Origin: Mytilus galloprovincialis
Taxonomy: Eukaryota; Mollusca; Bivalvia; Mytilida; Mytilidae
Length of the DNA: 64,000 nucleotides
Direction of reading: 5' to 3'
Assembly: GCF_965363235.1 (NCBI RefSeq)
Contig: NC_134844.1
Span: forward strand, 53,440,872 to 53,504,871
The translations under genes were made by a program, and so were the position numbers. Below the pieces are notes generated by a model. That model had not been told where the DNA came from. It did not search any database and worked only from the letters and a program-made list of their open reading frames with translations. This document shows positions 1 through 64,000 of the stretch, piece by piece; the first letter of the stretch is position 1; each line of letters begins with the position of its first letter.

Positions 1-164
1 AAGAATATGTTCCATTTAAATGTGCCGTAATCAAAATTGGAAATCGTAAAAATCATACACAACTCTTTCTACGTGGATGCAGTTAATAAGCAACGGATAC
101 ATTGTATGTGATATATGTATCACTTATTTGACATCATTATTAAACTTTTCGTAGTTTAAATTCC

Positions 165-510
165 CCGAGGGTATCATCAGACAAATAGTCAACACTTCAG
201 GATGTACTGACATGCATTATCATCGATACGGTCATATTTATAAATTAACTGTCTACAACATTTTTTAATTTTTGAAATACTAAGGCTGTTCTTCCTCAAG
301 AATAGATTATCTTAGCAGTATTTGGAAAAATTTTAAGCAATCTTTGTCCTCAATTCTCTTCAACCTCGTATTTGGCCTTTTTTTTTCTTTTTTGGGGATT
401 TATGCGTCACTGATGAGTCTTTTGTCGACTAAAGGCGCGTCTGGCGTATATACAAAATTTTATTCTGGTATCTATGAGGAGTTTAATACAGATAGATACA
501 AAGTTATTAT
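165..510 (+). repeat. Decayed retrozyme-like repeat copy with hammerhead remnant
   Basis: This stretch matches the reverse complement of the tandem element at 3995-4625: a CCCCGAGGG block, the ACTAAGG block near 280 and the AGTATTTGG block near 320 occur in the same order. At about 414-445 it keeps CTGATGA, a stem II-like segment and GCGCGTC followed by TGGCGT, which pairs with GCGTCA upstream (helix I). The GAAA box of the hammerhead reads TAAA, so the ribozyme is probably inactive. The short open frames over it are chance. Confidence 0.65.
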
Positions 511-1119
511 TCTCACTGATATTTGACATTCATATTTACATGCGATAGTTTTTCATTTGGAGAATTTGGAATCTTATTGAAAAACATTTACGCTCGCGAG
601 CACAAGTCAATTGACCGTTATGGAAAATCCATTATAATGATGATAGTGGATTTGTTCACTATGTCGTATCTACAATCATTTTCTCTTTTCCCAGAATGTA
701 ATCTACAGACTTATTATCGGGCCTGTACTAGCATGAGCAACACGACGAATGCTTCATGTAGATCAGGATCTGCCTCCCCTCCCGGAGAACCTGAGATCAC
801 CAAAGTTTTAGTACGGTTGGTGTTGCTCAGTTTTTAGTTTTCTGTGTTGTAATATTGTTTCTCTGTTTGTCTTTTTCTTTTTTTTAGCCATGGCGTTGTT
901 TGTAAATTTTCGCCTTTTGAGATTGCATGTCCCGTTTGCTTCACTTTCCTGTAATATATAATAAATACATCAAATAGGTATATCAGCCCTACAAATATGC
1001 CCAAATAATTATTTCTTCATTTTAGAGAAGCGTTATAAATAACCCCTCTGTATAAACAAATTACAATTATTAGGTTGTGGTTCTAAAGCAATGAATTCCT
1101 TATTTTCTTTTTCTTGACA
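511..1119. other. Intergenic stretch with a repeat fragment
   Basis: About 725-860 holds a fragment of a mussel repeat seen elsewhere here (GAGCAACACGACGAATG near 735, then GATCAGGATCTGCC), the family also found at 1331-1585 and 54890-55145. The remainder is AT-rich with no recognisable gene; the 104-residue open frame at 523-837 runs into the repeat and shows no known domain. Confidence 0.4.
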
Positions 1120-1330
1120 ATTGTTTGTACTTGTTTGGCTTTATGACTCTTTTGATCTGAGCGTCACATATGAGTCATATGTAGACGAAACGCGCGTATG
1201 TTTACAAAAGTATGAATTTTTCGAAATACTAAGGATTTTTTTTTATCCCAGGTAAAGATTACCTTAGCCGTATTTGGCACAATTTTTTGGGAATTTTGTG
1301 TCCCAAATGCTCTTTAACTTTGTACTTGTT
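1120..1330 (+). repeat. Short-form retrozyme-like repeat with near-complete hammerhead motif
   Basis: Sequence starting TTTGTACTTGTTTGGCTTT recurs about 190 bases later at 1316, so slightly more than one short unit is present. Between them, around 1165-1203, lie GCGTCA, a mutated CTGATGA box (CATATGA), a stem II closed by GTC and GAC, GAAA, CGCGCG and GTA. Helix I and the conserved uridine-turn box are damaged, so activity is unlikely. The copy lacks the middle part present in the unit at 3995-4625. Confidence 0.6.
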
Positions 1331-1585
1331 TGCCTTTATAACTATTTTGAAACTCAAAGTCGAATATATACTGACAACGGCATTGCGAAAAACAAAAGCA
1401 GACACACAACAGTACAGACTTCACAACACAGAAATGCCAAGACTGAGCAACACGATCCCCATTAAAACTTGGGGTGATCTCAGTGGCTTCATAATCGTAA
1501 GAAGATCCTGCGCCACACATGGCATTCGTCATGCAACTCATATATGTATAAACAGGGTGACAATGCTAATTTCGTAGGTCACAAT
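1331..1585 (-). repeat. Interspersed mussel repeat (CACGACGGGTGCC family), diverged
   Basis: Contains ACTGACAACGGCAT, GCAACACGATCCCC, GGGGTGATCTCA and AGATCCTGCGCCACACATGG, in the same order as the copy at 54890-55145. No coding potential; the overlapping open frames are repeat shadows. Confidence 0.55.
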
Positions 1586-2325
1586 CGGGGAAATCGGACG
1601 GGATTGTAGTTAAAATTCAAACCTATCCCTTGTCATCTGTGAAACGGATATTCAATAATTGTCTACCATCTGGACGTTGGTGATGGCGTCCACAAAATGC
1701 ATTTTACATTTACTAGTATATGTAAAATAAAATTATATCGTCCAGATTAATGTTTATTCCTGTAAAGATTAAAATATACATTTGTTTTTAACAACAATAA
1801 TTCTATTCCTCAAATATTGCTTGTTACATAAACCATCACGATTCCAAAAATCTCTTAACTTACCCTGTGTCAATCCACTGACTACCCAGATAATAATCAG
1901 CTTATTAGATTTATTTATATACATTTTGTTTACAAAATAGTATAATAACAATACTAGAAAAATTATTCATTGATTATGTTTCTTTTAATTGTAAGTAACA
2001 GTGAACATATTGTCTTATGTCAATTAATATTGGTATCTATTCTCTTGGTGTGTTCATTTACAATGTAACAATTCATTATGCTGTAGACTTTATAAAAACT
2101 TTCACTTCATGTTGTGACGACTGATCTTCTGTTTCAGAACCAACATTTTGAAAGTTTGAAATGAGTTTGCTGCTTAATACAATCTGAAAAAGCAACGTTT
2201 TCAAGTATAAAATTGTGGAAAATGACATGCTTAGTAAGTATTTAGCACAATTTTATAGTCTGTGTAATTTATTTGTTAGCCGTTTTGGTTGAATTGGGGC
2301 TATTTAGAACCTCAAGCTATTATTC
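1586..2325. other. Intergenic, nothing recognised
   Basis: AT-rich sequence without a recognisable gene, RNA or repeat. The 60-residue frame at 1769-1951 on the minus strand shows no family signature. Confidence 0.4.
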
Positions 2326-2605
2326 ATGAATAATTGTCGTTTGTAGAATGTAAGTAGAAAAAGAAGTGATAGAATTTTTGTAAGACGATAACAATAAAAA
2401 CCAAGGAGTAATCAAAGACTCAAAAAACCAAAGGACATTTACATCAACAGTTATAAATAAAAAATAAGAAACAACACGAACTCCACTAAAAACCGGGAGT
2501 GAAATCAGATGCTCCGGAAGGGTAAGCATTTCCTGCACCGTATATGGCACCCGTCGTGTTAATCTTTGTTTTTTTGTAAATAAGACAAAATTCAAGCAGA
2601 GAAAA
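2326..2605 (-). repeat. Interspersed mussel repeat (CACGACGGGTGCC family)
   Basis: Carries the family hallmarks in plus-strand order: ACAACACGAACTCC, ACCGGGAGTGA, GCTCCGGAAGGGTAAGC, CACCGTATATGGCACCC and GTCGTGTTAATC. Close to the copy at 54890-55145 and, in opposite orientation, to 44590-44700. Confidence 0.65.
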
Positions 2606-2845
2606 AAAAGAAGAGAATGTTAATACCAGTCTTAAGACTGTATGTATTTTAGTATACATTTGGATGAATACCAGTTTCTTTAATGTATACCCCTTATTTT
2701 TATTTTATTTTATCTCCACACAGATACGCTTGATTTCAGTAGTCATGCACGAAACTAAATTTAGTTCGAATAATAGATATAAAGCTACATTATAAAGTTT
2801 GTTGGTTGATTAATATCTAAATATTTTTTTCATTCAATTTAGAGA

Positions 2846-3961
2846 ATGTGCAAGAATCTATCATTGACAAAAATGATTTGTATGAGTTTGGTATTGTGTA
2901 GCGTATTATACTTGATCCGATATAAAGTACTATTTCCAAAAGGCACAAGTTTACATGAAACGTTATCAAAAACAGAATCTTCAGCTTTACCAGTATTGTT
3001 TCCTAAAGGTATACGTGTACATAAAACGTTTACGAAAGCGACATCTTCTGCCTTACATGGAGAACGAGATTCACAGCGGAATGATTTTCCAGATGTATTA
3101 ACATTTGCTGACAATAACTGGCAACATGAGAGTCTTTGTAAGCCATACAAAATGTTCCTCAACCATAGTGATTTCCTTTTACTAAGATATACAACAAACG
3201 CTGGGAGTGTGAAAATATTTACACATTCTTTAAAAGACGGAATGTCGTTAATAATCAGTAGATCAGGTGCTTTTGAACTTAAAACAATAAACAGAGTACT
3301 GTATCAGCTGCAACAAGATCCAAATTTGAATCTTATTGATATTGGAACCAATATTGGACAACATTCAATAGCTGCAGCACTGATTGGAAGGGATTCGATC
3401 GCCATTGACAATGCAGTATCGAATATCGAACACGCATGTGCGTCTGTTGATTATCTAAATATTGGTTCACGAATAACATTGATTCATAACATTTTGTCCG
3501 ACTCGAGCGGGAAACGGATGTTTAGATACAGTGCTACCCATACTGATTTCGGTGTTAATCATGTTGATTCTGATGGAATATGGGACAAGATGAAAAAGAA
3601 ATTCTACGAATTCAATTTCGGAAAAACTGTGCAAGAAAATTCTACCACGTTAGATAACATTTTGTTCCTTCCACAAATGCACAAGTTTCAGAAAATATTT
3701 GTAAAAATGGACGTAGAGGGTCACGAACATAGGGTTCTTCTCGGCGCTAAACAATTTTTTAAACGACTAGACGTGCATGGTATAATTATGGAATGGACGT
3801 GGCATGTAAGGCGGCCGTCATCGGAAATTATAAAAACTCTTATGGCTGAATGGAATTTCAAACCATATCAATTTTTTGAAACTACAGAAAGCGATCTAAG
3901 TTTAAAAAATTCTGACCTGTGGCCGCCAGATGTTCTGTGGCTTCCAATGAAAATACATTAG
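2846..3961 (+). CDS. FkbM-family methyltransferase, type II membrane protein
   Basis: A 371-residue uninterrupted frame. The N-terminus is a short basic stretch then a hydrophobic segment (about residues 9-26), fitting a Golgi/ER signal anchor. Residues about 160-175 contain LIDIGTNIGQHS, the S-adenosylmethionine-binding loop, and about 292-305 contain KMDVEGHEHRVLLGA, the hallmark of the FkbM (Methyltransf_21) fold. Family members O-methylate glycans or small molecules; the substrate here is unknown. A pyrimidine tract ending TTTAG lies just upstream (2841), so the coding exon probably follows an intron in the 5' untranslated region, which supports the first ATG. A long tail of related genes without introns is common in molluscs. 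A retrozyme-like repeat begins about 34 bases after the stop, in antisense orientation; no AATAAA is seen before it. Confidence 0.88.
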   Translation: MCKNLSLTKMICMSLVLCSVLYLIRYKVLFPKGTSLHETLSKTESSALPVLFPKGIRVHKTFTKATSSALHGERDSQRNDFPDVLTFADNNWQHESLCKPYKMFLNHSDFLLLRYTTNAGSVKIFTHSLKDGMSLIISRSGAFELKTINRVLYQLQQDPNLNLIDIGTNIGQHSIAAALIGRDSIAIDNAVSNIEHACASVDYLNIGSRITLIHNILSDSSGKRMFRYSATHTDFGVNHVDSDGIWDKMKKKFYEFNFGKTVQENSTTLDNILFLPQMHKFQKIFVKMDVEGHEHRVLLGAKQFFKRLDVHGIIMEWTWHVRRPSSEIIKTLMAEWNFKPYQFFETTESDLSLKNSDLWPPDVLWLPMKIH

Positions 3962-3994
3962 ATATTTTATTAGCTCTTAGAAATACATATATTC

Positions 3995-4625
3995 TATAGT
4001 TATCAAAGGTACAAGGATTATAATTTAGTACGCCAAATTACAAAATATGTATAAAGCCAAACAAGTACAAAATTGAAGAGCATTGAGGATCCAAAATTCA
4101 AAAAAGTTGTGCCAAATTCGGCTACGGTAATCTATGCCTGGAATAAGAAAATCCTTAGTTTTTCGAAAAATTCAAAGTTTTGTAAACAGGAAAATCATAA
4201 AAATACCACATTATTGATATTCATGTCAACACCGAAATGTTGCCTACTGGGCTGGTGATACCCTCGGGGACGAAACGTTCACCAGTAGTGGCATCGACCC
4301 AGTGCTTTAAATAGATATCAAAGGTACCAGGATTATAATTTAGTATGCCAGACGCGCGTTTCGTCTATATTAGACTCATCAGTGACGATCATATCGAAAT
4401 ATGTATAAAGCCAAACAAGTACAAAATTGAAGAGCATTGAGGATCCAAAATTCCAAAAAGTTGTGCCAAATACGGCTAAGGTAATCTATGCCTTGAATAA
4501 GAAAATCCTTAGTTTTTCGAAAAATTCAAAGTTTTGTAAACAGGAAATTTCTAAAAATGACCACATTATTGATATTCATGTCAACACCGAAATGTTGACT
4601 ACTGGCCTGGTGATTCTATCAGTGA
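3995..4625 (-). mobile_element. Tandem (dimeric) retrozyme-like element
   Basis: Two head-to-tail units of about 316 bases: the block ATCAAAGGTAC, GGATTATAATTTAGTA occurs at about 4002 and again at 4317, and AAGCCAAACAAGTACAAAAT at 4053 and 4407, with high identity in between. The junction between the units carries an intact hammerhead ribozyme on the minus strand; in the first unit the corresponding site is partly deleted. Tandem units with a type I hammerhead are the structure described for animal retrozymes, non-autonomous elements that give small circular RNAs. I saw no clear flanking target duplication. Strand is that of the ribozyme. Confidence 0.78.
4347..4386 (-). ncRNA. Type I hammerhead ribozyme, core intact
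   Basis: Read on the minus strand: helix I 5' strand GTCA (4386-4383), CTGATGA (4382-4376), stem II GTCT/AGAC (4375-4372 and 4366-4363) with a five-base loop, GAAA (4362-4359), a minimal helix III CGCGCG (4358-4353), then GTC ending at 4351 and helix I 3' strand TGGC (4350-4347). All core bases match the family. Predicted cleavage lies between 4351 and 4350. The tiny helix III is known from newt and schistosome hammerheads, which usually work best as dimers. The next helix I pair (4346 with 4387) is a mismatch. Confidence 0.85.
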
Positions 4626-4639
4626 CCATTAATTACAAT

Positions 4640-5465
4640 TTGTCAATTATGTTTACTTATCAAAACGTCAAAAAAGGGGAAATATATAAGGAACATGAAC
4701 TCCGATATAGTGTTAACACTAATTGACTGAACGTTTCCAGTTTCATTAATTAACACCCATCATGTTACTCTAGCTTGTACGAAGTTTCCTGTTGATCAAT
4801 ATAGATTATTACATTGATACCAGTGGATTATCGGATTTATCCAATCGAGGTAGTCAAATTATCAATTTTAAAGTCCGATCCTAGGCGAGAAACTATATAT
4901 GTAAGAATCTGTTTCTCTAATGAAAAAAACCCATTAATTTTCATTTTTTGTTAAAAGAAAATCCCCTTCGAGTGCTTTTCACATTCCACAAATTTGATGG
5001 TCAATTTAATTAACCATATCAACACCTGTGAGCACATTTTGATTCATCCAGTGAGTTGATTAAGGTTATGACCCTTTATCTCATCAAATCATCTTCTGAG
5101 ATCACACCACACGTTGAACGATTCTTGTTATACAATGGGTTTCGAAAAAGGTTAAATTGCCACAGAATTAGTGAAGGGGTTTGGCAGAAGTAGCTAATGG
5201 AGTGATAATCATTTATCTATAACCATAAGCTGATTGTACAGATTCTATGAACAAGATTTCATTTCATTATAACAGTTTGCTCGCTACAGTCGCATTTTTG
5301 CAATAATTTCTGTCCTAACTACCTGTTATAATGTTCAGGATAGTTAGTTAGACAAAATGTGTTTTAATAGTATTTAAATCGTCATTTGTACAAACAAGTA
5401 CTCATATAAGAAGTTGTTTTACAGTTTTGGTGCAAGAAGACTATAGACAGAGCCCATCATTTAGT
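4640..5465. other. Intergenic, nothing recognised
   Basis: AT-rich; no coding signature, RNA motif or repeat that I can name. Confidence 0.4.
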
Positions 5466-5469
5466 CTTA

Positions 5470-5990
5470 GATGCATGATTTTTTTATTAGTTGTTAGATA
5501 CTTTGAACTAGCTGTCAGTTAACTGCGAGTACTCTCAAATATGAACATAGTGTCTTTTTGTTGTTAGGATGTACAAGTACCCGTCCACGTCCACTTGTAT
5601 TTTTGTCCATCTGATGAGTTAAGCCATTTTCAACTGATTTTTATAGTTCGTTCTTATGTTGTACTGTTATTCAACTGTCCCAGGTTAGAGGAGGGTTGGG
5701 ATTCCGCTAACATGTTTAACCCCGCCACATTCTGTATGTATGTGCCTGTCCCAAGTCAGGAGCCTGTAATCAAGTTGTTGTCGTTGGTTTATGTGTTACA
5801 TATTTGTTTTTCGTTCATTTTTGGTACATTAATTAGGCCAATAGTTTTCTCGTTTGACTTGTTTTATATTGTCATTTTGGGGCCTTTTATATCTGACTAT
5901 GCGTTATGGGTTTTGCTGATTGTTGAAGGCCATACAAGGACCTATAGTTGTTAATTTCTGTGTTATGTTGGTCTCATTCACAATTATACC
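5470..5990 (+). repeat. Interspersed mussel repeat (CACATTCTGTATGT family), near full length
   Basis: Runs from GCTGTCAGTTAACTGCGAGT through CATGTTTAACCCCGCCACAT, AAGTCAGGAGCCTGTA, a TTTTCTCGTTTGA block and GTTGAAGGCCATA to a GTCTCATT end. The same order, inverted, is found at 56390-57235. The 119-residue frame inside it is not a gene. Confidence 0.7.
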
Positions 5991-6084
5991 ACACCTTTTT
6001 TTTATATTATACACATTTTAGTCTTTTCTGATTATAAAATATATTGGTAATGGTATTAAAGATTTACCTAAGACAAAAATGTAT

Positions 6085-6300
6085 TTTTCCACTATATAGA
6101 TATAGGAAGATGTGGTATGAGTGCCAATCAGACAACCCTCCATCCATGTAACAATTCATAAAAGTAAACCATTAGAGGTCATAGTACGGCGTTCAACACG
6201 GAGCCTTGGCTCACACCGAACAGCAAACTATAAAGTGTCCCAAAAATACTAGTATAAAACCATTCAAACGGGAAATCTACGGTCTTATCTATAATCTATT
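6085..6300 (-). repeat. Interspersed mussel repeat (GAGCCTTGGCTCAC family)
   Basis: Contains GAAGATGTGGTATGAGTGCC, AACACGGAGCCTTGGCTCAC and ACCATTCAAACGGGAAA, the same blocks in inverted order as the plus copies at 26225-26450, 33720-33925 and 43380-43585. Confidence 0.7.
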
Positions 6301-8430
6301 TTAAGACATACATGTATCAGTTATGCTAGTGTGAATGTGGAATCATGGGAAACATTTATTCAACTAGAAACCTAATTATTCCAGAGGAAACCATTTATAC
6401 GACGGACTCTTAGTGACTGGAATGGGTCACTTGACCCTTTGGATTTAGAGGAGCTACATACAGTTGTACTACACAGAACAACTTATTTTTTACAACTGTG
6501 AAAATGAAACAATATAGAAATAAGGAGATTGTGTATGGGTGTCGATAAACAACTATCAACCAGAGTCCGGATGACGTGAAAGTCAGCAACTAATTAAAAG
6601 GTAAACACACAGCCTACAATAATATTAATTCAGTATCAATATAATTAACAAGCATTCTCACCAGTTTTATACAGCATGATCCAATCAAACTGATGACATT
6701 TTTTGGAATTTTTTTTTCCTTATTCAGACTTTTATTCAGGAACCCATTGTGCAGTTGTAAGTGTTCCTCTTTTTTTTTTAGAGATTAGACCGTTAAATTA
6801 CATGTGTAATTACTTTAATCATACGTATGTTCCTTATACTTGCTGTTGGTGAGAGTCAACTTGAAGGCTACGCGTTGAATGCCGTACTTTGACCTAAAAT
6901 GGTTTACTTATTACAAATTGTGACTAGGGTGTAGCGTTGTCTCATTGACACTTATAACACTTCTTTTTTATATTTATACAATTATAAAATTACCATCATA
7001 CAAACCGATACAGTGATGGTTCACTGTCCAATGGTGATTCTTCGGGGAAGGGGGCATTTGATTATCTAAACTAACAAGTAGAGTTTGGCAATAAATTTAT
7101 ACTTGAGCGATTAGTATTCGTAAGTTATGTATGAAAGTCACACTTTGACTAAAGGCTTTGAAAGATATAATTATTCAAATGATATTAAAATACACTTCAT
7201 GTGTATCATTACGCCACCATCAGAGGATTCCGAAAGGTATATAAAAACAGAATTTTCTAAGCGTAAAGTATACCTGTATTCTAATCTCATCAATGACATT
7301 GCAATAATCCTTTCCAGCCTAGTACACACAATTTAAATGTATACAAACCAATAACTGTAGTAAATTAACACCAAATAATTTGTCATTATATCCAGAGTTA
7401 CTATAAAAGAGGGACGAAAGATACCAGTAGGACAGTCAAACTCATAAATCGAAAATAAACTGACAACGCCATGGCTAAAAATGATAAAGACAAACAGACA
7501 AACAATAGTACACATGACACAACATAGAAAACTAAAGAATAAGCTCCTGTGCATACATTTGAGGTTGTTCGTCAACCTTGGTCCTTCGACTCGATGATGG
7601 TTCAATAGCTGTCGGTTGCCTTAAACCCATTATGTTGTGACGTAGTCCGGAAACTAAGCGGTATTTGCCGATAGGTTATAATTTTCCTGGTTTTCAATGC
7701 ATTGTAACCGACGTTTTCTTTTTCAATCTGATTCTTGGTATCAGAGGAAAAACTGCTATCCTGAGTATTAGTTAATTAATGTCTGATTCTCTTTTTCATA
7801 GTTGGCGATGAGTCCTGTTGTCGCAATTCCCTCCAAATATTCTGAGCAGAGTGAAAAAAAAAACTTTCAATAGTGATTCCTGGAAAGGATGCCCTGGCAG
7901 AATTTTGAGAAGCAAATTAAATCAATTTAAAAAGTTGTTAGGTTCAATCTAAAATTTATCTGACGCTTGTTGCGCAAGCAGCACAAACTTGACAGACGCA
8001 CTGTATATGTTTACGCCTCTAGCCTAAAAAGAAGAACTTCACATTTAAGTTGTTCAGTAGATTTGTTCATACTAAATGATAATTGCGTTATCAAACCAGT
8101 GTTTCTAATCTGAAGTTCGCCTTCACTTTCACATATGTTGTTACAATGTTGGTGTTTTTTTTTTCATAAACAGAGAAATATGTTTCAAACTGGATTCGAA
8201 CAACGTCATACTAAAAACTTGCTTGCTCTCACATTAAGTTGCGTGAGTATGTCTTTGAAATTATAATACCAATTATTTCCCGATCTCTCTTATCATCAAA
8301 TTTGACAGGTCTATTCCAGAGACGTACACTATGACTCCAAACGACTCATATGTTTGCAATAAAATTGTTATAATAGTATAAATAAGCATTCTTAATTTGC
8401 TAGCATAAAGAGTTTCGATTCAGATCATAT
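6301..8430. other. Intergenic stretch with two repeat fragments
   Basis: About 6840-6975 is a diverged plus copy of the GAGCCTTGGCTCAC family (GAATGCCGTACTTTGACCTA, then TTGTCTCATTGACACTTA). About 7385-7625 resembles the start of the repeat at 54890 (AAAGAGGGACGAAAGATACC, CTGACAACGCCATGG). The rest is AT-rich without a recognised gene; frames at 7127-7336 and 7333-7605 lack family signatures. Confidence 0.5.
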
Positions 8431-8433
8431 TAA

Positions 8434-9201
8434 TTAATTTTCTTCTAAAAGTAATTCAGTTTCACACTCAGAGCTGTTCGATTGGTCAAATGTCCGTTGT
8501 ATTGGTTCTTTTTGTCTATATAGTTTTGAAAATACGCAGACAATAAATATAAATGCAATAAAAATAATTCCACAATGCCAAGTAAATATTAAACCTGTAT
8601 TCATCAAGCTGTGTTTATCGTTACTTTTCCAAGGTTCAGAGAATGGGTTTTTGTATAATATGCAGCCTACTTGATAAAACCAAGTTCCTTGTAAAATCAA
8701 AAGATACGACCGAAATAATGGTATAGTTACTACATTTTTAAACTTCATTTCTAATAAGGTAACAACAAATGTTGTCAAGATTACAAATATAAGCAAATGA
8801 TGCAAGACCACATTGAAAGTGTCCCGTCCAAAAAGATGATATTTGAATAAAATTGCTTCCATTATCAATGCAAAGCTTAGGGAGACGTAATCGAGATCTT
8901 TTATAGGAAGTGTGTTGAAGAAGACCATAAGATCTATTATCCCTGTTAATCCGAAGAAACCGTACATTGTTGCATGTTGTTTATTGTGTAATGCTAATTC
9001 AGCAATAAGTCCAATTGTTATTAACAATACTTTACCCACCGCCTCTATAGGAAACCTCTTTAACTTGAATGTAACGGTTGATGAAAAGGGTACATTGCTG
9101 TTTTTGGATTCAAAATATCTCCTCAATGTCTGTACCATCCACCATATTCCAATGATTATAAAAATTGACCCTGGAAAGGCATGTCCCATAAAACTTCCCA
9201 T
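8434..9201 (-). CDS. TMEM45-family (DUF716) multi-pass membrane protein
   Basis: A 255-residue frame that starts MGSFMGHAFPGSIFIIIG, the conserved opening of vertebrate TMEM45A/B, and continues with the family blocks HATMYGFFGLTGIIDL (about residue 77), a run of helices, and LLILQGTWFYQVGCILY (about 167-183). About seven membrane segments are visible; the C-terminal tail is acidic and polar. Length is close to the 275 residues of TMEM45B. The family sits in endosomal or other internal membranes and its biochemical role is unsettled. On the minus strand a pyrimidine-rich tract ending in TTCTAG lies about 11 bases before the ATG, so an upstream intron, probably in the leader, is likely. The whole coding region lies in one exon. 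Confidence 0.9.
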   Translation of the reverse strand: MGSFMGHAFPGSIFIIIGIWWMVQTLRRYFESKNSNVPFSSTVTFKLKRFPIEAVGKVLLITIGLIAELALHNKQHATMYGFFGLTGIIDLMVFFNTLPIKDLDYVSLSFALIMEAILFKYHLFGRDTFNVVLHHLLIFVILTTFVVTLLEMKFKNVVTIPLFRSYLLILQGTWFYQVGCILYKNPFSEPWKSNDKHSLMNTGLIFTWHCGIIFIAFIFIVCVFSKLYRQKEPIQRTFDQSNSSECETELLLEEN

Positions 9202-9496
9202 TATGATTACCTAGAACAAAAACATAATTATGTAAACTTAAAAAACAAAAATGTGTGAAGAAACTCTTTATTTATGCTAAAAAAAGACACTGTTATTTCA
9301 AACACACTGATTTATGAAAGACAATTGTGTTATCATGTGGTTCTATGATGTTGAATGTGTAAAAGAGTTAAATATATATATTTCTCTAATTCTTAGCTGA
9401 GATTCTTAGCCGATTTATTCTTTTCCTGGCCTGTTGGTTATGTTTTATTCAATCAACGTGTTGTTCGTTTTTCGTATATCACATTTATTTGAATTA

Positions 9497-9544
9497 TGAC
9501 GTCAAGTGTTCTTGCTTTCCTATGTATTTTCTATTATGACGTCA
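9497..9544. promoter_or_regulatory. Pair of perfect CRE-type sites
   Basis: TGACGTCA occurs at 9497-9504 and again at 9537-9544, 40 bases apart start to start (about four helical turns). They lie about 300 bases upstream of the TMEM45 coding exon in its 5' direction, so could sit in its promoter or first intron. Function is inferred from the motif only. Confidence 0.35.
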
Positions 9545-9934
9545 TTAAAAGAACACATCTTCATTCAGATCATTTGAAAAAAACGTCAAGTTTGTAAGCA
9601 TATCTTCTAAATGTCATTAGAGAAACAGATTATACTTCCTTATCTCTTGCAGTACGATATCTATTCATTCTCGACAGTCACATTTTGAATATTTAAAACA
9701 ATCGACGAGCCTCGCGTTTTATGTAAGAAAATGTCCCCGTCTCGAGTTGAAAAATAATGTACTACACTCGATGCAGTATGTGTTGCAATAAATAATATAT
9801 AAATGGAGAACCCCATTATTAGACGACCCAGGATGACAGATGACAAACACCTAGCCTTGATGAGGAAACATCCATTTTTTTATATCAATATTAATTTAAA
9901 ATCTTAAACATAAATTACGATGTATATAAACTCA

Positions 9935-10185
9935 TCATAGATACCAGGATTAAATGTGAATGCCAGACGCGAGTTTTATCTCTGGAAGACTCATCAGTGA
10001 CTCGAGAATAAAAAAAAGTTAAAAGGTCAATAAAGTACGAAGTTAAAGAGCATGGAAGACCCAAAACTTTGAAAGGTTTTTCTTTAAAACAGCGTAAGGA
10101 ATGTCTACTCCTGGGGTAGGATATCCTTTAGTATCCAGTTACCTCATTGATATTTAATAATCTTATAACATAGATAATTAGTACC
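9935..10185 (-). repeat. Decayed retrozyme-like repeat copy
   Basis: Shares with 4317-4500 the order ATACCAGGATTA, GCCAGACGCG, AGACTCATCAGTGA, GAGCATGGA and a TCCTTTAGTAT block. On the minus strand the hammerhead keeps CTGATGA and GCGTCTGGC, but the GAAA box with its preceding stem base is altered, so the ribozyme should be dead. Confidence 0.6.
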
Positions 10186-10227
10186 TCACCATATGCCTGT
10201 ATTTGATCAGACAACTCCTAGTTACTA

Positions 10228-10460
10228 TTTATCCTAGGGCTAGGATGAAATTTGAAAAAGCAGGGCAGGAGTTTTTAGTAACCAAAAGGCAGGATGAGCA
10301 ACTTGGCAAAAAAAGGCAGGATGACAATTTATGTAAAAAAAGTCAGGATAAACTAATGAAAAAAAGCTAGTACAAATAGAGTGAACAATAAAAAATCAGG
10401 ACAGAGATTACAACAAAACAAATGCAGGACAATATTTTTCATCCTAGACCCAATACCTTC
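10228..10460. repeat. Relative of the MITE at 41976, ends lost
   Basis: Has CTAGGGCTAGGATGAAATTT, repeated GGCAGGATGA motifs, GGACAGAGATTACA and TTTTTCATCCTAG in the same order as 41976-42243. The outer inverted repeats of that element are not recognisable here. Confidence 0.5.
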
Positions 10461-10499
10461 TTTTTTCGTAACTTTGATATCCATAAATAGTAAAATGAA

Positions 10500-13495
10500 A
10501 CTGCTTTAACTCTCGTTGTTTCGAACTCGGTTGACCCGAAATTTCGGATGAGTCGAAGCTTTCACGTGGTCCCGAACTTTGTTCTATATAAATGTACGTA
10601 GTTCGACTCCTGATGAGTCGAAATTGGATGAGTCGAACTAAATTTACGATCCCAGGGTTAACAGAAGCATTCAAAATTCATTATTTATCTCGAACTAATA
10701 CACATATGTCAAAACATAACCTAGCATGTTTCTCTACTGTCATAAAAATTCATAATATTTATTAAAATTAATAGATTTAGCTAACTAAGTCCTTCAATTA
10801 GGTAACTGTATTTGTTAGTGGAAAATTGTTTTAATGTTAATTAGGCTTAAATTAAAAATTGTTTGCTTTCCCCTCTCTGTGATTAAAGTAAGATAACTCT
10901 GGTCAATTTTCCTAACATTCTATCATTATGGGAAGATGATATAGTTCTGTTTTCATTTATAGTCTTTTTCAGAAAAAGTTCTAATTGTTTTTGGTAGGTC
11001 TCAATTACAATTTTACACTCTAGCATTCGGCATCAGTTAGACGCTTGTGGAATAAAGTGGTGGCTATGGTGTACTGTTTTGTGTTTGTGCGTATGTGTGT
11101 TTGTGTTAGGCGTTATTACACTTCTTTCATGTATTTGTCTTAAAAGATCGAGTAAAGCAGATAAGCTACATCAGCTTTCTGCTTCATTTGAGTTATGGCA
11201 TAATGGTATACACCATATCGATCTTAGAAACAAATGCCTTTACGAGTAGAAGGACGAATGCTGTTGTGCATTTTTTTATGCATACCACAATTGAAACAGT
11301 GTATTCTTGACACATGTGACAGCACAATTAATGTTTTTCACCGGCATATTGTACCTCAAATTAAAAGTAGGAAAAAAGTGGGTTTTTTTAAAATAATTTC
11401 CAGGATATGGCTTTAATAGAGAGCTATTTCATGAATACTTGGACGATGCTTTTTCTGTGACATAGTCACTTGTTTCAGAATATTTCCCCCTATTTACCTT
11501 AATTATATATTAAGGTATAATAATTACATTAGATGTATGTTTCATTTTGATTGGCTAACTGCACATCACGTGTTATTCCTTAAGCAATTGCATTACTCAA
11601 TAAAACTTACCATTCATGATAACACGTGGTCCCACAATAAAGTGCACAGGTGAATTAAATAAAAATAATTTAAAATTCGTGTTTTTATGATCATAGCTTA
11701 TAAAAATGTAATTATAAGTATCGAATGCTTAACTTCATAGGGTTGTAAAAGCGTTGACAGTGCGCACATTTTTAGAATGAAGCGCTTCTCCGCTTTATAC
11801 AAAATGCACTTTGGTCAACGCTTTTACACCCCAATGAAGTTACAAAAAGAAGCATTCAATTCATAAATAAAGGAAATTTATATTCTGAAACGAGTGCCTG
11901 TGATCTGTGATTTAGTACAGTTTGTCTCTTCGCTCTAAGAAAGTTAGTGATGATGAAGGTAGATTTTACCTTGCTTATTTGTGACGTCTAAACAGGGTGT
12001 GAAGACTATCAGATAACAAAAACATACTTATAAGATAACAAAATAATTCTTTATATTGGTATATATTAATTTTAAACATTTCAAAACAAATAAAAGAAAT
12101 TATAGATATACATCAATGTCTTTGATAAATTAATGAAAAATGCGAGTATCTAGTACATAACAGATTTTGTAACGATTTTGAATTCAATAAAAAAAAAACT
12201 ACATGTATAAGATAAAATTATAACCTTGTTCAAGGTAGACAATCAACATATTGACTTTATGAAATTGAACATAGACTCATAGTTCAAAGGAATATAACTC
12301 GTGTATACAATTGACATATCAATCGAATTATTTAGCTGCGAATTTGTCCGCCACCTTCAAGGAAGATTCTAAATTATCAATATAACCACAAGTTGTTAAT
12401 CTATAGATACTGACGACTTATGAATGCTAACCACAGTAAAGAATATTTGTTTGAAATTTTTTAACACTTACTCAGAAAAATGCTCGTACTACTTGACTTT
12501 CAAAGCTCATAATTAACGTGTTTACACACATATATAAAATGGTTGTTAAACATTACAAACCTGTAATCGTATAAGACACTATACACCTGGTGTGCTTGCA
12601 TTAACTTATCCAAAAATATATTTATTTCAAGCCTAAATATTTCGACATGCTGTTAACGTTTTATAAATTTTTTAATTCTAATTGTGTCACAAATTCCGGT
12701 TAAGATTTGACTAAATACCAATATCCTGATATTGTCAGGTTAATAAGCTACATGATAACCTCCGGCATTTAAATGGATTGAAGAGTTAATCTGACAATAC
12801 ACGTGTAATTAAATTTCCAGTCACTGATCACTGAATATATTTATGACATGCTATTTCCACGAGTGTTTACCTAAGATTATCTTTTATAGAATTTTTATAA
12901 ATAATTAGTGATACATTGTTAATGTTCGTAAGTATATAAAATGTTTACAAAACAATTAATTGTGATTTACACTAATGAGCTTGGGTGTGTATGAAGTAAG
13001 GATTATGACATCCGTTGATGATCACCTAAAAACTACTCATCGGCGTCTTTAATCTTGTTGTATTTTCTTTTGAAAAGAAAGAGTGAGATAAAACAAAATG
13101 AAGAGGAATATAAATTTTCTAAAGTCTCTTGTATCCGAGAATAAACAATTTTGTCAACTATAAACGACCTGAATAACGAAACTATCGATTGGAAATAACT
13201 CTCTCGGATAAAAGTCATAGGAACAAATTGTAACTGAAACAATTGAATAAGTAAAAATAATGTTATTATAATAATGAAAGACCATGACATACAAATACAT
13301 CGATCTGATACCAGAATATCGATCCCCTTCCCATATTCATCCGGATTTATTTTAGCTTTACCAAGCTAAGCAAGAGTTTGTCCCTTGTTCTGTCAAACTT
13401 CCGGTTTTCGTTTGAGTCGAACTACGTGTATCTCGAAATATTTTTCTGGTCCGGCTGTCTTCGAGACAACGAGAGTCGACTGTAGTAGGCAAAAT
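10500..13495. mobile_element. Possible old Tc1/mariner (pogo-like) element pair of ends
   Basis: The left region (about 10510-10620) has CTCTCGTTGTTTCGAA and ACGTAGTTCGACTC; the right region read in reverse (13485-13395) has GACTCTCGTTGTCTCGAA and ACGTAGTTCGACTC. Such ends resemble the pogo/Tigger terminal repeats I recall, and TA follows the right end (13484). No transposase was recognised between them. The interior otherwise holds AT-rich sequence, one hairpin at 11722-11859 and no recognised gene. Low confidence that it is one element. Confidence 0.3.
11722..11859. repeat. Imperfect inverted repeat (hairpin)
   Basis: GAATGCTTAACTTCATAGGG then GTAAAAGCGTTGAC (to 11758) is mirrored by GTCAACGCTTTTAC (from 11814) then CCCAATGAAGTTAC and GAAGCATTC. 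Arms of about 37-46 bases flank a 55-base centre containing GAAGCGCTTC. Possibly the core of a small non-autonomous element; family unknown. Confidence 0.55.
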
Positions 13496-13504
13496 TGGTA
13501 TTTG

Positions 13505-14928
13505 ACCACAAAATCAATTTATTTAACACATTACATTTTTTTCAAAAAAACTTGTTGCATCTAGGAATGATGATAGCATAAAGATAAAACAGTTTGGTAA
13601 ATTGTTGAAATGAAAATAGATAGGCAATATGCCAAAGACGGAGGTCCGGTAAGGGCTATTGTTGGCATAATATTTGAAGTACATCTGATGAAACGTTTTT
13701 GACATTTTTTTAAATACTTTAGTAACTACTTCAGTCGATTTTATTCATTTATGTGAAAATTTGAACTGATTTGTTTATTGAAAATGTACATAAATCAGGT
13801 TTGGGAATATTTTGACAAATGTTCAAACTCCTTCTTTTTCTCTATACATGTAATACAGGGTAAAACATTGTGCCCCATAACACCAATTTTGCTTTTCATT
13901 GAAGACTTCAATAGCCCATCAATTGTCCTTAACCAAAATTTAAGCAGATTCCAGAAAACAGCCCATATTTATGTAACAACAGTATTCTACTTCCAATAAA
14001 TAGATTAAAGTTTACATTTTTTACAAAGGACAAGGGGCTAAAAGGGCCATTTTTAACCCCACCCCCAAATTTCATTTTATTTGTCATGTTGTAACTCTAT
14101 ACCAAAGACCTTCTGAAAATGGTGGCATTTTGGGTCTATCTCGTATATTATGTTGCCTAGCAACCATTTTAATGAGGGAAATAAACTCATTAAAAATGCT
14201 AAATATACAGCTTAATCTATCTAATTTTAAAATCAATGCTGTTTAATATGCAGTGATATTTACACTCATACATAATTAAATGCATCTCAATATAATGCAC
14301 ATTTCTTGGTAAAATCATTGTAATTTCTCCCTAGCAACAAATCTTTGTCCATAGCAACGGCAATTTGTTTTCTATTTTACAAGATTTAACTTTTAATATT
14401 TTGCTACAAAAAAATGATTCAAAATGCACATTGTAAAAAGGAATAAAAATCCAAAGTAAATGAATAAGAATCAATGTTGAAATATCAACAAACAAAACTA
14501 CAGACAAACAAAAGTACAGAAATTCTCTAAGATAATGTAGTAATGAAATGCACTTCTAAAGTTCATCTGTGGTGTAAAATATTGTAACAATGCCCTTACG
14601 GTAAAATTGCTGGTTATTACATTGTTTTCATGAATTAGTATGCGTACACCTTACATATTCTTTAAATCCTATTACATTATCATATTTTGTCTCTAGTGTT
14701 GGGTGGAGTCCCTGGGGTTTCACTAGTAAGCGACGAAAAAAATGATTTAGCCACAAGAAGACAATGTTAATATTGATATTAATTATCTAAAATGAAGAAA
14801 TATAGAAACATGCATTAAAGGGTGTTTTCCTCTATATCAGTGTATCTTCATTTTTCTTTTAAAAATGTTATATTTTGGTGCCAAAAAGGGGTCTTATTGG
14901 GCCTACTGGCTGAGCAGTTATGTTTTCA
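13505..14928. other. Intergenic stretch with RFX/X-box-like sites
   Basis: No gene recognised. GTTGCCTAGCAAC at 14152-14164 matches the RFX X-box palindrome, with half-site-like CCCTAGCAAC at 14329-14338 and CCATAGCAACGG at 14349-14360. These could equally be part of an unnamed repeat. Confidence 0.35.
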
Positions 14929-14930
14929 TA

Positions 14931-15374
14931 GTATGAAATTCAAAACAGTGTGGCTGTGGCCATTGATTGACACATTAAATTCATCCATTGACTGGGACAA
15001 TTTACGTGAACGTTTGTCTGTAACGACCACTATTCACGACGTACCTACGATAGACATTTAAACTGTGGGGTCACCAAAGGTTTCTTAACGCCTTTAATTA
15101 TAAAGTAATTCGAAAAAATAATCAGGAATAACCTTTATGTTTTGATTTATATAATTGGTATAAATCAAAACATCGTGTTATTTCTGATTAATTTTTTCGA
15201 ATTACTTTATTGGGGTGTTGAGAACCTTTGGTGACCCCATAGTTTAAGTGTCTTTAAAAAGTACATAATGATCAGTGGTCGTTACATACAAACGTTCATC
15301 TAAATTGTCCCAGTCAATGGATGAATTTAATGTGTCAATCAATGGCCACAGCCACACTGTTTTGAATTTCATTC
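14931..15374. mobile_element. 444 bp palindromic non-autonomous transposon, copy 1
   Basis: The two halves are inverted copies of one another over about 215 bases each: ATTCAAAACAGTGTGGCTGT at the left end is mirrored by ACAGCCACACTGTTTTGAAT at the right, and GGGGTCACCAAAGGTT by AACCTTTGGTGACCCC near the centre. TA lies directly outside both ends (14929-14930, 15375-15376), as expected for Tc1/mariner-type insertion. No transposase is encoded. A second copy lies at 29120-29562. Confidence 0.8.
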
Positions 15375-15376
15375 TA

Positions 15377-16559
15377 TGTTGAGGAAAGACTTTTAAAATG
15401 GATAAAATCCATAATTTTTCAAGCAGTAAGTATATTATTAGAAAGACATGACTAAATAACCCGATATAGATCGTTACCTCACGTGACCGAAATAAGAAAA
15501 TTATTGTTTTAAGTCATCCTAGAAATTTGGATTTTAATTAGAGTTTTAATAAAAAAAAGAATGTGATAAGAAGATATGTCTACAACTATAAGATATAACT
15601 TATTATATTGAAAATATTCTAACATATTCACTACTGATACATGTTAATGTATCATATCTAAAGTTTCCATTTCCAGAACTCGAGTTGGAGTTATTTGCCT
15701 TTGCTGGCCACATTGAAGGACAAACAGATTGATTTTCTTATCTGACAAAACAAATTTGAACTTGTGGTACCAGCAAGACTGATAAAACAACTTACTAGAT
15801 AACATTTTGTAAAATAACAGAGCCCGCGCCACAATCAATAAAATGGTTAAATTATAACGACACCTGTATTTGTTGTTCTTGTAGCATTTATCATTGAAAT
15901 AGTTCAAATTGTTTGGGATAACTATTTATATTATATTTATATATAGCTGATGATCAGGGGTTTAGTTATATTTATATATGTATATACAAATATGTTTTAT
16001 GTTATTAAACTAGTTCATATTTTCTAACTATATTAAGGTAGGAATTACACATACTTATTCATAAATATATTATTTATGCAACTCCGTATTTTAACACATG
16101 TATATTTCACGGATATTTTTCTAAGACTTCCGATTATCAGCCGCCCTGCCAAAATTTTAAACATTATGATACTCTTGTTAGATGCTTAATTTCAAGGACA
16201 GTATATACAGGTGAATTTATCTATAGAAGATTTCGATATCTTTCCCATGTCAGAGAAAACAAAAGAGCATAGTACATGTATCATGTGTATTAAGATGTAA
16301 TTACTTAAATGTGTTCATAGTTGAATTAGTTCGTTATATGTAATGATAGGTGTTTATTCGCATATAGTATGCATTTAGAACATAATTAGGTTTTAACTAC
16401 ATACAAAAGATAGCTTCCATTAGGGATTGTGATAATAGTTAATCCTGGTATTTTATAATATCATTTTTTAAAGTTTTATAGGTGATGTGCTATCTATAGC
16501 AGATTATGATATGTTATATCAATTAAAGAATACTTACATTGATTAAACTTCAATATGTA
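15377..16559. other. Intergenic, nothing recognised
   Basis: AT-rich, no gene signature. The 87-residue minus frame at 15644-15907 has no recognisable domain. Confidence 0.4.
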
Positions 16560-18290
16560 AAAGTTTAAGTTAATTGATTGACCTTGACCACTGCAGAGGT
16601 TATTATATCTGACATATTTTTGATACGTTTGTAGGCAATGATAGGTGGCCGACTGAATAGTTTACATGCAGTAGGGTCATTAAGTATAATTGACCAATGT
16701 TTCCGTAATAATGATGATAGCTTCCGAATCGAGGGATGGTACTTACATTGTAGTCACCATAGTTTAAGGGGTGCCCTTGTTATTAGATTTCTATTTATAT
16801 TTCATTGCATTTTCTCTTTTGGTATTTAAGGCTGAATTTATGCAATTGTGAATTTCGTTAGACGAGTAACCTCTCTCTAATAACTTAGATTCAAAATGTT
16901 TGATAAGATTTTCCAGATTAGATTGATTGCTGTTTAAACGTAAATGTCTTAGGCTTTCTATGGTGGCCGGATGCGGCCATTTCGCCTTTTCGCGTTTTCA
17001 CGTTTTCTCCTTTCACTTTCACGCGAAATCGAGAAATCGAGAAATCGTGAAATCGGGAAATCGAGAAATCGAGAAAGCGAAATCGAGAAATCGGGAAAGC
17101 GAGAAATCGAGAAAGCGAAATCGAGAAATCGAGAAATCGAGAAATCGAGAAATCGGGAAATCGAGAAAGCGAAAACGCGAAATCGAGAAATCTATTTCAT
17201 TTCCCGTTTTCGCGTTTTGCTTTCTTGATTTCTCGATTTCGCGTTTTCGCTTTCTCGATTTCTCGATTTCCCGATTTCCCGATTTCCCGATTTCTCGATT
17301 TCTCGATTTCGCTTTCTCGATTTCTCGATTTCCCGATTTCCCGATTTCTCGATTTCTCGATTTCGTGTGAAAGTGAAAGGAGAAAACGCGAAAAGGCGAA
17401 ATGGCCGCATCCGGCCACCATAATCAAGCCGTCATCGCGAAATCCTTTGTGTAAGATAACTTGTTTATTAAATGGAAATTTTTCCAAGATCGAGCTTATA
17501 AATGTGTAAGCTCTAACATCACATATAGAGGGTGACGGAACTGCACCCATTGAACAACCAATTCTCTGGACGAAATGGTTTCCGGCAAATTCAAATTCAT
17601 TAGTATGTAGTACTAGTTTAAGTATATTTATAAGATAATTTTTTTTTATTAATGGGATTTCATAATCGCTTTGTCTCATGTCAGTGTACGCATTTTCTAT
17701 GGCTCTTTTAGGTTCATTATAGTACATGTTGGTATACATGCTTCCTAAGTCATAGGTGCATAAAATTATATCATTAGGACATATACAGTATTTTCTGACA
17801 CTTGAAATATTTGTGTAGTGTCCCTAGTATATGTATTTTGTCGTTTCACTACTGGTTGGAGAAAGTAATCTAATAATCTACCAATTAATTATGTAGGGGA
17901 ACCACATTGTGAGATGATGGGTCGTCCAGATATCTTAATTGTAATTATATTATGAATGTTTTCTAGATTGTTTATTATACTGCCAGACAAGTTTATGAAC
18001 TTTTGACAAGAAATATAATCTACCACATTTGTTATTTTGAAATCCTTGTTCAAGGAACTTGTAAGTGGTCTTATTTATTTCGTAAGTGAGATGAAGATGT
18101 TCTACTAGTGCTTGAACATCGCTCTGGATCATGTGTGTGTTTGGGGCTTCAATTTTTCGTAATGTAAGTTATCAATATGCATTAGACCTTGGGATATGTA
18201 TGTATTGCTTTTAAGTATAACTACAAAATGTATTATAGTTTCGATTGCATTATTAACAAATTGAGGTGTATATACAGATTAAACATAAAA
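16560..18290 (-). mobile_element. Penelope-like retroelement fragment, interrupted
   Basis: Minus-strand blocks in order: GRLYFLSKVHK (about 18030-18000), MYTNMYYNE at 17739, FEFAGNHFVQRIGCSMGAVP with PSICD (about 17600-17520), GFRDDGLI (about 17445-17425), then beyond a palindromic insertion ESLRHLRLNS and LLERGYSSN (16957-16860) and RKHWSIILNDP, KLFSRPPIIAYKRIKN (about 16720-16630). These match the reverse transcriptase and thumb of Penelope-like elements. Frames do not join: stops and shifts occur between the blocks, and part of the region between the DD box and ESLRHL seems missing. No GIY-YIG endonuclease was seen downstream, so the 3' end is truncated or diverged. Confidence 0.75.
16961..17420. 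mobile_element. 460 bp palindromic foldback element inserted in the Penelope-like copy
   Basis: Ends are perfect inverted repeats: TGGTGGCCGGATGCGGCCAT at the left and ATGGCCGCATCCGGCCACCA at the right, followed inward by CGCCTTTTCGCG and CTTTCACTTTCACGCG. The arms then become arrays of GAAATCGA-type 8-mers, mirrored on the right, with the centre near 17195. TA lies outside each end (16959-16960, 17421-17422). Open frames crossing it in several registers are by-products of the repeats. Confidence 0.85.
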
Positions 18291-18389
18291 AGGATGTAGT
18301 GGTTTGTAATTACCGTTATCTAGCGGAAAATGAGATGTAAATTTGAATTAGATGACGGTAATTACAAATCACTACATCCTTTTTATGTT
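18282..18389. repeat. 39 bp inverted repeat at the junction of two retroelements
   Basis: AACATAAAAAGGATGTAGTG at 18282 and its mirror at 18389 belong to 39-base arms (18282-18320, 18351-18389) with 37 matches and a 30-base spacer. Read in opposite directions both arms could encode GNYK-LHPFYV, so they look like two copies of one coding fragment, not a random hairpin. Confidence 0.7.
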
Positions 18390-18417
18390 AAATTTTATGG
18401 GAAATTCTTTTTGGTCA

Positions 18418-18580
18418 AGCACAAGGTCACTCTTACGGAATGCCTCCTCGCTTGCCAGGTCCACCCCGTCGCGGTAGGGGGCGTGGTAATAGTCACAATC
18501 TATGTTTTAAATGTAACAAGCCGGGTCATTTTCTTAGGGATTGTCCAGCTAACCGAAATTCTGCAAGTTCAAATTAAATT
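18418..18580 (+). mobile_element. Gag C-terminus with CCHC zinc knuckle (part of the YR retrotransposon)
   Basis: An arginine/glycine-rich stretch is followed by CFKCNKPGHFLRDC, a classical CCHC knuckle that binds nucleic acid in retroelement Gag proteins. It marks the 5' part of the element. Confidence 0.75.
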
Positions 18581-18980
18581 ATTTACATAATTTTAAAAGC
18601 AAGTAAAATACATCTTCCATTCCGTTAATTAAATTCATACTTATTTCATTTCAGGATGCATTCGGTTAAAACCATGGGAATTAAAAATAAATTTGGGAAG
18701 AGATCCTACTTCAGTAACAGTTAGACGCCCGACGTTTGTTAATTTTGAAAACAAAATTGTTGATAATAGTAGGGAGGTAGTTTCAGCAGAAGAGGTTTAT
18801 TCAAAAGCCATGGATGATGTATCTCCAGATATACAAAATATGATTTTTTTGAATCCGAAGAATTTTGTTGCTGGACAAATTCATACAAGGTTAAAGCAAT
18901 GGGAGAAAGTATTAGCTTGTTCGTATTCTTCAGATGAAATTTTAGATTGACTAGTTCATGGTGTAAATATTAATTATTAC

Positions 18981-19877
18981 ATGGTACATTTTAAAGGAGA
19001 TTTCTGGGGACACCATTATGATGATAAGTTCCCACCTAGCAGAACATTCAATAACTCAAATAAATGCAAAAAGTTTTCTACGTTCATAACAGAAACCGTT
19101 GTGGATAGACTTAGAAATGGTTCAATCGAATGCTTAGGAAAAGTAGGTTTAGTTAAACGACCCCACATTGTAGCACCTTTAACCATCGCGCCAACAAAAC
19201 CTAGATTATGCATTAATCTAGTGTATTTGAACAATTGGATCAAAGATGTACCGTTTAGTTTAGTCACTCTCAAAAATGTACATCGAGCCGTAAGAGAAAA
19301 TGCATATTTTACCTCAATAGATGATAAATCAGGTTTTGATAATGTTATGTTATCCGAGGATTCCCGTGGACTAGTGGGTTTCCAGTGGGGTGGATTTTAT
19401 TTCATTTTCAAAACATTACCGTTTGGTTTTAAACTTTCTAGCTACATTTATCACACATTAAATCTGCAAGCAACATCGTATATTAGGAGAAAGTTTTTGA
19501 TTCCTGTACATTTGTATATGGATGATCGTCTTGTCGAGGAAGTAAGAAATTCTGGTTTAAAAGCAGGTGTCAGTTCCGCTTTATTGGCAAATTACATTGT
19601 GTGTGAAGTTATAACTAGATATGGGTATTGCATTAATTTAGACAAGACCGTGTTTATCCCGTCCCAATCAGTAGTATTTTTGGGATTTGTTGTTGATTCC
19701 GTAGCTAGATGTTTCAGAATAACTGAATCCAAAAAACAAAAATTTATTAATTTACGCGAGGATTGTTTAAGGAAAGGTGCTATTACGGTGCTAGATTTTA
19801 CAAAAATTAGTGGGTCGTTATATTTCTTTTATGTTCGCTGTTCCGGCAGCAAAACTTTACACTCGGGAGATGAATAA
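18981..19877 (+). mobile_element. Reverse transcriptase domain (part of the YR retrotransposon)
   Basis: Blocks typical of DIRS/Ngaro reverse transcriptases: TKPRLCINLVYLNNWIKDVP, SIDDKSGFDNV, FIFKTLPFGFKLSSYIYH and the catalytic box LYMDDR, then a FLGFVVDS block. The large domain of the element's polyprotein; fossil copy. Confidence 0.85.
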
Positions 19878-20480
19878 TGCAATTTCATTAGGAATCCGCA
19901 ACCAAACAAGCATCCCAATGACAAAAGATTTAAAGGACGAACTTAATAATTGGCGGTTTTTGGATTCATGGACAGGAAATTTAGAATGGAAGAAAGAGAG
20001 ACATTTAGTTGTAAACATTTATACAGATGCTTCTATGTTCAAATGGGGTGGATATTTTAGAATAAATGATACAGAGCATAAAGTGGGCGATTCGTGGGCA
20101 CATGAAATGTTATCGCTTCCTATTATGGTACTAGAGGCTAAAGCTTTGTTATATGTTTTAAGATCCGTACGGGAAGACATAAAGGGTAGTCGGGTGGACG
20201 CAAACGTAGACAATCAGGCCTTGATAGGTGCTTGGAATAACGAAGGTTCCAAATCTATCCACTCTTAAAGAAATTTTTCAATTGACTTTGGATTTAGACG
20301 TAATGTTAAATTTACATTTTGTACCATCTAAATTGAATTTAGCAGATGAGCCATCGAGAAAACTTAGTAAATCGGATGCGAAATTAGATAGCGATATATG
20401 GAGTACAATACAAGAGTATTTTGGTGACATTACAGGACACACGATCAACTTGATGGCTTTAGATTCTAATAGCATGATAG
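19810..20480 (+). mobile_element. RNase H-like domain (part of the YR retrotransposon)
   Basis: Contains IYTDASMFKWGGYF (first acidic box), a VLEAKALLYVL block with the second acidic residue, VDNQALIGAW, and LHFVPSKLNLADEPSR, the order seen in the RNase H regions of DIRS-like elements. Confidence 0.8.
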
Positions 20481-20580
20481 ACAGAAATGGTAAAATTCTA
20501 AAACATTTCACTCCAACTGTTTCTCCATTGTCGTCAGGTGTAAATTTATTTGCCCAAGCCGTGGATAAAAGTGAAATCTG

Positions 20581-21426
20581 TTGTACGTATTTCCTCCTTT
20601 CGCATTATTATTACCGGTGTTGTCTTTCATCGGGGAGAATATGTTAAATTGTACCGTGATATTACGTGCGGATGGAGTAATAGCCACATGGGTTCCAACA
20701 TTTTATGAATTGATACACGATGCTTTTATTGTTGGTAACAAGGGACAAAAGGGTGTTTTGAAATATCCTACAAAGAAAGGTTATGATCCAAATGGTATAA
20801 GGTCATCTGGAAATCTGTGGGCAGTTCGCATAAGTTCAAAGCAATCCCTGTGTTTTAATTATGGAAAATTATTATTTCTTAATGAACCACTTATTTCTAC
20901 TAAATTTCACTTGTTATGTATTGGTGATTCAATAAGATTTTTACAGTGGCGAAAAGATTTTAAAAACCCAATGGTAAATGTGTTTTCACAAGGAGGTGCT
21001 CTTTTGTGTGAAATAACACCCCAAATTGAGAGACTAACTAGAATGCATCCTCCTAGACTTTTGTTTATTCATGTAGGTGTCAATAATGTAAGCAAATCCT
21101 TTCTGTTTGAAAGCGAGTTCAGCCAGTTATTAATTACAACTCAACAAATAGAACATTTAGCACTTATACTTCAGTACACGCGTACGAGTGATAGGCACGT
21201 ATCTTTTGTATTATCATCAATAATCAGGTGTAAAGATGAAGCTATAAACGCAAGATCGGCTATCATTAATGAAAATATAGAAAGTTTATGCAAGCGTAAT
21301 TGTTGGATGTTCATGGACAATTCAAACATTAATTGTAGACATTTGAGAGATTGTGTGCACTTGAATGAAGAAGGTCAATTAATTTTTCTAAACAATTTGT
21401 ATGGTGTATTAAAAAATGTTTGGTGA
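20581..21426 (+). mobile_element. SGNH-hydrolase domain (part of the YR retrotransposon)
   Basis: The first part (VFPPFALLLPVLSFIGE and following) is the region after RNase H in Ngaro-like elements. It leads into LLCIGDSIRFLQW (block I, GDS), a FIHVGVNN block (Asn/Gly blocks) and HLNEEGQ (catalytic His block), the signature order of SGNH/GDSL hydrolases. The role in retrotransposition is unknown; similar domains occur in some Ngaro and CR1 elements. Confidence 0.75.
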
Positions 21427-21436
21427 TTTTTCTTGT

Positions 21437-21474
<38 letters not shown>

Positions 21475-21639
21475 TATAAAAATTTGAGTTAACACTTCAC
21501 AATGTATTTTGGTTTTTATTATCAGGTTTTATATATTTTGTTTTAGGAGTATCTCATGAAAAAATTTGGTGCCCCTACATAACGTGTTCAGCTATTCTAA
21601 ACAGAAATGTAGTTTGAAAAAAGAGATTGAATTTTTTTT

Positions 21640-22730
21640 TCATATTTTTAGATTCGCAGAAAAATCTTACTAATGCGAGTCCAGAGGACATTAGGAAATT
21701 TTTCATTTTCAAAGAAAAGGGTGGGAAAACACAGTTACACGATATTAGCTGCCCTTTACGCACGACACACGGCCTTCAAACTTGCCAATGCCCAAGGATT
21801 TTGGCATCAAAGTCAGTTGATTCTTTACTGGGAAAAATCAGAGCATTATTTAGAGACGAGGGCAGATCAGGAGAGTGGAATCCTATGCTTCTTACGGGTA
21901 ACCCTGTTGCCTCACATTTGTTAAAAAACATCTACATGTCATAAATCAGGAGCAGGCTAACGCTAACATTTCTGTAAAACAAGCTCCTCCATTAATGTTT
22001 AGTAAGTTGGGGAAGCTATGCAGACATTTATCATGTAGAGCTTCAGTTGAGAAAGGTCCTATTTCGAACTTTCTCTATGCAAGAGACCTGGCTTATTTCT
22101 CAATTTTATGTCATTCTGGTAGCAGAGGGGGCGACCTTGGTTTATTGACAGCAGACAGATGTTTTCAAATACCCGACTCAGAGGGCATTTTTGTGTCTCA
22201 AACGGCCGGAAAAGTCGATAATTTGGATAATCCGAGAAATTTCATAGTTCTTCCTTCAAAGAATTCTGATATTTGTCCGGTTAAAAACTTAACAAAATAC
22301 ATCACCAACGCTAAGGAGTTAAGCATTACTCTTGTTGAAGGGTATGTTTTCCGTATACGAGATAAAGTGTCACGCAAAATCGTTAACGAACCAGTTACTT
22401 CATCTTGCATGACAGAGAGACTCAAATTATACATTTAAATGTGTTGAAATTATACAAAAGGGAAACTTCCCATAGCAGTAGGAGAGGATGTGCAATTACA
22501 TTGCGTATGCTAGGTGTTAATGATGAAGGGATAAATCAACACGTAGGGTGGGTCACAAAAAAACATGGTTGATCATTATGCTAATGTAGGGAAATTGATA
22601 AGTCCTAAAGGACCGTCCTCAATTTTGTCGCAGGTTGCGGAAAATTTAGTGAAAGGAAGTTCTTCTTTTGATAAAGTTTCAAATCAATATACTGGTTTGA
22701 GCAAATTGAAAAGTTTCAGTTTCAATTAGT
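21640..22730 (+). mobile_element. Tyrosine recombinase domain (part of the YR retrotransposon)
   Basis: Blocks FLYARDLAYFSILCHSGSRG (first catalytic Arg), an HSSRRGC segment (His-x-x-Arg) and a later region with the terminal His/Tyr block, in the order of DIRS-type recombinases, which integrate the circular DNA copy without an integrase. Confidence 0.75.
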
Positions 22731-22913
22731 TATGATTGTGTTGAACAAAAGAATAATAAAGTCTTCTTCTAACATGGGAAAGCTTTTTTATAAGTATTGG
22801 ATATGTTTTATGGTAATAGTTGTTGAATAAAGAGGTTGGAACATTGCATAAGGTTTTGTATTTAGCCAGTCAGTCATGTCAAATCATTTCAATGAGACCC
22901 GTTTATACATCGT

Positions 22914-22985
22914 TGGTTTGTTGAATCCAATATCTTATATATGAGAGGAACCGTTGTGAACTTGTAATATTCCACTATTCCAAGT
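22914..22985 (+). repeat. 3' direct repeat, first copy (candidate split direct repeat)
   Basis: TGGTTTGTTGAATCCAATAT to TTCCAAGTT; about 72 bases, matched with few changes at 23718-23790. Ngaro/PAT elements end with split direct repeats (A1, then B1-A2-B2), and this spacing fits B1 and B2. Confidence 0.6.
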
Positions 22986-23126
22986 TACCCCTTTCGGTAC
23001 CTCGAATGTATAAGATAGCGCGGCCACTCTTGGTCTCATCGTCACTCAATTGGAGGTCATAGTTAGGGCATAATCGCTATGTGGACCGAATACATAAGCG
23101 TTGCTGATTGAGTGGTCATTGTGTTT

Positions 23127-23185
23127 AAAAAAAAACAAAAAACAAAAAACAAAAAACGCATAATACATAATACATAATACAAAAA
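23127..23185. repeat. A-rich microsatellite
   Basis: Runs of ACAAAAA-type units followed by CATAATA units, inside the region between the two direct repeats. Confidence 0.7.
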
Positions 23186-23717
23186 GCTAAAACAGAAAAA
23201 CAGGGGGGAAAAAAGCTCGGCCTGTCACATGGGTTTTATATAAACTTTTGTTCCTGTTCGTTTTTAGAGGTGTTCGGATATTATGGGTTTTGAATATGAT
23301 ATATTCGGTAGGTACAAAAATAGACATTATTTCGTTTACTCATTTGGTGTGGTCGGAACCGAAGTAGTAACGAATACTGGAGATTGTAAAATAGATGGTG
23401 AAATGGCCACAAATATTAATAAACAGATTACGCAACTTTGGGACTTGTACTTATTTGAACCTTTAGATAGGCTGTGCTTGGTATATAGTATGAAGCTTTT
23501 GGTATTTTATTTTTGGAACTGAAATGCGCATGAAATATCTAAACAGCTTCAAACTGAACATGAGATTTAGCGATCGTTTAACACAAATACGAGTCTATTA
23601 GAATGTTATGTGGTCAACTGGTCATTTGAAGAAGCCAGATGGTTAATATCTAAGAACCAGGTAATAGTTCGTATTAATTAGTTCACTTGATTCCTTTCAC
23701 CCCTTTTCAAACTCTTA

Positions 23718-23790
23718 TGGTTTGTTGAATCCAATATCTTATGTATGAGAGGAAACGTTGTGAACTTGTAATATTCCACTAATTCAAGTT
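23718..23790 (+). repeat. 3' direct repeat, second copy
   Basis: Second copy of the 72-base repeat, about 800 bases downstream of the first. Taken as the likely right end of the element; no matching A copy was found at the left because that end is missing or unrecognised. Confidence 0.6.
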
Positions 23791-23959
23791 TATGAGGCGA
23801 TCTTGTTATCAATTTTTATTGCATTTTCAATCAGATTAAGAGTGCGTCAGGGAAAGCGGAATATATCAAATAGGGAAAACCGTGTTTTATTGGTATGACT
23901 GTTTAACTTTTTTTACAGGTTATCCACATAGAACTAAAATGACTCAATACACTGTTATC

Positions 23960-24775
23960 ACAGAGATATGTCTCGCTTTTTTTGTAATTGTGATAATGCA
24001 AATGTTGAAATTAAAATAGGAGTACTTTAACATGCAATTTTTGCAAATATTCAAAGTCAATGAACCATGACTGAAGGTGCATGGCTAAACAATCTTCATG
24101 GAAATAAGATATGCCAATGCTAATACAACTGCAAATACCATCGACTTATCTTAAGTAGTTCCCTTTAAACAACCCTAAACACAGACTTATACATGTAAAC
24201 TATGCAAAATTTCAAATTGAATACATCATAACTGAGGGGGCAGGGTAATAAATTCTCCTTGGAAATGAGATATGCGAATGCTTATACAACTGTATACCAA
24301 TTATCATTAACTTACCACTAGTGGTTACCCATAAACTGACCTAATCACAAATTAATACATGAAAACCAAGCAAAAGTTTCAAAGTCAATAGACCATAACT
24401 GAGGGGCCGGGGCCAAATAATCTCCATGATAATGAGATATGCCAATACTAATACAACTGCATACCAATTTTTATTAAACTACCACTAATGGTTCCCCATA
24501 AACTGACCTAATCACAAACTAATATATGAAAACCAAACAAAAGTTTCAAAGTCAATAGACCATAATTAACTGAGAGGGCGTTGCTAAAACATCTCCACGG
24601 TAATGAGATGTGCCAATACTAAGACAACTGCATACCGAATATTTTTGACTTACCACCAGTGGTTCTCTATAAACTAGACCTAATCACAAACTAATACATT
24701 GTTGACGCCACCACCGTCGCGGACGCCGGAAACAGCATACCTATGTCTCTCTTTTTGACTCCGTCAGACGAGACA
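23960..24775. repeat. Tandem array of about 165 bp monomers
   Basis: The markers GAGATATGCC (about 24106, 24266, 24428, with a variant at 24605) and CAAAGTCAATAGACCATAA recur every 160-175 bases for about four to five diverged units. It ends in GACGCC/GTCGCGGACGCC-rich sequence near 24700-24730. Similar arrays are widespread in bivalves. Confidence 0.65.
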
Positions 24776-25272
24776 CAAATAGGATGCCTTATGATATTCG
24801 TGAATATCATTGAAGGTAGAGCAATGAAACCATAACGGTAGTAATATTCGTTTTTCATGCAGATTGCTCTTGGTAAACCTGTAATGTTGCTAACTGTTAA
24901 TAATGTAAAGTATTATAAAAATGATTCTACAAAACAACTTGTGCAACTAAATTAAAAATGTTATCGTTTGTTTTCTTTAAATTTTGGTACAACTACAAAG
25001 GAACATTAATTTACAGTTATAGTGTCTACCTGTAACTTGTTTAATTGAATAATCGCACCTGTCTTTTTGCACATGTATTTCCTGATTGTTTTTTTTATTT
25101 TTTTTTTAATTATTTCAATTCATTCTATTTCGGCGACTTCTAAATCTTAACTCACCATACATTAACAACTTATGCTATTTTAAATGCATCTATTTGTGAT
25201 AAGTTTAAGTCAAATTTAATGGATAATTTGCCATTATTTTTTTGGGCAAAACCAGAAGCATCATTTGTGATA

Positions 25273-25310
25273 CCAGAGACATATAATACAATTGTATTAT
25301 ATGTCTCTGG
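25273..25310. repeat. Perfect 38 bp palindrome
   Basis: CCAGAGACATATAATACAAT is immediately followed by its exact mirror, with no loop. Could extrude as a cruciform or be the remains of a small inverted insertion. Confidence 0.85.
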
Positions 25311-25484
25311 TGATACGACATGCAATGTATGTCCTGTCTTTTTTATTTTTTTTTTCTATTGATGAAGATGATGAAGATAGATGGATGTTTAACGTCGAGT
25401 AGCAAATACATATGCATATTCAGGACGAGACTAATGTTAGATGAATATTTATGGTGCTTTAAACCCAGGTTAAATCCGCCATTT

Positions 25485-25640
25485 TCTAAATAAGATAATG
25501 CCTATACCAAATCAGGAATATGGCAGTTGTTTTCCATTCGTTTGAGGTGTTTGAACTTTTGATTTTGTCATTTTATTTGGGACATACCTTTTTGAATTTT
25601 CCTAGGGGTAAAGTATCTTTTGTAATTTTACTTTTACTGG
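25485..25640 (+). repeat. Fragment of a repeat tail also found after a Penelope-like copy
   Basis: GGCAGTTGTTTTCCATTCGT, TTTGATTTTGTCATTTTATT and TGAATTTTCCT follow the order of 43210-43310, the likely 3' region of the Penelope-like fragment at 42430. Confidence 0.5.
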
Positions 25641-25644
25641 AGTG

Positions 25645-25905
25645 ACACGCTGTGGTGAACTTTTGACGTGCTAGCGCACTATGCAACAGTCCGCATGTAG
25701 ACATATCACATTAATTGGTCACTGTATTCTGACTCAGTCCAAGCTGGCCAGTCTGACAAGTATGCTCTTACTCCTGAATGCCACGTGATTGGCAAAGAAG
25801 TAGCAAATAGAAATTCTTAAGTATTTGGTTTGACCCGTCCGGGGTTCGAATTTACAACTTTCCGCACTCGAGGCAACTAATATAAACATGCTACCCCGAG
25901 ACCAT
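25645..25905 (-). mobile_element. tRNA-derived SINE, minus orientation
   Basis: Read in reverse, GGTCTCGGGGTAGC (A-box-like, near 25903) is followed by TTCGAACCCC (B-box, about 25858-25848) and a body with TATTTGCTACTTCTTTGCC, GGAGTAAGAGCA and GACTGGCC, blocks I recall from bivalve SINE bodies. The B box deviates slightly from consensus. The head abuts the 34 bp array. Confidence 0.55.
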
Positions 25906-26168
25906 GCATCGACAGAGGCGGTCCAGCTTTACCCCGAGACCATCGACAGAGGCGGTCCAGCTTTACCCCGAGACCATGGACAGAGGCGGTTCAGCTTTAC
26001 CCCGAGACCATCGACAGAGGCGGTTCAGCTTTACCCCGAGACCATCGACAGAGGCGGTTCAACTTTACCCCGAGACCATCGACAGAGGCGGTTCAGCTTT
26101 ACCCCGAGACCATCGACAGAGGCGGTTCAGCTTTACCCCGAGACCATCGACAGAGGCGGTTCAGCTTT
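25890..26168. repeat. 34 bp tandem array, eight copies
   Basis: Eight nearly identical units containing CCCCGAGACCAT and GACAGAGGCGGTTCAGC. The unit is 34 bases, not a multiple of three, so each strand stays open in rotating frames without being coding. Its reverse contains GGTCTCGGGGTA, the A-box region of the adjoining SINE head. Confidence 0.85.
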
Positions 26169-26224
26169 TAATAATCTATTCAACAAAATGCAAATGAGAC
26201 ATGCCCAACATTTTTTTTTATCTA

Positions 26225-26450
26225 TAACGAGTGTTTGTTTTAGACCGTTGGTTTATCGTTTTGGTTTTACACTTGTCATTTTGGGGGCCCTTTATAGCTT
26301 GCTGTTTGGTTTGAGCCAAGGGTCCGTTTTGAAAACCGTACTTTGACCTATAATTGTTTACTTTAACAAATTGTTACTTGAACGGATAGTTGTCTCATTT
26401 GCACTTACACCACATAAGAAAGCATTTATACCACATCTTCTTATATATAT
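26225..26450 (+). repeat. Interspersed mussel repeat (GAGCCTTGGCTCAC family)
   Basis: Carries TAGACCGTTGGTTTATCGTT, GGGGGCCCTTTATAGCTTGC, GAGCCAAGGGTCCG, GTACTTTGACCTATAATTG and CACCACATAAG; same orientation as 33720-33925 and 43380-43585. Confidence 0.65.
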
Positions 26451-26451
26451 A

Positions 26452-27833
26452 TGTAAGACTCAGATCGACGTCCGGCCTCTAATCGACGTCCATTCCTCAA
26501 ATCGACGTCCGTTCCTTAAATCGACGTCCAAATCTGACGTCACATTCTCAAATCGACGTCCAATATTTTTATACTCTAATCAGACGTAATGTATTGCCAA
26601 AACGTCGTCCGATTGATTGTAGTCGTCTTTAATTCATGTTCAATATCAATAAATAATAAATTACTGGACTTGATTTACACTTATACGTATACATGTTTTG
26701 TAGGGTTCTTATGACAACTAAGTTTTCAAACATTTATACATACTTTCCATATACATTTCTTCAAACTGTTACCTGAGAACATACATGAAGGCGTAACATT
26801 GAACCATAATGGTTCACTTTTATAAATTGTTATTTGGACGGAGAGTTGTCTCATTGTCACTGATACGTCTTCTTCCTATATCTACATTAATGTTTATCTT
26901 GATAAAAAGTTAATACAATTGATCCACATTATAGTGTGTGATTCCTATTCATAATAATAAATTACAAGCATGTGAATGTATGGCAATTAGTAAGCAACCC
27001 AACGACAAAGAAAACCAAGCGAAAGCTAGGAGCTTTTTCAATCTTCAAAAAGAGACAATAAATTGTAAAGATGCACAGCCAATTGTTTTGAGAATATTAT
27101 AATTCGGACTCTGTAAGGTTTTTTTTCAAACAGATTTCTTGAAATTTACACGGGGAATGAAACGTAAACGCAAGAAATTGGCATTATGTTTTGCTGTTAC
27201 ACCACTGTGTTAGATTAAATGCGGTGCTCACTCACATGTTTAACCCCGACATATTCTGTACGGGCCTGCAGTGCATTGGTTTTTCGATGGTTTATGTCTG
27301 TCATATTTGTTTTTCGGATTTTTTTATATATAAAAGACCGTTAATTTTCTATTTTGAATTGTTTACATTATTTATGTCGTGGCCTTTAATAGCCTTTGTT
27401 GTATGGGTTTTTATCATTGTTGAAAGCCATATGGTTAATAATTGCTCACTTTCATTTTATTTGAAATCTTGTGTATAGTTTCGAAATTCTCTCTGCAAAT
27501 CATACCAATCTCTAAAATTTATATAAAAATTGATATCACAACCTTTTTACATCCTTAGTCTAGTATGTATTAATTTGGAAGAAAAAAAACAACACACATT
27601 TCTTTTTAAATAGATTTTATTTGTCTCACATAATTAATATGTTTAAAGGTTTAAATGTTTCAGCTGCCATCGGTTCACTTCTGTTTTTAAGTTTGTGTCC
27701 AAAACGGACGTTGATTAGATAGACATAAAATTGGCCGTCGATTTGGAATGTTATTTCATTGTGACGTCAGATTTGGACGTCGATTTGAGGAACGGCCGTC
27801 GATTAGAGACTGGACGTCGATCTGAGTCTTACA
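26452..27833. mobile_element. TA-flanked inverted-repeat DNA transposon, non-autonomous
   Basis: The left end TGTAAGACTCAGATCGACGT is mirrored by ACGTCGATCTGAGTCTTACA at the right; arms of about 110-140 bases contain repeated ATCGACGTCC-type motifs and a TGACGTCA. TA lies directly outside (26450-26451, 27834-27835). The 1.1 kb interior contains pieces of other mussel repeats (26800-26890, 27195-27480) and no transposase. Probably a Tc1/mariner-type derivative that has collected insertions. Confidence 0.75.
27195..27480 (+). repeat. Interspersed mussel repeat (CACATTCTGTATGT family), partial
   Basis: Contains CATGTTTAACCCCGACATAT, TTATGTCTGTCATATTTGTT and TATGGGTTTTTATCATTGTT; nested in the TA-flanked element. 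Confidence 0.6.
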
Positions 27834-28161
27834 TAGCAGTCTATATATAAACTCAGTAGAATATTGAACCTAAGCATTAAATAAAACATCATTCCATTCT
27901 CAATTTTATCATAATAATAAATCTTCATTAATAGACAGATTATGATAGTCAATTGTCATACATATATTCAAATTAGAAAAACAAAGTCTTAGTAGGCTAC
28001 ATAGAGAACATTATGATGAATATTATACTTGTAAAAATCAAAACAAAAAAACTTTGAAAATATGAAAGTAATACAAAACGAAAACTGTACAAAACATCGC
28101 AGCAATTGTTTACTTTTAAAGAATTTGAGTTTACAATATAGCTGTACAAAGTTTTGAAAAA

Positions 28162-28167
28162 TTTATT
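28162..28167 (-). terminator. Candidate polyadenylation signal of the fucosidase gene
   Basis: AATAAA on the minus strand 18 bases after the TAA stop. Close, but the only canonical signal immediately downstream. Confidence 0.5.
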
Positions 28168-28184
28168 GACATTCCAGATTAGAA

Positions 28185-31100
28185 TTAACTTATCAGTCCT
28201 GATATCCTGATTACCCATGCCTCTTTATTAGGTAACATATTTATAGGTATTGCTGGTATAGTAACATTAATGCCTCCATATTCGTTTGGTTTCCATGAGA
28301 AATTGCCATCATAACCTAACATGTTGATAACAGTTGTAGTTGATGTCTTAATTGAGGACCCAAGGACTAACGTGTTGTTGTATTTTGGCCAGGATACCAT
28401 AATTGCATACACGTAGACATCTGATCCAATCTCTTTGGACGTGTACCTGTAAAATAAAATTTAGAATGTTAATGGGGATTGTGTCAAAGAGACAACAACC
28501 CAACTTTAGAGCAGACAACAGCCTAAGGCCACCAATGGGTCTTCAATGCAGCAAGAACTTTCCGCACCGGAGGCGCCATTATGCTGGCCCTTAATCAAAT
28601 ATATATACGAGTTCAGTGATAATTGACTTCATACTAAACTCCGAATTATACATAAGAAATTAAATTAAAAATCATACAAGACTAAAAAAGGCCAGAGGCT
28701 CCTGACTTGGGACAGGTGCATAAATGCAGTGGGGTTAAACATGTTTTTTTCTGATCTCAACCCTCCCCTTATACCCTATAGCTCTAACCAATGTAGAAAA
28801 ACAAACGCACAACAGTACGTACGCATAGTAAAACTCAGTTTAAGAGTAAGTCCGAGTAAAAGTATATATATTTCCTTTTGTTCATAATACTTTCAAGCTT
28901 TCAACTATCAATTCAAATATCATCCCAATTATAGCGTTGTTTGTGATGACGCAACTCAAGGCAACGTATTACAGTTGCAACGTAACGTATAACAATTATA
29001 AAGGCAGTGGCTATTTGACTTGCACCGGCAAAATAGCAAATTTGCTATTTAGCCGGCACTGATTAAATTGTATCTCAATAATCTCACTGGCATTAAAATG
29101 TAAGAATAATAATTAAATAGAATGAAATTCAAAACAGTGTAGCTGTGGCCATTGATTGACACATTAAATTCATCCATTGACTGGGACAATTGACGTGAAC
29201 GTTTGTCTGTAACAACCACTGTTCACGACGTACCTACGATAGACATTGAAACTGTGGGGTCACCAAAGGTTTCTTAACGCCTCTAATTATAAAATAATTC
29301 GAAAAATTAATCAGGAATAACCTTTATGTTTTGATTTATATAATATATTTAAATTAAAACATCGTGTTATTTCTGAATAATTTTTCGAATTACTTTATTT
29401 ATGTGTTGAGAACCTTTGGTGACCCCATAGTTTAAGTGTCTTTAAAAAGTACATAGTGAGCAGTGGTCGTTACATACAAACGTTCACCTAAATTTTCCCA
29501 GTCAATGAATGAATTTAATGTGTCAATCAATGGCCACAGCTACACTGTTTTGAATTTCATTCTATCAATTTTTTTATTCAAAACCTTTTGTTACTGTTGT
29601 TCGTATACTGAACACTTAACCTTCTTATCTAAAAAAAATTTTATATACACATACACATGGAAAATTTGAAAAAAATTAAAATATGGTGAATCTATTAAGA
29701 ATAGAAGTGAAGTAATAAGATAAATTTAAAAGTAAAAAATACAAATATGATAATAGTCCCTTTGTGGCTATACTACATTCTGGAAACTAGTATACTCTTT
29801 TCATTTACGGAACCAGCATTGTGATTGTGTTGCCGATGCAATGGCAGAATGGACTTGGCTTTCAGTACCATGAGAAGACTTGAGAAATACAATTATAATC
29901 AAGCGATTATCTGGCTTGGTCTTTTGAACATAAACCGTGAAAAAATAAAAATTTCATCAGACACATTTTTTTTCAGTATAAGAAAGGAAAGGAAATGGTC
30001 CTTGATTTTTATAATTATATATGAGAATTAAAAGTTGAAAAAAAAGATTAAAACATAAAAATGTAATTGTATTTATTTTTGTATTTTCTCATTTAAAAAA
30101 TATCATGTAAGTTACACAGACGCTGTTCCTTATTAATCTAGCTCAACCCAATACACATTAGAAATTTGTTTTCTCTAATTATTTTTTTTTCAAGTTTATT
30201 TATCATATACAGTTGTATTGAGTTTCAAAAGTTGATTTTTAACTGCTGAAAATATGATTTTTGTGAGGTCATGTTAAGCCCCAGGAAATTGTGAGAATGC
30301 AGGATTTTTCACAATTAACACCAAGCAAGCAACTATTAATTTTGTCTTTCATGTCTGTTTTATGATGTATTTTTGCATAACACTATTTTTATCACTGGCA
30401 GGATATTTAAACCATAGATTTTACACAGATTTGAAAATCAACTTTTTAATAAATATTTTAGAAAAAAATATATTTAATAATGTATTTACAAATGTGTGTT
30501 CATGCTTTTAATCAATATTATGAAGTTATAAATTATTTATTTATGAAAATCTTTTATTTTTGAGTGTACTGTATTTTTATTAATGCTTGATATTGTGATA
30601 AAATTATTTTAAATTATTATTAAGCTTTTTTATTCTCTACTAATCACATCAATGAACAGTTTTATTCAGTGCCGGCTAATTAGCAAGTTTGCTATTTTGC
30701 CGGTGCCGGTCAAATAGCCACTGCCAATTATAAATCAATCGATTTGAAAAAGCAATTTGCCACAGGTATTTTGCCTTTATGTTTTTGGTTTTATAGGATT
30801 AGCGTTGATTAGTTTATAGAATACATTTGTGATGGAACTGGTATAGCTATGATTTTGTCTATTTCATGATTCCTAAAGACCAAAATGAAACGTACATACA
30901 TGTATAAGCTGAGATTATGAATTACTATAACGTAGTCATACATAACTTAATCTCATAGTGTACTAGTCAAGTACTAGTACCTGTACAAAGGCAAGGGCAA
31001 GTGCACGTTAATTTCTGTGCCATTTGGTTTCGTGTGGAGATCTGTATCATTGGCAATCATACCACATCTTCTTTTTTTAGTGTGTTTTACTGTTTTGTAT

Positions 31101-34100
31101 ACAAAAGACATTTGTAAAGGGTGATGCATAAGCATGTAAAACTTTAATACATCTACGCTTGTTGTCGGTACTAACTCGGGCAATCTGAACGATATGTTAT
31201 TCGTTCTTCGTTTTAGTTTGACATTGTTTACACGTTTTATTTCTCAGAGAGTTTGGCGATGGTGGTTAATGGTTTTTTTTTTTGGTCTGTTGGTATGTCC
31301 AATATTTTGATAAATTGTTGTTCTTTTTTTTTCTATTGTTATTGAAATAACATATACAAATATGATAGCATATAAATGTACATTGTTAAAAGAACTAATA
31401 CCAAATTGATACCATAGTGCGCATGTACGGAAGTGTTTCAAGGGGTAGCTAAATTTCTTACCAAACGTCGCCATTCACAGTGTCGTTTTGGTACAACCAT
31501 GGTCTAGAACCATAAATAGCTTCTCCATTGACTTCAAGCCATGCACCAAGTTTTAACAAATAGTCCTGATATAGTGGACTGATTGTCCCTTCTTTGGTTA
31601 TTCCGACATTAATCAGTATATTTCCATTACAACTGTAAAAAACATATATAGGTATGATAAAATTTCTTACAGTTCAAATAATAGTATTTTTCATGAAAAC
31701 TCATTGCATGGAAAAGTGTCTTGATTGTCACTGTAAGGGAAGGTTAATCGACTTAGAATAATATGTTCAAAGGGTTCTATCATATGTAAAACAAAATCTA
31801 GCATTGATAAATTGAAAGTGTTAAACCTAGCAGACTAGCAGTGGTTGCCTAAAGTGTTAAACCTAAGAGACAAGCAGTGGTTGCCTAAAAGATTTAACCC
31901 TACAGACAAGCAGTGGTTGTCTGTAGTGTTAAACCTGACAGACAAGCAGTGGTTGCCTAAAAGATTTAACCCTACAGACAAGCAGTGGTTGTCTGTAGTG
32001 TTAAACCTGACAGACAAGCAGTGGTTGCCTAAAGTGTGAAACCTGACAGACCAGCAGTAGCTGCCTAATGTGTACAACTTGATAGACTAGCAATAGTTAC
32101 CTTATGTGTTGAACCTGACCGACTAGCAATAGTTGTCTTATGTGTTGAACCTGACAGACTAGCAGTGGTTGTTGAACCTTACAGACTAGCAATGGTAACA
32201 TTATGTGTTGAACTTGACAGATTAGCAACGGTTACATTGTGTTTTGAACCTGACAGATTAGCAATGTGTGCTGAACCTGACAGACTAGCAATGTGTGTTG
32301 AATCTGACAGACTAACAGTGGGTGTTGAACCTGACAGACTAGCAATGGTTCCCTTGTGTGTTGAACCTGACAGACTAGCAATGGTAACATTATGTGTTGA
32401 ACTTGACAGACTAGCAACGGTTACATTGTGTGTTGTACCTGATAGACTAGCAATGGTAACATTATGTGTTGAACTTGACAGACTAGCAACGGTTACATTG
32501 TGTGTTGTACCTGACAGACTAGCAATGGTAACATTATGTGTTGAACTTGACAGACTAGCAACGGTTACATTGTGTGTTGAACCTGACAGACTAGCAATGG
32601 TTCCCTTATGTGTTGAACCTTACAGACTAGCAATGGTTGCCTTATTTGTTGAACCTGACAGACTAGCAATAGTTACCTTATGTGTTGAACCTGACAGACA
32701 AGCAATAGTTGCCGTATGTGTTGAACCTGACAGACTAGCAATTGTTGCCTAAAGTGTTTAACCTGACAGACTAGCAGTAGTTGCTATATATGTGTAAAAC
32801 CCGAAATACTAGCGAATACGAATACGAATACTTTATTTCTCATAAAACTACAATTACATAGTTATAGAGAACACACATAAACATAACTATAAGGTACAAT
32901 TTTTACAAGCATGTGTGAACAATACAATGAAATTAACTTGGAGGACTGACTTTTACATTTATAGCTTTGATAATTTTACATAGTTTTTCTAATATTACAA
33001 TATTACATGAATTAAACAGTTGATTACATTTATAGATATTAGGGTTTGACCAACAGTATGTAGGTAAAAATTTCTTTCTTTCAAACATAAAAGATCCACA
33101 ATTCATAATGTAACGGTACTCGTCACCAATGTCGTTTTAGTTAGCAATGGTTGCCTTGTGTGTAAAACCTGACATACTAGCAGTGGTTAATTTTTGTGTA
33201 AAACCTGACCGACTAGCAGTGGTTGCTTTATGTGTAAAACCTGACGGACTAGCAGTGGTTGCCTTGTGTGTAAAACCTGACAGACTAGCAGTGGTTGACT
33301 TGTGTATATAACCTGACATACATGACTGTACTTGCAGTGGTTGCCTAAAATGTTAAACTTGATATACTAGCAATGGTTGCCTAAAGTGTAAAACCTGACA
33401 CAATAGCAGTGGTTGCCTTAAGTCTAAAACTTGATCAACTAGCAGTGGTTGCTTGACGTGTTAAGGACTATGTAGTGCAAGTTGAAAACTGGTAATTAGC
33501 TTAAAAATATATATATATGAAAAAAACGCACCTGACAGTTTGAGCGACCTGTGTCAAAAGCTCATTCATAGTAAAATAGTCCGAAAGTTTAGAGTTCCTC
33601 CTGTATCCAGCAGAATGTTTATCTATTGTCATCACGTTCTCCCATTTTCTCTTATGTAGTACCTCTGTGAAAAATAGGTGAAATACAACATAAGTTTTTC
33701 TCGTTTCTCGTTAATACTTATAGATTAGACCGTTGGTTTTCCCGTTTAAATGATTTTACACAAGTAATTTATGAGGCCCTTTAAAGCATGCTGTTAGGTG
33801 TGAGCCAAGGCTCCGTGTTAAATACCGTATTTTGACCTATAATGGTTTACTTTAAAGTTTATAAAATGTGACTAAGATGGAGACTTGTGTCATTGGCACT
33901 CATATCACATCTTCTCATCTATTAGTTTTTAGAATTGAACTTTTAGTATCAGGTGCCTTAAATTTCACAAATGTTTCTATTGTTACGAAAACTAAGAAAC
34001 GAATGTATGCATTAAAGTGTAAAAATGCGTCCACGGGTACCCCTGATAAGTATTACGTGATAAATTTAGAGTATAATCTAATGTGGAGTATAATCTAATG

Positions 34101-37100
34101 TGGCGTAATACCAAGATTTCAGGAAATGGGACCGGTGTGTTATAAGATACGTATACATAACCAATGGATAAAAACGAATTAAACAAGATAGTTATACTCG
34201 GAGTTATAACCCTTGGTTACGTTTATATCCTATGTTAAAAGATTTAACCAAAAGATTAACAAACAGGTCCTAATGTTCACATCCTTTTACATTATTAATG
34301 TAGGGAACTTATAATAACATAAGAAAACATCTTTATATGTATACCTACATATTGTATTATGACATTGGGTATAAGGCATTGTATTCGTGTGCTGTTTTGT
34401 TTGTATACTTTGTTATTTACGTGAATCATGATCCTATTAGTACATACTCCTTGTCATTGATCTCCATTGGGGGATCTTTTAATTGGGTGAATAAAACGTT
34501 TTATTTTGACCTATACAATACGTTTAATTGAATTTCATATCGCGCAAATTACCAATTTATTTGTGTTCAGGAAGACGTTTAATCCTAGTTAGTCTCAATT
34601 TTTTAAAAATACATAATTGTCAACGTGCACGATGCTGCCAACATCATTGTCGTTATAAACTCAATAATATCCTCAATCTTGCGAAATTTGCTGAGTTAGA
34701 TAATTTACCACCAAACCATCGATAAGATAGAAACTAATCATTTTAACCTAGACAGTCCCACTGGCTAATTATTAAAATCAAATACTTACTTGGATTAAAT
34801 TTGTCTCCGCAATTAACAAATCCGCCATGTTTGCATTTGTCATTGAAACCCCATCTATCATTGGTCACAACATAGTCTTTAACTGGACTACAATAATATA
34901 ATATAAAACATTGAAACCCTATCTATCATTGGTCATAACGTAGTCTTTAACTGGACTACAATATTATTTAATATTAAAGTATATTAGTATGCATTAATAA
35001 TTTTACTTTTATTTCTTTTGTATATCTTTATGTGTCATCTTTAATTAACCCTTGTTGAGATTAAAGTAAGCATACGGTTGTGACAATAAAAGGTAGAATC
35101 ATAATCAGTAACCCGTTTGGTTCACTCCGGAGATTAGACAGATTCATATTAAACAATACGTTCGGGATAAGACAGGTTGTTCACGGATTTTTACATGATT
35201 AAATGTATGAGCGTTAGAGCGTGGTTTCCAACTGTTAATGTTCTAATGATACCATACAAGTCACTGGCAAGTAAGACACCGTTTACTTAGTTTTTTGTTC
35301 AGTATACTTTGTACCTGTCATTATAGAGCCAAGCAAGAAAGTTTGTGGAGTTCCAGTAAGTGTCATTAGCAACCCAATCACCATCTGACCATATGATTTC
35401 CGGTTTGTACTTATTGACAATCTCATACAGTTCTGGCATTGTTTTAGCCTACAAAAAATGATAATTAATTGATTAGTCAGACTTCCTTCTCTCACTTCAA
35501 AATGTGTAGATATGGGACTGTAAAAATAATATAAAGAATGGCTTCTTTTGTTCAGTAGATTTAAATATTTTCGAACACTAATAGCTAGGATCGATTCCAG
35601 GATAATAACGTAAAATTATACAAAATGGTTATGTTTGAAATGAAAGAAAACGAATGAACAAATCAATGAACCAACAATGATGGAAAATTCATTGATCCTG
35701 ATCGTTACATCGTATTATCGTCTGTGTTTACCGCGTAGTATACACCAGATTGTTGTTCATTATTGCAAGTTCGGGATAAACAGATTTAATTTTTCTTACC
35801 AAATTATTCAGCATAACTTCAAAAAAATATAAATATAAAAATGAGGAGGTTGTCAATGCAATAACTTTCAACAAGTGGTACAATTATTTCAATTCTGATT
35901 AGGACAATTAAGGTAATTGTATATGTCCGATAAGTACAAATGTATAAGACTAGTGTAAAAGCGTTAGTGTAGACTCTTCCATGAACCTCCCTTGTTTGTT
36001 TGTAAAGAAGCAAACGGCTGGCACTGATTTTTCAGAGGGAGGAGTTTGAACAGCCAGCATGAACGGTTGTCGTATCTAGGTCAAATATGTCAATTTCCAT
36101 TTGTAACACATTACAGTCATAATAAATCAAGTCAATATACGCATTTGCAAAAAATTTTTATTGGAATTAGAGCATGGGTTTGTTCGCAAAGCGAAAGAAG
36201 CACGTCGTATTAGAATGAAGTAATAGTAATCATATAAGCCATTGTATGGACTTCAACATTGAAAAATTATTGTGTTTCATATATAAGATCCTGACATGAA
36301 AAACAATTCAAAGGATATTAAAACCAATGATTATTACAATGATACGTAGTCCTTAAAACTAACTGGACTATTATAGTATTGGACTAAAGAGCGGCCCGAC
36401 TAGTGAACCTCTGCCTGGCATAGAAGTCGTAAAACTTTCTAGTTAGTTTTTTCTGATCATACTCCAAAATTAACAAACCAAAATGCTGGATTTTATGTTT
36501 CGAGCATGACCTCTGTGCTCCAAGCACTATAAAGCAAAGTGTTACGACTTCAACCCCTGGACTTTATGGCTGCCTACAAAACAGGTAAGCATGTACTTCA
36601 TTTGTTAACGATGCATTCTTTGAAGCAGAATTTAAAGTTAAAAACGAACTCTTTTGGCATTTGGTTGTGATGATGACGTGATGTTGCACAATTGTAGCAG
36701 GTTAGGTGCGGGTGGAGCGTTGAAACATATGGTAGCTCCTCAACATTCTATATATAAAATAAAATTGAGAATGGAAATGGGGAAATGTGCCAAAGAGACA
36801 ACAACCCGACCATATGCCTGTCCAAAGTCACGTGCCTGTCTATCTCCATTTTTTCGTTTACTGTCAGTCTTGAATCAGACCTTTGTGTTTTTTTGTCTGA
36901 ATTAATACATATATAAAATAGTGAAAACATGTTTCTATGTCATTCCTATATGAAAGAAGATATGTTCATACCTAGAAAGCTGAGACTACTATAACACATA
37001 GTGTTATAGAAGTCTCAGCTAGAAAGTGACCCTTTGTCTAAACGACCTAGCGTTCAATGGTGCAGACTGTTTAAGAAGAAGAAAAACTTACAGCAACAAA

Positions 37101-40100
37101 CTTTTGGGTTTTGAAATCATTTGCCTTATCTTCCAAATAAAGTCGATTAAACCACTCAAACAAGGAATGGTAGAGTCCAAAATGGAGGTCTGTATTCTCC
37201 CTAATAGCGTCTGCAAGCTCACCTTAAATGAAAGAAATTGCACATAAATTAGAATAATATAATTTCGGATGTAACACGACTTGTGATTAGAAAGTTGTAT
37301 GTTAAAGCTCATAGATATAATGTTTTCATGTGACCGTCAGATCAACAACGGTTTTCCCCATTGATTTTCTCCTTAAACAAGAATGGGTCCAAAGTACATG
37401 GGTGTCCCACTTGCCCTATCATTTTCCATGTGCTATGAACCGTGAAATGGGGTAAAAAAAATCTAATTTGGCATTAAAATTAGAAAAAATAAAACATGTC
37501 AAAGGGAACATTTGTATTAAGTTTCAAGTTGATTGGCCTTTAGCTTCATCAAATACTACCTTCACCAAAAACTTTAACCTGTAGTGGGATAGACGGACGA
37601 ACGGCCGGACGCACAGACCAGAAAACATAATGCTCTCTACTATCGTAGGTGGGACATAAACATGATTTTTTAAATAGTTAAATTGTAAGTAATGATTGTA
37701 ATCTTTTTTTTTTTTTTTGTTTCATTTGAATTAAACTCCAAACTATGGTGACCCGCTACGTGGGTATTTTCAGTGGGTATTACATTTAAGATTTTACTTC
37801 TTCTGCATACACAGACCAAATATTAGTCATTCCTCAAATATATTAATGTAATTATAGTTTCACTTCAAGTTTATTGTTGGCACCGTAAATCGGTTGGTTA
37901 TAAATTAAACTGGTTTCACAGTCACCTTTTTTAATAATAAATTACAAGTAATTTATAACAACATCAAACAAGACGAGACCTCTCTTACGTAATAGGTACA
38001 TGTGTATGTTTTAAAAGGACAATAATTCATTCTTAAGTGTTTGCCGGTTTATACATGAAAATTGTTAAATCTATGATCAAAAAGTATAGTTACTGTACCT
38101 TTTTTATGATTATACAAAACAAATGATTGATTGATATGTGCTGAATGTTCAGTGGCAAATATTTCATGCGTGTTTGAAACGAGAGGAAATTAACCGGCAA
38201 TGAATACAAAAGCTATGTCCTATAAACGAGGCCGTTCGGGTTAAAGGTCAAGGGAAGTTGGACTGTCACTGGAATATTTTTGGTATATTGGATAGGTACA
38301 GAAAATTTACGGATCCCTCAACTGGTTTTACAAGTGATTTTATTGTACAGAAAGCGTGAAATTCTCTACTCGAGGCATCGTACTCAATGTCGCCTTTCTG
38401 ATCGAACGTGGCTACATACTTATACATATACATATTGAACAGTCAAACGGACTACTATTTTGCAAGGGTAATAAATTAATTTGTTATGTATCTCTGCTTA
38501 TATTGATTTGAGCGGGAGAGCAAGTCGTCTGTTTTTGTGTAATTATTTGAAACGGCTTCTGTTTTTTTGCAAGAAGACATGATACGTTCATGCTGTTCTA
38601 GTTCGTGGACTGACACTTAATACCATCCCTTTCTGGATCATTATTCCTTTTTAGTTATAAGAAAACATTTACCAACAATATCTCTTTTTGGGCCGACATC
38701 CATACTGTTCCAATTCCAGGAAAAGTTGGAAGGCCACATGGTAAAACCTTCATGATGCTTGGCCGTTAATACTACATACCTGTAAATAAATATGAAAAAG
38801 ATATCATGTAAACATGTAAATCAACTAGATTTAACAAGAGTGCATACGCTGAAATGTCTCGCCTTCTTTACTAATCATTGATAGCATGTTGATAGTCCTA
38901 AATATAAAGCTTTTAAATCATTACAACTGCCACATAAACTAAACATTTACCAAGAAAACAAAACATTGACCAATGAACCATGAAAATGAGGTCAAAGTCA
39001 GATGAACCATGTCAGACAGGCATAAACAGCTAACAATTCATCCATACAACAAATAAAGTTGACCTATTGCTTATAGTTTAAGAAAAACAGACCAAAACAC
39101 AAAAATTTGAGCACTGAACCGTGACAATGAGGTCAAGTTCAAATAAAACCTGCGCGACTGACATATAGATCATAGAATATTTCCATACACCAAGTATAGT
39201 TGACCTATTGCATATAATATTAAAAAAAGACCAAAACTCAAAAACTTAACTTCGACCACTGAACCATGAAAATGAGTTCAATGTCAAATGACACCTGCCA
39301 GCTAGACATGTACACCTTACAATCATTTCATACACCAAATATATTAGACTTATTACATACAGTATAAGAAAAACAGACCAAAACACAAAAACATAACTAT
39401 AACCACTGAACCATAAAAATGAGGTCAAGGTCAGATGACACCCACCAGTTGGAAATGTACACATTACGGTCCTTCCATACACCGAATATACAAGACCTAT
39501 TGCTTATAGTATCTCAGACCACCAAAACTTATCATCCTTGTTCACTGATCCATGAAATGAGGCCTAGGTCAAGTGAAAGCTGTCTGACGGGCATGAGGAC
39601 CTTGCAAGGTACGCACACGCCAAATATAATATTAACTTTTTTTCAAGTAGTCACTGAACCATGAAAATGAGGACAAGGTTATTGGGCATGTGATTGACGG
39701 AAACTTCATAACATGAGGCATCCATATACAAAGTATGAAGCATCCAGGTCTTCAACCTTCTAAAATATCAAACTTTTAAGAAGTTAGCTAACGCCGCCAT
39801 GTCACTATCCCTATGTCGAGCTTTCTGGGACAAAAGTCGCAGGCTCGACAAAAACAACGGGTACTTTAGCTCTAAACACTACACCACGGCTCTCTACCTT
39901 AATTAATTGTGTCCAACGCAAAAGAGAATACAAATTTCAGAAACACAAAATGCTTAAACTTTTTTTTTATGCAACTCGATTCTGTCGCACTTAAAACTTG
40001 TTAAGGTGTACATTATGTCTATACCCTTTGAAATGTTGACTTAGTCGAAACGTGGCCATTAAAAAAAAATATTTACAACCTGAATGTTTGTTTATGAAAT

Positions 40101-41049
40101 TACAATTTATATAGAAGTATTTGAATATGTTCGGAAAACGGTTAATATAATGATTTCAATAACGGTCGGTTAAAGAGCTCACCAGAGCTCATGTTTGCTT
40201 GTTATTATGTATATATATATATGCCGACTCTTAATAAAATTTACTTAGTACTTACTTACTTAAAGGTCTAACGATTTTATGAATTATGCAAGCCAGTTAA
40301 AATATAAGAACATCAATATCTACTTTTATACAATGCAGACGACGACAGGCAATGCATGTGTATACATCATGTACATTGTATCATAGATGAAGTGTTACAT
40401 CTATGATTGTATATAGTATTCTAAAAACTGAAGTTCATTTCTAAATTTAAAATATTTAAGCATATAGTATGTACAAAATATAGATTTGCAATAACTTAAA
40501 ATCTTGAACCTGATCCTAAGGTCATTGTTTAGTTTGACGACTGGTCTCTTTGCGCTTTGAAATATCAAATTACTTGTTTTGAACATACATGTACATGTAA
40601 TAGTATGTCATTTGGGGGAGTTCATTGACTTTTTAAAAAGACGTAGTTCTTACGTTCCCTTTACATATATATATAAATATACAATGTACTTACTTAGCTC
40701 CAGATAGTTTCAACAAGTTCGCCCATTCTTTTGCATCGAAAAACTCTGCTGTTAATTGTGGTGCAAAGTCTGCGTAAGTAAAATCTGGTCGATAATTCTC
40801 TTTCATGAATTTCATTAGAATAGGACTTTTCCATCCTAACCACTGCTCCACGAACCATTCGGATAAGATCGAAGGAACTGAAAACACTCCATAATGAATA
40901 AGAATGCCGATCTTGGAATCATCGAACCAGCCAGGTACAGGCCTTGAATCTATGGACTCCCAATTAGGTTCATATCTTATACATGAAATACCTGCGATTA
41001 AAACGAACAGTAATAGAAAAGTCATAAAACACCCAATGCGTAGATGCAT
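28185..41049 (-). CDS. Alpha-L-fucosidase (GH29), eight exons
   Basis: Lysosomal or secreted enzyme that removes terminal alpha-L-fucose from glycans. Exons on the minus strand: 41049-40694, 38779-38673, 37222-37092, 35448-35315, 34887-34790, 33664-33532, 31632-31462, 28446-28185; all borders are GT/AG and phases join to give 463 residues, close to human FUCA1 (466). Residues 1-23 form a signal peptide ([14 protein letters not shown] core). Blocks in order: [51 protein letters not shown] with the nucleophile Asp, [60 protein letters not shown] replaces the usual SWGYRR. Introns of 0.4-3 kb are full of repeats; intron 7 carries a DNA transposon and intron 6 a minisatellite. A gene symbol is withheld because FUCA1 and FUCA2 orthology is not resolved. 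Confidence 0.95.
28455..28590 (+). repeat. Interspersed mussel repeat (GTGTCAAAGAGACAACAACC family), intron 7
   Basis: TTAATGGGGATTGTGTCAAA, GAGACAACAACCCAAC, GGTCTTCAATGCAGC and GAGGCGCC; shared with 36755-36835 and 59485-59620. Lies immediately beside the last fucosidase exon. Confidence 0.65.
28675..28860 (-). repeat. Interspersed mussel repeat (CACATTCTGTATGT family), partial, intron 7
   Basis: GGCTCCTGACTTGGGACAGG, GTGGGGTTAAACATG and CTCAACCCTCCCCT match the inverted copy at 56640-56740. Confidence 0.6.
29003..30725 (+). mobile_element. hAT-like DNA transposon remnant with 9 bp target duplication, in fucosidase intron 7
   Basis: Ends GGCAGTGGCTATTTGAC and GTCAAATAGCCACTGCC are exact mirrors, and the similarity continues inward over about 60 bases (CCGGCAAAATAGCAAA, TTAGCCGGCACTGA). 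AATTATAAA flanks both ends (28994-29002, 30726-30734), a 9 bp duplication. Around 29840-29950 on the plus strand a frame reads [16 protein letters not shown] and [10 protein letters not shown], similar to the C-terminal dimerisation region of hAT transposases. The rest of the transposase is gone. A palindromic element (29120-29562) has inserted into its left part. Confidence 0.65.
29120..29562. mobile_element. 443 bp palindromic non-autonomous transposon, copy 2
   Basis: Nearly identical to 14931-15374 along its length, including both arms and the AT-rich centre. TA lies outside each end (29118-29119, 29563-29564). Nested inside the hAT-like element, hence younger than it. Confidence 0.85.
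31010..31080 (+). repeat. 3' tail of a mussel repeat, intron 7
   Basis: GTATCATTGGCAATCATACC followed by ACATCTTCTTTTTT is the usual end of the CACATTCTGTATGT family; the body is not present. Confidence 0.45.
31825..33478. repeat. Minisatellite of about 33-36 bp units in fucosidase intron 6
   Basis: Units of the form ACCTGACAGACTAGCA plus GTGGTTGCCTAAAGTGTT, about 28 in 31825-32815 and about 10 in 33137-33478, separated by a LINE tail. In 32165-32620 pairs of units form a higher-order pattern of roughly 70 bases. Long open frames across it are artefacts. Confidence 0.85.
32816..33136 (-). mobile_element. 5'-truncated LINE tail (CR1/L2-like) inserted in the minisatellite
   Basis: On the minus strand a frame from about 33125 reads [20 protein letters not shown] then [11 protein letters not shown] and [13 protein letters not shown], the usual last residues of a CR1/L2-type ORF2 protein. 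It is followed by an untranslated tail with AATAAAG and ends in a TATTCG microsatellite at 32816-32836. Only about the last 65 codons are present. Confidence 0.65.
33720..33925 (+). repeat. Interspersed mussel repeat (GAGCCTTGGCTCAC family), intron 5
   Basis: TAGACCGTTGGTTTTCCCGT, GTGAGCCAAGGCTCCGTGTT, TTTGACCTATAATGGTTTAC and CATATCACATCTTC, as at 43380-43585. Confidence 0.7.
34909..34967 (-). pseudogene. Tandem duplicate of the start of fucosidase exon 5
   Basis: 34909-34967 repeats 34841-34899 at an offset of 68 bases with four to five differences. It copies the acceptor (TTGTAG, exon start would be 34955) and the first 46 exon bases. In the copy the Trp codon of NDRWG reads TAG, so an exon starting there would end translation. 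It sits just upstream of the true acceptor in the direction of transcription. Confidence 0.8.
36755..36835 (+). repeat. Interspersed mussel repeat (GTGTCAAAGAGACAACAACC family), intron 3
   Basis: ATAAAATTGAGAATGGAAAT, then GTGCCAAAGAGACAACAACC; partial copy. Confidence 0.6.
36978..37020. repeat. 43-base hairpin in fucosidase intron 3
   Basis: AGCTGAGACT, one unpaired A, CTATAACAC, loop ATA, then the exact mirror. Nineteen base pairs with one A-A mismatch. Too short for a usual animal microRNA precursor; lies 72 bases past the donor of exon 3 in the direction of transcription. Confidence 0.75.
37340..37665. repeat. Interspersed mussel repeat with GACGGACGAACGG motif, intron 2
   Basis: AACAAGAATGGGTCC, GTCCCACTTGCCC, CTAATTTGGCATTAAAATTA, AACTTTAACCTG, GACGGACGAACGGCC and CTACTATCGTAGGTGGGACA. 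The same order is found at 56766-57055. Confidence 0.7.
38830..39765. repeat. Tandem array of about 160 bp monomers, fucosidase intron 1
   Basis: ACTGAACCATGAAAATGAGG recurs with variation about every 150-165 bases (38965, 39113, 39256, 39400, 39543, 39655), each followed by a TCCATACACCAAATATA-type block. Related in style but not in sequence to the array at 23960. Ends near TTCTGGGACAAAAGTCGCAG at 39827. Confidence 0.65.
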
Positions 41050-41975
41050 TTTTAAATGTTGACAATCAATCCACTATGAGATTTCGCTATTGAAACAGCC
41101 ACACTTCTCCGTGTGTGGAAAATCGAAATATGAATATTTTCTGTGTCAGGACAATGAAAAATCTACCATGTAAACAACTAATAATAGCTCAAGTCACATG
41201 AATAGAACTCAATAATAAAACCAAAAATCAGTTAAGCATGAAAAACATTTAAATCGTAAAATTACCTTCTTCGACTGTAATTTATAAAATCAATGAAAAC
41301 ATCAGGTAAATTTGAAACTATGCTGTGCGACTTGGACTGCTCAATCGCGTATTATGCACGTATATAAAATATTGAATATATTTTACAATACATTTCATTT
41401 ACAGTACGCGTGCGTAGTTGAAGAAAGAAGAAATACAAGCGATAGCCTTTCAAAAAGTGCTATATTCGACTCTTAGCTGATGAAAATGGAAAGTGCTCTC
41501 GCTTTGTAGATTAATTCATTTACTAGAATAGCCACGTGCATCAATCAACAAATTTTACCACACACGTGAGGTCACACGTTATGAAGTAGTATCGTTTAAC
41601 GTTGTTGTTTACTCCAGAAGATTCGTCTATAATTTTATAGATAAAAGTTACCTGTGTAAAATCTAATTGCTAAAAAAGAGACGACAAATCCGATACTCTA
41701 GGGATTGAAGGACATTTACTAGGTTTGGATTGTTCTAACCAATCAATAAATTTTGATTATTCACGTCTCGTAATATCTTCCAATCAGGTAGCAAGAAAAA
41801 TTCACGCCCTAAGTGTCCATCGTTCAATTCTTAATATCGACTCCTAGGAGTCGATAATAAACAATAAATCATTTAACAAACAATATATGATTATTGGGAA
41901 ACAATAAATGATTGCTTACTTAACTTAACTTAAAAGCAAACAGTCAGTATTTGTTTTTCTAGTAAACATAGTAAA
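41050..41975. other. Upstream flank of the fucosidase gene
   Basis: Should hold the fucosidase promoter. No TATA box or initiator could be assigned with confidence. No repeat or other gene recognised. Confidence 0.35.
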
Positions 41976-42243
41976 GGGAGCTACCATTTGATTTTAAATA
42001 GGGGGATGGGCTAGGGTGAAATTTTAAACGAAAGGGAGAACAGGAGTTTTGAGTTAAAAAAAAAAAGATGATCATGAATGAGACACTTTTGGAAAAAAGG
42101 CAGAATGACAATTTTTGAAAAAAAAATAATATAAAAAAGGCAAGAGTGAAAAATAAAGAGACAGGACAGAGATTACAGCTAAAAAAAGCAGCACATTTTT
42201 TTTCATCCTAGCCCACCCCTATGAAAATCAAATGGTAGCCCCC
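41976..42243. mobile_element. 268 bp MITE with 4 bp TAAA flanks
   Basis: GGGAGCTACCATTTGATTTT at the left mirrors AAAATCAAATGGTAGCCCCC at the right, and GGGCTAGG inside mirrors CCTAGCCC; arms are about 38 bases. TAAA lies on both sides (41972-41975, 42244-42247). The centre is A-rich with GGCAGAATGA-type motifs. A diverged relative is at 10228-10460. Superfamily not assigned. Confidence 0.75.
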
Positions 42244-42429
42244 TAAACAAACACTCAATTACTACTACTTTAAAAATTCAGCTACTTTTCATAAATTAAA
42301 ACCATGTTCCATTAATAAAATATTTTGGACTGCGTAAAGACACTAGCTGCGACAAGTTATTCAACTCCAATCGTTACTTCTTGTAAAAAGTCCGTTTTCA
42401 GAGACAAATAGGCTTTGAAAAGTCTATCA

Positions 42430-43330
42430 TCTCTTCACGATAAGCATGTTGTTGTTCTAGCGAACAAGGCTTCAAATGATATTGTCTTTGTATGTAAATC
42501 GTACTACTACATATTTGAGTGTCTTGTAAAAGAATTATGAATAAATGAGCACTCAGGTAATCTAACATACAAAAACATATTTGACAAGGATGAGATTTTG
42601 GCGAATCATACGTCCTTCGTGGCTTAAAGGCAACATTACGTAACGGTTCAACAGCATTTCGGAGGACCTTGTTTGTATTGGATCCTTAATCTTCACAAAA
42701 TAACGTACACACAAGGGTTCATATCCATGTTAAACGAAAGAATTGTCCGCAGTGAAAGAGGGTCTTCAAAAATACTGTTTACTTGTGTAGTGGTATTAAC
42801 CATATTAAACTTCTGAATAAATTAAAATATCGATCTTTCTCTGAAATTCTATCAAAACTTTTGATTTTTCAACCCTGTATACAACCATTCCCCATATGAA
42901 GTTGAAAAATCGTTTACGAGAATTAATCCACAATGCTTTTCAACATAAAAAATCTTGTCTTTCCTTTTTCCTTAGATTGTTTTATAGTGATTGGTATTAT
43001 AACACAATGTTGACTGCTACATGTATATCCTTATTTTTGATATGTTTACCCTTTGTCTGGTTTGTTTTTTGTTTTTGTTTGTTCACACATCGTTGTAAAT
43101 ATAATGGAATTGTATGCGACTGTCAGTGAGAGGTTTAGCTAGCTATACAAACCGGGTTTAATCAACCATTGTCTACAGAAGACATTGCCTGTTCCAAGTC
43201 ATGAATATGACAGTCGTTACTCATTCGTTTGATGTGTTTGATCTTTTGATTTTGCCATTTGATTAAGAACTTTCCATTTAGAATTTTCCTCCGAGATCGG
43301 TATTTTTGTTATTTAGGTAAACTTAGTTGT
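42430..43330 (+). mobile_element. Second Penelope-like element fragment with 3' tail
   Basis: Plus-strand pieces in different frames: NKASNDIVFVCKSYYYIFE (about 42462), HSGNLTY and DEILANHTSF (42555-42615), LYWILNLHK (42680), KLKNRLRELIHNAFQHKK (42899-42955). These are the N-terminal and early RT regions of a bivalve Penelope-like protein; the catalytic part is missing. From about 43085 a non-coding repeat tail follows (GGAATTGTATGCGACTGTCA, TTTGATGTGTTTGATCTTTT). Heavily decayed by stops and shifts. Confidence 0.6.
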
Positions 43331-43379
43331 TGTTTGTTTATGTAATGTATACGTGTTCATCGGTTCTCGTTTTTTTATA

Positions 43380-43585
43380 TAGATTAGACCGTTGGTTTTC
43401 CCGTTTGAATGGTTTTACTCTAGTAATGTTTGGGCCCTTTATAGCTTGTTGTTCGATGTGAGCCAAGGCTCCGTGTTGAAGGCCGTACATTGACCTAGTA
43501 TAATGATTTACTTTTATAAATTGTTATTTGGATGGAGAGTTGTCTCATTGACACTCACACCACATCTTCCTATATCTATTATATT
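43380..43585 (+). repeat. Interspersed mussel repeat (GAGCCTTGGCTCAC family)
   Basis: Best preserved plus copy: TAGACCGTTGGTTTTCCCGT, GTGAGCCAAGGCTCCGTGTT, GATGGAGAGTTGTCTCATTG, CACACCACATCTTCC. Confidence 0.75.
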
Positions 43586-43589
43586 GATT

Positions 43590-45005
43590 ATATAGCCTGA
43601 TATTTCTCTACACGAGACCAAGGATCTAAAGATCCTGTTCTTATACCGGGTCTGGCTGTTTATTTATACATCCCATACAATCAAACGGACTACAATGTAC
43701 ATGCACATATGGAAAGGCTTGTTTCCGTTTGTTTTTTTTTTTTTTTTTTTTTGTTTTTTTTTTTTTTTTTTTTATAAACTAGTTGAACCGATTAATCATC
43801 ATTCCAAAACTTATTCTTTTACAGAAATATTAATGCCTAAACGCTATTTAGTTAAATGTAGAAAACTTATACTTTTTAAAATTTGTAATTTTGTTAGAGA
43901 GAATCGTCTTGGTTAGGTCTTTATAGAAAGATACTGACTATCGGTGTTAGTTTTAACGACGGATGCAACGATTGGGAATGGATTTCGTAGTGCTCCGTAG
44001 TTTTACGAGAGTTTGTATTGCTTAATTTGTAGTTTTCTCTGAAATTAAATATATCTTTTACTATTATTTTACAGTTGTTTGTCTTGTCGATTTGTTTTTG
44101 TCACTGTGTTGTCTATTTTCCTTTGACTAGTGGCTTCCGATTTTCCCTAAGTATCACCGCGATCCCTATTCAAGGTACAATGTAAGAATTTGACCTCGGT
44201 GTTCAAGTGGTGTAAGTAGTGATATACACTGTATTACTAGCTTGTAAAAATTGAGACTGGCATTTTGAAACCCGCAGGTGCGTTTGTCACTTAATAGTTA
44301 ACTTTCCATTTCTGTGTAGCAACATCCCAGTGGCACCTGCATATGGAGTATATTTGTCTGAATTGATACGTTACTCTAGAGCTAGCTCAAAGTACGTTGA
44401 TTTTGTTGAACGAGACATACTACTTTCTCAAAAGTTGCTAAGACAGGGCTATGAATCAATCAAATTAAGGTCATCACTCAAGAAATTTTAAGGTCACCAT
44501 CATGAGCTGATTGGCCATTATGTCAAAAGTGTGTCAGAAATCATATCTGATATTCTTCCTCAGTCATAATAACATTCCATCATTACCGAACTGAACAAAG
44601 AAATAACACGACGAGTGCCGTATACGGTGCAGGAAATGCTTACCCTGATTTCACTCCCGGCTTTTAGTGGAGTTCGTGTTGTTTGAGACTTACTGCAAGA
44701 TAAATGCATGCTTACACATATTTGTGTAGCGTTTGATTATTTTGACCTGTCATTGAAATCAAAATAAATTGTAAAAATTTTACTGTCACCGAAAGCATGT
44801 TTCCCGCCTAGGCTATAGTAGATTGCGGCTCCTGTGCCCTAAATGGGTCTAAATAAGGGAAAAGTCAAATAATTATTGATAAAACAAACTATGAATAGTA
44901 CCGCAAAAGGCATGCATCTAAAGCGAGCATGTCCTGTATAAACTAGAAAAAAATTTCGAGACAAATATTCAAATTAACTTTAACCCGCTATGTACAAGTC
45001 TATGA
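43590..45005. other. Intergenic with poly-T tract and a repeat fragment
   Basis: A T-rich run at about 43728-43772. About 44590-44700 is a plus copy of the CACGACGGGTGCC family (ACACGACGAGTGCCGTATAC, GCAGGAAATGCTTACCCT, GTGGAGTTCGTGTTGT). No gene recognised. Confidence 0.5.
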
Positions 45006-45009
45006 CAAA

Positions 45010-46335
45010 TGTGCCCGTCGATGATATGTATTTCGTTTGCCACTGGACGTTAATCAGTCATACAAGTCCGGTCTGTGTTTATGTTACTTGTTTTCTGCAT
45101 CGATCTGATGAGTTAAGCCCTTTTTAGATATAATTTTTATAAAATAATAGTTTATTCGTATGTTATGCTGTTTTAGGTTAGTGAAGGGTTTGGAACCCAC
45201 ACACATGTTTAATCCCGCCACATTCTGTATGTGCCTGTCTCTAATCAGGTTTGGAACCCACACACATGTTTAATCCCGCCACATTCTGTATGTGCCTGTC
45301 TCTAATCAGGTTTGGAACCCACACACATGTTTAATCCCGCCACATTCTGTGTGTGTGTGTCTCTAATCAGGTTTGGAACCCACACACATGTTTAATCCCG
45401 CCACATTCTGTATGTGCCTGTCTCTAATCAGGTTTGGAACCCACACACATGTTTAATCCCGCCACATTCTGTATGTGCCTGTCTCTAATCAGGTTTGGAA
45501 CCCACACACATGTTTAATCCCACCACATTCTGTATGTGCCTGTCTCTAATCAGGTTTGGAACCCACACACATGTTTAATCCCGCCACATTCTGTATGTGC
45601 CTGTCTCTAATCAGGTTTGGAACCCACACACATGTTTAATCCCGCCACATTCTGTATGTGCCTGTCTCTAATCAGGTTTGGAACCCACACACATGTTTAA
45701 TCCCGCCACATTCTGTATGTGCCTGTCTCTAATCAGGTTTGGAACCCACACACATGTTTAATCCCGCCACATTCTGTATGTGTCTGTCTCTAATCAGGTT
45801 TGGAACCCACACACATGTTTAATCCCGCCACATTCTGTATGTGCCTGTCTCTAATCAGGTTTGGAACCCACACACATGTTTAATCCCGCCACATTCTGTA
45901 TGTGTCTGTCTCTAATCAGGTTTGGAACCCACACACATGTTTAATCCCGCCACATTCTGTATGTGTCTGTCTCTAATCAGGTTTGGAACCCACACACATG
46001 TTTAATCCCGCCACATTCTGTATGTGCCTGTCTCTTATCAGGAGCCGGTAATTCAGTTGTTGTTCGTTTGTTGCTGTATATCATATTTGCTTCTTTGTTT
46101 ATTGTATCGTTCATACATCAGACCATTAGTATTCTTGTTTAAATGTTTTTTGTTCGAATGGTTTTACTTTTGTCATATTAAATCCTGTATAATTACAGAC
46201 TGTGCAATAAGGATTTTGCTATTTGTGGAAGGCCGTCATGTGACCTACATTGTGTATCTGTCAACTCTTATATCATTTGGTCTGTGGTTGAGAGTTGTGT
46301 CATTTGCAATCATATCACATCTTCTTGTGTAAATC
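45010..46335 (+). repeat. Interspersed mussel repeat (CACATTCTGTATGT family) swollen by an internal array
   Basis: 5' part with GATCTGATGAGTTAAGCC, a tandem array, then GGAGCCGGTAATTCAGTTGT and a tail GTGTCATTTGCAATCATATC, ACATCTTCTTG. The order is that of 5470-5990; the piece holding CATGTTTAATCCCGCCACAT has been amplified. Confidence 0.75.
45188..46041 (+). repeat. 61 bp tandem array, fourteen copies
   Basis: Each unit begins GTTTGGAACCCACACACATG and contains CCCGCCACATTCTGTATGTG and TCTCTAATCAG. Copies differ at only a few bases (for example TGTCTG for TGCCTG), which argues for recent expansion. Unit starts run from 45188 to 45981 at exact 61-base steps apart from the first. Confidence 0.95.
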
Positions 46336-47342
46336 CATCATTCATCACTATAACTGTTTTTAATCATTTGATCTAATTATATTATTATGATGATGTACTT
46401 GCAAATATGTTGCTAATACCAATCAAAGTACTGGAGAACTGAACATCGGATGACATAGTGATGGTCTCAGAAAAAAAATAATATCTTTAGACCTGAGAGT
46501 AAGGTTACGGTATATACTAGATAACATTATCTTTTTTACTGAGACAAGTTCCTGTGTGGATGATGAATATATGACCGGAATAATATCCGCGTGTTTATAC
46601 ATTTTTGTACGAAATTCGTTTGGTAATCAGTGAAAAGCGGTAATATAACACCGGTACAGTATAATCTCTCAAGGTCACATCCGATGTAAAAATTACAAAC
46701 GATATTTGTGAATTACATATTATTTAATTTATTTTAAAGTTGTGGTTATAATCGGAAAATAATAATAACTCGTAAAATGTTATCAAAAACATAACATGAA
46801 TGAGTGAGTTAAGCCGTGAACAACATTTTGCTATATATAGATGGAAAAAACTGAATAAAATAGATACATGTAAATATGGTATTATAATGTGTAACACACC
46901 TTTACTAAATCTGTCGAATTAACTTTAACGGTCTCGTTTCAATTTTACGACTCCAGATGCTCTTTAATCAATTATCCTCGATGCCAAATTAATTGAAAAT
47001 ATATTCAAATTGAAACACTTGAAAACAAAACATGCTATTTAAGTTTCTTAAACATATGTATTTATAGTGGATTGGGAAACAAGTTATTGCAACTTATATT
47101 AGTCCCTTTCCACTTGGCGGAAAGTTTCTTTGTTGTTATTACTCCTATTCGTACGACCCAACAAGGTTCCAAGTGAAACGACCGAGGTTTGTAACTTAAA
47201 AACTGGAGAAGGCAACAGTGACGATGAATGTTAACTACTCTAATACAAGATGATACTTACTCATTAAAATTCAAAGTAAATTTTACATACTAATAATAGG
47301 TTTATATACAATACTGGTGTTGTGGATAGCTTTTGAATGAAA
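46336..47342. other. Flank with a SINE 3' fragment
   Basis: About 47063-47130, read in reverse, matches the last part of the SINE at 48746 (GTGGAAAGGGA, then CTTGTTTCCCAATCCACTAT). The rest is AT-rich and holds nothing recognised. Confidence 0.5.
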
Positions 47343-49476
47343 TCATTTCTTCGATAGATCAAAGTGTACACATGGGTTGGCATTATCTACCTCCCCTTTT
47401 ATGAGATTCAGTAATCTTTCAAGATCTTGGAAGTCATCGACGGCAAATAAGTGGTCAATAATTGGTTTACTGACATACGATGCAAGTTCTCTTTTGCCTT
47501 CGAGTGTAAAATCGCCAATCATTAATCCAAATACATCTGCTTTAGCGTGCAACGTTGGTAATACGGTTGAAATTGATCTTCCGCAGTTGGATTTTCCATC
47601 AGATACAATTAAAACTTCATGTTTGGTTCCTTGACGCGCACCTGAAACGACAATTTATGTACACTTGTATAGAATTGAAAAGCAAAGTTTTATTAACATA
47701 AAATGTTCATAGAAACAAATTTTAGGTGAATAACTATAATTCTTTAAACAAAATTAAACAGAAATATGTTATATCCACCGCCACCCCCACCCCCCCCACC
47801 CCCCCCCCCCCCAACCCCCACCCCACCCCACCCCACACACACAAACTAATAAATTTAAATGTTTACTGTGATATACACTGATAAAAAGTGTGTTTATTTG
47901 TTCGGATTTTTTTACCTGCAGGACATGTAACTGGGTGTATTCTTACCTTTAGACGATGTAAACATTTGTATTGCCTTATAAAAGGCATCTCCGGTACAGG
48001 TCATTCCATTTTGATATGGTACTGCCTGTATTGCTGCTTTGAGTTCTGCTATGCCATGCTTGTCATCAAAATCAAATTCTTCAACTGCGTTAGTAGAAAA
48101 CTGAATAAGTGCAGCTCGGTTATAGCCATTGAGTCTTATCGAATTGAAGGGATCTGGTACAGGGCATAACAGACCTATAAGTTCACCTGTTTGTCGTTTT
48201 GCAATTTCATAGCTACTAGAACCTATGCTACCAGACGAATCAATGATTATCAATAAATCTCTAAACAGACCAATCGGATCGGATCTTTTAACCATTCTTC
48301 GATGAGACGAATGAGGTTTCAGATTTCTCTGCAGAAAACCGGTGATGACTTGAGTGGCTGTTGCTTGAACAGTAGGTTTCTGTGCTGAAATTGATATTTA
48401 TTATAATTATGCAATATGTAATCATACATTGTATATGTAAACGTTCATAAACTAGAGTTAATCAACTTATTTTGAGTCATTTGTATTTATCGTACGTATA
48501 CTATAGTAAATGGAAATCATATGTTAATGAACTTTTTGTTTTACAAGGATAAACGCAATAATTTAAATGTATGTATTACACGATATATTCAATGTACATG
48601 TAGATGTGCATATATGCATTAACTAATTGCATGTGCTATTTTGTTTCAAAAGTTTCACAATCTTTATGAAACTTAATGATAGATGTCGACTTTAACACAT
48701 GTCTTTTACTTTTTTTCCCCATATGTCATTTATACAGAAAAAAAGGTAAGCTGTGGTGTAGTGGTTAGTGCATCGGACTACTAACTCAAAGGTTCCTGGT
48801 TCGATTCCCGTTCCGGGATGAAAATTTCAGGGACTCAATTTTCGGCTCTCCCTTGACACCATTAGCGAGTATGGTCTTGAGGAAACGATGATAGTCCGTC
48901 GGAAAGGGATGATAAATGACTGACCCGTGTTAGGAGAGAGCCATATCTCTTGCACATAAAAGACACCCTTGTAGATTTAAAAATAAAAAGAGCAGTCTAA
49001 TGCCGCTACAAGGCAGCACTCGCACCCGCAAAGTGGAAAGGGATTAATAGAAGCTGCAAAACTTGTTTCCCAATCCACTATACATAAATAGTTGTATGTT
49101 TAAACTGAAAAACTAATTTAAATAAAGTTAAATGAAAATGCAATGATTTTCACAATTCATTAATCATTATTGCACATGATATATAAAGTGTTGTGGAAAT
49201 ATGCATAACAATTGATGAAATCATTATAAATGATTTTACTTGTAACTTACAAGTGATCTCTGTAATTTCCGTATCATTAGGACATGGCTTGCCACCGTTG
49301 TCAGGATACCTAAGAATGACCCTTTCTTTACGCCGTTCTCCAAACCCGTAAACATCGCTCCACTCGCTCCATGGCGACATAAGACAGTCAACTTTTTTAT
49401 TGTTAAAGATAAAACTTTGACAAGAACCACACGTAAACGCCAAAATTATAAAAATCTGCCTAAAACAATTCATCAT
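47343..49476 (-). CDS. Secreted TSP1-like / von Willebrand A domain protein, three exons
   Basis: Exons 49476-49251, 48384-47947 and 47641-47343 join in phase with GT/AG borders to 320 residues ending in TGA. Residues 1-20 form a signal peptide (FIILAFTCGSCQS). Residues about 29-75 hold a thrombospondin-1-like segment (SPWSEWSDVYG, GKPCPND). A basic site RMVKR (about 105-109) precedes the VWA domain (about 117-305), which has an intact MIDAS DSSGS at 124-128, then a TCTGDAF block and IVSDGKSN. Such VWA proteins bind matrix or collagen; molluscs use many in byssus, shell and mucus. The specific role is unknown. The last Cys of the TSP1 segment is lost at the splice join, so a small unseen exon between exons 1 and 2 is possible. 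A plus-strand SINE lies in intron 1 and a G-rich tract (sense strand) in intron 2. Confidence 0.85.
47775..47843 (-). promoter_or_regulatory. G-rich tract in a 305-base intron (possible G-quadruplex)
   Basis: On the sense (minus) strand the intron contains runs GGGGTGGGGTGGGGTGGGGG and a longer run of about 15 G. At least six G-runs of four or more occur within 60 bases, enough for RNA or DNA quadruplexes. It occupies about a quarter of intron 2. Confidence 0.6.
48746..49075 (+). mobile_element. tRNA-derived SINE, intron 1 of the VWA gene
   Basis: A-box TGGTGTAGTGG at 48754-48764 and B-box GGTTCGATTCC at 48798-48808, 44 bases apart as in tRNA genes, are followed by a body of about 260 bases (GACTCAATTTTCGGCTCTCC, CCGCTACAAGGCAGCACTCG) and an end CCAATCCACTATACATAAAT. 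It is antisense to the host gene. Not a functional tRNA: the acceptor strands do not pair. Confidence 0.75.
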
Positions 49477-49479
49477 GAA

Positions 49480-51105
49480 TTCGCTGTCTAAAAATTAATA
49501 CTTTGCAAATGTGTTCACTTATATCCAAACGCGTACATGTATTCCCCAAAAATGTTTGATACATACAAAGCATTAAAAAAATTATACTTTTATACTAATC
49601 CGCTTTCCGCGAACCTTGAATAGGCAACAAAATAACAACTTTTGAGGTGTGTTTTAATATAACAAACGAAGTAACACATATATTGTTTTTGTGAGTCGTA
49701 TTTTCTACATAGGAAAGCATTAGGGTTGGGTTCTGTTTGTTTCTGCTTTAATTTCCTCATATGTCTATGTAGACATGTACGGGGTCGACATGCATTTTTA
49801 GCAGCCAAAACATGATAATGTACATGCAAATTGATACATGTAACAAGTTTTTCTCGATTGATTGACTGTTTGCTTTACATCCAGTGGCAAATATTTCAAG
49901 CATGCTAACGATGAGAACAACTGATGCATGTTAGGTAGGCCCTATAGTTGATAAGTCAACGTCGGTGAAGGGCTAAATTAAGAATTTCACCGGCATATAC
50001 TATATCTGATAAGTAATTAGCACGTTTGAAACAATAGGCAGATTTGGTTTTTACTATACGCATGCATTTTCAATACCAAATGTTTTAAAGGCGTTGAGTT
50101 AAATAAAATATCCACTGCAGTTGCTTTCCGAAATTTCAGAAAAGAATTCATAGTAACAAATGAGCTAATTAGTAAACAATATACTAGTAAAGGAAAAAGG
50201 TCTATCCTTCTTTGAGTGGTGTTTAACGCCTCATTCGACTTTGATAAAACTTCAGATCTATCGTTACTCGCCAATTCGTCGAAGAGTATAAGAAAATAAG
50301 AGATCTTTATTTAAAAAAATGATTGTCTCAAGGCATTTCATCTTCCACCATAATGAACACTGGCCGCCATAATATACATGTAGCCAAGTGTTCTTGGAAT
50401 GGGCTTAAACACCAACAATCAATCATGTCGTGACCTTTTATAGCTGATTATACGGTTAAGGGTTTGCTCATTGTTGAGGGTCGTATGGTGACATATAGTC
50501 GATTTAATTATCTTCGTTCAGACTACTTGAAATTGGTTTCTCATTTGGCAATCAATCTAAAAATATGTATGTTAAAGAGGATTTCTAAAATTTGACAATA
50601 TAGAAAGAGGCAACATAGATTTAGATAGAGGAACGGGGAGGCAAACTAATTAGAAGTGTGAGTTAAACAACGCTTCAATTTTACGAAATAAATTTTCGTA
50701 TTATCTGTTCATCTTTATCAGATATAACTGACAGCCAGGAGTTAAACCCTAGAATGTGTTATTTTGTTAGATACGTATAATGTATTAAATAGTCACCAAC
50801 TATTACATTTATGTTCTAATTCATAACTTCAAGCGAACATAAATCATTTACAAAAATAAACTCAACACCTTTGAATGGGATCAGCTCGCCTAACAGCGTG
50901 CAGCAAAGCTTTAATTTTATTAAAGACAAATGCAAAATACTAAATGTTCATCAGTGTTACTGTCTGCCTAGGCCGCTGCATGTAACGAACACAAAAATTA
51001 ATCTACAAAGATAAAAGCAATTTTCATTATGTACTCAAAGACAGATCGAGTATATTTTTCTGACGAGATGGTGCACAATTATTGTACATAGTTTTTTTTA
51101 TGTTA
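49480..51105. other. Intergenic; one repeat piece and one possible small exon
   Basis: 50430-50565 is a plus fragment of the CACATTCTGTATGT family (ACCTTTTATAGCTGATTATA, TTGTTGAGGGTCGTATGGTG). About 49860-49930 resembles a repeat with CCAGTGGCAAATATTTCA also seen near 38150. A minus frame at 50274-50017 is listed separately. Otherwise nothing recognised. Confidence 0.4.
50017..50274 (-). CDS. Unrecognised 85-residue frame with one membrane segment
   Basis: Starts MASNDRSEVLSKSNEALNTT and has a hydrophobic stretch LFPLLVYCLLISSFV (about residues 27-41), as in a type II membrane protein or the first exon of one. Composition looks more like a real protein than most random frames here, but no family is recognised and no convincing donor site follows. 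It may equally be chance. Confidence 0.2.
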   Translation of the reverse strand: MASNDRSEVLSKSNEALNTTQRRIDLFPLLVYCLLISSFVTMNSFLKFRKATAVDILFNSTPLKHLVLKMHAYSKNQICLLFQTC

Positions 51106-51109
51106 AAAC

Positions 51110-54100
51110 TAGAGGCTCTAAAGAGCTGTGTCGCTCACCTTGGTCTATGTGAATATTAAACAAAGGAAGCAGATGGATTCATGACAAAATTGTGTTTTGG
51201 TGATGGTGATGTGTTTGTACATCTTACTTTACTAAACAGTCTGGCTGTTTACAATGATCTCTATCTATAATGAACTTGGCCCAGTAGTTTCAGTGGAAAA
51301 TGTTAATAAAAAATTATAAATTTTATGAAAATTCTTAAAAATTGACGATAAAGGACAATAACTCCTTAGGGGGTCAATTGACCATTTCGGTCATGTTGAC
51401 TTATTTGTAAATCTTCCTTTGCTGAACATTATTGCTGTTTACAGTTTATCTCTATCTATAATAATATTTAAGATAATAACCAACTAGAGGCTCTCAAGAG
51501 CTTGTGTCGCTCACCTTGGTCTATGTGCATATTAAACAATGGACACGGATAAATTCATGACAATATTGTGTTTTTGTGATCATGATGTGTTTGTAGATCT
51601 TACTTTACTTGACATTCTTCTTGCTGCAATTAGCTCTATCTATAATGAACTTGGCTCAGTAATTACAGTGGAAAATATATTCTAAAAATTTACAAAAGTT
51701 TACAAAAATTTATGAAAATTGTTAAAAAATGACTATAAAGAACAATAACTCCTGAAGGGGTGAACTGACAATTTTGGTTATGTTGCCTTATTTGTAGATC
51801 TTACTTTGCTGAACATTATTGCTGTTTACAGTTTATCTCTATCAATTATAATATTCAAGATAATAACCAAAAACTGCAAAATTTTCTTAAAATTACTAAT
51901 TCTGGGGCAGCAACCCAACAACAGGTTGTCTGTTTTGTCTGAAAATTTCGGGGCAGATAGATCTTGACTTGATCAACAATTTATCCCCGTCAGATTTGCT
52001 CTAAATGCTTTGGTTTCAGAGATATAAGCCAAAATCTACATTTCGCCCCTATGTACTATTTTTAGCCATGGCTGCCATCTTGGTTGGTTGGCAGGTCACG
52101 CCACACATTTTTAAAACTAGATACCCAAATGATGATTGTTGCCAAGTTTGGTTAAATTTGGCCCAGTAGTTTCAGAGGAGAAGATTTTTTAAAGGAATAC
52201 TAAAATTTTAGAAAAATGGTTAAAAATTTACTATAAAGGGCAATAACTCCTTAATGGGTCAACTAACAATTTTGGTTATGTTGACTTATTTGTAGATCTT
52301 ACTTTACTGAACATTATTGCTGTTACAGTTTATCTCTATCTATAATAATATTCAAGATAATAAGCAAAAACTGCAAAATTTCCTTAAAATTACTAATTCA
52401 GGGGCAGCAACCCAACAACAGGTTGTCCGATTTGTCTGAAAATTTTAGGGCAGATAGATGTTGACCTGTTAAACAATTTCTTTCCTGTCAGATTTGCTCT
52501 AAATGCTTTGGTTTCATAGATATAAGCCGAAATCTACATTTCGCCCCTATGTACTATTTTTAGCCATGGCGGCCATCTTGGTTAGTTGGCCGGTTCACCG
52601 GACACATTTTTTAAACTAATTATCCAAATGATGATTGTGGCCAAGTTTGGTTAACTAAAATTTGGCCCAGTAGTTTCAGAGGAGAAGATTTTTTAAACGA
52701 ATACTAAAATTTTAGAAAAATGATTAAAAATTAACTATAAAGGGCAATAACTCCTTAATGGGTCAACTAACAATTTTGGTTATGTTGACTTATTTGTAGA
52801 TCTTACTTTGCTGAACATTATTGCTGTTTACAGTTTATCTCTATCTATAATAATATTCAAGATAATAAGCAAAAACTGCAAAATTTCCTTAAAATTACTA
52901 ATTCAGGGGCAGCAACCCAACAACAGGTTGTCCGATTTGTCTGAAAATTTCAGGGCAGATAGATCTTGACCTATTAGATTATTTTACCCCCATGTCAGAT
53001 TTGCTCTAAATGCTTTGGTTTTAGAGTTATAAGCCAAAATCTACATTTTACCCCTATGTTCTATTTTTAGCCATGGCTGCCATCTTGGTTGGTTGGCAGG
53101 GTCACACTACACATTTTTTAAACTAGATTCCCAAATGATGATTGTGGCCAAGTTTGGATTAATTTGGCCCAGTAGTTTCAGAGGAGAAGATTTTTGTAAA
53201 AGATAACTAAGATTTACGAAAAATGGTTAAAAATTGACTATAAAGGGCAATAACTCCTAAAGGGGTCAACTGACCATTTCGGTCATGTTTTCTTATTTGT
53301 AAATCTTACTTAAAAGTTTGCTGAACATTATTGCTGTTTATAGTTTATCTCTATCTATAATAATATTCAAGATAATAAGCAAAAACTGCAAAATTTCCTT
53401 AAAATTACTAATTCAGGGGCAGCCACCCAACAACAGGTTGTCCGATTTGTCTGAAAATTTTAGGGCAGATAGATATTGACCTGTTAAACAATTTCTTCCC
53501 TGTCAGATTTGCTCTAAATGCTTTGGTTTCATAGATATAAGCCGAAATCTACATTTCGCCCCTATGTACTATTTTTAGCCATGGCAGCCATCTTGGTTAG
53601 TTGGCCGGTTCACCGGACACATTTTTTAAACTAATTATCCAAATGATGATTGTGGCCAAGTTTGGTTAACTAAAATTTGGCCCAGTAGTTTCAGAGGAGA
53701 AGATTTTTTAAACGAATACTAAAATTTTAGAAAAATGATTAAAAATTAACTATAAAGGGCAATAACTCCTTAATGGGTCAACTAACAATTTTGGTTATGT
53801 TGACTTATTTGTAGATCTTACTTTGCTGAACATTATTGCTGTTTACAGTTTATCTCTATCTATAATAATATTCAAGATAATAAGCAAAAACTGCAAAATT
53901 TCCTTAAAATTACTAATTCAGGGGCAGCAACCCAACAACAGGTTGTCCGATTTGTCTGAAAATTTCAGGGCAGATAGATCTTGACCTATTAGATTATTTT
54001 ACCCCCATGTCAGATTTGCTCTAAATGCTTTGGTTTTAGAGTTATAAGCCAAAATCTACATTTTACCCCTATGTTCTATTTTTAGCCATGGCTGCCATCT

Positions 54101-54835
54101 TGGTTGGTTGGCAGGGTCACACCACACATTTTTTAAACTAGATTCCCAAATGATGATTGTGGCCAAGTTTGGATTAATTTGGCCCAGTAGTTTCAGAGGA
54201 GAAGATTTTTGTAAAAGATAACTAAGATTTACGAAAAATGGTTAAAAATTGACTATAAAGGGCAATAACTCCTAAAGGTGTCAACTGACCATTTCGGTCA
54301 TGTTTTCTTATTTGTAAATCTTACTTAAAAGTTTGCTGAACATTATTGCTGTTTATAGTTTATCTCTATCTATAATAATATTCAAGATAATAACCAAAAA
54401 CAGTAAAATTTCCTTAAAATTACCAATTTAGGGACAGCAACCCAACAACGGGTTGTCCGATTCATCTGAAAATTTCAGGGCAGATAGATCTTGACCTGAT
54501 AAACAATTTTACCTCTTGCAGATTTGCTCTAAATGCTTTGGTTATTCAGTTATAAGCCAAAAACTGCATTTTACCCCTATGTTCTATTTTTAGCCATGAC
54601 GGCCAACTTGGTTGGTTGGCTGGGTCACCGGACACATTTTGTAAACTAGATACCCCAATGATGATTGTGGCCAAATTTGGTTTAATTTGGCCCAGTAGTT
54701 TCAGAGGAGAAGATTTTTGTAAAAGTTAACGACGACGGACGACGACAGACGACGGACGACGACGGACGACGGATGACGGACGCAAAGTGATGGGAAAAGC
54801 TTACTTGGCCCTTCGGGCCAGGTGAGCTAAAAACG
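51110..54835 (+). repeat. 3.7 kb array of about 505 bp monomers (bivalve repeat element)
   Basis: The block GATTTGCTCTAAATGCTTTG recurs at about 51988, 52494, 52990, 53506, 54013 and 54521, giving monomers of about 500-515 bases. Every second monomer is more alike: TTGGCCGGTTCACCGGACAC at 52587 and 53603, and CTTACTTAAAAGTTTGCTGA at 53305 and 54318, show a 1013 bp duplication of a two-monomer unit. Outer ends are CTAGAGGCTCTAAAGAGC (51110) and GCCCTTCGGGCCAGGTGAGC (54811). A GACGACGGAC microsatellite lies near 54729-54785. No protein is encoded. Confidence 0.85.
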
Positions 54836-54889
54836 GGGAACGAAGAAACGTAAACAATGATGTTTATCATGCAATCGTATAAAAATATT

Positions 54890-55145
54890 TCTCCGATGAG
54901 TTGGATAAAAGAGGGACGAAAGATACCAAAGGGAAAGTCAAACTCATAAATCTAAAACAAACTGACAACGCCATGGCTAAAAATGAAAAAGACAAACAGA
55001 AAAACAATAGTACACATGACACAACATAGAAAACTAAAGAATAAACAACACGAACCCCACCAAAAACTAGGGGTGATCTCAGGTGCTCCGGAAGGGTAAG
55101 CAGATCCTGCTCCACATGTGGCACCCGTCGTGTTGCTTATGTGAT
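54890..55145 (-). repeat. Interspersed mussel repeat (CACGACGGGTGCC family), well preserved
   Basis: AAAGAGGGACGAAAGATACC, CTGACAACGCCATGG, ACAACACGAACCCCACC, GGGTGATCTCAGGTGCTCCG and GTGGCACCCGTCGTGTTGC. Begins 55 bases after the 3.7 kb array. Confidence 0.7.
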
Positions 55146-55359
55146 TACAAATCCTGTAAATAGTCTACATTCATGAAAGGGAAGGGGATTGTAGTTACGA
55201 CGTAAGGAACATATCCGATATAACCTTTCTATCCACCTCGATATTTGTACATGTAACTTTTTATCAGTAAAAAATATAGAAAATCTGCTATTATATAGTA
55301 AAGTAATAGGAACTGATTTTTTTCTTATAAATTCTAAAGTGCCCTTACTACAGTGACGT

Positions 55360-55670
55360 CATTTAGAACTGTTCTACAGTCCTGACTGATTTAGTCAGTT
55401 CTGCTGACAGTTCTACGGTTAGAACTGATTTGGACAGTTCTACCTAGAACAGTTTAAGACAGTTCTACCCTAGAACTGATCCTGACAGTTTTACCTAGAA
55501 CTTGATTTAGTCAGTTCTACCTAAAACTGATTGTGACAGTTCTACTTAGAACAGTTCTAGGTACTGCGGAACTGTTCTAGGACAGGTTATAACAGTTCTA
55601 TGACAGGTTATAACAGTTCTATGACAGATTATTCTGACAGTTCTAATGAGAGGTTAGAAGTGATCTCCAC
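55360..55670. repeat. Degenerate array of AGAACTGTTCT-type palindromes
   Basis: About 15 occurrences of CAGTTCTA or TAGAACTG halves in both orientations, spaced about 18-30 bases, including GGAACTGTTCTAGG and AGAACAGTTCTAGG. It resembles steroid-receptor half-sites superficially, but the three-base spacer of such elements is absent. Likely a decayed minisatellite. Confidence 0.65.
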
Positions 55671-55679
55671 TGTATTATG

Positions 55680-56388
55680 AATCAATTTAAAGATTCTGTT
55701 TTTACTCACATTATTCACAATAAACAAAAATAACATAAAAAAAATATATCAACTCGGGTGGGAGGGTGGGAAACTTTACTGCACCAAAAGCGAACCTCGA
55801 ATGACAATATCTTAAATTCGCACAAACGCCAAAAGTACAGCACGAAATATTTGAATTGACCTTATTCAAATATTATGGTCAGTTCTAACTCGACAAATGA
55901 AAAATATTTAACCTATTATATACTTTCAACACGTGTATAGTTATAAACAAATACACGTGGTACTGTTTACATACCAGTGTACGTAACTTTAATAAATATA
56001 TGTATATTCATCGTTTATAAGCCTGTCTGTCGCTTTTTAATTCACATACAAATAAAAATCCTTTTAGAACGATTACATTTTATTGCGTTTGCTAGTATTT
56101 TGATTTTCATCTCCGCATAAACTTGTTTTACACGACACTTTTAACCTTATTAATACATTCAAATTGTTTCCTCGTATAGGAAATGCGTTTTTCAAATACA
56201 AATAATACATGTTTAAGTACATGAATGATTTAGGTTTAAATTTTATATTAAGTCGTAATTTATTAACTCCCCCTGTTGACCAAGATTTTATGTAGTCTAC
56301 TAAATTATAGTATACACTTGGATTAGGTGTTAGCAAATATTTCTTGCCTTGTAAGCAATTCCTTGCATTTGTTTAGGTTTGACTTCGA
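55680..56388. other. Intergenic, nothing recognised
   Basis: AT-rich. The minus frame 56336-56073 (87 residues, starting MLTPNPSVYYNLVDYIKSWS) matches no family I know and has no splice context I trust. Confidence 0.35.
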
Positions 56389-56389
56389 T

Positions 56390-57235
56390 AGATGGATGTA
56401 AAGAAGACGGTGTGGTATGATTGCTAATGAGACAACTCTTCACAAGAGACCTAATGACACAGAAATTAACAACTATAGGTCACCGTACGGCCTTCAACAA
56501 TGAGCAAAGCCATACCGCATAGTCAGCTATAAAAGGCCCCGATACGACAATGTAAAACAATTCAAACGAGAAAACTAATGGCCTAGTTTATGTACAAAAA
56601 TGAACGAAAAACAAACATATAACACATAAACAAACGACAACCACTGAAATACAGGCTCCTGACTTGGGACAGGCATATACATACAGAATGTGGCGGAGTT
56701 AAACATGTTAGCGGGATCCCAACCCTCCCCTACCTGGGACAGTGGTGTAACAGTACAATATAGGTACGAACTATAACAAGAATGTGTCCTCAGTACACGA
56801 ATGCCCCACTCGCACATTCATTTTCTATGTTCAGTGGACCGTGACATTGGGATAATAACTCTAATTTGGCATTAAAATTAGAAAGATCATATCATAAGGA
56901 ACATGTGTACTAAGATTGAAGTTGATTGGACTTCAACTTCATCAAAAACTACCTAGACCAAAAACTTTAACCTGAAGCGGGACAGACGGACGAACGGACG
57001 AACGGACGCACAGACCAGAAAACATAAAGCCCCTCTACTATCGTAGGTGGGGCATAAAAATCAGTTGTAAAAGGCTTAACTCATCCAATGGATAAAAATA
57101 CAAATACTACAAAAACAAGCGGACGTGGCCGGTTACTTGTACATCCCAACAACAAAGAGTCACTATTAAGTAAGTACTGATCTGAGAGTACTCCCAGTTA
57201 CTGTCAGCTAGTTCAAAGCCACTAAATAACAGAGG
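56390..57235 (-). repeat. Interspersed mussel repeat (CACATTCTGTATGT family), full length, interrupted
   Basis: Inverted relative to 5470-5990: GATTGCTAATGAGACAACTC, GGTCACCGTACGGCCTTCAA, GGCTCCTGACTTGGGACAGG, ATCCCAACCCTCCCC, then after an insertion (56766-57055) AGGCTTAACTCATCCAATGG and GTACTCCCAGTTACTGTCAG. The best full-length copy in the window once the insertion is ignored. Confidence 0.75.
56766..57055. repeat. Mussel repeat with GACGGACGAACGG motif, nested
   Basis: ACAAGAATGTGTCCTCAGTA, GCCCCACTCG, CTAATTTGGCATTAAAATTA, GACGGACGAACGGACG and CTACTATCGTAGGTGGGGCA, as at 37340-37665. It splits the surrounding repeat, so it inserted later. Confidence 0.75.
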
Positions 57236-57348
57236 TTTTTATAAATATTTTTTGATAATATCAGTAACATCTATACTAGTATCTATTATTTTTACTTTTT
57301 TGTGTCTTTCAATTTCTGAGTTCAGTCCTACATTTATTTATATTGCAT

Positions 57349-57612
57349 TTAGTTTTCATCATGTTTTGGGATTGATTTTTTTCTCGCTCCTCCATGGCGC
57401 TTGACAATCAGAAGATTGTGATATGTATAATATCTAGATTCAATTCTGGGGAGAATATTGCAATAAGTTCTGACTTCCAAGAATATTGCTCCATGGTTCC
57501 TATAAAATTTGGACCTTTTCTTATTCATTGCATCGATGTCTGTATTTATGGCATAAAATGATGTTCCTATTGATTTGTTTCCCTCTAGTTTGTAACGGTT
57601 AAAACGCGGCAC
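57349..57612 (-). CDS. Unrecognised 87-residue frame
   Basis: A frame with balanced composition (GTSFYAINTDIDAMNKKRSK, YHNLLIVKRHGGARKK) directly beside a SINE. No family recognised, no clear exon borders. Possibly a fragment of an unknown gene or element. Confidence 0.15.
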   Translation of the reverse strand: MPRFNRYKLEGNKSIGTSFYAINTDIDAMNKKRSKFYRNHGAIFLEVRTYCNILPRIESRYYTYHNLLIVKRHGGARKKSIPKHDEN

Positions 57613-57617
57613 CTTAG

Positions 57618-57951
57618 TTATCTACTAAGATTTGATTTGATTGATGTTTAGTGTTTTATCTACTAAGATTTAATTTGATTGATTTTTAGTGTTTTAACGC
57701 CACTTTTAAGCACCGCATTTAGGCTATTTCGTGGCGGTCAGTTTTTATTGGTGGAGGAAGCAGGAGTGCCTGGAGAAAACCATCGACCTTCGATAGTAAA
57801 ACTGACAATCCTAGTCAATTAAGATTGGAAGCAAATTAAAATGCACCCGCACGAGCGGGGTTCGAACTCACAACCTCAATGTTGACTGGCTAGTGATTAC
57901 ACTAGTAACTACTAAGACCTTTCGGCCACCGAGTCCCCTTATCTACTAAGA
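57618..57951 (-). mobile_element. tRNA-derived SINE with 13 bp target duplication
   Basis: TTATCTACTAAGA is repeated at 57618-57630 and 57939-57951. Read in reverse the head GGGGACTCGGTGGCCGAAAG and the B-box GAGTTCGAACCCC are followed by a body with TTTTCTCCAGGCACTCCTGC, ACCGCCACGAAATAGCC and GGCGTTAAAACACTAAAAAT, a core common in molluscan SINEs. The tail contains a partial tandem duplication of about 40 bases. Well preserved, so fairly young. Confidence 0.8.
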
Positions 57952-58393
57952 ACTTCAAGATACTAAAAAACAGAACAGTCGATACGAAACTGCTTAAACA
58001 CTTTGATACTCGAATAATAAATAAGAAAATATTTGTAATAATATTGGAGAAAAATTGAATATTATTAATAGCAAGATTATACAATTTTCATTTTGAGAGA
58101 AGGATAGGAAATTTAAATGAATTGATTGCTAGACAGATGTTTTTGTTAATGTTTCTGATGGAAAATGAAAACAAACTTGTTAATTTCTATTGATAATTGA
58201 TAAAGTTTAGCTTTTAAATTTTGTTGGATTCTTATATGAAAAGATAAACCTTCAGTAAAACACATTTCAATGTATCAATTTACTGGTTATTTAAATGTCA
58301 GGTGCATGTATATTAGGTACAAACAAATGACCACAAGAAAGAATTTAGGAACACAAAAAGAGTCATGTTTAAAATTTTGCTTTTTTAATGGTA

Positions 58394-61300
58394 TTACTGC
58401 TCCTGAACACTTGGGCATGTCTCTTGGTTGATGACCAAATATAGTTCTATATGAGCTTCAGCACTCACAAGAAAACATACAGCTAAAGTAACCCAATCAA
58501 AAACACGTAACAGATTGCAGTTACGACGTCTGCCATTATATGACGCCATTTTGTTGATATTTTTGTTTTCCTGAGGGTTTTGACATTTGTCGTCTGCTTC
58601 ATTGTTCATGTCATTTTTTCTTGTTTCAAAACAGACTAAGTCCTTGAAATCTCCGTTCGCAATGGTATCCAGAGGTAATAAATGTGGCTGGATTCTACCA
58701 TTTCTAGGCATCATTGATGCATTGCCAAAATAACTCATAACAACAGAATTGAATATTGCTACAAGACTACTGCTGATTAGTTGTAAGAAGTATTTACCTG
58801 GAAAAGAATAATTGCTATATGAATCACATATATTTTCAATTAAAACCATGAATCAATGCACTGTCATGTTTATCATTATTTTTTTTAAATTTTATTTATT
58901 TTATTTAAATTGATTTTCTTTCTGACACCGTTTTTCGTTCTTTCTTGTCGTAGTGTTATTGTTTTATCGTCGACTTATGCATTTGTATTGTCGTTTCGGT
59001 ATCATTCGCCTCTTTTTTGTGTCCATGGGGATTTGGGATTATGTGCTTTTTGGAATGACTGATACTTTATGGGGGTAAACAACTTAATAATGAAGAAATG
59101 GTTGTTCAATCCTACAGTTATCATGTACATGTATCTATTTTACTTTGTTTTGGTATTCATTTTGGTTTTTGTTGCGCTTGATCTAGCGTTCTGATACTGG
59201 GACATCCCAACCAGTTTGTTCGAGTACTAGCAATCAAGAACAATTATTAACTATTAAACAGTTATAATAAAGAATGAAATTTTAGTTTTCTTTGCTGTGT
59301 TTTGTGTGGTATTTTTAGTCTGTGTGTTTTTTTTTTTTTTTCTTATAAGCATAGTGTTGTCAGTTTATTTTCGATCTATGAGTTTGAATGTCTTTCGACA
59401 CTCTTTCATCGACATGAGCAGTTGTTATCTTAAATCTTATAATTTCCAAATCTTTGAAGATAAAGAAAACTTCAAAGAAAATTTTATAATAAAATTGAGA
59501 ATGGAAATGGGGAATGTGTCAAAGAGACAACAACCCAACCATAGAACAGACAACAGCAGAAGGTCACCAACAGGTCTTCAATGCAGCGAGAAACTCCCGC
59601 ACCTGAAGGCGTCCTTCCGCTGGTTAATAAATAAACACAACAAACTTACCTATCGTTGATATGTTCTGTGAATTGACAGGTAACAGACTACTCACTTGAA
59701 GCATTAAAACCATAAATGTCAGATATATCGTCATCCCAAAACTCACACGTTCACCACCATTTATTGGTATAAAAAATGTAAACATAGACAGTAAAGACAA
59801 GGACGAGGCAGGAAAAACAATATTATATAAATAATATTCTGGAAGCCGCTTAAGAACTAATTTCATTATCAACGTTCGGTGAGCTTGTATCACATAAACT
59901 CTTTCCATCGACCAGAGTGCGTGCGCATCTTTTACTACATCGAAATGTATAAATGACCTTTCACCATCCCATTTCAAGACTTGGTGATTGTTGAATAGCG
60001 ACACGGCCATTATGACCTCACACTCATGACAGTCTACAGGAAACTTTTCAGGATCCACGTCACATCTGGTCTTGAGTTCTCCTGTCAGTATAAATCCTAC
60101 TGTTCCGTTTGCTAAAACTTTGAAAGTTTCTTCTGTCATTCCATCCTTCAATACAGCCGAATCTACTTTCCTTAAATTGATAACAAGTTGCAATGGATTA
60201 ATTTTTGTGAGCGTACGGCAATTCTTATTGTCTGTCCTAAACATCACGATCGACCGTCTTTACAGATTTTATGATTAATATATCTTTTATTGATTTATTT
60301 GCCACTGTACGTACTGAAATGTTGCATCCGCTTTTTACTGTTTTTTTTGTCCTGCACGTTTTCCACAGATATTGCTTTTCATCAAGGCAAAATTTCACAA
60401 CCTTTTTGATATCTGGTATCTTACAATCATGAAAATCAACAACCATTTATCTTTACAAGCAATTTGTTCTTATGTTGTGCACAAACACGTTTTATCCCGC
60501 CCTATTCTGTATTTGCCTGTCCAAAGACACGAACCCGTAATTCAGGGGTTGTCGTTGGTTAATGTCTATATAGTATTTGTATTTTGCATATACTTTTGCA
60601 GTGTATAAGGCCTTTAGTTTTTACGTTTGAATTGTTTCACGTTTTTCATGTCGGAATCTTTTTATAGCTTACTATACTGTATTTATGTTTCTCGCTCTTG
60701 AATGACATACGGTGGTCTGTTATTCACCTTCTATTCATTTCATTTGAACTCTGGCAGGTAGTTTTCTCATTGGCAATACTACCATATCTGGTTATTTTCA
60801 TATTTACATAAAATCAAAAAAAAAAATGATAAATGATACATGTAGCAAAATACTTATTACTTACTTGTTCAAAATTCTGAAATCAGGGGTCCAAACCTCG
60901 TCCCCTTTTACTGTAAGATAATCCAATCCTCCATAATCACGAGGGTTCCATATTAAATATTCATCAATCCAGGTCTGTAAAATAAAGTAAATTAAAATGT
61001 TTAATGTTGTTTTTTTTTTTAAATGGTTAAGAAAGTGTAATAGATATTAGAACTCAATATACAAAAAAGAAGATGTGGTATGATTGCCAATGAGACAACT
61101 ATCCACAAAAGACCAAAATGATACAGACATTAACAACTACAGGTCACCGTACGGCCTTCAATAATGAGCAAAGTCCATACCGCATAGTCAGCTATAAAAG
61201 GCCCCGATAAGACAATGTAAAAGTGAATTCTGTGGATTTATTGTATGTACAGTATTCTATATTTGTTTCATATACCAGACTGAGTTATGATTCACATTTT

Positions 61301-63439
61301 TTATATAAATTACGCACACTCAGGCATTTTGTTGTGTATAGTTTCACTATGTTCCAACTTGTTATATTCTTGTCATCCTAAACGTTCTGTCTGACTATTT
61401 TGAACCAATAAAACCTTTCATGCTCTTCTGTGATCCCAAAAACAATGGTTTTATTTAGGTAGCGGTTGGTCTTAGAATAATCTGTAATACGGAGCTCCGT
61501 GCCAAGGGAATTCAGAAGTTCACTTTACGGCAAACAATATGAAATGGGAACATGAACTTACAGATGCGTAAGTGCAGCTAACTGTCAAAAATTGAAGGTT
61601 TTGAATCGTTTGGAAAAATAACGGGGAAAACATACAATGTACCCATTTACATGTTCAACTCTTTTAATGTATCAAGTCAGGAAATAACATCAAATGTAAT
61701 ATTAAACTGTATACTGCACAACAGAATAGACAAACATTGATACTATTTATCACACAAATATGCAGCACTTAAAAAAGAAATTTGAATTTTTATTGGTGTA
61801 ATCTTAATGTCTAGTGGCAATAAGTTCAGAACAAGAAAAAAACGAAAAAAAAAAAAAAATATTGAAGCTCATAACACACACACAAAAAAAAACAACAATA
61901 AAATAATTGTATAAATGTAAGAGAGTAAAATCAATCCATACAGAAGCAGGACTACAGACTTCATGTATGAAAGCTTATTAGGATCATTTTATGCTGTAGA
62001 AAAAAATGTAAGTCGTGGCCACGATTTACCGAAGTTATCCGTGACCTCGACATACTTCTCCGTGGCAACGAATTACTTATTCGTTGGCACGATTTACTAA
62101 TTCGTGGCCGCGACTTAATTGTCCTTGGCAACGACTTACTTCTCCGTGGCCACGACTTAGTTATCCGTTGCCACGACTAACTTGTCCGTGGCAACGACTT
62201 ACTTGTCCGTGGCCACGACTTACTTGCCCGTAGCCACGAATTAATTATTCGTGACCACGATTTACTTATTTGTTGGCACGATTTACTAAGTCGTAGCCAC
62301 AAATTACTTATTCGTGACAACGATTTACCTATTCGTGGCCACGATTTTCTAATTCGTTGCCACTACTTACTTATCCGTGGCCACAATTTACTAATCCGTG
62401 GCAACGACCTAGTTAGGGGTTCATATCATCATTTCTATAATTCTATATCTTTTATATTTTACCATTTCACTTTATTATTCTTTATCCTTTGATCTCTATT
62501 ATATTTGTTCTACACATGCGAAAATTATTTGCGACTGGTCATTAGGCAACCAAAAACAATCAACGTATTCTCTATATTTCGTCCTTTCTTTATTATGTCA
62601 TCTATAGGTTTGGTCCCGCTTCTTATCTATTTTTTGCACATTATTCTCTCTATGTAAACCCTGTATGTCCTGATAATAGGTGACTTATGCATAGCATGAT
62701 ATGTGGTAATTAAAAGAATAAACATATTTATATAATAATTTACTGTTTGTTTGGACATACAGATAGATGTCATAAGCCCATATCATGTAAAAAAATTAGG
62801 TCTTATAAAAATACAGTAGCATTTTAATAATTATTATATATATTTAACAACTCTAGGCAACAACTTTAAAAATCATGTCCACGAATTAGTAAATCGTGGA
62901 AACGAATAAGTAATTCATGATCACGGATAAGTAAGTCGTGACCATGAATTGGTAAATCGTGGCAGGACAAGTAAGTCGTGGCACCCACGGATAAGTAAAT
63001 CATGGCAACGAATAAGTAATTCGTGACCACGGATAAGTATGTCGTGGCCACGAATTAGTAAATCGTGGCCACGATTAAGTAATTCGGGTCCACGTAAAAG
63101 TAACTCGTGGCCACGGACAAGTAAGATGTCGCTTCAGATAAGTTAGTCGTGGCCACGGACATGTAAATCGTGGCCATGAATTAGTAAATCGTGGCCACGG
63201 ATAAGTATTTTGTGGCCACGGACAAATAATTCGTGGCCACGAAGAAGTAAGTCGTGGACACGGAGGAGTAAATCGTTGCCACGAATAAGCTATACAAGAT
63301 CTCAAAAGACTGTGTTTAACAAGACATAAAAAGATTTAGTGTAGTCAAAGTTCACAGATATAAAAAAAAAATCAGTTCAAAAGGAAGAGCTTACCAAATA
63401 CATTTCAACACTTTGTGACAGCACTCCATCTTTTTCTGA
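58394..63439 (-). CDS. Nicotinic acetylcholine receptor-like Cys-loop channel subunit, 3' four exons
   Basis: Exons 63439-63395 (45 bases), 60974-60865 (110), 60170-59650 (521) and 58797-58394 (404) join in phase with GT/AG borders; the 45 and 110 base exons have the lengths usual in nicotinic receptor genes. The 360 residues read SEKDGVLSQ, TWIDEYLIWNPRDYGG (loop D region), VWTPDF, the Cys loop CDVDPEKFPVDCHEC with 13 residues between the Cys, M1 (YYLYNIVFPASSLSLLS), GGER before M2 (Glu as in cation channels), M2 and M3, a short cytoplasmic loop and M4 (VFDWVTLAVCFLVSAEA). The vicinal Cys pair of alpha subunits is absent, and the aromatic loop B motif GSWTY reads AVSLFN. The signal peptide and first exons lie beyond the window; no exon was found in 63440-64000. 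Introns hold repeats. Confidence 0.88.
59485..59620 (+). repeat. Interspersed mussel repeat (GTGTCAAAGAGACAACAACC family)
   Basis: AATTGAGAATGGAAATGGGG, GTGTCAAAGAGACAACAACC, GGTCTTCAATGCAGCGAG and GCACCTGAAGGCG; in the last intron of the receptor gene, about 30 bases from the donor of the large exon. Confidence 0.7.
60478..60800 (+). repeat. Interspersed mussel repeat (CACATTCTGTATGT family), partial
   Basis: CACGTTTTATCCCGCCCTAT, GTAATTCAGGGGTTGTCGTT, and a tail TTTTCTCATTGGCAATACTA; in a receptor intron. Confidence 0.6.
61064..61225 (-). repeat. Interspersed mussel repeat (CACATTCTGTATGT family), partial
   Basis: AAGAAGATGTGGTATGATTG, ACAGGTCACCGTACGGCCTT and CATAGTCAGCTATAAAAGGC, as at 56400-56545. 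Confidence 0.7.
62005..62412. repeat. Array of CGTGGCCACG-type units, left arm
   Basis: About 14 units of roughly 28-30 bases of the form CCGTGGCCACGACTTACTTG, with frequent GGCAACG or GGCACG variants. The core CGTGGCCACG is itself palindromic. Confidence 0.85.
62413..62875. other. Spacer between the inverted arrays
   Basis: AT-rich sequence with no recognised gene or transposase; would be the loop of the intronic foldback. Confidence 0.4.
62876..63292. repeat. Array of CGTGGCCACG-type units, right arm, inverted
   Basis: Units of the form AAGTAAGTCGTGGCCACGGA, the reverse of those in 62005-62412. The two arrays face each other across about 460 bases, so the intron RNA could form a long imperfect duplex. 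Confidence 0.85.
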
Positions 63440-63484
63440 CTAAAATAATAATCATGATGTATTAATTAACAAACATCCTATTGG

Positions 63485-63720
63485 TGTCAATAGTGGAGCA
63501 GACACGACTTACCCTTCCGGAGCACCTGAGTTTAATCCCGGTTTACGTAAGTTTTCATTCTTTGATGTTGTTTTTTTTTGTAGTATTTTGTAAGCTTTGT
63601 TTTATTAAACTTTGTACTTATATTGCCTTCTTGGATAATTCTCTCCTGTGTTTTCTTTTGTTTTTAAATCTTTTTAAGATGCAAGAGGTCAATAAAAAGA
63701 TTCAAATATTGTATTGAATA
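63485..63720 (+). repeat. Interspersed mussel repeat (CACGACGGGTGCC family), diverged
   Basis: GACACGACTTACCCTTCCGG, AGCACCTGAGTTTAATCCCG, then TCTTTGATGTTGTTTTTTTT and TCTCCTGTGTTTTCTTTTG, the order of the reverse of 54900-55100. Confidence 0.5.
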
Positions 63721-63892
63721 AACAGATTTCTGTTGCTACAGAACATTTATGAGACTTCTAGATGTCATTTGTTTTGTAGGTTTTGTGTCTCCTTGAAATC
63801 ATGTCTCACATATCTTTATATCAATATAATTTACTAGTATCATAAATAAACTGCGTGATATTTGATAAATAGTGGTACTTTCAGAATCATAT

Positions 63893-64000
63893 ATACAAAA
63901 AGAAGATATGGTATGTTTGCCAATGAGACAACTCTTACAAGAGACTAAATGACACAAAAATTATATTTCACCGTAAGGTAAGGCCTTAAACAATAAGCAA
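63893..64000 (-). repeat. Interspersed mussel repeat (CACATTCTGTATGT family), cut by window end
   Basis: AAAAGAAGATATGGTATGTT, CCAATGAGACAACTCTTACA and AAGGCCTTAAACAATAAGCA follow the start of 56400. Confidence 0.65.

Follow-up and report, generated by a model that had tools for sequence, protein, structure and literature searches.

The window, by which we mean the whole stretch of 64,000 nucleotides from Mytilus galloprovincialis analysed here (contig NC_134844.1), contains an open reading frame with an FkbM domain (Pfam PF05050, E = 1.7e-8) that ends at 3961 and, 34 bases further on, a tandem element with its sense on the minus strand (Table 1). Both this distance and the presence of two tandem units agree with the earlier note on this DNA. 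The unit length of about 316 bases given there did not hold: the true period is 354-355 bp, as seen from two direct repeats (D1 and D2) and from the 355-bp spacing in copies elsewhere, and a spacing of 315 is a property of the 40-nt repeat D3 only, because 41 alignment columns have been deleted in between. This deletion removes the entire ribozyme and its cleavage site from the sense-downstream unit. A search with up to 2 mismatches found the deletion junction at a single genome site, the present one; the loss of the ribozyme is therefore local and does not mark a spreading variant. Between the two units, 16 of 264 sites differ, and four differences from the majority unit of the family are common to both. 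The right border given in Table 1 comes from BLAST of the family unit and moves to 4626 under laxer scoring. The element has the family's common 3' end, and its start at 4614 lies at a site without a counterpart in the family. Its GC content (0.347, with 0.389 in the majority unit) fits the low-GC criterion for retrozymes (<45%); of the two or more tandem ribozymes by which retrozymes are also recognized it retains one, the downstream ribozyme being gone.

Table 1. Features of the retrozyme insertion, in positions of the window.
Feature	Position	Strand	Basis or remark
Whole retrozyme insertion, ~1.75 units of a 355-bp family	3996..4614	(-) sense	BLAST of family unit; direct repeats
Sense-upstream unit, 5'-truncated, ribozyme kept	4310..4614	(-)	13/305 aligned sites differ from majority unit
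Sense-downstream unit, 41 alignment columns missing	3996..4309	(-)	18/314 aligned sites differ from majority unit
Sense 3' end of the insertion	3996..4001	(-)	Equals the family's common 3' end, unit position ~40-41
Type I hammerhead ribozyme	4345..4388	(-)	RF00163, 33.7 bits; core letters intact; helix I of 4 contiguous pairs
Predicted self-cleavage bond	4350..4351	(-)	3' of C17; C17 is the complement of 4351
Candidate 7-bp target duplication ATTCTAT, left copy	3991..3997	(+)	Overlaps element end by 2
Candidate 7-bp target duplication ATTCTAT, right copy	4613..4619	(+)	Overlaps element end by 2

An intact hammerhead with pairing helices had been noticed from the sequence on the minus strand at 4347-4386, with a covariance-model search suggested as a check. 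That search, run as an E-value scan of 1.3 kb, matched RF00163 (Hammerhead_1) over its full length (model positions 1-45; E = 2.8e-6) at the place expected. The core letters stood up to this scrutiny; the helices did so in part, as helix I is weakened to 4 contiguous pairs vs 6 in the family majority unit. The predicted cut between 4351 and 4350 coincides with the bond 3' of C17. A default Rfam scan of the whole window listed no hammerhead, because the score falls 0.3 bit under the curated gathering score of 34 for this model. The genome-wide search with RF00163 recovered the locus again at 33.7 bits, together with enough others to give at least 37 matches, at least 29 of them above the cut-off (lower bounds, from 74 candidates scored). 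Of the bare pattern CTGATGA-N6-36-GAAA the window has two instances vs 1.40 expected, so that the pattern alone proves nothing; what exceeds chance expectation is the covariance score of the predicted hammerhead taken together with the family to which it belongs. An exact search of viral contigs with the ribozyme string gave 0 matches. Despite its weakened helix I, the lone ribozyme may cut a minus-strand transcript once. Release of a monomer needs two cuts, one at each end, and with one ribozyme left no RNA circle is therefore expected from the locus. The suggestion that this copy may still make a circular RNA thus has to be given up: with the second ribozyme and its cleavage site deleted, the window copy is unlikely to yield a circle on its own.

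The family to which the element belongs is abundant in the genome searched (1.38 Gb, 331 contigs). A 324-base query from the window gave at least 95 matches (40 scored of 6144 candidates), mostly 92-95% identical and many of them spaced 355 bases apart. An exact 27-mer of the unit was found at 2861 genome sites and a 19-nt tail at 10434, with 0 for the controls (a backwards control in the case of the 27-mer). The core is intact in 42 of the 71 core-covering units in a sample of 45 loci, and at least two intact cores lie within the fetched stretch at 8 of these 45; in a wider set, partly picked by the ribozyme, the figure is 89/127. Selection on the ribozyme core among the genomic copies was considered and rejected, there being no excess conservation in the 45-locus sample: core and remainder are conserved at 95.3% vs 94.1%, a difference reached by 28% of random position sets. 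The genomic copies look like freely decaying products.

Non-LTR retrozymes with about 5000 ribozymes and repeats of ~350-390 bp have been described from M. galloprovincialis, with self-cleavage in vitro and abundant circular RNA, the RNA being mostly in circular forms (Cervera and de la Pena 2020, PMC7229834; construct DRtz_Mg353). The present family is like them in its type I hammerhead, in its tandem non-coding units in that size range, in its low GC and in its thousands of copies, and the window copy departs from them in that just one of its two units has a ribozyme and that helix I is weaker. The identification as an animal retrozyme of the kind known from mussels, also made in the earlier note, is well supported by the RF00163 match, the tandem units, the abundance and the fit to the published family in size, type, layout and composition, a likeness drawn with the published description. 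Plant LTR retrozymes share the hammerhead-flanked units and the RNA circles; for their part they carry type III hammerheads, LTRs, a primer-binding site, a polypurine tract and 4-bp target duplications (PMC7761336), and no type III hammerhead, LTR or 4-bp target duplication was noticed in the present family. The biv-TRIM elements, reported from the same mussel species, are likewise small, non-autonomous, built on direct repeats and also found in tandem (PMC6934838). However, their terminal repeats of 202-218 bp surround an internal domain of 77-80 bp, and the description consulted does not mention a hammerhead (PMC6934838).

The ends of the insertions were mapped at loci picked by the 27-mer (unit positions 173-199), which lies far from the observed 3' end; an exact pick of this sort favours less diverged copies. 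The sample comprised the first 30 listed of the 2861 places and 21 further listed places, all on one contig (C1), and was reduced to 45 elements by leaving out 6 places that repeat an array represented before. The sense 3' end could be read in 42 of the 45, the other 3 running beyond the fetched stretch. It fell in a nine-base bin 38-46 from the cleavage site in 36 of the 42, with ~1.1 expected if uniform, for a bin that was chosen after a look at a set including the first 30 places; among the 21 loci added later, the same bin holds 17 of 18 readable ends. Three loci with common flanks (L074-L076) look like one copied event, and counting them once gives 34/40. The six exceptional 3' ends lie at 222-279, and one of these (L056) has the tail immediately after it, as an internal deletion would leave it. 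The same peak of 3' ends is seen also in the wider set, which is biased in that some of its loci were chosen for their ribozyme or for the opposite-strand motif considered below. The 5' ends, in contrast to this constancy, are scattered, with at most 5 of 40 in any nine-base bin, and the length of the 37 elements with both ends readable runs from 67 to 2064 bases, the longest being chained over separate segments. Classically, target-primed reverse transcription is recognized by a constant 3' end combined with 5' ends that scatter. The fixed 3' end about 41 nt past the predicted cleavage site resembles the product of such a process working from a fixed entry point. We have not seen this end pattern in those portions of the retrozyme and mussel repeat literature that were consulted, and we do not present it as unpublished.

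Target duplications at these insertions are weak, slightly commoner than chance and not convincing. In 70 insertions the mean junction-repeat score was 4.50 vs 4.08 (sd 0.12) for re-paired flanks, and 12 of the 70 scored 6 or more where ~7 were expected. An earlier test with another score gave 5.25 vs 5.01 (sd 0.14) for 52 insertions. Both tests took only insertions ending in the bin 38-46. Where metazoan non-LTR retrozymes have target duplications, these are expected to exceed 4 bp; the candidate in the window measures 7 bp (Table 1).

A related second family was met at 8 places through a pattern containing its tail, and these places are therefore no unbiased sample. In seven of the eight, the resemblance breaks off within GAGTT(TATT). 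The eighth (L040) continues into another unit, whose next bases resemble those past the end of the first family. From these alignments the two retrozyme families appear to end at a homologous place. Three further segments (L026, L047 and L066) are ~69-72% like the unit; their likeness stops at unit position 3 and is followed by a common TGCAAGAAAATTGGTACCGTTAA, and they are perhaps copies of a third retrozyme family. Pieces of retrozyme unit also lie elsewhere in the window. The one at 162-477 (+) is ~75% identical to the majority unit and ends with the second-family tail, and in its ribozyme-like stretch the GAAA is broken when judged by eye. Another, at 9922-10132 (-), is 71% identical and ends with the same tail, and a third, at 1124-1350 (+), is 86-89% identical.

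We propose that the element in the window is, very probably, a decayed copy of a non-autonomous, non-coding retrozyme of the animal type, inserted from a fixed 3' start. In live copies the tandem units would be transcribed and each type I hammerhead would cut, after which a host ligase would close the monomer into an RNA circle, steps that are known for mussels (PMC7229834). The insertion ends suggest what may follow. With a nick in the target providing the primer, a borrowed reverse transcriptase would engage its template (the circle, or else an RNA whose end has been processed to this place) at one fixed point, some 41 nt beyond the cleavage site, and would then copy a variable distance round the circle before stopping at no particular position. 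Insertions made in this way would measure anything from a fraction of a unit to several units, and they would agree in their 3' ends and vary in their 5' ends. On this account, the window copy would have arrived as ~1.75 units and later lost the ribozyme of its downstream unit. For the general statement, that target-primed reverse transcription is how animal retrozymes insert and that it begins at a defined RNA entry site ~41 nt past the cut, homologous in at least two families, we have a cautious preference and claim nothing stronger. If it is true, the retrozyme RNA carries a landing site for reverse transcriptase that is separate from the ribozyme, and each insertion is a record of the starting point of the borrowed enzyme and of the distance it covers round the circle.

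Another explanation for the ends is that the template is a linear multimeric transcript, with a 3' end set at unit position ~41 by processing or by termination, and that reverse transcriptase starts there. This we consider possible but rather unlikely. It predicts the ends as observed, 3' constant and 5' scattered, and makes an internal start on a circle unneeded; yet we identified no processing signal at unit position ~41, and the predominance of circular forms in the mussel RNA (PMC7229834) argues against it. The end data themselves do not tell apart a circle and an RNA processed to that end as the template. Distinctly improbable, in our opinion, is that the family is ordinary satellite DNA that has spread by unequal exchange, or that it resides inside Helentron/HINE-type elements as in the Pacific oyster, the hammerhead being incidental. 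Long arrays do exist, as on one contig (C11) with spacings of ~355 across roughly 6 kb, and the weakness of target duplications here has a parallel in oyster HINEs, which lack them (PMC7492417). In the sample, however, most elements are short and stand alone, one end being constant and the other scattered, and the flanks differ between them. In addition, the oyster HINE repeats are 140-180 bp monomers between related flanking segments (PMC7492417), and circular RNAs of repeats like the present ones are found in the mussel (PMC7229834).

The window copy itself, degenerate and of a known kind, is of little weight, and it is the end pattern of the family that is worth following. This pattern bears on a question left open by Cervera and de la Pena (PMC7229834), namely which enzyme reinserts animal retrozymes and how it begins on a circle, and it offers a testable start site and a tail for comparison with candidate partner elements.

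Penelope-like elements with hammerheads have been proposed as mobilisers (PMC7229834) and are present in the same genome. GIY-YIG matches numbered 147, with open frames of up to 911 aa. The copies, which are probably Penelope-like, often lie in close inverted pairs, and several of the 3' ends fetched (within L080-L095) run into (TA)n. Eight loci and eight 3' ends, 16 of the 147 places, were compared with the retrozyme unit and showed no significant similarity (best E 0.07). A regular expression found hammerhead-like strings in some of the 16, and an Rfam scan of 12 of them gave no hammerhead up to E 3. From these comparisons, Penelope-like elements as the partner of the retrozyme are unsupported. 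We also searched with a 16-nt tail whose five upstream bases were forced to be unlike the retrozyme, which gave 88 sites, 55 of them with GACAC upstream. Four of the 55 were fetched (L116-L119), and their mutual alignment extends well past the tail on the downstream side; the tail is there therefore internal to another repeat. These copies represent a repeat family of at least 55 members with the 16-nt retrozyme tail inside it, after GACAC. As a shared-tail partner this repeat was rejected, the tail being internal in the four fetched copies and not at an element end. No partner with a shared tail was thus found among the 16 of 147 Penelope-like places and the four GACAC copies.

Folding predictions, which ignore tertiary contacts, lend the ribozyme no support and count against an easy reading of its activity. 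The hammerhead is absent from the minimum-energy fold of the bare 48-nt stretch, in the window copy and the majority unit alike. When the majority unit is folded as a circle, helix II has a probability of 0.13 and helix I of <0.002, and the stability of the circle does not exceed that of 100 shuffled sequences (z -0.9). Some viroids have hammerheads in both polarities. The notion that the same is true of this family, with the opposite motif acting as a second ribozyme or as a lock that pairs with the first, has very little to commend it, and we set the motif aside as a resemblance that has decayed or is due to chance. There are 93 exact sites of CTGATGATACCCTCGGGGACGAAAC on the opposite strand (control 0), and the hairpins around it are arranged by eye as in a three-way junction, but the majority unit has CTGGTGA at this motif and so a broken core, stem II is by eye without its two closing pairs, hammerheads were reported on the sense strand only when 4 loci were scanned with Rfam by E-value, and in the circular fold just described the core pairs with unit positions 60-110 at a mean probability of only ~2e-5.

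The remainder of the window holds several features of other kinds. At 8434-9201 (-) there is an open reading frame of 255 aa with a DUF716 domain (E = 3.2e-16). Remains of a retroelement occupy 18981-22750, where an open reading frame with a reverse transcriptase domain (PF00078, E = 2.5e-15) is followed by further open frames, one of which was scanned against Pfam and gave no match. Two minisatellites were also seen, one at 25907-26168 with 7.7 copies of a 34-bp unit (97% match) and one at 45187-46042 with 14 copies of a 61-bp unit (98% match).
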